Notes under the pieces: generated by a model | Seen by the model: the letters and a program-made list of their open reading frames with translations, nothing else | What the model was told of the DNA's origin: nothing | Database searches by the model: none | Shown: positions 1 through 35,660 of the stretch, one piece after another | How the letters are laid out: the number at the start of each line of letters is the position of its first letter | Numbering within the stretch: position 1 is the stretch's first letter | Virus record (IMG/VR): IMGVR_UViG_3300023220_000433 | Location: 1 to 35,660 of that record | DNA from: a virus | Direction: 5' to 3' (one strand) | Length of the DNA stretch: 35,660 nt | Position numbers and translations under genes: made by a program

Positions 1-96
1 ACTTGTTTACGACTTACGCCAATTGCTTTAGCCACCTCATCAGATTTTAAAGCGGATCGTCTAACGGCTATGCAATCCTCGAATCTTTTCTTTAGT
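1..96. repeat. terminal direct repeat, left copy
   Basis: These 96 bases are identical to the last 96 bases of the window. The simplest reading is that a circular or circularly permuted genome was assembled and the overlap was not trimmed. The repeat lies inside the coding sequence of an HTH regulator, so it is unlikely to be a biological terminal repeat with its own function. Confidence 0.95.
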
Positions 97-107
97 TCTT
101 TAGTCAT
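1..107 (-). CDS. XRE/Cro-like HTH regulator, 5' part (split by contig ends)
   Basis: Reading leftwards from an ATG at 105-107, this is the amino-terminal part of an 83-residue protein that continues at 35564-35420 once the ends are joined. Residues about 20-42 form a helix-turn-helix, with DEVAKAIGVSRKQVSHWE-like spacing typical of XRE-family repressors. The protein is small and close in size to Cro. It is transcribed away from the rightward early operon, the usual layout for a phage switch regulator. The GGTTACA motifs at 238-302 are candidate targets. Which lifestyle it controls is unknown, since no integrase is present. The fold is confident; the regulatory role is inference. Confidence 0.85.
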   Translation of the reverse strand, partial: MTKELKKRFEDCIAVRRSALKSDEVAKAIGVSRKQ

Positions 108-132
108 CTTCTATCCCTATTTTTAAACTTAT

Positions 133-216
133 GGCTGGTGAAAGTGCGCTACTCTTCTAACACCGTGTGTCGGAGGCAAATCCGCATATGTGCGACTTAT
201 CTATGATGCACCAGCC
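133..216. repeat. inverted-repeat element with tRNA-like interior
   Basis: Eight-base arms, GGCTGGTG (133-140) and CACCAGCC (209-216), enclose 68 bases. Inside are strings reminiscent of tRNA: CTCTTCTAA like an anticodon loop, and GTGTCGGAGG followed by CAAATCC like a variable loop and T arm lacking two loop bases. The anticodon stem does not pair, so this is not a normal tRNA. It lies between the divergent regulator gene and the early promoter, so on the minus strand it could be the 5' leader of the regulator mRNA. Confidence 0.4.
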
Positions 217-237
217 GTTGATATAATTGCCATAATA

Positions 238-302
238 AATGTAACCAATCAAGTTATTTATTTACTTGACAGGTTACAACTTGCACCTGTATGGTTACAT
301 TA
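238..302 (+). promoter_or_regulatory. early rightward promoter with operator-like repeats
   Basis: TTGACA at 266-271, an 18-base spacer and TATGGT at 290-295 form a sigma70-like promoter, with transcription expected to start near 302. Three copies of one motif sit here: AATGTAACC at 238-246 (inverted), GGTTACA at 272-278 inside the spacer, and GGTTACATTA at 293-302 over the -10 edge. The same motif recurs at the promoter region 31921-31966. Binding here would block RNA polymerase, so a repressor operator is the natural reading. The HTH regulator next door is the likely binder (inference). Confidence 0.6.
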
Positions 303-319
303 TGACAAGGACAAAAAGG

Positions 320-517
320 ATGAAAACAATGTGTGAAGTAATCTACATAGAAGCCTGGAAGAAAGAGCGGACTAAGCGTGCATTTGCAGAGTTTGAGAAG
401 ACAGCTGTAGGCAGAGTGTTTCTAAGGGCTGCAAAAGAATCTGGTGCATTCGCAGATTCCCCTGAAGTGCCAGAAGAACATAATGTGCTTGAATTTAAAC
501 TAAGGGAGAGAGGATAA
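320..517 (+). CDS. hypothetical small early protein
   Basis: This is the first gene of the rightward operon and encodes about 65 residues, rich in Lys, Arg and Glu. I chose the ATG at 320 because an AAGG ribosome site at 307-310 precedes it and the promoter's predicted start is near 302. The ATG at 329, preceded by AAAAGGA, is an equally good alternative. The stop overlaps the next gene's start (TAATG), implying translational coupling. No family is recognised. The ending LEFKLRERG looks globular, with no membrane segment. Confidence 0.6.
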   Translation: MKTMCEVIYIEAWKKERTKRAFAEFEKTAVGRVFLRAAKESGAFADSPEVPEEHNVLEFKLRERG

Positions 518-810
518 TGAAATACGCATCAGGGCCTTGGGAAATTAGAAAATATTACAATAGTGACACAGATCAAATACACATAGACGCAGGTGGTGTT
601 CCCATCGCTACTGTGAGAATTATAAACTTGGAGAACAGGAGAAAGCAGGCGATGCCGAACGCTAACCTAATAGCGGCAGCGCCGGAGCTGTTGAAAGCTT
701 TAGAAGCTCTGAGAGATCAAACTAGAGACTTTCTTCCACCATTAAAAGGCTTCGAGACTGTCGTTGAAATGGTCGATAAAGTAATCAAAAAAGCAAAAGG
801 AAAAGAATAA
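517..810 (+). CDS. PGPW/LIAAAPELLEAL-family phage protein, copy 1
   Basis: A 97-residue protein of a very common but uncharacterised phage family. It has an N-terminal SGPWEIRK (usual form HTPGPW), a beta-rich middle, and the signature NANLIAAAPELLKALEALRD near residues 48-67, followed by a short helix and KAKGKE. Two further copies follow at once. The DNA around 648-706 closely matches 1101-1158, which suggests tandem duplication. Stop and start codons overlap as TAATG with both neighbours. Function is unknown in the family, and nothing here reveals it. Confidence 0.85.
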   Translation: MKYASGPWEIRKYYNSDTDQIHIDAGGVPIATVRIINLENRRKQAMPNANLIAAAPELLKALEALRDQTRDFLPPLKGFETVVEMVDKVIKKAKGKE

Positions 811-1262
811 TGAAAAACGTAACATTGCAGATATTAAATATAATTGACGAAGCGTATGGCAACAAATTGAGTCCAGAACAGATAGGGATTATTCGTGGAA
901 AAATATCGAAAGTTGTTTGTGAGAAACACGTATTTACGAAAAATGTGACCATCATGCAGGCAATAGAGGCTCTAGAGAATTTGAAATTTAAGGGAGATAA
1001 AATAATGACAAATAAACTAATGGTGATCAAATCATCGACACCAATCAAAATCTTCAATGGTAACGGCCTTGAAGACATATTAGAAAAGATTGAAAAACAG
1101 GCGGTGCCGAACGCTAACCTAGTAGCCGCAGCGCCAGAGCTGTTGGAAGCTTTGGAAGGGGTTATGCGCTTTGTACAGACAAAAGGTGAGCCTTTTTTAC
1201 CCAGAACAGAAGCTATTGAGAAAGCTATAGAAATAATCAACAAAGCAAAAGGAGAAGAATAA
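810..1262 (+). CDS. LIAAAPELLEAL-family protein fused to an unrelated N-terminus, copy 2
   Basis: A 150-residue reading frame. The C-terminal half carries the family signature (NANLVAAAPELLEALE, about residues 100-115) and ends KAKGEE like its neighbours. The first 65 residues are unrelated and predicted helical. At the join (residue 66, base 1005) there is an ATG preceded by AAGGGAGA and the string AAATAATGA, which is the typical stop/start junction of this operon. Two former genes may therefore have been fused by a small indel, or the internal start may also be used. No catalytic motif is visible. Confidence 0.8.
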   Translation: MKNVTLQILNIIDEAYGNKLSPEQIGIIRGKISKVVCEKHVFTKNVTIMQAIEALENLKFKGDKIMTNKLMVIKSSTPIKIFNGNGLEDILEKIEKQAVPNANLVAAAPELLEALEGVMRFVQTKGEPFLPRTEAIEKAIEIINKAKGEE

Positions 1263-1546
1263 TGAAACATACACCAGGGCCTTGGCATGTTCAAGCAATA
1301 ACAGATGGTAGAAACATACGTGATTCTTCTAATCGTGGTGTTGCCCGCGCTGGTGAGTATTACGGTAGAAGTTCTGATTTAAACATTAAGAAGGATGAAG
1401 CCGAGGCTAACAAACACCTTATAGCCGCAGCACCGGAGCTTTTAGAAGCTTTGGAAAGAATAGTGAACGATAGCATGCATAAGGTTCATCCTATAGCTAG
1501 TCAAATGGCCCTAGCAGCAATCAACAAAGCAATAGGAGAAAAATAA
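1262..1546 (+). CDS. PGPW/LIAAAPELLEAL-family phage protein, copy 3
   Basis: A 94-residue member with the complete signature: MKHTPGPWHV at the start and HLIAAAPELLEALERI near residues 52-67. The middle segment, DSSNRGVARAGEYYG, differs from copy 1, as is usual for this family, in which the ends are conserved and the middle varies. It overlaps both neighbours by TAATG junctions. Function is unknown. Three copies in a row are unusual. Confidence 0.85.
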   Translation: MKHTPGPWHVQAITDGRNIRDSSNRGVARAGEYYGRSSDLNIKKDEAEANKHLIAAAPELLEALERIVNDSMHKVHPIASQMALAAINKAIGEK

Positions 1547-1677
1547 TGAATCAAATACTTACTTTATTCTTTAACCCATTCGCAGGGCCAAGCGGCATTA
1601 ATTTTCTGGCAGTTGTGATCTATATCGCAATTGCAGCGTTGGTTCTTCTTGTATGGCTAGAGAGGAAATATAAATGA
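1546..1677 (+). CDS. small single-TM protein (43 aa)
   Basis: A 43-residue peptide with one membrane segment at about residues 18-37 (NFLAVVIYIAIAALVLLVWL) and a basic end, ERKYK. A GGAGAA site precedes the ATG. The start overlaps the previous stop (TAATG) and the stop overlaps the next start (ATGA), which strongly supports a real gene. Inner-membrane location with the basic tail in the cytoplasm is likely. The role is unknown. Superinfection or host-takeover peptides of this size are common in early regions, but nothing identifies one here. Confidence 0.7.
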   Translation: MNQILTLFFNPFAGPSGINFLAVVIYIAIAALVLLVWLERKYK

Positions 1678-1877
1678 AACCATCACTAACAATAATCGTA
1701 ATCTGTATGGTTCTCATAACGGCCGCTGTAGCATCTTTAGATATGGAAGCCTTAAGAGAAGAAGCTCTGGCCCAACAAGAAGCAAAACGCATTGAGTCGT
1801 ATTTACAATGGCGTGATGCTAATCCTGGGATATACAACACACCACCAGTAGTATTGGCAATGTTGGGAGTGGAATAA
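1674..1877 (+). CDS. hypothetical exported or membrane-anchored protein
   Basis: A 67-residue protein. Residues about 4-20 form a hydrophobic segment that could be a signal peptide, with ITAAVAS as a plausible cleavage region, or a membrane anchor. The rest is a charged helix (EALREEALAQQEAKRIE) followed by WRDANPGIYNTPP. Start and stop overlap the neighbours (ATGA and TAATG). If exported, it would act in the periplasm or at the inner membrane. Family not recognised. Confidence 0.7.
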   Translation: MKPSLTIIVICMVLITAAVASLDMEALREEALAQQEAKRIESYLQWRDANPGIYNTPPVVLAMLGVE

Positions 1878-2479
1878 TGCCTCCAAAAATAAATTGCACG
1901 GGAAAAACCTATGGAAGACTAAAGGTCTTGTCTGAATGTACTAAGATCAAAGGAAAGAAGAGGAAAGTATTATGCCTATGCTGCTGTGGCAATAAGACTT
2001 TAGTATATCTTGGGCATCTATCTGCGGGCCGAACCAAAAGTTGTGGGTGCTTACGAAAAGAAATGCTCACGACGCATGGAAAGAGAAAGACGCAGGAATA
2101 CGAGGTATGGATTAACATGAAACGCCGTTGTTTTAACAAAAATGTGCCAGAATATAGAAATTATGGCAACAGAGGCATTACCGTCTGTGTCGAATGGGAG
2201 AATTCATTTGAAACCTTTATAAGAGATATGGGGCCGAGGCCAACGTCTAGTCACTCCATCGACAGAATTGACGTAAATGGTAACTACGAGAAAAGTAACT
2301 GCAAATGGTCTACTCGTCAAGAGCAGGCATTGAATAGAAGAAACAACAGAATTGTATCCTACAAAGGTGAGCAAATGCCGTTATCAAAAGCCTGCGAGAT
2401 GGCTGGTATAAATTATAGCTCGGCATTAAGGCGTTTAGACAGAGGAAAAGACTGGCAAAAAGTAAAACATAAAAGTTAG
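1877..2479 (+). CDS. homing-endonuclease-like protein, copy 1 (Zn motif, HNH-like core, HTH tail)
   Basis: A 200-residue protein in three parts. It starts with GKTYGRLKVL and a cysteine-rich stretch (CLCCCGN ... KSCGC, about residues 33-58), likely zinc-binding. The centre has EYEVWINMKRRC, YGNRGITVC and SIDRIDVNGNY..NCKWSTRQEQALNRRNN, which resembles the HNH pattern (IDHID..N..N) with Arg in place of the first His. The C-terminal segment (MPLSKACEMAGINYSSALRRL) resembles the NUMOD-type DNA-binding helices of homing endonucleases. Such genes are usually free-standing mobile genes. A close paralog is at 7053-7652. The start overlaps the previous stop (TAATG). Nuclease activity is inference. 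Confidence 0.75.
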   Translation: MPPKINCTGKTYGRLKVLSECTKIKGKKRKVLCLCCCGNKTLVYLGHLSAGRTKSCGCLRKEMLTTHGKRKTQEYEVWINMKRRCFNKNVPEYRNYGNRGITVCVEWENSFETFIRDMGPRPTSSHSIDRIDVNGNYEKSNCKWSTRQEQALNRRNNRIVSYKGEQMPLSKACEMAGINYSSALRRLDRGKDWQKVKHKS

Positions 2480-2491
2480 GGAGAGATTGGA

Positions 2492-2599
2492 ATGACCGCA
2501 TTTATAATAGGTTTTGTGGCTGGCCTATCCACAAGGTTTGTCACGCTGAAGCAATCGGCTGAGTTTGTAGGTAAACTATTAAAGAGGATGAAGAGATGA
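2492..2599 (+). CDS. small hydrophobic/basic peptide (35 aa)
   Basis: A 35-residue peptide, MTAFIIGFVAGLSTRF followed by a basic helix ending KLLKRMKR. AGGGAGAG precedes the ATG, and the stop overlaps the next start as ATGA, which supports translation. The short hydrophobic stretch with a strongly basic tail suggests a membrane-associated peptide. Function unknown. Confidence 0.55.
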   Translation: MTAFIIGFVAGLSTRFVTLKQSAEFVGKLLKRMKR

Positions 2600-3507
2600 C
2601 TGAACAGAAGATAACTTTTACGTTGGATGAAATCAAAAAACATAATCTATGTGTAAGCGGATATAAAAAGCTTATCAAGAATCTTGGGGGTATGACGAAG
2701 TACGGAAAACACACACCCATAACTATTGACCAAATTTATGAAAGTAATGGATACGATGACACTTTATGGTGTTTGAGAACTACCCCTGAAGAAACCCATT
2801 ATCTATGGAGGCACTTTGCAGTCGATGCGGCCAGTGCTGTTAAGCATTTAATGAAAGATGAAAGAAGTTTAACAGCTTTAAAGGTGGCTAGATTATATGC
2901 ACAGGGCCGATCCTCAGATGCTGCTTGGACTGCTGCTAGTGATGCTGCTAGTGATGCTGCTAGGGATGCTGCTAGTGATGCTGCTTGGGATGCTGCTAGG
3001 GATGCTGCTTGGGATGCTGCTTGGGATGCTGCTAGTGATGCTGCTAGGGCTGCTGCTAGGGATGCTGCTAGTGATGCTGCTAGGGCTGCTGCTAGGGATG
3101 CTGCTAGTGATGCTGCTAGTGATGCTGCTAGGGATGCTGCTAGGGATGCTGCTTGGGATGCTGCTTGGACTGCTGCTAGGGATGCTGCTTGGGATGCTGC
3201 TTGGGATGCTGCTAGTGATGCTGCTAGGGCTGCTGCTAGTGATGCTGCTAGTGATGCTGCTAGTGATGCTGCTTGGGATGCTGCTAGGGATGCTGCTTGG
3301 GATGCTGCTTGGGCTGCTGCTAGGGCTGCTGCTAGGGATGCTGCTAGTGATGCTGCTTGGGATGCTGCTAGGGATGCTGCTTGGGATGCTGCTAGGGATG
3401 CGCAAATACGCCTATTATCTGATTATTGTAGGCTAGGTAAACGTCCATCAAGAAGTGAAGAGAGGTTGGTTGAATACATCAAAGAAGAGATGGCTAAAAA
3501 TGACTGA
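2596..3507 (+). CDS. DAAx-repeat alanine-rich protein
   Basis: A 303-residue protein in three parts. Residues 1-107 form an ordinary globular domain (TFTLDEIKKHNLCVSGYKK...). Residues 108-267 are 40 tandem tetrapeptides of the form DAAW, DAAS, DAAR, AAAR or TAAx. A short C-terminal domain (QIRLLSDYCRLGKRPSRSEE) follows. The repeat should form a long Ala-rich helix with Asp, Arg, Ser and Trp at a regular four-residue spacing, so a rod, spacer or self-associating fibre is plausible. Alanine-rich DAA repeats are known in uncharacterised phage proteins. The gene overlaps its neighbours by ATGA and by an AATGACTGA junction. Biological role unknown. Confidence 0.8.
   Translation: MTEQKITFTLDEIKKHNLCVSGYKKLIKNLGGMTKYGKHTPITIDQIYESNGYDDTLWCLRTTPEETHYLWRHFAVDAASAVKHLMKDERSLTALKVARLYAQGRSSDAAWTAASDAASDAARDAASDAAWDAARDAAWDAAWDAASDAARAAARDAASDAARAAARDAASDAASDAARDAARDAAWDAAWTAARDAAWDAAWDAASDAARAAASDAASDAASDAAWDAARDAAWDAAWAAARAAARDAASDAAWDAARDAAWDAARDAQIRLLSDYCRLGKRPSRSEERLVEYIKEEMAKND
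2917..3396 (+). repeat. 40 x 12-bp tandem repeat in coding sequence
   Basis: Forty consecutive 12-base units of consensus GATGCTGCTNNN. The last codon is TGG, AGT or AGG, and the first is GAT, occasionally GCT or ACT. The unit is a multiple of three, so copy-number changes keep the frame. This also explains why long open frames appear on both strands here. The units are imperfect, so assemblers may still have miscounted them. Confidence 0.97.
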
Positions 3508-3697
3508 ACAGGAAGCTTATAAACAAGGGCAAGAGAGTATGCGGAAGAGGTGTGCCGAGTTTGCAAGAACTCACTCAATGGCTTCTTTGTCCACTGTCGG
3601 AAATGTAATAATTAAAATGAAAGGCTCAAGCCTTAATAGTGAACTGCTTGCTGATGCAATAAACAACCTACAACCAGAGGACTTAAAGAATGACTGA
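3500..3697 (+). CDS. hypothetical protein (MTEQ start)
   Basis: A 65-residue protein starting MTEQEAYKQGQESMRKRCAEF. I chose this ATG because it overlaps the previous stop by eight bases in the string AATGACTGA, the same junction used at the next gene. The upstream in-frame start would lie well inside the repeat-protein gene. The sequence is helical at first, then STVGNVIIKMKGSSLNSELLADAIN. No family is recognised. It ends LKND, like the upstream gene's KND. Confidence 0.7.
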   Translation: MTEQEAYKQGQESMRKRCAEFARTHSMASLSTVGNVIIKMKGSSLNSELLADAINNLQPEDLKND

Positions 3698-4010
3698 GCA
3701 AAATAACAATGCAAAGGCTTTGGCCGAGGATATTATCTACCGTTTGGTCGGGGCAAACCCGACTGATGATTCGCCTTTGACTGCCGAGTTAAAACAACTC
3801 ATAGACCGACACACCGACAAAGCGGTTGAAGCGGCTACGGCTGCGAGTTCAGGACTAACATTCGCCTCAGTAAAAGCAGAGATACTGCTTAGGACATGGT
3901 CCCACCCAAACTATAAGAAGGTTACAAATACCGACAGATATCTCGCAAAAGCTGCGTCAGATGACCTAACAAAAGCTTTCAATGATCTTATCAAAGTTAA
4001 AGGAATTTAA
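3690..4010 (+). CDS. hypothetical protein (MTEQ start)
   Basis: A 106-residue, mostly helical protein starting MTEQNNNAKALAEDIIYRLVG, with Ala-, Asp- and Lys-rich stretches (DKAVEAATAASSG) and no membrane segment. It overlaps the previous gene by eight bases at AATGACTGA and is followed after one base by the next ATG with an AAGGA site. Family not recognised. It is probably a cytoplasmic early protein. Confidence 0.7.
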   Translation: MTEQNNNAKALAEDIIYRLVGANPTDDSPLTAELKQLIDRHTDKAVEAATAASSGLTFASVKAEILLRTWSHPNYKKVTNTDRYLAKAASDDLTKAFNDLIKVKGI

Positions 4011-4011
4011 A

Positions 4012-4161
4012 ATGCAAAAATGTAGCTTAAACATCGAAGACAGCTTCAACGCTGACCATGTCACCAGGGCGATGCTTGCCGAGCAGGCCGCGCTTGATCG
4101 GAAGACCAATGGTGATTTTGTTAAAAAGTCTTACGAGAGAATGTGGAAAGAACAAGGTTAA
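4012..4161 (+). CDS. small protein (49 aa), GC-richer than neighbours
   Basis: A 49-residue protein, MQKCSLNIEDSFNADHVTRA... ending KSYERMWKEQG. AAGGA precedes the ATG at good spacing. The segment 4045-4105 uses GCC, GCG, GAC and CGG codons and is visibly more GC-rich than the AT-rich surroundings, which hints at recent acquisition. No recognised domain; predicted helical and soluble. Confidence 0.6.
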   Translation: MQKCSLNIEDSFNADHVTRAMLAEQAALDRKTNGDFVKKSYERMWKEQG

Positions 4162-4175
4162 ATAAGGGGGTTGAT

Positions 4176-4361
4176 ATGAGTGATTCGTATAAAGAAAGCG
4201 TAGAAAGTTTAATGAAAATTGCACATGAAGAAACCGTTGCAAACTATTTTGATATGATGGAATTCGCTAGTGAAGTGACAGGGAACTATAGGATTGCTGT
4301 AGATGATGAATCAGATATTAAGATAACTTTGAAAATTCAAAGGCTTCCAAGTGAAATATAA
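4176..4361 (+). CDS. hypothetical protein
   Basis: A 61-residue acidic protein, MSDSYKESVESLMKIAHEE..., with a helical first half and a beta-like second half (NYRIAVDDESDIKITLKIQRL). I chose the ATG at 4176 because AAGGGGG sits just upstream. An earlier in-frame start would overlap the preceding gene and lacks a site. Its end overlaps the next gene's GTG start. Not recognised. Confidence 0.65.
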   Translation: MSDSYKESVESLMKIAHEETVANYFDMMEFASEVTGNYRIAVDDESDIKITLKIQRLPSEI

Positions 4362-4566
4362 AGGCATAAGAGTATTCCAAGCTAACTGGCCCTTTGTGTT
4401 TGACAAGGGGGCACGGGGTGTGGCTCTTCGGTGGTTTATCGTTATTCGGAAGACTAAGAAACTATACGCTTGGTCTAAAGTAAATTCACCCAATAAAGGT
4501 ACTGGGACATATGTTTGCAGTAGACAAGCGGTATCCGCAGAAAACTGCAAAATCTTAGAACGTTAA
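4351..4566 (+). CDS. hypothetical basic protein, GTG start
   Basis: A 71-residue basic protein with a GTG start, supported by AAAGG seven bases upstream and an 11-base overlap with the previous gene. The sequence contains a beta-like segment rich in aromatic and basic residues (GVALRWFIVIRKTKKLYAW) and two cysteines near the end. It may bind nucleic acid, but no motif proves it. Family unknown. Confidence 0.6.
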   Translation: MKYKGIRVFQANWPFVFDKGARGVALRWFIVIRKTKKLYAWSKVNSPNKGTGTYVCSRQAVSAENCKILER

Positions 4567-4605
4567 CTCGAACATGAGTACTATCACATCTGCAAGCAGC
4601 GCAAG

Positions 4606-4704
4606 ATGGGATTGATCTGGTTCTGGCGTTGGTTAACCGATATAGACTTTAGAACGATTCAAGAACGGCTCGCTCAAGCTGCTGAAACAAGGGAGGTTGT
4701 GTGA
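4606..4704 (+). CDS. possible small peptide (32 aa)
   Basis: A 32-residue reading frame, MGLIWFWRWLTDIDFRTIQERL..., with a Trp-rich amphipathic start. Its stop overlaps the next ATG (TGATG) in the manner of real neighbours. The ribosome site is weak. The open frame extends in the same phase back to the previous gene's stop at 4566 without another start. It could be a genuine small gene or the remnant of a longer one. Confidence 0.4.
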   Translation: MGLIWFWRWLTDIDFRTIQERLAQAAETREVV

Positions 4705-4862
4705 TGGAAAGGATTCAGAAAAAAGCTATAGAACAATTTGCTAAAGAAAATGGATACAGGAGGCTTCAATTTTGGGAAAAAGATTGGTTTTTTATGATTG
4801 TGTTCTGTGGTGGATCTGTCTTTTGTTTCGCCCTCCCAGTAATAGAATATTATTTAAAATAA
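4704..4862 (+). CDS. small single-TM protein (52 aa)
   Basis: A 52-residue protein. A basic amphipathic N-terminus (MERIQKKAIEQFAKENGYRR) is followed by one membrane segment at about residues 27-46 (WFFMIVFCGGSVFCFALPVI). GGGAGG lies seven bases before the ATG. The topology suggests an N-terminus on the cytoplasmic side of the inner membrane. Function unknown. Confidence 0.65.
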   Translation: MERIQKKAIEQFAKENGYRRLQFWEKDWFFMIVFCGGSVFCFALPVIEYYLK

Positions 4863-4890
4863 AGGAGGATTAAGGATTAGAGAGTTGAAT

Positions 4891-4966
4891 GGTGCGGCGC
4901 TCTGGCTAACAGGGCAGTTAGTGTTGTAGGCAATCTGCTTCAGTGCAGAGAATCCTGCCCGCACCA
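4891..4966 (+). ncRNA. tRNA-like cloverleaf element
   Basis: Seven perfect acceptor-like pairs (GGTGCGG at 4891-4897 with CCGCACC at 4959-4965) enclose a tRNA-sized sequence of 76 bases including A4966. A four-pair D-like arm (GCTC/GGGC) has a nine-base loop containing GG. A short T-like arm (GCAG/CTGC, loop AGAATC) resembles GCAGG-TTCGAAT-CCTGC with bases missing. The expected anticodon stem does not pair. It sits in the 176-bp gap 4863-5038, with a small hairpin downstream at 4998-5014. It could be a decayed tRNA, a tRNA mimic or another structured RNA. Confidence 0.4.
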
Positions 4967-5038
4967 TTGAACTTTTTAAACATGTAGACCGAATGCGCAC
5001 ATTGCTAAAATGTGTGAAGAAAAAGGGAGAAAGTTGAT

Positions 5039-5482
5039 ATGAGCGATTTAAGTATATTTGTATATGGGGGGTTTACTTTCTCCCTGATTCTTGGAGTAGG
5101 TTTTGCCGTAGGCTATCTGGTATTTTTGGGAAACAAGATGAAAACAGTTGATGAAATCTTAGCTCAGGATGAGCGGTATGGGGATGGTGCTTTGCTTGGG
5201 AAAGTCGTAGGTTTCGGAGCACAGACTAACGGAGCCTTGGCTACAATGGCTGATGCCGAGATAAACGCAGCTAAAGCTATTGCAGCGGAGAAGTTGGTCG
5301 ATGCGCTAGCTGTTGGTGCTGAAGCTCTCCACGAAAATGTGAATGCGGCAGACAATAGGTCAATGTCAATTATTGATAGATCATTGATTATAAGTCTTGG
5401 TAGACAGACTGTATTTAAAATGGAACAAGCCCTAAAAGACTGGCAAGAACTAATGGAGGTCATAGAAGGTGAAAAGAGTTGA
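5039..5482 (+). CDS. membrane-anchored helical protein
   Basis: A 147-residue protein with one N-terminal membrane segment at about residues 10-31 (GFTFSLILGVGFAVGYLVFL). A long Ala- and Glu-rich helical region follows (AEINAAKAIAAEKLVDALAVGAEALHE), likely coiled coil. AAAAGGGAGA precedes the ATG. It is likely an inner-membrane protein with a cytoplasmic rod. It heads a cluster of overlapping genes running to 7033. Family unknown. Confidence 0.7.
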   Translation: MSDLSIFVYGGFTFSLILGVGFAVGYLVFLGNKMKTVDEILAQDERYGDGALLGKVVGFGAQTNGALATMADAEINAAKAIAAEKLVDALAVGAEALHENVNAADNRSMSIIDRSLIISLGRQTVFKMEQALKDWQELMEVIEGEKS

Positions 5483-5816
5483 ACGGCAAAGGGCATCTAT
5501 CAGAGATTTATATACCGATGTTTTCGACATGGCAGAGCTAGATTTGCTTCAAAGGGATATGCCTGTGAGAATCCCACCCGAACCACAAGAGTTAAACTCT
5601 GAACAAAAGTTAAAACTATTAGCCGCTATAGCCAATGCGCAAGAAGCTTTAGACGATATAATGGAAAACTTACCTGAAGCCGTCGTAGCCATCGAAGCTT
5701 ACCAGAATATTTGTGACATCGTCGAAATGTGTATGGATGCTGGCCTGGCAGACGAGGATATGGAGAACGGATTAACTGGTAGGGAGGCTGAAGAATGGGA
5801 CTACAACGAGAAGTAA
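5469..5816 (+). CDS. hypothetical acidic protein, GTG start
   Basis: A 115-residue acidic helical protein. The GTG at 5469 is chosen because GGAGG lies nine bases upstream and the gene then overlaps the previous stop by 14 bases. It contains EQKLKLLAAIANAQEALDDI and ends GREAEEWDYNEK. Not recognised. The acidic helices could act in protein-protein contacts. Confidence 0.65.
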   Translation: MKRVERQRASIRDLYTDVFDMAELDLLQRDMPVRIPPEPQELNSEQKLKLLAAIANAQEALDDIMENLPEAVVAIEAYQNICDIVEMCMDAGLADEDMENGLTGREAEEWDYNEK

Positions 5817-6259
5817 CAAAACAGCGTAAAGGTCTAGAGGCACGGAAAATGTTTAATGTATGGGCAAACACACTGCATGAGCCTAGAGAGTTCAGTCAGC
5901 AGGCAATAGTGGATTTTATTCTACATCTTCAAAGCCAAGGGGAGTTGCGGGACTCTTTAAACGGAATAATGACTGAACTGTATCAACAACTGGTGAATCC
6001 AAGCCCAGAGCAGATGAGCGGGCTCACAGCCCAAGAAAGGCGGTTTCTATTGGTTGAGGTTAGGCGGCAACAAGCCCAAGTCACCGATATGGCACGCAAT
6101 CCTGTGGCCATGGAAGTAATCGTTGCCTACAAAGACTTGGTTATAGCCGCTGACCACCTCAAAGCTGCCGGTTTATCCATTCACGAGATAGACGGGCCGA
6201 GGGCTGATGATTGGCTGCTCGGAGAAGAAGAACAACCTATAGAAGAGGAGATGGAATAA
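5795..6259 (+). CDS. hypothetical protein, paralog A
   Basis: A 154-residue protein with GGAGG upstream of its ATG. The segment KMFNVWANTLHEPREFSQQA-IVDFILHLQSQGE-SLNGIMTELYQQL (about residues 18-65) matches the next gene's FHAWASAQG...VSFICHIGREGE..INGTVDHLQQEL, so the two are paralogs. The C-terminus, rich in Glu, is extra. The pattern suggests a helical domain of unknown function. It overlaps the preceding gene by 22 bases and the next by TAATG. Confidence 0.65.
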   Translation: MGLQREVTKQRKGLEARKMFNVWANTLHEPREFSQQAIVDFILHLQSQGELRDSLNGIMTELYQQLVNPSPEQMSGLTAQERRFLLVEVRRQQAQVTDMARNPVAMEVIVAYKDLVIAADHLKAAGLSIHEIDGPRADDWLLGEEEQPIEEEME

Positions 6260-6504
6260 TGCAACGGCAACCGGTAAAGAAAGAAAGGGCTTTAGGGAAA
6301 TTCCACGCCTGGGCTAGTGCACAGGGGGCACAAACGGCTCTCAATGAAGAATCACTGGTGTCGTTCATCTGTCATATTGGACGAGAAGGTGAATCTCAAG
6401 AGATGATTAATGGCACAGTTGACCATTTACAGCAGGAACTTGCGGATATTAAGGAAGAAGCGATGGCTTACGCCCAAGTCTCTGTCCGGAGTAGAGGGTT
6501 ATAG
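6259..6504 (+). CDS. hypothetical protein, paralog B
   Basis: An 81-residue protein, MQRQPVKKERALGKFHAWAS..., homologous by eye to residues 10-70 of the preceding gene product but lacking its C-terminal half. I chose the ATG at 6259 because it overlaps the previous stop as TAATG and follows GAGGAG. Likely arose by local duplication and divergence. Function unknown. Confidence 0.65.
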   Translation: MQRQPVKKERALGKFHAWASAQGAQTALNEESLVSFICHIGREGESQEMINGTVDHLQQELADIKEEAMAYAQVSVRSRGL

Positions 6505-6505
6505 G

Positions 6506-7033
6506 ATGATTGTACCTCTTTTATTCGTATTAGGCGGCCTCTGGAGATTGTACGATGGAAGTAGTGCTGCCAAAGGCACAGGAATTTGGATGAAGCCTTT
6601 ATTTGTACTCCTATGCGTTTGGGCTTTATGGCCGTTAAGCAGTGATATTTCACTTAACGGTATGGCTACACCTAACATACTGAATATACTAACGCTTTTA
6701 TGGATTGTCAGTGTGAGTGCTATCAATATATTCACTGGTCGCACTAAATGGGAATCGTTTACTTACATGCCGTTTAGATATTCAGTGCCGGCTGCTGTGG
6801 CCGTTGCTCCTGCTTTATTGTTTGAACTTGTGACAATCAGTCACGGACTGCTCTATGCCGGGTTAATGGCTTTCGCTGGGCTTATGTATCCTGTGCTTTT
6901 CTGGGTGGATAAAAAGCTTGTTAAGGGGCGAGGGAAAGGATTGCCTAAGTGGAGAATCATAGATGGGCCAGAGGCATACAGTAGAATGAATTTAGGCGGT
7001 TGTCTTATTGCAGGTTTAAGTTTGCTGGTTTAA
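6506..7033 (+). CDS. polytopic membrane protein
   Basis: A 175-residue membrane protein with about five to six hydrophobic segments (roughly residues 3-14, 30-44, 57-76, 92-112, 113-133 and 163-175). One basic loop contains KKLVKGRGKGLPKW. The ATG at 6506 begins directly after the previous stop, and AGAGGG is upstream. An earlier in-frame start lies inside the preceding gene and is unlikely. It is the largest membrane protein of the accessory block; superinfection exclusion is possible but unproven. Confidence 0.7.
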   Translation: MIVPLLFVLGGLWRLYDGSSAAKGTGIWMKPLFVLLCVWALWPLSSDISLNGMATPNILNILTLLWIVSVSAINIFTGRTKWESFTYMPFRYSVPAAVAVAPALLFELVTISHGLLYAGLMAFAGLMYPVLFWVDKKLVKGRGKGLPKWRIIDGPEAYSRMNLGGCLIAGLSLLV

Positions 7034-7052
7034 TAAAAGGAGAAATATATCA

Positions 7053-7652
7053 ATGTATCCAAAAACAGAATGTGTAGGAAAAACCTACGGAAGACTAACG
7101 GTCTTATCTGAGTGTCCTAAAATATCAGGGGAACACAGAAAGGTGTTATGCCTATGCCGATGCGGAAATGAGGCTTTAGTACAAACCTCTAATCTTTTCT
7201 ACGGCTCAACAAAAAGTTGCGGCTGTTTACAAAGAGAAATTAGCACGACGCATGGAAAAAGAAAAACACCTGAATACAAGGCATGGGTTCACATGAAGGG
7301 GAGATGTCTCAACAAAAACGATCAAGACTATAAATATTATGGTGGTAGAGGGATTTCTATATGTGATGAATGGAAAGAATCGGTTGAGAACTTTATAGCG
7401 GATATGGGCAACAGACCATCATCTAATCATTCCATCGACAGAATTGACGTAAATGGAAACTACAACAAAGATAATTGTAAATGGTCTACTCGCCAAGAAC
7501 AGGCATTAAATAAACGTAATAACAGACTTGTCTCCTATAGAGATGAGCAACTTCCTTTAGCAGAGGCTTGTCGAAGAGCAGGTATAAACTACAGCACGGC
7601 ATTTAGTCGTTTATGGAGAGGAAAAGATTGGGCAGGCAAAGCCGCTTTATAA
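7053..7652 (+). CDS. homing-endonuclease-like protein, copy 2
   Basis: A 199-residue paralog of the gene at 1877-2479, sharing more than half of its residues by eye. It has the same cysteine stretch (CLCRCGN ... KSCGC), the same core (YGGRGISIC, SIDRIDVNGNYNKDNCKW) and the same C-terminal helices (LPLAEACRRAGINYSTAFSRL). The DNA is near-identical around the SIDRIDVNG codons. AAAAGGAGAA precedes the ATG. Together the two copies bracket about 4.6 kb of accessory genes, which they may have helped to move or retain (inference). It is followed by about 90 bp with no gene I can support. Confidence 0.75.
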   Translation: MYPKTECVGKTYGRLTVLSECPKISGEHRKVLCLCRCGNEALVQTSNLFYGSTKSCGCLQREISTTHGKRKTPEYKAWVHMKGRCLNKNDQDYKYYGGRGISICDEWKESVENFIADMGNRPSSNHSIDRIDVNGNYNKDNCKWSTRQEQALNKRNNRLVSYRDEQLPLAEACRRAGINYSTAFSRLWRGKDWAGKAAL

Positions 7653-7744
7653 ACCATCTTCGTGACGTCAAGTAAATGGTCAAAGTATAACGAGAAGCCG
7701 CTATACACGGTTAAGTTTAGATAGTTAATAAAAGGAGAAATAAG

Positions 7745-7876
7745 ATGGACATTGAGAAAGCTACATTAAGAGTCAAACAAAGATGGTTTGAGAATTGTTA
7801 CCGTCAATACAAGAAAAGTCCAGAGTTTAACCCTAATCGCGGTTGGATTCCTGTTAAATATGACCCAACAATGTGA
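7745..7876 (+). CDS. small protein ending at an in-frame TGA (possible interrupted gene)
   Basis: A 43-residue frame, MDIEKATLRVKQRWFENCYR..., with AAAAGGAG before its ATG. It stops at TGA (7874-7876), but the same frame stays open for 43 more codons to a TAA at 8006-8008. That extension reads like protein (ILARLKNAGFHKEF, HTDPMTGDMVIT). The full frame would encode 87 residues with one TGA near the middle. Either a nonsense mutation, a sequence error or readthrough is possible. Other genes here use TGA as a true stop, so global recoding is unlikely. Confidence 0.55.
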   Translation: MDIEKATLRVKQRWFENCYRQYKKSPEFNPNRGWIPVKYDPTM

Positions 7877-8008
7877 ATCCTTGCTAGATTAAAAAATGCA
7901 GGATTTCATAAGGAATTTACAACAACATGGCATACTGATCCAATGACAGGGGATATGGTAATCACTGAAACAGACAGACAAGTTTCAACCGGCCAGGAGT
8001 CGCTTTAA
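7877..8008 (+). pseudogene. in-frame continuation beyond TGA of the 7745 gene
   Basis: Forty-three sense codons follow the TGA in the same phase and end at TAA. No ribosome site or start codon begins this part. Residue composition is normal for a soluble protein, unlike a random frame. I treat it as the severed second half of the gene at 7745. If readthrough or a sequencing error is shown, both parts form one CDS from 7745 to 8008. Confidence 0.45.
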
Positions 8009-8033
8009 CACACCAAGCCAGTCGAAAGGAGAT

Positions 8034-8054
8034 GCCCCCTGCCATAATGGGGGC
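8034..8054 (+). terminator. stem-loop, possible terminator
   Basis: GCCCCC (8034-8039) pairs with GGGGGC (8049-8054) around a nine-base loop, followed by TAATTTAG. The strong six-pair GC stem just after the interrupted small gene suggests a terminator or attenuator. The trailing T run is weak, so read-through into the next gene is likely. Confidence 0.45.
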
Positions 8055-8075
8055 TAATTTAGAAAAGGAGATAAG

Positions 8076-8393
8076 ATGATGGATCACAAATACAGAAAGA
8101 AGCCGATTGTAATTGAGGCTTTTCAAATGACTGAAAGACAAATGCCAGGTTGCTATGAGTGGCCACAATGGTTAGTTAGTGCTACTTTTTTGAAACCAGG
8201 TGAACGAAATCATATGAGTTCAATATTGGCCGACGATGACGATGGAGAAAAAATAGCAATCGGTTGGGAGATATTCACTTTGGAAGGGGTTCACCAGGTT
8301 ACTTTAGACGATTATATCATCCAAGGAATAAACGGTGAACTTTATCCATGCAAGCCTGATATTTTTGAAAAAACTTACGAAAAAGTAGAATAG
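8076..8393 (+). CDS. conserved phage protein (YRKKP...YPCKPDIF family)
   Basis: A 105-residue protein of a widespread small phage family. It begins [14 protein letters not shown], has a central [10 protein letters not shown], and ends [28 protein letters not shown]; the usual family form is '[21 protein letters not shown]'. The fold is probably beta-rich and the function is unknown in all members I know of. AAAAGGAGAT precedes the ATG. It is followed by a 145-bp gap (8394-8538) holding a short CCCC/GGGG hairpin near 8466-8481 but no gene. Confidence 0.8.
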   Translation: [105 protein letters not shown]

Positions 8394-8538
8394 GTTTATG
8401 CCCAGCGGCGAAAATTCGCAGGAATAAGGCAGGGCCTTCTCTTTAAATAGGGATGGCACTTACAACCCCTAATCAGTGGGGGCTTGCCGAATATATTGGA
8501 CGTTGGGCGCCTTATTAAACAACAAAAAGGAAAAGCAA

Positions 8539-8727
8539 ATGGAATTCATAGAAGACATAATTCAAAGCGAAGTGCCGATAGTGCTATTCCTTAAAAACGG
8601 AATAAAGCTAAATGGTCTTATTACTGAACAGAATGAGGCATACCTGCTCTTAAGCGGACAAGGGACTATTCAGCTAGTCTTTATGGGGGCTATAGCTACA
8701 ATTATGCCGGTTCCTATACGAAACTAG
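8539..8727 (+). CDS. Hfq-like Sm-fold RNA-binding protein
   Basis: A 62-residue protein that lines up with the Hfq core with a one-residue insertion. The Sm1-like part is VPIVLFLKNGIKLNGLI (residues 12-28; Hfq VPVSIYLVNGIKLQGQI) and the Sm2-like part is QLVFMGAIATIMP (45-57; Hfq MVYKHAISTVVP). Distal-face residues are largely kept (Phe17 for Tyr25, Ile22, Lys23), but the proximal-face Lys-His pair is Met49-Gly50, and there is no C-terminal tail. It may bind A-rich RNA or mix into host Hfq rings (inference). AAAAAGGA precedes the ATG. It is the last plus-strand gene of the block, and its TAG lies in the CTAG shared with the convergent spanin gene. Confidence 0.8.
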   Translation: MEFIEDIIQSEVPIVLFLKNGIKLNGLITEQNEAYLLLSGQGTIQLVFMGAIATIMPVPIRN

Positions 8728-8906
8728 GAACAGTTCTTATCCCATTTCTCATTATGAGAAAGGATCTCACGCTCTATTAGGCTTCCTGATTGGACTCCCT
8801 TGTCAATATATCTGATAAAAGGGCTTACCCATTCACAGCCATTAGTTCCACTTGTCACGCAGCCGCTTAAGCTCGTCATCATCAGCGCCATCAATATCAG
8901 CTTCAA
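8724..8906 (-). CDS. outer-membrane spanin-like lipoprotein, TTG start
   Basis: A 60-residue lipoprotein. From a TTG at 8904-8906 it reads MKLILMALMMTSLSGC, an ideal signal with lipobox LSGC and lipidated Cys16. Then comes the family pattern GCEWVSPFI..., EREILSHNEKW, C. AGGAGG lies nine bases upstream, which fixes the unusual start; longer in-frame versions spoil the signal peptide. The start is nested inside the inner-spanin-like gene in another frame, as in Rz/Rz1 pairs. It would be exported and anchored in the outer membrane to complete lysis. It ends at CTAG, shared with the opposite-strand Hfq-like gene. Confidence 0.75.
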   Translation of the reverse strand: MKLILMALMMTSLSGCVTSGTNGCEWVSPFIRYIDKGVQSGSLIEREILSHNEKWDKNCS

Positions 8907-9057
8907 TTCTTCTTCCCTCCTGGGCTCTCTCAGCGGCCTTTCTAGATGATTTCTCCCTAACTTTGGCAGCACCGTACTTGATACCTCCAAAGATTAAGAG
9001 AAATGGTTTTAGAAGAGGCTTAAGAACTCCCAATAAAACCTGAATAAGAATAGCCAT
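8842..9057 (-). CDS. inner-membrane spanin-like protein
   Basis: A 71-residue protein with a hydrophobic N-terminus (residues 3-25, ILIQVLLGVLKPLLKPFLLIFGG), then a charged helix (KVREKSSRKAAERAQEGRRIEAD), ending DDDELKRLRDKWN. It is shorter than classical Rz, but it contains the start of the lipoprotein gene in another frame, as spanin pairs do. The start overlaps the holin stop (TAATG). It would span inner membrane and periplasm and bind the outer spanin. The call rests mostly on gene context. Confidence 0.65.
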   Translation of the reverse strand: MAILIQVLLGVLKPLLKPFLLIFGGIKYGAAKVREKSSRKAAERAQEGRRIEADIDGADDDELKRLRDKWN

Positions 9058-9224
9058 TATTTTTTGTTGGGCAATACGTACGTAACGCCTGCTGTCACAA
9101 TAGCTGCAATACCAGCAATCATTTCAGGTGTTAAGACACCTTCGCTAACCACATTGGTCAATACCAATATACTAACAATTGATGTTAAAAAGGCACCGAT
9201 TGCTTTATCAATGGAAGTAAACAT
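9057..9224 (-). CDS. holin-like protein (55 aa)
   Basis: A 55-residue membrane protein with two hydrophobic segments, about residues 9-24 (IGAFLTSIVSILVLTN) and 33-51 (PEMIAGIAAIVTAGVTYVL), ending PNKK. Similar short proteins next to endolysins are annotated as holins in many podophages. AAGGAG, carried in the tail of the endolysin gene, lies at good spacing before the ATG. It would form inner-membrane holes that release the endolysin and trigger lysis. Placement between endolysin and spanins supports the call. Confidence 0.7.
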   Translation of the reverse strand: MFTSIDKAIGAFLTSIVSILVLTNVVSEGVLTPEMIAGIAAIVTAGVTYVLPNKK

Positions 9225-9225
9225 A

Positions 9226-9651
9226 CTATTTCTCCTTTAGTTCAAAATGGGCAAAATCCAGAAAGGTCTGGTCAGCACTGTTGCCATCACCATCCCAATC
9301 ACCGCCCCATCTTAACTGTACACCCTCTAAAGAAGCCGCTGCAAACATTAATCCTGCCAAGATATGAAATCGTATGGGATCATTCCATACATTAATCCCA
9401 TTAACCCTTGAAGGATAAGGCAAAATATCAACAGCTTCAGACATACCCTTTTGATTCGCCAAATGCTTACTTTGCAGCGTTTTAGACTTTCCATCATGAA
9501 ATAACTGCTTTTGACGCTCATAAGACCTCACCCCTTCAAGGATGCTAAAGTCCATAACGCCAAAGGATAAAGCCCTTTTACATATGCTTACAAGGCGCTT
9601 GTCGCAAGTATTAAGTCTCTCGGAAGAATTCCCTGAGAAAAAGAAGGTCAT
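9226..9651 (-). CDS. endolysin, M15-type L-alanyl-D-glutamate peptidase
   Basis: A 141-residue peptidase of the M15/VanY type. It has GVRSYERQKQLF (about 40-51), then SKH (His63), AVDILPYP (Asp75), and RWGGDWDGDG followed by FAHFEL (His135). His63, Asp75 and His135 are the expected zinc ligands. The spacing from His63 to Asp75 is longer than the usual H-x6-D. The enzyme would cut the peptide stem of peptidoglycan. There is no signal peptide, so it needs the holin. Its start overlaps the previous gene's stop (ATGA) and its last codons provide the holin ribosome site. Confidence 0.85.
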   Translation of the reverse strand: MTFFFSGNSSERLNTCDKRLVSICKRALSFGVMDFSILEGVRSYERQKQLFHDGKSKTLQSKHLANQKGMSEAVDILPYPSRVNGINVWNDPIRFHILAGLMFAAASLEGVQLRWGGDWDGDGNSADQTFLDFAHFELKEK

Positions 9652-9926
9652 CTGCGTTGCTCTATTCGGTGCAATCGCTTCTCAAAGCTTAAAAAAGAGC
9701 TATTCATAACAGCCACGGTTTTATCTAAGCTAGTCACTGCCTTGGAAAGCTCCATAACAGTGGAATTTAAAGAAACAAAAATAAATGTGGCTAAAGAAAA
9801 TATTATCCCACCAGATAATGTTACAAGCCATTTGGTTCGTCTTAACCGTTCGTCTATCACAGTATGGATCAATTTCTCCACCTTTAATCTAAATGCTGGT
9901 GTTTCCATAATATCGTCATGAGCCAT
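9648..9926 (-). CDS. single-TM coiled-coil protein in the lysis cluster
   Basis: A 92-residue protein: a charged N-terminus, one membrane segment at about 33-53 (WLVTLSGGIIFSLATFIFVSL), then a heptad-like helix (LSKAVTSLDKTVAVMNSSFLSFEKRLHRIEQ). I chose the ATG at 9926 for its AAGGGA spacing; a GTG codon precedes it. The layout recalls XhlA-like or pinholin-associated proteins, and it sits just before the endolysin, so a role in lysis control is likely though unproven. Confidence 0.6.
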   Translation of the reverse strand: MAHDDIMETPAFRLKVEKLIHTVIDERLRRTKWLVTLSGGIIFSLATFIFVSLNSTVMELSKAVTSLDKTVAVMNSSFLSFEKRLHRIEQRR

Positions 9927-10572
9927 CACTATATCCCTTAAATTTATAAAAAACAGTAAAACAATTTTTCCTTAGACTCCACCTCATGCCTAAAAGCCGT
10001 CTTGCTTCCTGGATAGGGACATCATTAATCCTCTTGTAAAAGAACCTATGATTGTTCATATGCTCAATTTCCACAACCCTACCATGTTTAAATTGAAATC
10101 GTCTACCTTTTATAATTAACGAACAATCCCCATAAGGCGCTGTAAATATTGAAACTATCAGGCCCTGGAAGTTACAAGGTATTCTGTGTGCAATATAGCA
10201 ATGTTCTTTAGAAAATCTTAACCTATTCAATCTGTAAGACGATTTTATCAAGTTGATCAAAATAGGTGTAAAAATAACAATGGATACCAAAAGTATTATT
10301 AACTGGGTCACAGGTCTTATAGACATGTTTTGTACATTTGTCGTGGCAATATATTGGATTAAAAACCAAGTAGACGTAACCATAATGACGAAGGACAGAA
10401 ACTTATCCACTCTCTTTCTATAAGAAATATGTCTGAAAGCTCCCAGAGAGATTAATAGAAGGATTACATAACCAACTATGTCATAGAAGTACCATTGGTA
10501 TTCTGAAGGAAGATATGGGGTTAAGAGAGCTTGAAGGAAATAGAGACCTATTACTACCGCAAATGGGCTCAT
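9916..10572 (-). CDS. four-TM membrane protein with soluble C-terminal domain
   Basis: A 218-residue protein with four hydrophobic segments (about 4-20, 31-46, 58-76, 88-109) and a soluble domain of about 105 residues. That domain has IVSIFTAPYGDC, FKHGRVVEIEHMNNH and LLGMRWSLRKNCFTVF. The order of His followed by a conserved-looking Asn-Cys recalls permuted papain-like (NlpC/LRAT-like) domains, but the match is weak. Start and stop overlap the neighbours (ATGA at 10572). It lies between virion genes and the endolysin, so it could serve lysis, lysis inhibition or superinfection control. Confidence 0.6.
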   Translation of the reverse strand: MSPFAVVIGLYFLQALLTPYLPSEYQWYFYDIVGYVILLLISLGAFRHISYRKRVDKFLSFVIMVTSTWFLIQYIATTNVQNMSIRPVTQLIILLVSIVIFTPILINLIKSSYRLNRLRFSKEHCYIAHRIPCNFQGLIVSIFTAPYGDCSLIIKGRRFQFKHGRVVEIEHMNNHRFFYKRINDVPIQEARRLLGMRWSLRKNCFTVFYKFKGYSDGS

Positions 10573-10724
10573 TTTTTATTTTTACGAGAACTTTTCTTCT
10601 TCAGGCTTTTAGCTTTTTTAACTGCCGCGTTTTTAAGTCTGTTGACAGGATGGTTCTCAATAAATTTCTCTCTAACTTTTTTAGAAAAACCACTTGGAGT
10701 GGAAGGGGGTCTTTGTCCGGCCAT
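10569..10724 (-). CDS. small highly basic protein (51 aa)
   Basis: A 51-residue protein with about a third Lys or Arg, ending KKAKSLKKKSSRKNKK. It starts MAGQRPPSTPSGFSKKVREKF. GGAG lies upstream and the stop overlaps the next start as ATGA, so translation is likely. The composition suggests nucleic-acid binding or packaging with DNA in the virion. No family recognised. Confidence 0.65.
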   Translation of the reverse strand: MAGQRPPSTPSGFSKKVREKFIENHPVNRLKNAAVKKAKSLKKKSSRKNKK

Positions 10725-10729
10725 TGAAT

Positions 10730-11065
10730 TTATCTCCAGTGAGTATCGTCACAAACATTAAAACTTAAAGTTTCGTCATGTGTCAGGCAGTTTATCATAT
10801 TTCTCAGATTGCCACAGCTTCTTCTTACACTTAGGATCCAAGAATCCATGTCGCTTGTTGTGTTTATAAGAGTTCTATCATTTGACGACAATCTAGAATT
10901 GTTGCCAGACTTTAAGGATACAATATCTCTATTCTGTAATCTCATCACAAAGGCTAAGGCATTCAACTGTTTATGATAAGGATACTTACTTAATATCCTA
11001 CGACCGGCTTCTTCATTGGCCTGTTTTCTCAGTTTTTTTTTAACAATGTCTAATTCATTGTCCAT
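10730..11065 (-). CDS. hypothetical protein, possible tail-fiber-associated
   Basis: A 111-residue, mostly helical protein. The segment NEEAGRRILSKYPYHKQLNALAFVMRLQ (about 17-44) resembles a motif in phage proteins encoded beside tail fibers or spikes, where 'AGRRI..iYP..KQ.N' is common. A Trp-containing helix follows. It sits directly downstream of a probable fiber protein. A role as fiber assembly factor or minor virion protein is inference. Confidence 0.55.
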   Translation of the reverse strand: MDNELDIVKKKLRKQANEEAGRRILSKYPYHKQLNALAFVMRLQNRDIVSLKSGNNSRLSSNDRTLINTTSDMDSWILSVRRSCGNLRNMINCLTHDETLSFNVCDDTHWR

Positions 11066-11073
11066 GTGGCGAG

Positions 11074-11667
11074 CTAGGTCTTAAATTCATCAACTTCAAC
11101 TATCTGGGCAGTAACTGTATTAGCAGCGTTTGCTGTGCCCCATTGGCCTGTTATATCTACTGTTTGATTAACAGTGGTATCAAGAACAAGCGTAGATGTA
11201 TTTACCAAAGCGAAATGGTCATTTTGGGAGGTTAGGAAGCCACCACTGGCCATAATAGTACCTGCGGCCCCTTCACTGCGTACCACAAATTCTAAATCAA
11301 GTACCCAATGGTCATCAGAAATAGAACCCAAAGCAGAAGCGCCGCCATCGCCTATCAATGTGGTACCTAATTTCACGCGCAGTTGAAATGTTGGGTTACC
11401 CGTATCAGAAATAATACCCTGGGCTTTTATCAAAAACTTAGTGCCAACTTTAAGATTTGCAGCAGGTATTGTGATGCTACCCGTACCTGTGGCTATTAAA
11501 GTTGTTTCGGTAACAGTATTTGCTATTACAGCATCAGCATTAGAAATAAATAAAACGCTTGGTGGGATTAATACACGAGTAGTCACACCAGCTCTATTTA
11601 CTGGATAACTATCACTAGCTACTGCTGCACCGCCGTCTGGTAATTCTGATATCTTTGAGTTGGCCAT
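11074..11667 (-). CDS. probable tail fiber/spike or virion surface protein
   Basis: A 197-residue protein beginning ANSKISELPDGGAAVASDSYPVNRAGVTTRV, a start seen in many phage tail fiber and spike proteins ('ISeLp....v.sdD.ipv.r.g'). The rest is beta-rich with many Thr, Gly and Val residues (TGTGSITIPAANLKVGTKF). GGAGA precedes the ATG. It lacks an obvious enzymatic domain. It probably forms a trimeric beta structure on the virion surface and may contact the receptor. Confidence 0.6.
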   Translation of the reverse strand: MANSKISELPDGGAAVASDSYPVNRAGVTTRVLIPPSVLFISNADAVIANTVTETTLIATGTGSITIPAANLKVGTKFLIKAQGIISDTGNPTFQLRVKLGTTLIGDGGASALGSISDDHWVLDLEFVVRSEGAAGTIMASGGFLTSQNDHFALVNTSTLVLDTTVNQTVDITGQWGTANAANTVTAQIVEVDEFKT

Positions 11668-11677
11668 TTAATATCTC

Positions 11678-11839
11678 CTATGTGGAACTTTCTAATTCAA
11701 TTTTAAAACCGTCTTCCTTTAAAAGGAACGCACCATCCTCTTTCAGAAGAAAAGCTCCTACAGCGCCCCCACTTCCAGTTTCTAAACTCCTGGAAATGTT
11801 TTGGCCAATATCTTCACTGAGAGCGACCCCGATGCTCAT
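11678..11839 (-). CDS. small protein with internal repeat (53 aa)
   Basis: A 53-residue protein with a tandem beta repeat, AFLLKEDG twice (residues 29-44), ending FKIELESST. Repeats of the form 'fLL.EdG.fLLlE.g' are common in small phage structural proteins. The start overlaps the previous stop (TAATG). Likely a minor virion component or a fragment of one; function unknown. Confidence 0.6.
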   Translation of the reverse strand: MSIGVALSEDIGQNISRSLETGSGGAVGAFLLKEDGAFLLKEDGFKIELESST

Positions 11840-12192
11840 TAGCGGTTCTCATAAACAATCATTTGAATACTGGTTGAACCACCAACGCTGGCAACATTCA
11901 TGGCAAGCTTAACAGGGAAATGCCCAGGGCCAGTACCAACATCACTGGATATTTTGATATTTCGTGCGCCATTAGCCGTGAAAGCTACAGCGGCACCGGA
12001 TTCATCAGTCACATCTACAAATGTAACCCCACCATCAGCAGATACCTGAAGCGTTGCTGTGGCAGTGTCAAAAGTGCCTTGAACGAAAATAGTTTTGAGA
12101 ATAGCAGCCTCACCCTCACCACGGGGACTTTGAAGAGGAAAAGCCTGGCTTCGTGTGTTGGTGGTTACAGCATCGGTTATATAACGAGCCAT
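11839..12192 (-). CDS. beta-rich virion-like protein
   Basis: A 117-residue beta-rich protein: ARYITDAVTTNTRSQAF, then ATATLQVSADGGVTFVDV, and SIQMIVYENR at the end. The pattern 'vqG.f..AtatlqvS.DGg.tf.dv' occurs in phage structural or decoration proteins. Both ends join neighbours by TAATG. Membership of the virion is likely from context; the exact position in the particle is unknown. Confidence 0.6.
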   Translation of the reverse strand: MARYITDAVTTNTRSQAFPLQSPRGEGEAAILKTIFVQGTFDTATATLQVSADGGVTFVDVTDESGAAVAFTANGARNIKISSDVGTGPGHFPVKLAMNVASVGGSTSIQMIVYENR

Positions 12193-12368
12193 TATAGTTC
12201 TCCTTTATGTTGAAACATTGTATCTGAATTGGACTTAAAAAGCTTCTTGAAAATATGTTCAACCAATCCAGTGATAAACATAATGCTTAAAACAGCCAAG
12301 ACCAAGGTACCAAGCCATGGAATGGTAAATAAAAGCCAGATAAATAAAGCTAACAAAAATAAATTCAT
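12192..12368 (-). CDS. small two-TM membrane protein (58 aa)
   Basis: A 58-residue protein with two hydrophobic stretches (residues 2-16 and 17-35) and a basic, polar tail (EHIFKKLFKSNSDTMFQHKGEL). It is linked to both neighbours by TAATG overlaps, so it is translated with the ejection-protein genes. It could be an extra holin-like or virion membrane peptide. Its last codons, AAAGGAGAA, form the ribosome site of the next gene. Confidence 0.65.
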   Translation of the reverse strand: MNLFLLALFIWLLFTIPWLGTLVLAVLSIMFITGLVEHIFKKLFKSNSDTMFQHKGEL

Positions 12369-14188
12369 TATTGTATTGCCCCCTCAATTGGTGGAACTGT
12401 GCCAACCCCAGCAGCAGCGGGAACTACGCCAGGAATCCTTGGTATAACAGCCGCTACATCAGGGCGCAGATTAATCATCCTAACAACATCATCAACTGTT
12501 ACTAACTGTTGTGGAGCAAAAGTAGTAGGAAGCTGCCTTCTAAGTAGGGGATTATTAGTCAGAATTTTTAGGACGAAATTCCCCACTCTATTTATAGGGC
12601 CACCCGTTTCAGCTTTTCTTAAGTCTTTCTCTAATTTATTCAAAGCTTTACGCTCATCTTCAGAGAATTTCCCAAAAAGGCTTTTATTGTTTCTTCTTAA
12701 AGATGAAATCTCATTAGCCAAGCCACGCATCCATATTAAATCATCTATAGTCCCACCAGTTGCTTCTTGTGAGCTTCTTGTAGCTACACGAAACATCCTG
12801 CTAACAACAGATTGCTTTAACAGGTTGGTAACATCAGCCCCTTCTTCTCCAGCAGACTTCACAGTTTCATCAAAAATCTTTGCTGCATTCTTTGCTCTTC
12901 CTGGTGAACCAGAGCCCAGAAATATTGAACCAATACCTTCAGGTGTTTCACCTTCACCTATAGCTTTGGAAGTTAAGGCTGGCTTTTCAAAGCGGCTACC
13001 AAATTCTCTTCTTTTTGAAATAGCCTGCTTCCATAATGCAATGCCAGCTTTAGGGCCAGTAACAGCATTCCTTTGAAAGGCAGAATCCATGAAGTCATCT
13101 ATAACTCCCACAATTTCCCCAGCAGCTCTACCCTTAGAACCTCCTCCAACAGAAGCTTTGGTTGCAGCTCTTCTTATTCCTTGAAGGGAATTCACTGTTA
13201 TGGGGCCAGCATCAACTAATTCTTGGATTCTGTTAACAGCATTTCCTGTGAGAGCTCTAACATCATCATCAATAGTCTCGCCAAGTATCCTGTTAAGAGG
13301 ACCTAATACTTCACCAGAGACATCATCTGTTTTAACAAATGCCGACCGACCTTTTTCTTGTGCCTTTGTAAAAAGAGTTCCAAATTGATCCTGCAAGTTA
13401 CTTGCTTGTCTTTTAAGTACATCTTGGACTTCTCCAATTAAAGGGATATCACTTACACCTTCTCTAACTTGTCCAAGTAACTGACGAGCGATAGGAGATA
13501 CTTCAGGTGCTCTTTGAGCCACTGCTTGCACTCCTCGTGCTGTGAGTTCTCCAACAGCTCTTACGCCTCTAGCAACGGCACCAGCCAATGGAGCAGCGAC
13601 AGCACCAACTGGGCCACCTACAGCCGCACCCACGCCAGCCTGGGCCGCTCTTTGCAATAAAGCTTCTCCAGGAGCTTCTGTTGGTGCGATGGGTTGTGCT
13701 CCAGCGGCTAATCCACCCCCTAAAGCACCTAATCCAAATCTACCAGCAGCAGTAGCAGCGCCACCAGGTAATGCAATAAAAGGAGCTACCTGGCCAGCGA
13801 ATCTACCAACGGCTCGAGCACCTGTTGGTCTAGGAGCTGCCTGCAATGCTGTTACAAGTTCTCCAACTTCTCCACGTCGCGCTTCTGCACCTGGAATACC
13901 TAAACGAGACGCCAATTCAGTACCAGTTTGAGCAACACCAGTAAGAGTTTCTAAACCACCTCTAGCCAATCCTCTAGCGAATTCCTGTATTCCAGCAGGT
14001 ACACCCACACGTTGAGCCAATGTTTCTGGTCGCCCTGGAACGCTACCACCTCTACGTTGGAGCTCTGCCAATGCTTGTTCGATTGTAACGCCTGGTGACG
14101 GAGCTACAGGTGCGGCTTGAGGAGCAGGGCCAGAAATGGCCACACCTCTCCTCTGTAGTTCTGCAATGGCTTCTTGTGTGGTTACCAT
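12368..14188 (-). CDS. ejection/internal virion protein (606 aa)
   Basis: A 606-residue protein. It begins with two copies of a motif ending AxAELQRRG (about residues 7-15 and 39-47). A long Ala- and Gly-rich, weakly hydrophobic region follows (about 90-225), and then mixed helical sequence to the end (VTVDDVVRMINLRPD near the C-terminus). Large Ala/Gly-rich proteins in this position, after the nozzle gene, are the proteins ejected by podoviruses to cross the periplasm and inner membrane. The two upstream genes complete a set of three, as in P22 and related phages. Assignment rests on context and composition. Confidence 0.6.
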   Translation of the reverse strand: MVTTQEAIAELQRRGVAISGPAPQAAPVAPSPGVTIEQALAELQRRGGSVPGRPETLAQRVGVPAGIQEFARGLARGGLETLTGVAQTGTELASRLGIPGAEARRGEVGELVTALQAAPRPTGARAVGRFAGQVAPFIALPGGAATAAGRFGLGALGGGLAAGAQPIAPTEAPGEALLQRAAQAGVGAAVGGPVGAVAAPLAGAVARGVRAVGELTARGVQAVAQRAPEVSPIARQLLGQVREGVSDIPLIGEVQDVLKRQASNLQDQFGTLFTKAQEKGRSAFVKTDDVSGEVLGPLNRILGETIDDDVRALTGNAVNRIQELVDAGPITVNSLQGIRRAATKASVGGGSKGRAAGEIVGVIDDFMDSAFQRNAVTGPKAGIALWKQAISKRREFGSRFEKPALTSKAIGEGETPEGIGSIFLGSGSPGRAKNAAKIFDETVKSAGEEGADVTNLLKQSVVSRMFRVATRSSQEATGGTIDDLIWMRGLANEISSLRRNNKSLFGKFSEDERKALNKLEKDLRKAETGGPINRVGNFVLKILTNNPLLRRQLPTTFAPQQLVTVDDVVRMINLRPDVAAVIPRIPGVVPAAAGVGTVPPIEGAIQ

Positions 14189-15252
14189 TATTGCCCCTGG
14201 ATAATTCTTAGCAATTCTTCGTTAGATAATGTCCGAACAGATACAGGCTGTTCTTGAACTTGAGTGAGTGGCTCTCGTAACATTGCAGGCCCTTTAATTA
14301 AATCGAGTGTTCCTTTTAATTGCTCTCTTAAGCTCAACAATTTTTCTTTTCTTGCCTCTTTTGTATCAAGAGGAGATGGGAAAAATCTCACAGCAGCTCT
14401 TTCAACTTCTGATTCAGGGACAGCTGCACCTGACTCTGCTCTTAATTGAGCATTGGTGGCACCTAATATCAAAGAACGTGCACGTCTCCCTGTAGTAAAA
14501 GGAACCCCCTGGAAGCCAACTCCAAAAACAGGTCCCCTAGTAGAGAGAGCTTCAAAGAAGCCAATACCTTCCCCTTTTTCTTCAAAAAGAGATAGAGCCT
14601 TATCAATATCTTTAATTCCTTTCTGAACCATAGCAGCTTTAGCCGCCTGTTCAGGAGACAAACCTTCTTCCAACTTTCTCTTTTCTTTCTCTAACGTTCT
14701 AAGGTTTTTTATCTCTTCATTATTCGCTTCCAATTGAGCTTTAAAAAAGTCTTTAAATTCAGGATCAACCAAACCAACGCTTATTTGTCTATTTTTCTGT
14801 TTCAATTGTTGTATTTGAAGTTTTGGGCCTTCAGCAGCAGCTATATCTAAAGTTTGCCCTCCAAATCCTTGAGGGTCAGTCAAACCTCTAATTAGTTGCT
14901 GCCTTCTTTGAGATGTTTGCTGTAACCGCTTTTCTTTTCTTTCTTTTACTTCAATCCCTCGTTCTTGTATTCCCAATTGCTGTTGCTGGAAAGGGGTAAT
15001 AGGGGCGGGTTGTAATGTCTGCGCAAACTTTAAAGCAGCAGGGGTTCCTATCTGAGCCAAAGATTGAATAGTAGGGGAAGCGCCAGGTTGAGCAGCTAGA
15101 GCATTTAGAATCTCCTGGGATTGTTGGCCTGCTCGTTGTTGCTGTTGCCTTTGACCAGCAAAACCTAATTCAGATATGCCCCCAGTGCCTAAAGCCAAAA
15201 GCCCACGGCCAAAACCCGCGCCTAAAGTTGATAAAATGTTTCCATCAGCCAT
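14188..15252 (-). CDS. ejection/internal virion protein (354 aa)
   Basis: A 354-residue protein: a Gly/Gln-rich start, a long charged helix (EERGIEVKERKEKRLQQTSQ and further to about residue 225), and a conserved-looking segment ATNAQLRAESGAAVPESEVE with RFFPSPLDTKEARKEKLLSLR (about 263-310). That last pattern recurs in podovirus internal proteins. It is encoded between the other two ejection candidates, with TAATG overlaps on both sides. It probably enters the cell with the DNA. Confidence 0.6.
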   Translation of the reverse strand: MADGNILSTLGAGFGRGLLALGTGGISELGFAGQRQQQQRAGQQSQEILNALAAQPGASPTIQSLAQIGTPAALKFAQTLQPAPITPFQQQQLGIQERGIEVKERKEKRLQQTSQRRQQLIRGLTDPQGFGGQTLDIAAAEGPKLQIQQLKQKNRQISVGLVDPEFKDFFKAQLEANNEEIKNLRTLEKEKRKLEEGLSPEQAAKAAMVQKGIKDIDKALSLFEEKGEGIGFFEALSTRGPVFGVGFQGVPFTTGRRARSLILGATNAQLRAESGAAVPESEVERAAVRFFPSPLDTKEARKEKLLSLREQLKGTLDLIKGPAMLREPLTQVQEQPVSVRTLSNEELLRIIQGQ

Positions 15253-16202
15253 TATGCTACCCTTTTAAATTCAATCCCGATTTTATCGTAATTAACCGCT
15301 TTATATCCTGATAATTCAACAACAGCTTCAGGCATTACACCTTCAACTTCATCAGCCATAACACCTTCAAAAACGCCATCCATACCATTGTATGAGAATT
15401 CATAGATATTAAATCCATTCTTATTATCAATTAGCTTGATATTGTTTTTCAAGCGTCTATCGGAAGGAGATACTCCAAGAAATGGCGCTGCTGCTTGTCC
15501 AAATTGTGCCGCTACTTTACTAACCCTACCCAACGCTCCTGGTTGCTCAGGGCCAAAACCAATTCCCCCACCTCCCCCTGGAACTTGCGTACCAAGTTGA
15601 CTAAGAAATTCAACCGCTCTTAGAGGAGCTTGTTGTTGACCTAAAGCTTGCTGTTGAAGCAATCCACCAGCGCCAAGAAGGTCTAAAGCACCTTGTCTTT
15701 GCCTACCAATCTCACCCAAAGCCCTGCCAGCAGCAGATTCAAAGGCTTGCGCACGAGATACACCAGACTCACGCCCGATAGTTTCCAATAGATTTCTCCC
15801 TAACTCAGATTCCAAAACAGCTTGGCGAGTTCCACCAAAGCCACCAGCAGCAGAAGCACCAGCGCCAATATCGCTTATGAAGCCTCTACCGCCTCTTTGG
15901 ATGTCTGCAATAGTGTTTTGTAGTACCTGTTCCTGAAATGGGTTAAAGAACGTCCCTACACCTGTTTGAAACTGTTCCTGGGTTAATGGCTGAGCCAAGC
16001 CACCTAATTGTTCAATAGCTTGTAGTTGTTGGGGTTGTAAAGCAGCAGGAGCAAATAATTCTGGTCGTCCGCCCAATTCTAATCCGCGCGTCTGGGCTGC
16101 TTCAATCGTACGTTGAACTTCAACAGGTAAAGTTTGAAATGCTGTTGGCTGAGTTACCTGCTGTGGTTGCTCACCAAAAAGATTACCGAATACTCCACTC
16201 AT
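15252..16202 (-). CDS. virion protein with C-terminal S74-type autoprocessing chaperone domain
   Basis: A 316-residue protein. The first 240 residues are Gln-, Gly- and Ala-rich like ejection proteins. Residues 245-316 match the Peptidase_S74 intramolecular chaperone: SDRRLKNNI, IYEFSYNG, VMADEVEGVMPEAVV, AVNYDKIG. Ser247 and Lys252 have the i/i+5 spacing of the catalytic pair in endosialidase-type domains, so self-cleavage before Ser247 is expected. Such domains usually cap trimeric tail spikes; here one ends an ejection-like protein, which suggests assisted trimer assembly. The start overlaps the acetyltransferase stop (ATGA). Confidence 0.7.
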   Translation of the reverse strand: MSGVFGNLFGEQPQQVTQPTAFQTLPVEVQRTIEAAQTRGLELGGRPELFAPAALQPQQLQAIEQLGGLAQPLTQEQFQTGVGTFFNPFQEQVLQNTIADIQRGGRGFISDIGAGASAAGGFGGTRQAVLESELGRNLLETIGRESGVSRAQAFESAAGRALGEIGRQRQGALDLLGAGGLLQQQALGQQQAPLRAVEFLSQLGTQVPGGGGGIGFGPEQPGALGRVSKVAAQFGQAAAPFLGVSPSDRRLKNNIKLIDNKNGFNIYEFSYNGMDGVFEGVMADEVEGVMPEAVVELSGYKAVNYDKIGIEFKRVA

Positions 16203-16606
16203 TGTTTTACCTCATAAAAAATATGTGTTTGGTTAGTATCTGCTTTAATAAATCCTGATTCCTCAAGCCTATTTATATATTTCTGTATGCCAATAGAGCA
16301 ATATATCAGAGTAAATCCGTTGCTTTTGGCCCATTCTTTTGCTGATTCAATAAGAAAAGTTAGGGCAGCATCTCTTTGTTCTTTACCAATTTCAGGATTA
16401 GAAACAACAAATTCAAAAATACAGATTTTACTATCTGTACGGTATATAAACCCAACACATGCAGGTTTGCCGTCTGCCTCCACTAAGATACCGGTGGCGC
16501 TTAGATGTTCTCGCTTCGGAGGGTATGAGCGAGAAGCTATCCACCATTTCTCTATAATGCCATAATGTTCATCATATGAGAAATCCTTTTTACCAAGCTG
16601 TGTCAA
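16199..16606 (-). CDS. GNAT-family acetyltransferase-like protein, TTG start
   Basis: A 135-residue protein resembling GNAT N-acetyltransferases: ATGILVEADGKPACVGFIYR (about 37-56), IFEFVVSNPEIGKEQRDAAL (63-82, the acetyl-CoA loop region), then LIYCSIGIQKYINRLEESGFI (100-120, the last helix and strand). The only plausible start is TTG at 16606, with AGAAG upstream, overlapping the previous gene by 17 bases. GNAT-like genes are sometimes found between nozzle and ejection genes in podoviruses. The substrate is unknown; a virion protein is one possibility. Confidence 0.7.
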   Translation of the reverse strand: MTQLGKKDFSYDEHYGIIEKWWIASRSYPPKREHLSATGILVEADGKPACVGFIYRTDSKICIFEFVVSNPEIGKEQRDAALTFLIESAKEWAKSNGFTLIYCSIGIQKYINRLEESGFIKADTNQTHIFYEVKQ

Positions 16607-16913
16607 GTGTTCTTCTATCCCATTTTAAAGTTCCACTTACATCAATCAACGTATATTCAAAAGCGCCATCGGCCTGTATAACAACATCTCCCTCAGCATC
16701 ATCGGCCAGCACATCTGTAGGGCTTGAAGGAACACGGTCTGTACTTCTTCCAGAGACAAAAACCTGATTAAGATTTCCAAAATCAGGAATGTCCTCATTC
16801 TCCCTTATTCTACTTGCCTCTCTTAGGACATCTGAAATTTGAGTAACTGCATTTAAAACATCTTCTTGATTTATAATCTCAACAGTAAGAACGGGCCATG
16901 TGGTCTGGGTCAT
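16590..16913 (-). CDS. small virion-associated protein
   Basis: A 107-residue protein: N-terminal VEIINQEDVLNAVTQISDVLREASRIREN, and a C-terminal beta part ending GTLKWDRRTLDTAW. Its start overlaps the nozzle-protein stop (ATGA), so it is translated with it. Probably a minor structural protein or assembly factor. Not recognised as a named family. Confidence 0.6.
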   Translation of the reverse strand: MTQTTWPVLTVEIINQEDVLNAVTQISDVLREASRIRENEDIPDFGNLNQVFVSGRSTDRVPSSPTDVLADDAEGDVVIQADGAFEYTLIDVSGTLKWDRRTLDTAW

Positions 16914-18943
16914 TTCCTAGAGCCTTCTTGTATTTCTTGCAGCCAAACTCCACCACGCCAAGATTGACCAAGAACATCCCCATCTATTTGATATTGAATA
17001 TACCGACCATTAATCCTTCTACCAAAAGATATTTTATCATCTGTATCCGTGATGGTAAAAGAACTGGTTCCTACAATGGAATTTGCATAAGCTTTCCTAT
17101 TAATAGTAAGGGAAATATCCCCATTCTGGATACTATCAGGCACAATAGCTCCTAAATCTAAAGTATTGGTGCCAGAACTCATGTAATTGGTTCTCAATGT
17201 GAAAGGTAAAGATACTATATTGTCATCAGTGCCTTTCTCATGACGGTAGAAGTTACCATTAATATCCACCATTCTTGGGAAGCTACCGAGGATATTTGGA
17301 TACTCGCCAGCCGTTCTATCCAGGGTGTCTGGCGTCCACGTGAAGTCACGGATATTCAACCGAGCAATTCTATCAGGTTCAATGCTACCGTCAGACGGAT
17401 AGTGGAACCAGATTTCGTTAAACTTTTCATTGTAAAAGGCAAAAGACTTCTCAATATTCGCCTGATCAATATTATCAAATACAAACTTCTTCAAAGTTGT
17501 CTGAGTAGTTGTATTGCTGGGAATGATCTCTACATTACCACCTTTGTAGTAATAGAAGTTATCCAATCCCATCCAATAAGCAATTCCATTTACTACCGTC
17601 CTTGCATTAGGGGCTACAAGACCACGGCCACCATCCAATTGCCTGGTCTCCCATACAAAAGGTTTTCTGATATATCTGAACGTATATACCTGATCCTTGG
17701 TAAAAAGGAGATTAAAGCCTCTCAGGGCTGCATGAGATATAAACTGGCTCGCTCCTTCAATGTCATCTTGACCAGCTTGATTCTGCGCTGTAGATGTCCA
17801 TGTGGTTAGATTCCCCTGATCAGACCACTGTATTCTGTTGCCAACATCACCAGCACCAAGCGTTACCACTATTTCATTGCTTGTAAATGTATAGTTTATA
17901 GCTGTTGGAGCGTTTATAACCAGTTCTGGTAGCGTTGAAACTGAACCATTCCAGGAATAAATACCAGTTTGGTCTCCTGGTGTGGAAATAATTAAATCTC
18001 CAAAGCGATCAAATGACCATATCCTTGCAGGTGTAGGGGATGTGGCTGTTTTAGCTACACCATATTGCCCTACACCATATTGTCCTAACCCATAACCAGC
18101 ACCCGTTGTGGGATTGCACAATCCTTCTGGTATTTGTTCTGCAATATCAATGGAGCCGCCTACGCCTGATACAGAGCTTGTTGCAAAGGCATCAGCTATA
18201 ATATCGTAGCCACCCGCTGTGACACTTTGAATGTTACGTATGCCATTAATGTTTACTGCCTCAATACCGCCAACTGAAACAGCCAAATTGGAAATGACCA
18301 CGTTATCACCAGCCACAAAATCATTTACATCAGCCACGTTTACAATTCTTGAGGCTCTTTGAACAGCCGCACCACCACCACTGCCCGTAGAAGTAGCCAA
18401 AGTCGTGACTGTAATGTCATAAGTGTTTGTGGTGACATTCCCAACACTGTGAGTCGTATTTAATTCAATGGCTGGAATACCATTAACAGCAGTGGAGCCA
18501 GATATATCTGCAAAACCACCATTTGTGAACTTATGGGCTGTGTCAGTGATTGTGACGGTGGCTGATCCTGACGTAGTTGCGAAGGGATCGTTACCCAAAG
18601 TGCCAAAGAAAGTAGAAAGAACATTATTCAGGGTTGTTGTTGTGGTTTCAACAGGCGTTATATTGCTGAGTTGTTGAGCGCTGATATTGTACAAATTGGT
18701 ATGAGTACCAACAATATAAGAAACATTGTTATTGAGTACATAGCTGAAAACATTCCTAGGACAGCCCTGAATGCTAAATTTCCCCGTGAAGGAGACAATA
18801 TCCCAGCCCCCAATCTTCTCAGGGAAGCCATCCACAAACCTTATTTTATCCGTGAAGGTATAATGCCTTGTGGACTGCTCAGTGAAATCTGTTACGGGTT
18901 GAACACCAGGGATGACTTCAATTGGACGTAATACATAAGGCAT
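16910..18943 (-). CDS. P22 gp10-like tail nozzle / DNA stabilisation protein
   Basis: A 677-residue beta-rich protein. Near the start it has KIRFVDGFPEKIGGW (about 33-47), a hallmark of gp10/nozzle-type tail proteins in podoviruses. The middle contains Thr/Val-rich inserts (about 120-260), then propeller-like strands (RIWSFDRFGDLIISTPGD, NRIQWSDQGNLTTW, FRYIRKPFVWET, YWMGLDNFYYYKGG). It would form the distal tail and close the portal channel after packaging. It is read after the fiber-like genes and before the ejection genes, as in related phages. Confidence 0.75.
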   Translation of the reverse strand: MPYVLRPIEVIPGVQPVTDFTEQSTRHYTFTDKIRFVDGFPEKIGGWDIVSFTGKFSIQGCPRNVFSYVLNNNVSYIVGTHTNLYNISAQQLSNITPVETTTTTLNNVLSTFFGTLGNDPFATTSGSATVTITDTAHKFTNGGFADISGSTAVNGIPAIELNTTHSVGNVTTNTYDITVTTLATSTGSGGGAAVQRASRIVNVADVNDFVAGDNVVISNLAVSVGGIEAVNINGIRNIQSVTAGGYDIIADAFATSSVSGVGGSIDIAEQIPEGLCNPTTGAGYGLGQYGVGQYGVAKTATSPTPARIWSFDRFGDLIISTPGDQTGIYSWNGSVSTLPELVINAPTAINYTFTSNEIVVTLGAGDVGNRIQWSDQGNLTTWTSTAQNQAGQDDIEGASQFISHAALRGFNLLFTKDQVYTFRYIRKPFVWETRQLDGGRGLVAPNARTVVNGIAYWMGLDNFYYYKGGNVEIIPSNTTTQTTLKKFVFDNIDQANIEKSFAFYNEKFNEIWFHYPSDGSIEPDRIARLNIRDFTWTPDTLDRTAGEYPNILGSFPRMVDINGNFYRHEKGTDDNIVSLPFTLRTNYMSSGTNTLDLGAIVPDSIQNGDISLTINRKAYANSIVGTSSFTITDTDDKISFGRRINGRYIQYQIDGDVLGQSWRGGVWLQEIQEGSRK

Positions 18944-18955
18944 ACCAAGCTCTCT

Positions 18956-19378
18956 TTATTGAAGTTCTACCGGCCATAATGCTTTTAATTCTTCCGGGGT
19001 GATGGCTGAAGTGAGAACAAACGTTTGAGGAATGTCTCGCAACACCTGTTTGGCAGGCTGGACGTTCAGCGCTTTCATCGTTTCCTTGTCTAGCTCTCTA
19101 AGTTTTTCATCCCGCAATTTACGGATATTATCCATATGAATGGTGCGTGCTTTGCCCATATCCACATCTACTGTTTCTGTAGGGTTATCATCTGTCCAGG
19201 CCTCCCTGAATTGATCATCGCGGGGTATTGAATCTTCTGCAATTTCTCTATAGGAGACTACACCATAAGCTTTATCTGCATGTCTTACATGTAGCTCTAA
19301 ATCGCGTGTCCAGTCTTGCTCGCGACTTCTAAAAATACTCACTCCGCCATCTAATCTTTTTATAGCAAAAACTCTCAT
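18956..19378 (-). CDS. hypothetical tail-associated protein
   Basis: A 140-residue protein. The segment DDQFREAWTDDN, VDVDMGKARTIHMDNIRKLRDEKLRELDKETMKA (about 53-106) is a recurrent helical module in small phage proteins encoded beside fibers. The start is preceded by GGGAGAT. Possible roles are fiber assembly chaperone or minor tail protein; the sequence does not decide. Confidence 0.6.
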   Translation of the reverse strand: MRVFAIKRLDGGVSIFRSREQDWTRDLELHVRHADKAYGVVSYREIAEDSIPRDDQFREAWTDDNPTETVDVDMGKARTIHMDNIRKLRDEKLRELDKETMKALNVQPAKQVLRDIPQTFVLTSAITPEELKALWPVELQ

Positions 19379-20230
19379 TTAAATATCTCCCAATATTGCG
19401 AACATTACTTCGGTTCCATCCGTTGGATCAGCATTAAAGTCAACATTGATAACCTGAACCGTGGTCGTTGCTTGAGCTTCAGTTGTCACTTGTAAATAGT
19501 TTCCAGCTATTTTCTGAGAGCTGCATATTACCGCGTAATTAGCGTTCGCCATAGCGGTGGAAAAAGTAAATGTATAGTTACCAGTTCCGTTGTCAGTAAT
19601 ACTGGATGAGAAATTATAACTATCTACTACTGAAGGGGTACCTGTACCATCTGCGTGCATCCAAGCTTTTGGAACCCCTGGGTGAAATTTCATAGTTGCA
19701 GGTGTGGCTACAAGTGAAGCGCCCGTTTCCCCAACCGCTGTTTCTGCTTCAATTTGAGCTTCTGTACCTAATTCAACAATACCTTTTACGGTTAGAGTTG
19801 CATCATCAATCGGAGGAGGAGGAGCTGCGCCATTTTGAACAACATTCCATTCTGTGCCATCCCAGATGATGGATGCAAAGTCTATAACAGTGAATGTAGC
19901 GTTTCCATCAATGGTTTCAGCAGCATCCCCATCAAGAATCAAACTATTGGTAGCGTCCTCAATTTTAAAGTTAAGTACAAATCCATTAAATACAGTAGTA
20001 CCAGCCGGTAGAGAAGCCGTTACAGTCCCTGCCGATGTATCCACTTGGAATTGAAAATTAAACTCCGTATTCAATACAGTGAAGTTTACAGTCTCATCAG
20101 ATATGGTTCTTGGAAGATCAGCATCCAAAGAATCTACATTTGAATTTAACTGTCCACCCCATAGATCAGCATCTACAGGGTCAGCTACATTAGGCTTGTT
20201 GTAGTTAAAGTTTGGAGTTGTAGTGACCAT
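19379..20230 (-). CDS. probable tail fiber protein
   Basis: A 283-residue beta-rich protein. The start TTPNFNYNKPNVADPVDADLWGGQLN is typical of phage tail fiber N-termini. The middle has VKGIVELGTEAQIEAETA (about 148-165), a fiber repeat motif, and the end has PGVPKAWMHADGTGTPSVVDSYN with NYTFTFSTAMANANYAV, a common C-terminal fiber domain. It probably binds host receptors or links other fibers to the tail. The ribosome site is weak. Confidence 0.7.
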   Translation of the reverse strand: MVTTTPNFNYNKPNVADPVDADLWGGQLNSNVDSLDADLPRTISDETVNFTVLNTEFNFQFQVDTSAGTVTASLPAGTTVFNGFVLNFKIEDATNSLILDGDAAETIDGNATFTVIDFASIIWDGTEWNVVQNGAAPPPPIDDATLTVKGIVELGTEAQIEAETAVGETGASLVATPATMKFHPGVPKAWMHADGTGTPSVVDSYNFSSSITDNGTGNYTFTFSTAMANANYAVICSSQKIAGNYLQVTTEAQATTTVQVINVDFNADPTDGTEVMFAILGDI

Positions 20231-20243
20231 TTATAGGTACCGT

Positions 20244-20486
20244 CTAAAGTACTACGAAGTTAAAAACAGAAGTGTCTAGAGCTGTTCCCGCAACGTTAAA
20301 GCCTGTACCAGGTGTCATAGTCTTAATAGATGGTGCAGCACCTACTGTGCCCCCAACCGTCCTTAAAGTCATCGCAACAGTGCTGTTGGCCGTTAGCTCA
20401 GTTGCAGGTACTACCACAGGGGTGGCGCCGTTAAGTGTAAAAGTGCCAACTCTGCGTTGAACGTCTCTTGAAGTTAATAAAGTCAT
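20244..20486 (-). CDS. small structural protein (80 aa)
   Basis: An 80-residue protein rich in Val, Thr, Ala and Gly, predicted beta: TLLTSRDVQRRVGTFTLNGA... ending DTSVFNFVVL. AAAGGAGA precedes the ATG. It lies between the head-tail adaptor and the fiber gene. A minor head or tail protein is likely from context; no family is recognised. Confidence 0.6.
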   Translation of the reverse strand: MTLLTSRDVQRRVGTFTLNGATPVVVPATELTANSTVAMTLRTVGGTVGAAPSIKTMTPGTGFNVAGTALDTSVFNFVVL

Positions 20487-20498
20487 TATATCTCTCCT

Positions 20499-21164
20499 TT
20501 AATAATTATAAAATCGCCGTCTTCCTCTATCCACAATATTCTCTGTTACAAGGTTGCCGGTAGAAGTTCGGTTGTATGTTTGTTTCTTAATCTGAATTAG
20601 CTCTCTTTGAGCATAGTTGTCATAGGTAGCGGATCGTACGTCGTCCTCTCTAAAGTCCCTTAGAATATCAGCTAAAGTGCGATACTCAATAAGCCTATCA
20701 GCGTTAACCGTGAAATCGTTACTCTCACCGTCAGCAACAAGATCAGGATATGTCTTACGATAGAAGAGCTTAACTATATAAGCCTTATCAGGAAAATAAA
20801 GTAGCTCAATCTGGTCATTCCTAAATGTGTACCATCGTGGCAATCCTACACCATCCACATTGATGGTGTCATATTGGAGTGGTGTGATATGAACTAATGT
20901 GTAGCGAACGTTCCCCTCTATTAAAGTTAAAGAATTTGGCTCGATAAATTGACCAAAGTCTGTTGGAAATCCAGTAGAAAGAATGGGATCCCCTACAGTA
21001 GCTGTCAAATCGACTATGTTCTCACCGAACCAAAAACTATCAGTTTCGTAATAATCTATTGTGGAATTGATCTGGGCATCCACCAGGGCATTTGTGATCC
21101 CTTGTACCGAGCCGTCATCAAGCTTAGACAAGATACGAGCTCTCAAATCCCCAAGTGTAGCCAT
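20499..21164 (-). CDS. head-tail adaptor (SU10/gp4-type)
   Basis: A 221-residue protein with the pattern of podovirus adaptor proteins: MATLGDLRARILSKLDD, then ALVDAQINSTIDYYETDSFWFGE (about 26-48), FPTDFGQF, and VKLFYRKTYPDL (about 130-141). The C-terminal part is helical. Such proteins form the ring beneath the portal and connect it to the tail nozzle. Placement just after the capsid genes fits. AGGAAA precedes the start. Confidence 0.7.
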   Translation of the reverse strand: MATLGDLRARILSKLDDGSVQGITNALVDAQINSTIDYYETDSFWFGENIVDLTATVGDPILSTGFPTDFGQFIEPNSLTLIEGNVRYTLVHITPLQYDTINVDGVGLPRWYTFRNDQIELLYFPDKAYIVKLFYRKTYPDLVADGESNDFTVNADRLIEYRTLADILRDFREDDVRSATYDNYAQRELIQIKKQTYNRTSTGNLVTENIVDRGRRRFYNY

Positions 21165-21172
21165 TTCATTTC

Positions 21173-21631
21173 CTATAGATCATATGTGAATTCAGCGATC
21201 AAAGTAATATCACCGGCAGTCGTAGTCGTAGCGCCAGTAATAGTTACACTGATATACCCATCACCTGTAGCCGTGAAGCTAAGGCCAGTCAAAAGGCCGT
21301 CGTCAATAGGCCAGGTACGAGAACCTGCATCTTGAGGAATGTTCAAAGCAGCCAAGAATGCATTATCATCCTCGCCTGTCGTACCATCCAACAAGAAGCC
21401 CACGTCCATAGTGACGGTGACACCTGTGTCCAGGTCATCAGATACAATCGCCAGACTCGTTAGAGAAAAACCTTTCTCAAAACGAATCATCCCTACATTG
21501 GTACCTGTTACAGTCGAAGCGGGAATCGCGGCAATAGCTTTTTGAACTAAAACCCCTTGTGGTTCCTTTTTCGCCACGAATGTATTAACAGCAGTACCAG
21601 CAACATCACTAAAAATAGTTGGTGCAGTCAT
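21173..21631 (-). CDS. hypothetical head protein
   Basis: A 152-residue beta-rich protein following the capsid gene, with a strong AGGAGG site. Segments such as IRFEKGFSLTSLAIVSDDLDTGVTVTMDVGFL and GYISVTITGATTTTAGDIT suggest an Ig-like or jelly-roll fold. A head decoration or minor capsid protein is plausible by position; sequence alone does not prove it. Confidence 0.6.
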   Translation of the reverse strand: MTAPTIFSDVAGTAVNTFVAKKEPQGVLVQKAIAAIPASTVTGTNVGMIRFEKGFSLTSLAIVSDDLDTGVTVTMDVGFLLDGTTGEDDNAFLAALNIPQDAGSRTWPIDDGLLTGLSFTATGDGYISVTITGATTTTAGDITLIAEFTYDL

Positions 21632-21650
21632 TTTTGATTACCTCCTTTTA

Positions 21651-22793
21651 TTAGCTTGTGTGTGGGCCAGCGAAAGTGGCAATAACGGTAGAACCGAAAT
21701 CTTCACTATCAAACTGTAGTTTCTTAACGCCATAGATCATCCTAGCTTCAATACCACGGTCATAGTCGTAGTCTTTGAGTTGCTCTTTAAAGATCAATGG
21801 AACGTTCCCACCGGTTTCTTTAAGGTCTTCTAGGGCACCACTAAAGCGAGATGCGAAAGAAGCAGCATTCCGGCCACAAAGTATGGCACGCCGCACGTTA
21901 GGAAGAGCAGCAGAAGTTGCGCTGCTTTGACCAAAGGCCACACGGAATGAAGGGATAATGTTCACATTGGCGTATTTACCAACTGGTTGAACACTATATG
22001 CGCTAGCTGTCATGATAGGGTTACCATCAATCTTGCCACCTTCCATTGCTGACAGATAGTTAATGTACCACTGGATTTTACCAGAAGTGTCACGTTTCAA
22101 GTCTGTTAGCTGTTCAAAAGAAATGAACAAGTCAAACTCTTGACCTTCCAAAGGTTCCACATGTGGATATGTACGCCCGAGTTGCTCAACAGAAGCATCA
22201 ATCAAATCAAGTGCAAAAGTATCGCTTGAAGTAAGTGATTCATCGTTGGCAGCCCCACCAGCACGGATAACGCGGTTAGCGGTAGGTGCATTAATAGTAT
22301 TAAGCCCTTGCACGATAGTACGGTCAGCCCCTGAATAAACAGTGGTATCAACAGTAATCGTGGTGGAGTTAACACCTGCGAGTTGGTTAAAAACTGATGC
22401 ATCTAAACGTGAAGCGTGCCAGTCAGGCAATTGCTTACGAGCGCGTTGCTGGAATGGTACCAGAGTACGAGCTTGTTCAATTGTTTCATCGTTTGGTGAA
22501 AGTACAGCGTGACGAACCACGTTGTATTGCATTGAGAAAGCCTGTAAGTCCAGCGCTTCTTCGTTACCAGTTAGTGTGCCACCTTCAGTTTTACCAATTC
22601 CAGTAAGAATCCCAGTAAAGTTAAAAGTAACGTCATCACCTGCTCTGGCGTTGTCTAGCTCTTCAGCACGCATAATGGTGCCTCGGCTAGCCATACGACC
22701 AAAAGAGGTATTTTTCATCATATCGACAAATCCCTCAACCGACCATAGTTTGACGGTTAAAGCATTTCCCGTAAGCATTGATGTCTCAGCCAT
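21651..22793 (-). CDS. major capsid protein (DUF4043 / N4-gp56-like)
   Basis: A 380-residue protein matching the DUF4043-type capsid family: N-terminal ETSMLTGNALTVKLWSVEGFVDMMKNTSF, then a GDDVTFNF..TG segment, QYNVVRHAV (about 89-97), and RRAILCGRNAASFASRFSGA toward the C-terminus. It should adopt the HK97 fold and build the shell. CGGAGG lies at ideal spacing before the ATG. A terminator and a candidate promoter lie upstream, which may allow high expression separate from the scaffold. Confidence 0.85.
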   Translation of the reverse strand: MAETSMLTGNALTVKLWSVEGFVDMMKNTSFGRMASRGTIMRAEELDNARAGDDVTFNFTGILTGIGKTEGGTLTGNEEALDLQAFSMQYNVVRHAVLSPNDETIEQARTLVPFQQRARKQLPDWHASRLDASVFNQLAGVNSTTITVDTTVYSGADRTIVQGLNTINAPTANRVIRAGGAANDESLTSSDTFALDLIDASVEQLGRTYPHVEPLEGQEFDLFISFEQLTDLKRDTSGKIQWYINYLSAMEGGKIDGNPIMTASAYSVQPVGKYANVNIIPSFRVAFGQSSATSAALPNVRRAILCGRNAASFASRFSGALEDLKETGGNVPLIFKEQLKDYDYDRGIEARMIYGVKKLQFDSEDFGSTVIATFAGPHTS

Positions 22794-22815
22794 CTTAGCC
22801 TCCGTAATTAAGTTA

Positions 22816-22865
22816 AGTATCTAAAGCAGCCCCAATGACTACTTCCTTTTTTTCTCTTAGATACT
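22816..22865 (-). promoter_or_regulatory. hairpin in the capsid-gene leader
   Basis: AGTATCTAA at 22816-22824 and TTAGATACT at 22857-22865 are perfect nine-base inverted arms around a 32-base loop. The loop contains an AAAAAGGAAG string on the minus strand. The element lies in the untranslated leader, 23 bases before the capsid ATG. It could stabilise the mRNA or control translation. Confidence 0.45.
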
Positions 22866-22899
22866 GCTTGTTTTACGGCCCAGCGAAGGCGTGAAGAGA

Positions 22900-22928
22900 A
22901 TCATATTTCAAAACATACTAGTGATAAA
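22900..22928 (-). promoter_or_regulatory. candidate promoter for capsid gene
   Basis: On the minus strand, TATGAT (22900-22905, five of six to consensus) lies 17 bases downstream of TTTATC (22923-22928, weak -35). It is situated after the scaffold terminator and before the capsid gene, which is where a separate promoter would make sense. The weak -35 keeps this tentative. Confidence 0.3.
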
Positions 22929-22966
22929 GCGCACTGTCGCTATTTGTATAGCTTACCAAAGAATAA

Positions 22967-22984
22967 AGGGGCCGTAAAGCCCCT
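22967..22984 (-). terminator. rho-independent terminator after scaffold gene
   Basis: On the minus strand, AGGGGC pairs with GCCCCT around a six-base loop (TTTACG), followed by the T-rich TTATTCTTT. It begins four bases beyond the end of the scaffold coding sequence. It would terminate or attenuate leftward transcription between scaffold and capsid genes. Confidence 0.7.
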
Positions 22985-22988
22985 CTAT

Positions 22989-23939
22989 CTATCCAACATG
23001 TTTATGGGCTTTCTTAAACATCTGCTTGGTATCATTCTTCATAATATCATCCATGCTCATATTAAAGATAGCGTCAGGACTAGCCCCATCATTATTGGTA
23101 GCTGGACTACCTCCAATGAGGGATGTATTTTTCTTCATATTCTTTTTAAGGTTTTGCAAGTTAGGAGCCTTTTTAGACTTGGGATCAGATTTAACTGGCT
23201 CATAACCATGAGCTTTAGCCATCTCCACAATTGTCTCAGCTGGGTTTCTACCTGTTGGGGCCAGTTGACGGAACAATTCTAGCTTCTGGTTTTCAAGATG
23301 AGAGTTGATCTGTGCCATTGTAGCAGTTGGATACTGTAATTGGATAAGCTGTGTTTCCCTCTGTTTTACAAAGGCTAGGGCAGCATCATAATCATTATCA
23401 GGGTTAGACTGTTTAAACTGTCCCTCAAGTATCTGAACGCCTCTAAGCTCACCCATGGTCTTTTGAGCTTGTTGAGTTTCCTCAGTTGTTTTGCTTAATC
23501 CTTCCACCTGTTGTCTAAGCTGTCTGATCTGCCAATCTTTATGCTCATCGGGGTCAAGGTCTTGGTCGGGTTCAGGGTCACGATTTTCTTGTGGAGCTGC
23601 TGGCTGTTGAGCCATTTGCATAGCTTCGTTAAAACCTTGCTGCTTAGCCTGAGCTTCCTTAAGTTTAGCGAGCTCCTCTTTAGCTTCCTTAACCTCATGG
23701 CGCATTCTAGCCCATGCAGTCTTTTCTTTTTTAGGAGGGGTGTCATCTGACTCTTCTTCCTGCTCTTCTTCTTCCTCTGGCTCAGCCTCTTCCTGTACTT
23801 CTTCATCGGCTGGAGTTACTTCTTCTTCAGCCTGATCAACAACCTCTTCAGATTGAGCTTGGGCTTCATCATCATTTTGTGATTCTGCAATTTGACGTTT
23901 TAAATCTTCTCGAACTTCTTCTAAGTTTCCTAATACCAT
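22989..23939 (-). CDS. capsid scaffolding protein
   Basis: A 316-residue highly charged, helical protein. An acidic stretch (about residues 23-68, many Glu and Asp) is followed by coiled-coil helices (ARMRHEVKEAKEELAKLKEAQ) and a basic C-terminal region (SKKAPNLQNLKKNMKKN). Position between portal and capsid genes, composition and length all fit a phage scaffolding protein. It would direct capsid assembly and then leave the head. AGGAGAA precedes the ATG. The intergenic palindrome at 23958-23971 lies just upstream. Confidence 0.75.
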   Translation of the reverse strand: MVLGNLEEVREDLKRQIAESQNDDEAQAQSEEVVDQAEEEVTPADEEVQEEAEPEEEEEQEEESDDTPPKKEKTAWARMRHEVKEAKEELAKLKEAQAKQQGFNEAMQMAQQPAAPQENRDPEPDQDLDPDEHKDWQIRQLRQQVEGLSKTTEETQQAQKTMGELRGVQILEGQFKQSNPDNDYDAALAFVKQRETQLIQLQYPTATMAQINSHLENQKLELFRQLAPTGRNPAETIVEMAKAHGYEPVKSDPKSKKAPNLQNLKKNMKKNTSLIGGSPATNNDGASPDAIFNMSMDDIMKNDTKQMFKKAHKHVG

Positions 23940-23957
23940 GATATTTCTCCTGTTTAG

Positions 23958-23971
23958 GCCCTGGGCAGGGC
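23958..23971. repeat. intercistronic palindrome, copy 1
   Basis: GCCCTGGGCAGGGC, a nearly perfect palindrome between the portal and scaffold genes. The same core CCCTGGGCAGGG recurs at 29592-29605. It could be a hairpin that protects or terminates mRNA, or a protein-binding site. Confidence 0.7.
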
Positions 23972-24007
23972 TATATAGTTACGTTAACGTTGCTTGCATT
24001 TACTTGT

Positions 24008-26047
24008 CTAAGTAAAGCATTCTCCTCCGCCGTTTGTTGAGCTTCTGTGAGAATCTTTTTTGTTCTGAGCATCAGCAATATCTTTAGCGGCCCTAGCTTT
24101 TTGTGCTTCAATAACAGAGGCTTGTAGTTCAGATTCAACCTGTTGCTGCTGCTGAGCGGCTTGTGCTTGAGCCTGGGCCTGCTGTTGATCAGGTTGTAAA
24201 GCTTCTTTAAGTTGTTGCTTGTCTTTCTCTTTAACATTAGGCGCATAGTTAATAACAATAGGAAGTATTCTCCTAGCTGCTGCTGGATCAATCTGTCCTA
24301 TGTCCCTACTGAATGAAGACAGGAAGTTAAATGTCTCCTGCTTCTGCGTGGCAGACGTTGGAGCTTCACCAATATCAATATCGTATTCGTCAGTCATTCT
24401 ATCTTCTGTAAGCTCTTCGTATCTGTCAGCACCTTGTGGGCCTATAATCTTCACAAGTCTACCAGTAGAGTTCTCAGCCAGCATTCTCATGAATGTAACC
24501 ATTAAGCGAGCATGTTCAATTTGATATAAGGCAATGGCGTCGAAGTAAGTGGCCAGGGTAGCCAAGACCTGGTTAATACGTTGGGCTTCCAGCAATGCTG
24601 ATACCTGGCTATTAGCGCTGGCGCCTAAGAACTCTCTGTTAATGCCACTTGTTTCGCTAAGGGAACGGTCAGCAATCTGATAGATGTTTTCAAAGCCTGA
24701 AGGCAAAGCGCCTGTGGCTTTAGGTTGAATCTTACCGCCTGATAAAGCACCATCCGCTACCTTAATGGCCGCTCTGGTAGTAGCGTATTGGCCTTCAAAG
24801 CGCGCAGGGTCTTCAACAGCGCTCTCCTCATACATAACACCACCTTTAGAGTTGGAGGCGATAACATAAAGAATCTCTGTAAAGGCTTTGTTGGCATAAC
24901 GCGCAGGGTCTTGCATCCCTTTAACCATGCCATACCAACTACGGTCACGGGGGTTATAGTTAGCTGTTTTAAACTTAATGGTGAATCCCTGCTGATCAGG
25001 GGACTTGAACTTTTTGAATACTGTGGTGCCAGAAAGAACAGACGTATAATAAACCTTCCTTTGAAACTCTTGGTACTCAAGATCAATGCCAAACCGCTCA
25101 AATAACACATCTAAGTCACGCTTAATGGTGGGCGTCATTACAAGATATTCATCTAAAGGATCAAACTCAAAGATGTCCTCTACCTCTTCAGGGGTAGATA
25201 CATTCGCCCTGTTGCCCTTCATGGCTATCATCATGTTGGCAAGAATGCTTACAGTAGCGGGGTCTTCTATTTCAAATAGGGGATTCTTAGCGCGGAAATA
25301 CTTATCTAGACTCCACCATTGGTAGTAATATACCTCAACAAGATCTTCTTCTGCCTGTCCGCCACCGCTAATCTTGTCGTATTCTCCACCTACAGGATTA
25401 TAAACAAAGTTGGAACTCTCATCTCCTGTGTATCTCTGGAAGTCTTCTTCCTTGCTTCCTTTAAAACGCTTCAAAGCTTCCTGAAGGCCAAAAGCTTTTC
25501 TACGCCACGTCCAACGGGCATCTAATATGTTCGGTTCCTGGGCTTGAGGATCCCAGCCAACGTCATTATAACGGATGACTTCAGACTGAACCTCTCCATC
25601 AGGATTGCTCTCGTAAGTGATATTAGTATCAACAGCCCCATAACCAGTAACAAGCATCTCACGATCCTGGCGAGACTCCAGCTGATCCATGTTAGCGTTC
25701 TTTCTTGCATAATCAGATATGCCATTCATATAAATAGAAAGCTCTTGCTGTGAAGGGTTCTCTATAAGTCTGGCTTGATAATCTGGCTTACGTCTTAGCT
25801 GAACCATAAACCCACAAACAGCATCCACAAAAGGCTTTACCTTATTGAAAACAACAGCGCTTCTTTGGCCTTTATCCTCAACAGTGGCAGAGTAGTGCAT
25901 TTCATCACCAGCGTGGAAAGCGTGTGCCTCTCGTGCATCCCTGTATTGTCCTCCCAAGCCAGAATACGTAATATTCTTGTGCTTGGTCCATTGGTCTATT
26001 AATTTTGAATCTTTGGGTAGGGGCATCTTACCAGGTACTAATATCAT
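24008..26047 (-). CDS. portal protein, P22-like (C-terminus apparently frameshifted)
   Basis: A 679-residue portal of the P22 type: N-terminal DSKLIDQWTKHKNITYSG, VKPFVDAVCGFMVQLRRKPD, the central SETSGINREFLGASANSQVSALLEAQRINQVLATLATYFDAIALYQ region (about 470-515), and a Gln-rich C-terminal helix. Twelve subunits form the DNA channel. It overlaps the large terminase gene by 20 bases. After DIADAQNKK the frame ends in an odd DSHRSSTNGGGECFT, while the +1 frame continues smoothly (KILTEAQQTAEENALLRQVN) to a stop at 23971. An extra A in the six-A run at 24056-24061 explains this; the intact product would be about 690 residues. Confidence 0.85.
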   Translation of the reverse strand: MILVPGKMPLPKDSKLIDQWTKHKNITYSGLGGQYRDAREAHAFHAGDEMHYSATVEDKGQRSAVVFNKVKPFVDAVCGFMVQLRRKPDYQARLIENPSQQELSIYMNGISDYARKNANMDQLESRQDREMLVTGYGAVDTNITYESNPDGEVQSEVIRYNDVGWDPQAQEPNILDARWTWRRKAFGLQEALKRFKGSKEEDFQRYTGDESSNFVYNPVGGEYDKISGGGQAEEDLVEVYYYQWWSLDKYFRAKNPLFEIEDPATVSILANMMIAMKGNRANVSTPEEVEDIFEFDPLDEYLVMTPTIKRDLDVLFERFGIDLEYQEFQRKVYYTSVLSGTTVFKKFKSPDQQGFTIKFKTANYNPRDRSWYGMVKGMQDPARYANKAFTEILYVIASNSKGGVMYEESAVEDPARFEGQYATTRAAIKVADGALSGGKIQPKATGALPSGFENIYQIADRSLSETSGINREFLGASANSQVSALLEAQRINQVLATLATYFDAIALYQIEHARLMVTFMRMLAENSTGRLVKIIGPQGADRYEELTEDRMTDEYDIDIGEAPTSATQKQETFNFLSSFSRDIGQIDPAAARRILPIVINYAPNVKEKDKQQLKEALQPDQQQAQAQAQAAQQQQQVESELQASVIEAQKARAAKDIADAQNKKDSHRSSTNGGGECFT

Positions 26048-27575
26048 CTTCTCTGAAGTTATTTAACTCATCTCGATAACTTCCTCTGACACGGTTTAGA
26101 ACCATCTCAACTTTCGGGAAGCTGGCGTAGACATTCTCATCCAATACACGGGCAAGGGCGTCTAACATATCGTCATGCCGACCTACGGGGAAGGTCATCA
26201 TCTCTTCAATAAACTTGTCTACCAATTCAATGGTATCCCCCTCAATAGTAGTATAGAGTATCTTCCGTGGCAAGTACATCCTTCCAGCTTCGAAAATAGG
26301 AATCAATCTTCTGATTCTATCCTCCTTCTTCATGATCCCACCAACCTCTATAACTTGGAATCTATAGTTAATATCAGCCTGGGCTTTTCTTAAATAATAA
26401 GAGTCTGTCATCATCCCATACTTCTCACAAGCTACTTTAGGTGGCTTCAGACTTAGCTTATTCCATTTCTTATGCAGAGTTATTAGCTTTTGGATTCTCT
26501 CAGTTGGGTTTAATCTGTCCCTGACTATATCCAATAAGTAGTAGTTGTTGTCATTAGACATCCCTATTACCATCATGGCCGTAAAGTCTGGGTTGTCAGA
26601 TTGTTTCTTCTTCTTCTCGTTAGCAGGATCATACAGAATGTATATGTTCATGCCCTGGGGTGTGAAGTTCTTGGAGAGGTTATTGTAATAAGAAATCCAG
26701 CTCTTCTTGAACTCTCCCCCACCCACAGGTGCTGGGTTCTGTTGATATTGCCCAGCATAGCCATAAGGCCCAAGGTCAGAGAGCTTCTGATCTAATACCT
26801 CTCTGGTAAGCCTTCCAGGATTTAAAAGCTCCCCATCGTCTAAACGCCATTTCCTATTGTTAACCTCAATAAATGTCTTCTTGTTGAATTCAGCAGGCAA
26901 GATAAGGTTATGCCAATCTCCACGCTCTATCAGGTGACCAGCAGGATCATTCTCATGTAACCTCTGCATCACTAAAACCACCTTGGACTGACCAGGCTTG
27001 TTCTGACGTGTGAGGAAGGATTGATCTATCCAGGCATTAGTTTTGTTCCTAATCGTTTCAGAGAGAGCCTCATCAGCCTTTACGGGGTCATCCAGAATAA
27101 GATAGTCAGCCCCCATACCAAGAATAGAGCCACCAACAGAGGTAGCCTTCCTAAACCCTCTCTGCGTGGTCTGGAACATATCCTTCTGGTTTTGATCTCT
27201 TGCAATCTTTGTATCTGGAAAAGCCTGTTTGAATATCTCACTTTCTATGACAAGACGTGTGTCAGTACTGTGGCGGGTGGCTAACTCATGGGAATAGGAG
27301 GCCGCTATGATCTGTCTGGTGGGGTCTCTGCCTAGAAGCCAGGCTGTCCAGGCTATGGTAATGCTTATGGACTTCAGCTCACGGGGAGGCATGTTAACGT
27401 TCAATCTAAGTATCTCACCCCTCTCAACAGCTTGGAGGTGCTCCACAATGCAATCAATGTGCCAGTTGCTTATGTACTCATTCCCAGGAGATACCTGATG
27501 GAATACCTGCTCAGTGAACGCTAACTGGTCATTGGCTAATATTGCTGTATATTCTTCATTGGAAGGCTTGGTCAT
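26028..27575 (-). CDS. terL: terminase large subunit
   Basis: A 515-residue packaging motor. The ATPase half has a Walker A-like PPRELKS (residues 63-69; PPRHGKS in many relatives), the C-motif region and Walker B YLILDDP (158-164). The nuclease half has ILYDPAN, then YYLLDIVRDRL, CEKYG, and GRHDDMLDALA near the C-terminus. It would cut concatemers and drive DNA into the head with TerS. The start overlaps the previous gene's stop as ATGA. Its relation to P22-like portals fits headful packaging. Confidence 0.9.
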   Translation of the reverse strand: MTKPSNEEYTAILANDQLAFTEQVFHQVSPGNEYISNWHIDCIVEHLQAVERGEILRLNVNMPPRELKSISITIAWTAWLLGRDPTRQIIAASYSHELATRHSTDTRLVIESEIFKQAFPDTKIARDQNQKDMFQTTQRGFRKATSVGGSILGMGADYLILDDPVKADEALSETIRNKTNAWIDQSFLTRQNKPGQSKVVLVMQRLHENDPAGHLIERGDWHNLILPAEFNKKTFIEVNNRKWRLDDGELLNPGRLTREVLDQKLSDLGPYGYAGQYQQNPAPVGGGEFKKSWISYYNNLSKNFTPQGMNIYILYDPANEKKKKQSDNPDFTAMMVIGMSNDNNYYLLDIVRDRLNPTERIQKLITLHKKWNKLSLKPPKVACEKYGMMTDSYYLRKAQADINYRFQVIEVGGIMKKEDRIRRLIPIFEAGRMYLPRKILYTTIEGDTIELVDKFIEEMMTFPVGRHDDMLDALARVLDENVYASFPKVEMVLNRVRGSYRDELNNFREDDISTW

Positions 27576-27721
27576 TTCTTAAGTAGCTTCTGCCAGAAAG
27601 TTTTCTTTTCATTGAGCTCTCTAATCCGCCTTTCACAAGAAGCGTTCTTGCTCGAGAGATTCCCAAGTAATCCTTCCAGTGTATCTATCCTGTCTTCCAA
27701 CGCTTGCATCCTGTCAGCCAT
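27572..27721 (-). CDS. small coiled-coil protein (49 aa) before terL
   Basis: A 49-residue helical protein, MADRMQALEDRIDTLEGLLGNLSSKN..., with heptad Leu/Ile spacing, ending KKTFWQKLLKK. GGAG lies at good spacing and its stop overlaps the terminase start (ATGA), so it is translated with TerL. It could be a dimerising partner in packaging; this is inference from position. Confidence 0.6.
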   Translation of the reverse strand: MADRMQALEDRIDTLEGLLGNLSSKNASCERRIRELNEKKTFWQKLLKK

Positions 27722-27730
27722 AACGATCTC

Positions 27731-27916
27731 CTCAGTTTATATTTGTATTTATATACCCACAAACCACTCAAACATTTCCACCCTCCGCTTTGCTTGTGTT
27801 TTCGTACTGAGAGAAGTTAACTAACCCACTGTTATATATAACTATTTCAAAAACACTATTTTGGCTATTTTGGCCTTCTTTTGCACCGGTGCGTGTGAGC
27901 CCTCTCAGTTTATATT
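27731..27916. repeat. palindrome-rich noncoding segment bounded by 13-bp direct repeats
   Basis: CTCAGTTTATATT occurs at 27731-27743 and again at 27904-27916. One copy spans the end of the upstream gene, the other the ribosome site of the gene before terL. The 160 bases between hold AGTTAACT (27815-27822), GTTATATATAAC (27831-27842), CTATTTTGG twice in tandem (27856-27873) and GCACCGGTGC (27883-27892). No gene longer than a few codons is present. It looks like an insertion into a once-continuous operon, or a control or packaging site. Confidence 0.65.
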
Positions 27917-28132
27917 AGAATAATCCCACTCTGGTTCATCTATAAGAAATGTGTGGACAAAGCCGTCCCCAGATTGATCACCTAGCCACATAGCCGCGTC
28001 CACTTGGCTACTGAAAATAGCATCCTTCTTACGAAATACACCTGTCTGTTTATCTTCATAGCAACTACAGGCGAGATAAACAAATTGTGTATCAGCCAAA
28101 TCTTGATTATGCATGTCTTTTGGATTAGTCAT
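27905..28132 (-). CDS. hypothetical protein (75 aa)
   Basis: A 75-residue acidic protein: TNPKDMHNQDLADTQFVYLACSCYED, then KDAIFSSQVDAAMWLGDQSG, ending DEPEWDYSNIN. I chose the ATG at 28132 because it overlaps the previous gene's stop by eight bases. No canonical ribosome site is visible, so translation may depend on coupling. Family unknown. Confidence 0.6.
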   Translation of the reverse strand: MTNPKDMHNQDLADTQFVYLACSCYEDKQTGVFRKKDAIFSSQVDAAMWLGDQSGDGFVHTFLIDEPEWDYSNIN

Positions 28133-28301
28133 AACTAATATGCAAAGCAATTACGTACCCAAAACATAAGGCAAACCAACAGGACAGCCCAAGCGCATAG
28201 TAAGGGTTGCCATAGTTCATCTGGTATAATGCAAATATACTAGCCCAAAAATGCACTATGAAAGCCATGCCAATTAACGTGCCAACCATAAATATTCTCA
28301 T
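28125..28301 (-). CDS. small two-TM membrane protein (58 aa)
   Basis: A 58-residue protein with two membrane segments, about residues 4-25 (FMVGTLIGMAFIVHFWASIFAL) and 35-54. The start forms an ATGA overlap with the upstream gene's stop, with AGGT before it. Such a gene is unexpected between the small and large terminase genes. Function unknown. Confidence 0.65.
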   Translation of the reverse strand: MRIFMVGTLIGMAFIVHFWASIFALYQMNYGNPYYALGLSCWFALCFGYVIALHISYD

Positions 28302-28669
28302 CTTAACCTGTTTTTTCTTAACTTTTTAATCAGACGGGAATCAGAAAAGCTTGGCTGAACTGCTGTTATAGACCTATGGCCCGTAATCCACCTGAAGAAT
28401 GATATTCTTCCTGGTGAACACCACCCTGAAGGATCACTTTCCACAAACAGCAATCGGGGGAGCTCTCCTTGAATTAAGTCCAGAACTAACATCACGTGGC
28501 ACACAACCACCTTCTTGTAATAATGCTCAGCCATCTTGGTGAAGCCGTTCTTATCCTCCATCGACCCCTTCTTGAGAAGACGAACGCTCTTATACCTATC
28601 CCATTTCAACAAGCAATGCTGGGTGCGCCACCCCTCTTTCTGAAATAAGCCATTCTTATCTATTGGCAT
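28298..28669 (-). CDS. hypothetical basic protein (123 aa)
   Basis: A 123-residue basic protein with TQHCLLKWDRYKSVRLL, a hydrophobic strand KKVVVCHVMLVLDLI, and FFRWITGHRSITAVQPSF. The start shares a base with the small terminase stop (TAATG) and the stop overlaps the next ATG (ATGA), so it is translated as part of the packaging operon. Not recognised. Confidence 0.6.
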   Translation of the reverse strand: MPIDKNGLFQKEGWRTQHCLLKWDRYKSVRLLKKGSMEDKNGFTKMAEHYYKKVVVCHVMLVLDLIQGELPRLLFVESDPSGWCSPGRISFFRWITGHRSITAVQPSFSDSRLIKKLRKNRLR

Positions 28670-29088
28670 TACTTGCTCTTATTCCTTTCCAAGAACCTCT
28701 TCACGATGCTTTCCTGATCCTTACTGATATTATTAACCACAACGATGGGCTTCTCATCCAATATGCCCGTTATTTTGGCCATATCCATGTAAGCTCCCCT
28801 TATGTTACCGGAGTCTTGTCTATTGGTGGCTATTCGCTGGGCTTTCTTCAACCCATTTATGATGTAATCCCTATCAACCTTATGATCTTTAAGGAGTTCT
28901 TCCTTTAATTCCTTAACCCTTGTTGCCACCTTGTGGTTGGACAATATCTTAGATGCCATCTCCCAAATGGACTTATCTTTTTCAGCTTCAGTAGAGTACC
29001 CAGCCTGCCTATAAGCCTCTGAGGCATTGTCTAGTTGTATATAGAGATTGGCGAAGGCTTCCTGCTTAATGGTAAGCTTGTTAGCCAT
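28669..29088 (-). CDS. terS: terminase small subunit (Terminase_2 type)
   Basis: A 139-residue protein with the Terminase_2 pattern: LTIKQEAFANLYIQLDNASEAYRQAGYS (about 5-32, helix-turn-helix), ASKILSNHKVATRVKELKEELL (45-66), then DRDYIINGLKKAQRIA. It would recognise the packaging start and load TerL, forming a ring in the process. It lies about 1.1 kb before terL, with four small genes and a noncoding segment between them. Confidence 0.85.
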   Translation of the reverse strand: MANKLTIKQEAFANLYIQLDNASEAYRQAGYSTEAEKDKSIWEMASKILSNHKVATRVKELKEELLKDHKVDRDYIINGLKKAQRIATNRQDSGNIRGAYMDMAKITGILDEKPIVVVNNISKDQESIVKRFLERNKSK

Positions 29089-29090
29089 GT

Positions 29091-29540
29091 CTATCTGTAC
29101 ACACCGTTTCTGTCTTTGTGATCTACTTTAACCCTAGCCACGTAGGTCATGGCGAAATGCATGATAGACTTTTCAGATTGGTGGATGGTAACGTCATGGG
29201 CTACTTTAGGGCCTCCACGGAACTCTAGGCATTCAGTGTCATTGTTGTATCTTACGGTGGCATATCCCCCTGCTCTACCGAATAGCTCTTGCACTTGATC
29301 TACAATATCCTGAGCAGCACTCTTCTTGGTCATAAGGTTAGGGGCATGAATGCTGGCCTGCTTTAATACTTCTTGCTGGTCTATCATTAAAGAGTTAGGT
29401 GCATTATTGTTAGGGCCAGCTATAACACCACCTTCATTGAAAGCAGGTACTGGTGGGAGGGAGGTTTCTTCCTCTACGGTCTGGGAGGCTTCTTCTTTAG
29501 CCATCTGTGTAAGAGCATGCTTTTGAATTCGTTGAAGCAT
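29091..29540 (-). CDS. hypothetical protein (149 aa)
   Basis: A 149-residue protein. The first half is acidic and low-complexity (AKEEASQTVEEETSLPPVPA). The rest includes DIVDQVQELFGRAGGYATVRYNNDTECLEFRGGPK and a C-terminal FAMTYVARVKVDHKD. No clear ribosome site; the ATG at 29540 is the first in frame. It sits directly upstream of terS. A role in packaging or DNA binding is possible but not shown. Confidence 0.6.
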   Translation of the reverse strand: MLQRIQKHALTQMAKEEASQTVEEETSLPPVPAFNEGGVIAGPNNNAPNSLMIDQQEVLKQASIHAPNLMTKKSAAQDIVDQVQELFGRAGGYATVRYNNDTECLEFRGGPKVAHDVTIHQSEKSIMHFAMTYVARVKVDHKDRNGVYR

Positions 29541-29591
29541 GGTTGATTTGTTGCCGTATGTGGCGATGCTTTCATCTTCACATCTGTTTAT

Positions 29592-29605
29592 ACCCTGGGC
29601 AGGGT
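29592..29605. repeat. palindrome, copy 2
   Basis: ACCCTGGGCAGGGT lies in the 78-bp gap 29541-29618 and shares the core CCCTGGGCAGGG with 23958-23971. On the minus strand it is in the leader of the gene at 29540. Both copies fall in intercistronic gaps of the same leftward unit. Confidence 0.7.
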
Positions 29606-29618
29606 GGGGGGTTGTAGT

Positions 29619-29801
29619 TTAAGTTCGTCCTTCAAAAATTCTTTTAGAGCCACCTGTTACGGATTTATGCTCTACATCGCTCAATCCATCATTATTGGGA
29701 TTACCCATATGAGAGCTACCACCCTCACGCTTTCTAGCTGCTCGTTTCTCTGCTTTGCTAGGACGTCCTGGATTAGCGTATGTTCCTTTTCCTGCGACCA
29801 T
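29619..29801 (-). CDS. small basic protein (60 aa)
   Basis: A 60-residue, strongly basic, Gly-rich protein: VAGKGTYANPGRPSKAEKRAARKREGG..., ending GGSKRIFEGRT. GGGGAA precedes the ATG. Likely disordered and able to bind nucleic acid. It is followed closely by another small basic gene, suggesting a pair. Not recognised. Confidence 0.55.
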   Translation of the reverse strand: MVAGKGTYANPGRPSKAEKRAARKREGGSSHMGNPNNDGLSDVEHKSVTGGSKRIFEGRT

Positions 29802-29803
29802 GG

Positions 29804-29992
29804 TTAGGTTCCCCGTCTTTTAGATTTGGGTTTAGATAGACCCGCTTCAGATAAAGCAATTGCAACAGCTTGTTTTCTTCCGGCTACCTTTCTACCAGAA
29901 GAGGATTCAAGTTTTCCAGCTTTGAATTCGCTTAGAACCCTTGATACCTTACGCTGTTTTCCAGCCTTAGTCTTCGCTTTCGTCTTCGCCAT
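29804..29992 (-). CDS. small basic conserved phage protein (DUF6496-like)
   Basis: A 62-residue protein: basic start AKTKAKTKAGKQRKV, then VLSEFKAGKLESSSGRKVAGRKQAVAIALSEAGLSKPKSKR. The pattern 'v..EFk.G.LkS..G..V..rkQAiAIALSEAG' is common in small phage and bacterial proteins (DUF6496 as I recall). Function unknown; DNA binding is suggested by charge. No strong ribosome site is visible; a TTG at 30052 would lengthen it by 20 residues but overlaps the previous gene. Confidence 0.65.
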   Translation of the reverse strand: MAKTKAKTKAGKQRKVSRVLSEFKAGKLESSSGRKVAGRKQAVAIALSEAGLSKPKSKRRGT

Positions 29993-30009
29993 GGAGATAT
30001 TATATCCGA

Positions 30010-30411
30010 TTAAACTCTTATGTTCAATTGATATTCGTGATCGGAATAACAAGCCCAGTCAGGCCGGTTATTATCCTTCAAATAAGCGCTGATTTTCTTC
30101 CTGTTAGGCTCAACCTTCATCCTTAGGAACTCTTCAGGTATCTTATCCTCATCAGGAATGACTACGCTAGGGGCTTTGTCGCTTAAATAAACCATTCTGC
30201 CTTCAAACCTTATAGGCGTAATGTCACCATCCCTTTGGATTCTCTCCTGCATAATGCGAAAGATTTCATCCCTGACATGGCCCCTCATCTTTTCCGCCGT
30301 CTTTTTACCCATGGCCATTTTCTCAATAGCTGCCTTCATATCATCTATGATGCAATCCATCTCCGCCATGCCATTATAAAGATCTCTTACTAGCCGCGTT
30401 TCTTCATCCAT
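30010..30411 (-). CDS. Gp157-like siphovirus-family protein
   Basis: A 133-residue protein resembling the Siphovirus Gp157 family. It has a helical, coiled-coil first half (RLVRDLYNGMAEMDCIIDDM...KKTAEKMRGHVRDEIF), then a beta part (PIRFEGRMVYLSDKAPSVVIPDEDKIPEEF) and a C-terminal KKISAYLKDN. The family is linked to phage resistance or recombination functions, but the mechanism is unclear. I chose the ATG at 30411 for its GGGGAAAGG site; it overlaps the NinB-like stop by eight bases. Confidence 0.7.
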   Translation of the reverse strand: MDEETRLVRDLYNGMAEMDCIIDDMKAAIEKMAMGKKTAEKMRGHVRDEIFRIMQERIQRDGDITPIRFEGRMVYLSDKAPSVVIPDEDKIPEEFLRMKVEPNRKKISAYLKDNNRPDWACYSDHEYQLNIRV

Positions 30412-30802
30412 TACCTTTCCCCATTGCATACCCATAGTCATCTGGTATGCGTATTTTTATGTCAAGTTGAACGGCCAAAGCTTGTACTGCCTCAAGGAAC
30501 TCTGTCATTTTCTGCACGCCCAATCTCTTAGTGCTTTTAGGCTCGATTATAAGGTTGCCCGATATTATCTCCTTGGTCACACCAAGGTGACGAATCTTCA
30601 TCTCTCTGTGCAAGCTCTCTGGGGTTGTTCCTGTGCCAGAGGTAATGTCATTGTACCACATCCACATAGTTCTATTCTGAGCCGTGGTGCGGTTCTTAAT
30701 ATATTCCTTAACCTCCACACATATAGTCCCATCATGAGGTAGGCTCTTAATGTATTCTAAGCAGTTAGACTTTCTTTCCTGGTCTATGATGATGTAGAGC
30801 AC
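30404..30802 (-). CDS. ninB: NinB/Orf-family recombination protein, GTG start
   Basis: A 132-residue protein with the NinB signature: NRTTAQNRTMWMWYNDI (about 37-53), PESLHREMKIRHLG, PKSTKRLGVQKMTEFLEAVQALA (about 88-110), then IPDDYGYA. Lambda NinB (Orf) binds SSB and single-stranded DNA and helps recombinase loading. Here it follows an SSB-like gene, which fits that job. The GTG start overlaps the previous stop (TAGTG) and follows AGGT. No separate recombinase gene is visible. Confidence 0.8.
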   Translation of the reverse strand: MLYIIIDQERKSNCLEYIKSLPHDGTICVEVKEYIKNRTTAQNRTMWMWYNDITSGTGTTPESLHREMKIRHLGVTKEIISGNLIIEPKSTKRLGVQKMTEFLEAVQALAVQLDIKIRIPDDYGYAMGKGNG

Positions 30803-31434
30803 TAGAAAGGGACCTCGCTATCTTCATCCTCATCCTGTTCTTCGACTTCCTGGACATTTTTCGTTGTCAGCCCTTGATATTCAGGGCTTAAAGTTATCTT
30901 TTCTCTAAACCAAGTACTTAAACCTTCAAATATCATGATGTCGAAAGCTGCAAGGCTGAATAGAACGCTATCATTTACCTGTGCGGGTTGCTCAATGTTC
31001 TTAAGAAGTCTAGACACAGTGGTAATATCAGCCTTAACTTGACCATTGGCCTTTGTCTTATGCTGAACAGTCACCATACAAGGCTTGTGAAGCAAGTTAG
31101 AAACATCAAACCCATCCAACTCATCCTGGGAGAAAGCTTTACCTCGCCAGTTCTCTAGAAAAGGTCTTAGATTGGCTTTTTCAGCCAAACTCAATGTGAA
31201 GAATTTTGAAATAACGAACGGCTGGCCATCTTCCATTTCAGCATGACCATCACCCAAAATGTTCTCCCCATGCAATTCAAAGGCAATCACGATCTGATGG
31301 AGATTCTTTACTTCCCCCTTATATTCATTCTTCTGGGTACCCAGATCAATAATACTGTGGCAGATAGCCGCATATTGGCCCTCCGGGGCTAACTGGAAGT
31401 CTCCAGCGCCAGATTCCTTAGCTATTAATGTCAT
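30802..31434 (-). CDS. single-stranded-DNA-binding-like protein
   Basis: A 210-residue protein of a common phage family: GQYAAICHSIIDLGTQKNEY (about 19-38), FELHGE, KFFTLSLAEKANLRPFLENWRGKAF (about 77-101), DLLHKPCMV-like segment, and VLFSL.FD, FREKITLSPEYQGL. Members are encoded with recombination genes and described as ssDNA-binding, OB-fold proteins. The tail EEQDEDEDSEVPF closely copies the acidic DDDIPF tip of bacterial SSB, suggesting it docks host SSB partners. The neighbour NinB-like protein is a candidate partner. AAGGAG precedes the start. Confidence 0.75.
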   Translation of the reverse strand: MTLIAKESGAGDFQLAPEGQYAAICHSIIDLGTQKNEYKGEVKNLHQIVIAFELHGENILGDGHAEMEDGQPFVISKFFTLSLAEKANLRPFLENWRGKAFSQDELDGFDVSNLLHKPCMVTVQHKTKANGQVKADITTVSRLLKNIEQPAQVNDSVLFSLAAFDIMIFEGLSTWFREKITLSPEYQGLTTKNVQEVEEQDEDEDSEVPF

Positions 31435-31573
31435 TTACTTTCTCCTTTCTATTATATTCATCCTGAACTTCTTTAGAAGCATCTGACATGCTTCCCAAAA
31501 AGAAATGGTCATACTGTAACTGCTCTTCAAAAAACTGTAGCTCTTCTGTGCTTAATATTTCTCGTGAGTTCAT
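31418..31573 (-). CDS. small acidic protein (51 aa)
   Basis: A 51-residue acidic helical protein: NSREILSTEELQFFEEQLQYDHFFL..., ending KEKVNDINS. GGAGA lies just before the ATG. It overlaps the next gene's start by 17 bases and holds its AAAGGAG ribosome site. Family unknown. Confidence 0.6.
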   Translation of the reverse strand: MNSREILSTEELQFFEEQLQYDHFFLGSMSDASKEVQDEYNRKEKVNDINS

Positions 31574-31577
31574 CTTA

Positions 31578-31892
31578 TTACTCTCCGTAGGTATCGGTGG
31601 TTAATCTTTCAGTTGTCCAAAGCTTACTTTCAAAGTTGTAAGTGACTTTTTCTAAAGGTGTGAAGTAACGCCTGTCTTCATCTTTATTGAATTCTACTAT
31701 TTCTATAACACAATCCTGGTTGACTTCATGCTCAACAGAAGCTTCACACGACAAGGCTTTAGCAAGCTCCCTGGCTTCCGTCACTTCTTCAATACAAGCA
31801 CTTTCGAACTCTTCACCATTATCATCTAAAACTCTATGGCCTAACTCAGTCATTTCAGTAGGTTCTTTTTCTTGTCTTGTATCTTCAATCAT
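31578..31892 (-). CDS. acidic leader protein of the leftward unit
   Basis: A 104-residue, strongly acidic protein (about a quarter Glu or Asp): IEDTRQEKEPTEMTELGHRV, ESACIEEVTEARELAKALS, YNFESKLWTTERLTTDTYGE. It is the first gene after the promoter at 31922-31950, with GGAGGG before the ATG. Early position and high negative charge recall anti-defence or DNA-mimic proteins, but no homology supports that. Function unknown. Confidence 0.6.
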   Translation of the reverse strand: MIEDTRQEKEPTEMTELGHRVLDDNGEEFESACIEEVTEARELAKALSCEASVEHEVNQDCVIEIVEFNKDEDRRYFTPLEKVTYNFESKLWTTERLTTDTYGE

Positions 31893-31920
31893 TTTTGCGC
31901 CCTCCCATTGGCTTATATGT

Positions 31921-31966
31921 TAATGTAACCTGGTAAGTTGCATATGTCAACACCAAAAAGGTTACA
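31921..31966 (-). promoter_or_regulatory. leftward promoter with operator-like repeats
   Basis: On the minus strand, TTGACA (31945-31950), a 17-base spacer and TACATT (31922-31927) form a good promoter for the leftward unit. GGTTACATTA, in the form TAATGTAACC at 31921-31930, covers the -10 element, and a second GGTTACA lies at 31960-31966 just before the plus-strand RuvC-like gene. The same motif decorates the early promoter at 238-302. One regulator probably controls both sites. AAAAGG within this region also serves as ribosome site for the RuvC-like gene. Confidence 0.6.
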
Positions 31967-31968
31967 AA

Positions 31969-32424
31969 ATGAAAAAGAATGTTGTTGTAGGAATTGACCC
32001 CGCCACCCTATGTGGCTTTTGTGTTTTAGAAATGGATGGAAGCATAGCAGAAGTCTTTGAAATGAATCTAGCTAATGAATGTAAAGCCAAGCGTGCGCAT
32101 GAGCTCATTAAAATAATCCGCATATTAAATGACAACTATAAAATTGAAATGATCTGTTTTGAAAGCGTATTTGGTCATAGCCGCCATGCCATTAAAATTC
32201 TTGAAAGGCTGGCAGGGGTTATTATAGCTGTATCGGAAATCTATTGCCTACCTTATTGCGAGGTTCCTGTCACCAAGCTTAAACTTTATGCCACAGGTAC
32301 AGGGAAGGCCAGCAAACAACAAATGATAGATGAAGCCAAAAAGGTTACGGGAAGAGAGGCTTTTACAGATAATGAAGCGGATGCATATTTCATAGCTCGT
32401 TATGGCCTAGCTCAAACTACTTGA
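31969..32424 (+). CDS. RuvC-like Holliday-junction resolvase
   Basis: A 151-residue RNase H-fold nuclease of the RuvC type: VVVGIDPATLCGF (Asp10), CFESVFG (Glu65), and TDNEADAYFIARYG (Asp134, Asp138). These acidic residues should bind Mg2+ and cut branched DNA, as needed before headful packaging. It is the only plus-strand gene in a long minus-strand region, convergent with the replication block and divergent from the leftward unit. AAAAGG is seven bases before the ATG. Confidence 0.85.
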   Translation: MKKNVVVGIDPATLCGFCVLEMDGSIAEVFEMNLANECKAKRAHELIKIIRILNDNYKIEMICFESVFGHSRHAIKILERLAGVIIAVSEIYCLPYCEVPVTKLKLYATGTGKASKQQMIDEAKKVTGREAFTDNEADAYFIARYGLAQTT

Positions 32425-32431
32425 TAAAGAA

Positions 32432-32463
32432 GGGGGGGCGCAGAAGTGGGAAGTAGCCCCCCC
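32432..32463 (-). terminator. terminator between convergent genes
   Basis: GGGGGGGC (32432-32439) pairs with GCCCCCCC (32456-32463), eight pairs around a 16-base loop. On the minus strand it is followed by TTCTTTAT, so it best terminates the leftward replication unit, which ends at 32499. On the plus strand no T run follows, so it would act there only as an end-stabilising hairpin. Confidence 0.7.
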
Positions 32464-32498
32464 TGGGAGTCATGTCGTACCTAAACAGAGATAGCTTA

Positions 32499-33215
32499 TC
32501 AGAAGGGAGCAAGGTCGTCAAACGGGTACCCTTCACACTCTGTGCTGTCCGTAGAAGGTTTTTCTTTCTTAACATGTATGATTCCGCCTTTAGTCTTGCT
32601 AAACAAACCTGGTGAACGTTTCAGGTTGCTTGTTGGCTTATTTAAATCATTCTCGATGATCTCTTGTGCATCCTTCGCCAACTTGTCTTCGAATGGGCCA
32701 GGGAAAAACCCACGCATAAACATCAGGGTGGTTATTCTCCCGAAATCTTTATCTTCTCCAACTAAATCCGCATTGTTTTCTTGGAATTCTTCCATTTTCT
32801 CATGAAGAAACAGCCTCGAAATCATTCTCATTTTGGCAGAGACTTTCAGCGTATGGCGTTCATCCCATGCTTTTGGCCAATGAATGATATGTTCATCATG
32901 CCATTGCGCAAAAGCGATGCCAGCACGGGCATAGCCTACATCAATGGGTTGATTTCTTTTTCTTTCCACTTTGGGTTGGGCCTTCATGGTGTTTAGGATT
33001 TTTTGAATTTGTCCAGTTCTAGGCCATCGACCAAAACAATCGTTGGCTTTAAATTCTGTTGCAGCGTCTAGAAGATGATCCGCTGAATAGTTTCCGAATT
33101 GGTTAAACCAATCCTGCTGAAAGGCTATAATGCTAATTCCAGCGGGCGGCTTCATAGGGCCAAAACGAATTGATAATGGCTCAATCAGATTTTGCAGTAC
33201 GTTGCTGTTATCCAT
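32499..33215 (-). CDS. replication-block protein (238 aa)
   Basis: A 238-residue protein: PLSIRFGPMKPPAGISIIAFQQDWFNQFGNY, then LLDAATEFKANDCFGRWPRTGQIQKIL (about 49-75), basic middle, and an acidic C-terminus. The LLDAA...F.....WP..GQI helix pattern is shared with the gene at 33459 and recalls small phage replication or loader-interacting proteins. I chose the ATG at 33215 because AAGGAGAAG precedes it, overlapping the previous stop by eight bases. Exact function unknown. Confidence 0.6.
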   Translation of the reverse strand: MDNSNVLQNLIEPLSIRFGPMKPPAGISIIAFQQDWFNQFGNYSADHLLDAATEFKANDCFGRWPRTGQIQKILNTMKAQPKVERKRNQPIDVGYARAGIAFAQWHDEHIIHWPKAWDERHTLKVSAKMRMISRLFLHEKMEEFQENNADLVGEDKDFGRITTLMFMRGFFPGPFEDKLAKDAQEIIENDLNKPTSNLKRSPGLFSKTKGGIIHVKKEKPSTDSTECEGYPFDDLAPF

Positions 33216-33438
33216 TGCCCTTCTCCTTTGTTGCTTTCGGTAACGGTTGCCAATGTGTTGGGACACAAAACCCGTTGTGATTGAACCACTCATAATCTAT
33301 CCATTCACCTTGAGTGCATCTTCCAATATATACATCCCCCCCCATGCTATATCCAATTTTTGATACCCTGTATTGTTCACAGCAAAGTATTTGTGTTCCG
33401 TCCTTTGGTGCTGTTTCGATAGGTTCCCAATTATCCAT
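33208..33438 (-). CDS. DUF551-like protein (76 aa)
   Basis: A 76-residue protein with the DUF551 signature: DNWEPIETAPKDGTQILCCEQ at the start and CVPTHWQPLPKA at the end. The family is very common in phages and unknown in function. GGGGAGA precedes the ATG at 33438; an upstream in-frame start lacks such a site. It overlaps the next gene by eight bases. Confidence 0.8.
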   Translation of the reverse strand: MDNWEPIETAPKDGTQILCCEQYRVSKIGYSMGGDVYIGRCTQGEWIDYEWFNHNGFCVPTHWQPLPKATKEKGNG

Positions 33439-33458
33439 TGTCTTTCTCCCCTTGTTGG

Positions 33459-33863
33459 TCATGTTCTCGCTCCCTGTAAGGCATTTTTCATCTCGGTTTT
33501 TCCCACTTGCCAGAAATGGCAAAACTTCATGGCTTTTTTTCTCAAATCAACAACAGTGGGTTGGGCTGACTCATTGTCGCGCCAATATTTAGCTGTTTTT
33601 TGTACAGCCCATAAGGGGAATTCCTCTAAACTGTCGCTGTAAGAATAAATCTTTGCACTTCTCTCTGAGGGCTCCAAGGGAAGTCCGAAATTATAACTGG
33701 AAAGCAATGCTATGATTGTTGTCTCTATTGCCTTCGCATCAGTGGAGGGCTTTAAAACCTCCTCAAAAATAGGCAACAATTCAGCCATATTCTGCCTATC
33801 CTCATCAGTTGGACTGAAGCTTGGTTGTTGAAATCCAACACTAGCCGAACGGCTTAAAGCCAT
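33459..33863 (-). CDS. replication-block protein (134 aa)
   Basis: A 134-residue helical protein: AELLPIFEEVLKPS, TIIALLSSYNFGLPL, and DSLEEFPLWAVQKTAKYWRDNESAQPTVVDLRKKA (about 79-113). The 'FP.WAV..A...W......PT...LR' helix pair also occurs in the gene at 32499-33215, suggesting a shared module. I chose the ATG at 33863 because a longer frame would overlap the initiator-like gene by over 200 bases. Possibly helps load host helicase; unproven. Confidence 0.55.
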   Translation of the reverse strand: MALSRSASVGFQQPSFSPTDEDRQNMAELLPIFEEVLKPSTDAKAIETTIIALLSSYNFGLPLEPSERSAKIYSYSDSLEEFPLWAVQKTAKYWRDNESAQPTVVDLRKKAMKFCHFWQVGKTEMKNALQGART

Positions 33864-34908
33864 CACCACGTCGAAAATCTGATACTTGACGGATAGTTTC
33901 ATCAAGGCTCGGACGTGACTTCCCACTTCCTCCATGTTGCTGAGTGTTATCTCGTGAATGCCAATTTTGGAAAGAGCGGTACCACCCGACTCTTGCATCT
34001 GGTTTTGAGGTGAAGTGGTTGTAGAAACCTGTAAGCATTTGTCGAGTGTTTTCATCGTCTGTTCCTTTGTTGGTTGAGTAGTCGTAGCATTTCTGAGCTT
34101 CTTCGCTCATGAAAGTGATGTATCCGTAATCGTCTGCCGTTATCCAATCTTCTGGCATGACATATTTTTTAGGTTTGGTTTTTTTAGGGGAAGGGACAAC
34201 GACGTTAGTCGATAAATCCTCAATCAACACATCCTCATTCAATAAAGGGGATTCCTCATTCCTTAAGAGGGAATCAGGGGGATAAGAAGCGTTTTCCTTA
34301 ACACAAGCTTGATCCAAGCTTAAGTCAAGCATGACCCGTCCTTGATCCAAGCTTAAGTCATGGTTGACTTTCCTGTTTCCTTTCAACACGTTACAGCCAC
34401 GGCATAAAACTTGCAAATTGTCTTCTGTGCTGTTCCCACCCTTAGAAACAGGTTCTATATGATCAATGTGTAGATCGTCTTGTGAACCGCAGTAATTGCA
34501 TTCCCTTCCATCCCTATCAAAAATATTGGACCTAATCTTTTCATTTAACGGGAAATATCCATCACAAACACTATTTGTATATTCAGGTGGAGATGGGAAT
34601 ATGCTGGCAACCTCTTTATGGTGAGGATTCTGATGCTTCGCAAAGTTTGATATTTGGATATATTTTTTGTCAACTACAGAATAAATAAGAATAAATTCCC
34701 TTTCCCGTAAACATTCCAATAAATCTATTACATCACAATCATCATAGACAAGAACTTGAGCTTTAATTTTCCTGGGCCTGTACTCTATTCTGCCTTCGCG
34801 GTCTGCAATGCACCACAATCCTATAAATAAAAGCCTGCCAAGAGGATCTATTTCTGCTAAAAGATCGTTATCAAAAAAAGACGGCTTAATGTTTCTCGCT
34901 CGTGCCAT
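33841..34908 (-). CDS. replication-initiator-like protein with inserted HNH module
   Basis: A 355-residue protein in three parts. Residues 1-105 match phage replication initiators (ARARNIKPSFFDNDLLAEID, GRLLFIGLWCIADREGRIEYRPRKIKAQV, winged-helix-like). Residues about 122-182 are a complete HNH nuclease: C137xxC140, HIDHIEP with His150, NLQVLC, C169xxC172 and NVLKGNRK. The rest has a DnaT/DnaD-like C-terminus (FYNHFTSKPDARVGWYRSFQNWHSR). It would bind the origin and recruit the host helicase. The nuclease may nick or may be a domesticated homing insert. AGGAGC precedes the ATG. Confidence 0.75.
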   Translation of the reverse strand: MARARNIKPSFFDNDLLAEIDPLGRLLFIGLWCIADREGRIEYRPRKIKAQVLVYDDCDVIDLLECLREREFILIYSVVDKKYIQISNFAKHQNPHHKEVASIFPSPPEYTNSVCDGYFPLNEKIRSNIFDRDGRECNYCGSQDDLHIDHIEPVSKGGNSTEDNLQVLCRGCNVLKGNRKVNHDLSLDQGRVMLDLSLDQACVKENASYPPDSLLRNEESPLLNEDVLIEDLSTNVVVPSPKKTKPKKYVMPEDWITADDYGYITFMSEEAQKCYDYSTNKGTDDENTRQMLTGFYNHFTSKPDARVGWYRSFQNWHSRDNTQQHGGSGKSRPSLDETIRQVSDFRRGDGFKPFG

Positions 34909-35077
34909 GTGAATTGCTCCTGCTATTGCTTGCTTCTGCTTTTAAATCGTCCATTAAAGAACTGAATTTATGCTTTGTTAATACTATCACGCCTTGAGGG
35001 ACATTCAAGCTTTCTAATTCGTCTAACAATTGCGCCATCTTACGGCCACAAATTCTCACTATATCGCTATTGTTCAT
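34886..35077 (-). CDS. hypothetical small protein (63 aa)
   Basis: A 63-residue protein: NNSDIVRICGRKMAQLLDEL, then SLNVPQGVIVLTKHKFSSLMDDLKAEA, ending HGTSEKH. It overlaps the upstream gene by 11 bases and the initiator-like gene by 23 bases. AAGAAGAAG is a modest ribosome site. Small and mixed alpha/beta; unknown function. Confidence 0.6.
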   Translation of the reverse strand: MNNSDIVRICGRKMAQLLDELESLNVPQGVIVLTKHKFSSLMDDLKAEASNSRSNSHGTSEKH

Positions 35078-35267
35078 CTTCTTCTTTCCCTAATTTAGCT
35101 CTCAGTCTAAGAAACTCCTGCGCCATACATACAAACGGTTGGGGGAATCGAGGCTGTGCGAAAAAATGCCTATCCCTTTTACGCATACGTTCGATCATAT
35201 CGTGCTCATATATGATGTCTTTTGCGAGTTCCTCGGCATCTGTAATAAAGTCAGGTCCGTTATCCAT
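35067..35267 (-). CDS. hypothetical small protein (66 aa)
   Basis: A 66-residue charged helical protein: DNGPDFITDAEELAKDIIYEHDM, then RMRKRDRHFFAQPRFPQPFVCMAQEFLRLRAKLG. AAGGAT precedes the ATG, and the start overlaps the previous stop. It belongs to the operon beginning with the HTH regulator. Not recognised. Confidence 0.6.
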   Translation of the reverse strand: MDNGPDFITDAEELAKDIIYEHDMIERMRKRDRHFFAQPRFPQPFVCMAQEFLRLRAKLGKEEDEQ

Positions 35268-35418
35268 TTGGTGAATCCTTATAAATTATTTGTCCCTGAA
35301 TGTCATAGGCTACCCTAGGAAACGGTAATGTTAAGATATAATCTATGTAAGCCCTGCCACAACCAGTCAATTTGTACATAGGCAGCCCAGGCGTTATCTC
35401 TAGCTTCAGTGGTGACAT
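35260..35418 (-). CDS. hypothetical small protein (52 aa)
   Basis: A 52-residue protein: SPLKLEITPGLPMYKLTGCG, then RAYIDYILTLPFPRVAYDIQGQIIYKD. It starts just after the regulator's stop, with GGAAG as ribosome site inside the regulator's last codons, and overlaps the next gene by eight bases. Likely soluble with beta strands. Function unknown. Confidence 0.6.
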   Translation of the reverse strand: MSPLKLEITPGLPMYKLTGCGRAYIDYILTLPFPRVAYDIQGQIIYKDSPNG

Positions 35419-35419
35419 A

Positions 35420-35660
35420 TCAACTTCCCTTGTCATTCGCCTTGTTCCATGAATCTATATATTGATCTTTGGTCAACTTATCCACAACGTCACAATACGT
35501 TTTCATTCTATTTAGCGACCTGTCTAGGCTTTCCTGTACGAGGTTGCTATTCTCCCAATGAGAGACTTGTTTACGACTTACGCCAATTGCTTTAGCCACC
35601 TCATCAGATTTTAAAGCGGATCGTCTAACGGCTATGCAATCCTCGAATCTTTTCTTTAGT
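35420..35660 (-). CDS. XRE/Cro-like HTH regulator, 3' part (split by contig ends)
   Basis: The carboxy-terminal part of the 83-residue regulator whose start is at 107. Bases 35565-35660 repeat positions 1-96, so only 35420-35564 adds new codons: the end of the helix-turn-helix (HWENSNLVQESLDRSLN) and a C-terminal helix (MKTYCDVVDKLTKDQYIDSW). The short length, with no protease or sensor domain, suggests a Cro-like or simple repressor. It heads the leftward replication operon. Confidence 0.85.
   Translation of the reverse strand, partial: LKKRFEDCIAVRRSALKSDEVAKAIGVSRKQVSHWENSNLVQESLDRSLNRMKTYCDVVDKLTKDQYIDSWNKANDKGS
35565..35660. repeat. terminal direct repeat, right copy
   Basis: Identical to positions 1-96. 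Removing one copy gives a circle of 35,564 bp in which the HTH regulator gene is intact. Confidence 0.95.

Follow-up and report, generated by a model that had tools for sequence, protein, structure and literature searches.

Do two distant promoters in an uncultivated phage lineage answer to one regulator, and if so, to which? The question arises in a 35,660-nt stretch of DNA from a bacterial virus (IMG/VR record IMGVR_UViG_3300023220_000433; the whole stretch is called the window here). A first-pass annotation had reported five copies of the word GGTTACA, extended to GGTTACA(TTA), three of them at a rightward promoter and two at a leftward promoter, overlapping the -10 element of both, and had proposed a single regulator, most simply a small HTH protein encoded across the contig ends. 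We conclude that the five sites are probably the operators of a single dimeric DNA-binding protein, for which the 83-aa HTH protein encoded by the phage itself is the likeliest candidate and which would turn down early transcription in both directions; this reading is drawn from sequence, and the points that speak for and against it are given below as they arise.

Five sites with one dyad at two promoters

A word search of the whole window finds GGTTACA three times at the rightward promoter and twice at the leftward one, as had been described, and fixes the exact coordinates (Table 1); one copy lies over the -10 element of each promoter. The proposed TTA extension fits two of the five copies, since the exact 10-mer GGTTACATTA occurs at only two places in the whole window, 293-302 and 31921-31930; the 7-mer itself is present in all five.

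Table 1. Positions of the operators, motif copies, promoters and genes discussed in the text.
Feature	Position	Strand	Remarks
Operator A	240..258	-	core 240-254, centre 249; within weak candidate leftward promoter of HTH gene
Operator B	260..278	+	core 264-278, centre 269; covers rightward -35 (266-271)
Operator C	281..299	+	core 285-299, centre 290; covers rightward -10 (290-295)
Operator D	31924..31942	-	core 31924-31938, centre 31933; overlaps leftward -10
Operator E	31948..31966	+	core 31952-31966, centre 31957; overlaps leftward -35; just before RuvC-like start codon
GGTTACA at rightward promoter	240-246; 272-278; 293-299	-; +; +	word search, whole window
GGTTACA at leftward promoter	31924-31930; 31960-31966	-; +	word search, whole window
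Rightward promoter	266..295	+	TTGACA 266-271, 18 bp, TATGGT 290-295
Leftward promoter	31922..31950	-	TTGACA 31950-31945, 17 bp, TACATT 31927-31922
Weak candidate leftward promoter of HTH gene	232..260	-	TAAATA-17-TATTAT, 8/12
Alternative HTH-gene promoter	252-223	-	TTGATT-18-AATTAT
First gene, rightward operon	329..517	+	small protein; start 329 inferred from preceding AAAAAGG
First gene, leftward operon	31578..31892	-	104 aa; then phrog_862, NinB and Gam-like genes
RuvC-like resolvase gene	31969..32424	+	divergent from leftward operon
Replication-initiation-type protein with HNH domain	33841..34908	-	same direction as HTH gene
HTH gene, main part	35420..35659	-	right end; closed across ends, 83 aa
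HTH gene, first part	1..107	-	start codon 107-105

The word is only part of the unit, which is longer and a dyad, a point that the first-pass annotation had overlooked. When inverted and direct readings of the five sites were compared at offsets of 0-11, the best was the inverted one at offset 0, with a span of 19 bp and 19 of 35 matches; no direct reading exceeded 14 of 35. The full dyad reads TGTAAC-N7-GTTACA and contains a 15-bp core, ACN6GGTTACA; because AC-N7-GT is symmetrical, we describe the unit as a dyad with one well-kept, strong half (GGTTACA) and one loose, weak half. Compared with their own reverse complements, the five 19-mers match at 4, 5, 4, 6 and 3 of 9 positions (genome mean 2.25). 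The centres of A, B and C are 20 and 21 bp apart and those of D and E 24 bp apart. The sites, their dyad and spacing and their overlap with the promoters are read directly from the DNA, as are their rarity and the HTH gene that lies beside them.

The sites are not equally good. In a leave-one-out matrix scan of 71,128 sequence windows, A, B and D each rank best and C second; E, the weakest of the five, ranks 45th, and it adjoins a ribosome-binding-site-like AAAAAGG before the RuvC-like start codon. This rank and this neighbour, and the D-E spacing of 24 bp versus 20 and 21 bp among A, B and C, count against the single-protein reading.

Rarity of the operator

A motif common throughout the genome would speak against the proposed link, as the first-pass annotation itself had pointed out. 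The 7-mer goes halfway towards that: the window holds 11 copies against 3.08 expected (none of 100 shuffles reaches 11), and six of them lie outside the two promoters, so that GGTTACA alone is not unique, but five of the 11 fall within 296 bp of intergenic DNA (binomial P 1.8e-8). The 15-bp core behaves otherwise, with exactly five copies, all at the two promoters, where 0.13 are expected and no shuffle out of 100 reaches five. With up to one mismatch the core has 10 copies where 5.76 are expected, so the exact cores do not trail off into many weaker sites.

That a short AT-rich word merely recurs near promoters by chance would fit the six further copies of the 7-mer and the near-expected number of one-mismatch cores. 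It has practically no prospect of being right in view of the excess of exact cores, and of two simulations: none of 400 order-3 Markov genomes contained two copies of ACN6GGTTACA within 60 bp of each other, and, among 3000 pairs of random stretches matched in size, just two shared any 7-mer three plus two times. Among 21 listed copies of GTTACA, moreover, an AC stands seven bases before all five promoter copies and none of the 16 others (Fisher 4.9e-5, an optimistic value because the AC rule was found on the same data), and this rule splits the promoter copies from all the rest. Chance is already refuted for the set of five; site E taken alone could still be a chance match. The five sites very probably serve one binding protein, E the least surely.

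Promoters and operons under the sites

TTGACA occurs 11 times in the genome, and only the copies in the two promoters of Table 1 have a -10 element of at least 4/6 at a distance of 16-18 bp. The shared dyad, its regular spacing and its placement over -35 and -10 elements argue strongly for one regulator of both promoters, in agreement with the original proposal. The promoter of the HTH gene, into which operator A would fall, scores 8/12; its weakness is a point against the reading we favour.

Downstream of the rightward promoter, the first gene has no Pfam or PHROG match. Three adjacent ORFs (517-810, 810-1262 and 1262-1546, all +) match phrog_1273, of unknown function, and the ORF at 2596-3507 (+), a long run of short Ala/Asp/Arg/Trp/Ser repeats, matches phrog_18326. 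Two similar HNH-type genes lie in the same operon, at 1877-2479 and 7053-7652 (+); the first matches PHROG HNH families, and the second has a segment in common with HNH genes of staphylococcal phages (about 67-69% DNA identity). At the end of the operon is an Hfq-like protein (8476-8727, +; Pfam Hfq 40.2 bits, cut-off 27), with no PHROG match at E 0.01; a literature search on phage-encoded Hfq-like proteins led to a mycobacteriophage paper. On the other side, genes for Gam-like end protection, NinB and the RuvC-like resolvase stand together as a recombination module (30010-30802, -, and 31969-32424, +).

The HTH gene and its product

The gene proposed to run across the contig ends is real: bases 1-96 of the window repeat the last 96, giving a circle of 35,564 bases, and the ORF closed across this 96-bp overlap encodes 83 aa. 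Read from the complement of 107..1 on to 35420, it begins about 130 bp from the triple operator. Between the candidate promoter and the start codon lies a leader of about 118 bases (108-226, -) with an 8-base inverted repeat, GGCTGGTG/CACCAGCC; the pairing of its arms at 132-216 was rejected as an RNA structure, being no more stable than in shuffles (z -1.05).

A profile search of the genome gives this protein as its single HTH_3 match. Three features of it weigh against the main reading. Its score against Pfam HTH_3 (Cro/CI-type) is 21.3 bits, below the cut-off of 23. A single-sequence model predicts four helices, of which the second and third are arranged like an HTH and the last is long, with a pLDDT of 71.6 that is too weak for fold claims, and the best solved-structure match is insignificant (Foldseek E 0.38, the lambda CII structure 1zs4). 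Finally, searches for homologues returned none in a close-relative scan of IMG/VR, four weak records by tblastn in phages (best E 6e-3), nine weak records in plasmids, none confirmed in GTDB genomes, none in eight sister records, none among 2441 ORFs of 43 tandem-motif loci, and, for the ORFs of loci L003-L131, no phmmer match at E <= 1 and four blastp hits (best E 0.13). The pairing of operator and regulator is therefore not comparable across true orthologues.

Lambda CII is the best lead for the protein in both sequence and fold, and it recurs: Pfam Phage_CII scores 15.7 bits (cut-off 21.3; E 0.018), a PHROG CII-like family gives E 0.0017, and 1zs4 gives E 0.27 by phmmer besides the Foldseek match. 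These leads would suit a CII-like activator that switches the two promoters on, but each either misses its cut-off or lacks significance. CII binds direct repeats around the -35 element; the sites in the window read better as inverted repeats, cover the -10 elements, where a bound activator would be an obstacle, and belong to two promoters that both have a perfect TTGACA. We consider an activator of this kind highly improbable.

Gene order and the lysogeny genes

The HTH gene opens a run of leftward genes that extends to the replication-initiation-type protein, in which a replication-initiation-type N-terminus is joined to an HNH domain, and whose gene overlaps an ORF at 33459-34055. We fetched 55 loci with a protein of this type and listed the upstream genes for eight; at three of the eight (L083, L090 and L092), by eye, a small HTH gene stands opposite a longer, repressor-like gene and is followed by the replication gene. 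This is the lambdoid order, with the longer gene in the place of cI and the small one in that of cro or cII, and by it the HTH gene of the window stands in the cro/cII place; the cI place is occupied by the rightward operon, whose first gene is the one without a family match.

Could the HTH protein instead keep both lytic promoters shut as the lysogeny repressor, CI-like or similar to N15 CB, of a temperate phage that is extrachromosomal or integrates by unrecognised means? In lambda, OR2 abuts PRM, and operator B likewise abuts the candidate leftward -35 element. The operator count, three plus two, also equals that of N15 and phiKO2 in excerpts of PMC4997575. Against this, profile searches of the genome found no tyrosine integrase (PF00589), serine recombinase (PF00239) or ParA-type ATPase (PF13614), and no S24-type C-terminal domain or peptidase was found in the genome. 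The protein has 83 aa, whereas CB of N15/phiKO2 is a protein of about 37 kDa, described in those excerpts as being without S24-type cleavage features, and Cro is about 8 kDa (PMC4997575). The position of the HTH gene, upstream of the replication initiator and in the same direction, is also the one that a cro/cII-type gene takes in three of the eight loci, beside a separate, longer repressor gene. We regard a lysogeny repressor as unlikely; since the searches gave neither integrase nor S24 domain nor ParA, the protein is more likely a Cro-like brake on early transcription than part of a lysogeny switch. Nor does a second HTH regulator face the first across the triple operator as in a CI/Cro pair: the right-hand gene lacks a Pfam or PHROG match, and the genome has a single HTH_3 match. 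We do not file the system as a lambdoid switch, since searches for a second regulator and for integration genes found neither.

Sister phages and other contigs

Relatives of the major capsid protein were found at eight loci in IMG/VR (42-76% identity); there were no confirmed relatives of the terminase there, and none of the RuvC-like protein. By tblastn, these eight sisters have virion genes in common with the window and hardly share its early region. A comparable early region was sought in the three long records among the eight, G001, G002 and G008. In G002, a leftward 87-aa HTH-type ORF (HTH_3 13.7 bits, under the cut-off) faces a rightward small-gene operon, and between them are TAGCTATAGGCTA at 4652 and TAGCTATAGGCTT at 4696, the only two copies of this repeat in 43,124 bp with up to two mismatches; the second lies inside a TTGACA-18-TATAAT promoter. 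G008 has a leftward 59-aa HTH protein (27.1 bits, over the Pfam cut-off), a rightward small-gene operon, TTGACA at 9267, and ATTCGCCA twice in inverted order, again the only two copies in its 39,338 bases; this case is weak because 1.09 copies are expected. HTH genes are also seen in G001, without this layout, and its GGTTACA copies at 400-775 were rejected as operators, being inside a repetitive coding gene.

Neither G002 nor G008 has a second cluster of its own repeat, so the link between two promoters is seen only in the window; this, and the missing layout in G001, count against the main reading. On the other side, the 83-aa protein is the sole HTH_3 match, its start adjoins the triple site, and two sisters have a similar layout. 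By these sequence features the small HTH protein put forward by the first-pass annotation holds up as the best candidate for the regulator.

Among other phage contigs, the inverted-pair pattern was found in 12 stretches and the tandem pattern in 43, counts to which we attach no weight. Several of these stretches are not operators, being repeats inside long genes (L017, L018, L019 and others), and several were set aside as iteron-like arrays: L028 (11100-11500), L040 (12847), L044 (5895) and L041 (3034) hold 8-14 copies of TGTAACC/GGTTACA each. Full TGTAACC-N5-GGTTACA palindromes occur in L024 at two places (5643-5682 and 9339-9400), in L021 (4341-4379) and in L025 (3462-3502), with more copies 20-22 bp away.

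No relative of the window's HTH protein was found in L021, L024 or L025, and their perfect palindromes favour another binder, for example a host regulator of the MqsA kind that the phage would use to sense its host. The inner dyad of the window's sites, ACYT-N3-WGGT (four of five sites), is close to the palindrome of the XRE antitoxin MqsA, given as ACCT-N3-AGGT in excerpts of PMC5422877. The exact palindrome is nevertheless present in none of the five sites, the conserved outer TACA lies outside the MqsA motif, and no toxin pair was recognised beside the HTH gene. The phage's own HTH gene lies beside the triple site, and the sisters pair other HTH genes with other repeats. Binding by such another protein strikes us as quite unlikely. 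In the open-access papers searched, GGTTACA was not found together with phage and operator, nor was Cro-type control found in lytic phages.

Proposed mechanism

For the 83-aa HTH protein as the common regulator, we infer binding, repression rather than activation, autoregulation and timing as follows. A dimer of the protein would bind ACN6GGTTACA. The protein would accumulate early and then fill the operators. With B and C occupied, RNA polymerase would be blocked at the rightward early promoter; occupation of A would restrain the leftward transcript of the HTH gene itself, and occupation of D and E would shut the leftward promoter before the recombination genes. Once enough of the protein was present, early transcription would go down both to the right and to the left, as with Cro in lambda.

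A wider reading is possible, and we offer it tentatively: a phage without recognisable lysogeny genes may keep a 3+2 circuit of the lambda/N15 type in which one small Cro-like protein acts as a timer and shuts off early transcription both ways; in sisters that share virion genes, the regulator may change along with its operators, as though the two were swapped as a cassette, which would yield immunity-like specificity classes without lysogeny. For an uncultivated phage lineage, the analysis provides a concrete candidate regulator and operator set that short DNA and a single 83-aa protein suffice to test. Should the HTH protein be the sole regulator, this would be a natural lambda-type operator array without a CI/Cro pair, useful for studying the roles of such arrays outside the lysis-lysogeny choice.

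Comparison with known systems

The 3+2 operator plan is that of the lambdoid phages, and closest to that of N15/phiKO2. In OR and OL of lambda, tandem dyads about two helical turns apart lie over the -35 and -10 elements of divergent and distant early promoters. The window agrees in repeating one type of dyad at two separate early promoters, in tandem at intervals of about two helical turns and over -35 and -10 elements, with the triple operator intergenic and beside an HTH regulator gene. By this comparison it would work like an OR/OL system; it differs in the single small regulator, the different dyad and a genome in which no lysogeny genes were found. Lambda differs in having two regulators and six operators, of 17 bp each in excerpts of PMC4997575; the window has five operators, one recognisable regulator, and neither integrase nor S24 domain that could be found.

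The likeness to immB of N15/phiKO2, as far as excerpts of PMC4997575 describe it, lies in the three operators of the same type that occupy the intergenic region next to a regulator gene, with two more at a promoter far away; the CB repressor binds all five (three OR and two OL), and Cro of phiKO2 binds OR3 only. The differences are of three kinds. There, CB and Cro flank OR, whereas the window has one 83-aa HTH protein; the operators there are 16 bp long, of the form T-A-N10-T-A, and those in the window are 19-bp dyads with AC-N7-GTTACA; and the distant pair, which in N15/phiKO2 stands before the replication gene, stands in the window before the recombination genes.

Follow-up and report, generated by a model that had tools for sequence, protein, structure and literature searches.

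The locus described here raises the question of why a phage portal gene should leave its conserved reading frame near its end, with the C-terminal tail of its clade present in the +1 frame and not in the portal's own. It lies in a window (the whole stretch of DNA that was analysed, a single virus record of 35,660 bases) that carries a podovirus-type structural module on its minus strand:

28669-29088, minus strand: small terminase (Terminase_2), within the structural module
26028-27575, minus strand: terminase large subunit, from Pfam/PHROG profile searches
24008-26026, minus strand: portal gene as read in the window, 672 aa (MPLP...GGGECFT), P22_portal family
23947-23951, minus strand: AGGAG, read in the sequence as the ribosome site of the gene after the portal, whose ATG starts at 23939
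22989-23939, minus strand: gene after the portal, 316 aa, intact, matching 32 ORFs of relatives (best E=9.1e-57)
21651-22793, minus strand: major capsid protein, from Pfam/PHROG profile searches

The order terminase large subunit, portal, unnamed gene and major capsid protein is the same in two relatives (L002 and L006). The unnamed gene has no match in Pfam or PHROG, and its position between the portal and the major capsid protein, as in relatives, suggests a putative scaffold. Frame damage is not a general property of the contig, since the remaining structural genes, as far as they are comparable with those of relatives, are complete and undisrupted. Antisense plus-strand frames that matched relatives across the structural genes were rejected as shadows of the coding strand, and scans of the window for tRNAs and against Rfam were both empty.

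A portal gene with two reading frames

The portal protein matches PF16510 with an E-value of 2.1e-64 (218.5 bits for a curated cut-off of 26.1) and PHROG 156 with an E-value of 5.1e-64. This family of P22-like portals, which includes P22 gp1 and the portals of Sf6, GP4 and KHP30, is matched over residues 28-654, and profile matches to solved structures include the portals of KHP30 (7wmp) and GP4 (8jov). Upstream of the portal start, a further in-frame ATG is found at 26047. The end of the gene was analysed as separate core and tail pieces, without mending the frame, and comprises the following elements:

24055-24064, minus strand: junction of 10 nucleotides, AACAAAAAAG, between IADAQ (last zero-frame homology) and ILTE (first +1-frame homology), from the sequence and its relatives
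24056-24061, minus strand: run of six A's on the coding strand (six T's on the plus strand), where both frames of homology meet
24008-24055, minus strand: zero-frame portal tail DSHRSSTNGGGECFT and its stop, with no counterpart in relatives
23971-24054, minus strand: +1-frame tail ILTEAQQTAEENALLRQVNASNVNVTI and its stop, the conserved C-terminus of the portal family according to tail profile, shuffles and codon usage

In the zero frame, the gene reads ...DIADAQNKKDSHRSSTNGGGECFT up to a stop at 24008-24010, the foreign tail beginning after ...KDIADAQNKK. In the +1 frame, (KK)ILTEAQQTAEENALLRQVNASNVNVTI is followed by a stop at 23971-23973, 19 bases ahead of the AGGAG of the next gene. On the coding strand, the break takes the form ...GCT CAG AAC AAA AAA G..., and its six A's are the sole A/T run of at least six within the portal gene. 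The codon-usage score of the +1 tail is 2.3 bits, compared with -22.0 and -18.4 bits in the other two frames; as a reference, the genes of the window have a mean of 8.3 bits with an SD of 5.2.

Relatives and the conserved portal C-terminus

Plain searches of phage and plasmid records returned remote portals only, and an alignment built from these was used for a first scan of IMG/VR. The alignment-based scans of this collection yielded portal relatives that are 35-63% identical to the window portal, the nearest at 63, 60, 56 and 55%; rescanning with a tighter alignment recovered the same nearest set plus a few more portals. Single-protein scans of viral and genome contig collections found no close portal relative, and neither an exact-DNA scan across the junction nor a DNA-level phage search with the window gave any match. 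Genome contigs, when scanned with the alignment, gave portals of lower identity (mostly 24-34%), which the tail analysis does not include.

The collected relatives also have features of their own. P22-like portal relatives are present in many Bartonella genomes (L099-L165), several of which have more than one copy, and B. raoultii has four such loci on different contigs. Two other P22-like portals (L120 and L143) come from contigs assigned to archaeal MAGs (Candidatus Nitrosotalea, Thaumarchaeota), which are more likely to be misbinned phage contigs.

Among 35 distinct portal ORFs, 32 end, in their own frame, in T.K.LEEA.Q...EN.......(V)NVTI or a variant of it, as exemplified by ...NINVTI (L008), ...AVNVTI (L009) and ...SVNVTI (L016), and none of the collected relatives has the Ser/Gly/Asn tail. 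A profile of these homologous tails, built without the window, gave a single significant match, the +1 tail, when compared with the window's 1,864 stop-to-stop frames (E=4.5e-7; next, 0.57). This tail is aligned from the first to the last profile position, its stop coinciding with the profile end. It scored 30.3 bits, whereas the zero-frame tail reached 4.6 and none of the 4,935 scored shuffles exceeded 14.9. On account of the tails of relatives, the profile match, the shuffles and the gene-like codon usage, the +1 tail is, as judged from sequence comparison, the ancestral C-terminus of the portal. These results uphold several proposals of the initial annotation: that the portal frame turns into a Ser/Gly/Asn tail and stops at 24008 (both coordinates and translation), and that the +1 frame, ending at 23971 before the ribosome site of the next gene, is the true C-terminus. 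Homologous portals ending in the Ser/Gly/Asn tail, which would have refuted that annotation, did not occur among the relatives, which end in the +1 type of tail.

Could the Ser/Gly/Asn tail nevertheless be an evolved, functional C-terminus, the similarity in the +1 frame being residual or accidental? The zero frame is open behind a full-length portal core, and P22 is known to tolerate truncation of its portal tail. However, an accidental similarity is excluded by the profile match and the shuffle scores, no relative displays such a tail, and an abandoned C-terminus should decay, of which codon usage gives no sign. We consider this possibility most improbable.

Structural models are consistent with an interrupted helix. 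The AlphaFold model of the 63% identical relative (L009; mean pLDDT 68) has one helix spanning residues 610-682 and, after it, a short end without helical structure in which VNVTI lies. Foldseek matches this model best to P22-type portals (Pan3, P22 and Sf6), with E-values down to 4.5e-17, and its long C-terminal helix resembles the P22 barrel. Unlike these P22-like portals, the window portal has its helix cut at the junction and the conserved terminus out of frame. In its own low-confidence model (pLDDT 49.5), the last helix ends at residue 659, at the junction, which would be compatible with a shortened barrel and adds little weight.

Spacing across the break and the missing sequence

Since the last zero-frame and the first +1-frame homologies flank the A-run so closely, the comparison with relatives places the break within 10 nucleotides. 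Aligning core and tail each on its own, we measured the interval between the ADAQ and ILTE positions in 32 relatives; L174, L175 and L178, three portal ORFs whose tails did not align, were excluded from the count. Most relatives (22) have an interval of 15 residues; six have 22 residues, three have 8 and one (L008) has 19. Three alignment methods were concordant on the raw lengths, prior to the adjustment for tail length. Hence 31 of the 32 relatives fall on a ladder of 1+7n residues, a count that relies on alignments of a low-complexity helix and leaves L008 (19) off the ladder. Such steps of seven would fit a coiled coil, with the barrel helix changing its length by whole heptads. With 10 nucleotides instead of 24, 45 or 66, the window portal is off this ladder and short of its values by 14, 35 or 56 nucleotides. 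Each of these losses, from an interval of 8, 15 or 22 residues respectively, is sufficient alone to give the observed change of frame.

One of the excluded ORFs deserves a separate mention: in L178 (2088-3757), the portal match leaves the usual frame of the C-terminus and its in-frame stretch is 185 aa, so that it may be another broken, mis-framed or mis-assembled copy.

The initial annotation had located the frame break at the six-A run and attributed it to one extra A. The location was right, but a single additional base does not account for the whole break. A one-base indel or a homopolymer miscall at this position would place the joining of the frames exactly where it is found, at a usual site of one-base errors or replication slips, and would imply a portal helix that is by nature shorter than that of any known relative. 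A one-base change leaves 3 residues where 32 out of 32 relatives have 8 to 22, off the 1+7n spacing, and a second, in-frame loss would be needed. Besides, there are 13 other A/T runs of at least six in the genes of the window, and no comparable frame break occurs in the structural genes compared with relatives. A one-base event as the sole cause is thus unlikely.

The 10 nucleotides of the window stand against 8 to 22 residues in every one of the 32 relatives, so sequence is missing. The explanation that we regard as probable is that the C-terminal barrel helix and the conserved terminus of a P22-like portal were put out of frame when a stretch of sequence whose length is not a multiple of three was lost. 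The loss would have occurred within the helix-coding region and would most likely span 56 or 35 nucleotides, 14 being possible. The larger value is favoured since the N-side of the break in the window (ARAAKDIADAQ-NK) is most like the 22-residue class (ARAQKDLADAQ-LK in L016 and ARATKDLADAQ-VK in L022). The breakpoint would fall in A-rich lysine codons, and the six-A run is then probably the scar of a short deletion, parent sequence and interval length being derived from relatives that are at most 63% identical. A joint made of A's is natural because lysine codons flank the gap on both sides: 23 of the 32 relatives have K or R as the residue immediately preceding the tail, and the window has AAG there. 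One deletion, and not two events, presumably made the break, although an unusually short ancestral helix combined with a separate one-base indel could produce the same outcome. The gene as written would then encode a 672-aa portal with 15 unrelated terminal residues, the old tail remaining untranslated, and no process appears to restore the portal frame.

Recoding and transcript slippage

The presence of an undamaged tail in the new frame, with coding-like codons and a stop at the ribosome site of the next gene, could alternatively reflect a shift of frame at AAC AAA AAA G, through slippage of the RNA polymerase or programmed frameshifting (+1 or -2) on the ribosome, resulting in a minority tailed portal beside the short form. 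Shortened P22 portals function, so two portal forms could coexist (PMC4992974). However, the tail is in an uninterrupted frame in relatives, which means that neither a shift site nor an out-of-frame extension is conserved. Nine A/T is the run length at which selection against slippage is evident in a large share of bacterial genomes; this length differs between organisms, and slippage sites with shorter runs are possible (PMC1088944). The run in the window has only six. Slippage-dependent genes such as Thermus dnaX and those of IS elements with A9 runs (PMC1088944) resemble the window portal in having an A-run within the coding sequence and a meaningful sequence in another frame downstream, but they differ from it in that its run has six A's and not nine, is unconserved in relatives and lies where junction codons are missing.

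The sequence context also disfavours recoding. The zero-frame phase is AAC AAA AAA G and not the heptamer A AAA AAG. Downstream RNA folding is ordinary (z=-0.69), with 44 of 200 shuffles folding as well, although some recoding sites work without a stimulatory RNA structure. Moreover, a fused product would have three or four junction residues, off the 1+7n heptad spacing. Taken together, we hold recoding as the origin of this arrangement to be very unlikely and slippage in the window portal to be improbable; the two portal forms initially attributed to transcript slippage do not agree with the frame of relatives, the short run, the RNA folding or the lost spacing. A mixed scenario, in which slippage at the A-run after a recent deletion yields a few tailed subunits and a 12-subunit ring combines short and long barrels, has equally little probability as a description of the present portal. 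The titles and abstracts of the literature on portal frameshifting report no programmed frameshift in a portal.

Real mutation or assembly artefact

If an out-of-frame loss has taken place, it may be a real deletion or an artefact of library preparation or assembly, and we judge the two about equally probable. A real deletion could be viable by analogy with P22, since the last 50 residues of its gp1 (676-725) are dispensable, as revealed by the dif1 mutant (PMC4992974). In addition, part of the P22 portal barrel appears disordered in virions (PMC4992974), and the portal barrel is largely unfolded when DNA is absent (PMC5290284). In both P22 dif1 and the window portal, the distal C-terminal barrel region is lost and the core is kept. 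However, dif1 is a studied viable mutant, whereas the truncation in the window is deduced from one metagenomic contig and adds 15 foreign residues. The fact that relatives have kept the tail implies natural selection against losing it. As the tail is undecayed, the break would be recent in the lineage or would exist in the assembly only.

Other features of the window

Away from the structural module, a gene on the plus strand (2596-3507), which has no Pfam match, contains at 2917-3401 about 40 copies of a 12-base repeat with the consensus GATGCTGCTAGG (89% matches). The array encodes Ala/Asp tetrapeptides (DAAW/DAAR/DAAS), and another plus frame and a minus frame are also open across it. Two similar proteins of about 200 aa are encoded at 1877-2479 and 7053-7652 (plus strand); both start with ...C.GKTYGRL.VLSEC..., share ...NHSIDRIDVNGNY... 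and have no Pfam match. They are apparently duplicates within one phage contig and, by eye, resemble homing-endonuclease-type genes. Finally, residues 137-179 of a 355-aa protein (33841-34908, minus strand) form an embedded HNH endonuclease domain; outside this domain the protein looks replication-type by eye, and the domain could be an insertion.

Conclusion

To conclude, this locus is a P22-like portal, from a clade of uncultured phages, whose barrel-helix region has probably suffered an out-of-frame loss, either in the phage or in its assembly only; such a break is ordinary in kind. It calls for caution, since a frame break at a homopolymer on one contig can mimic recoding, and relatives and spacing are what reveal the missing sequence. 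The last ~27 residues, conserved up to their (V)NVTI-like end in 32 divergent portals, form a possible docking segment for an unnamed partner. For the family, our comparison brings forward a previously unremarked conserved C-terminal motif in a clade of uncultured P22-like portals, in which the length of the barrel helix varies by seven-residue steps.
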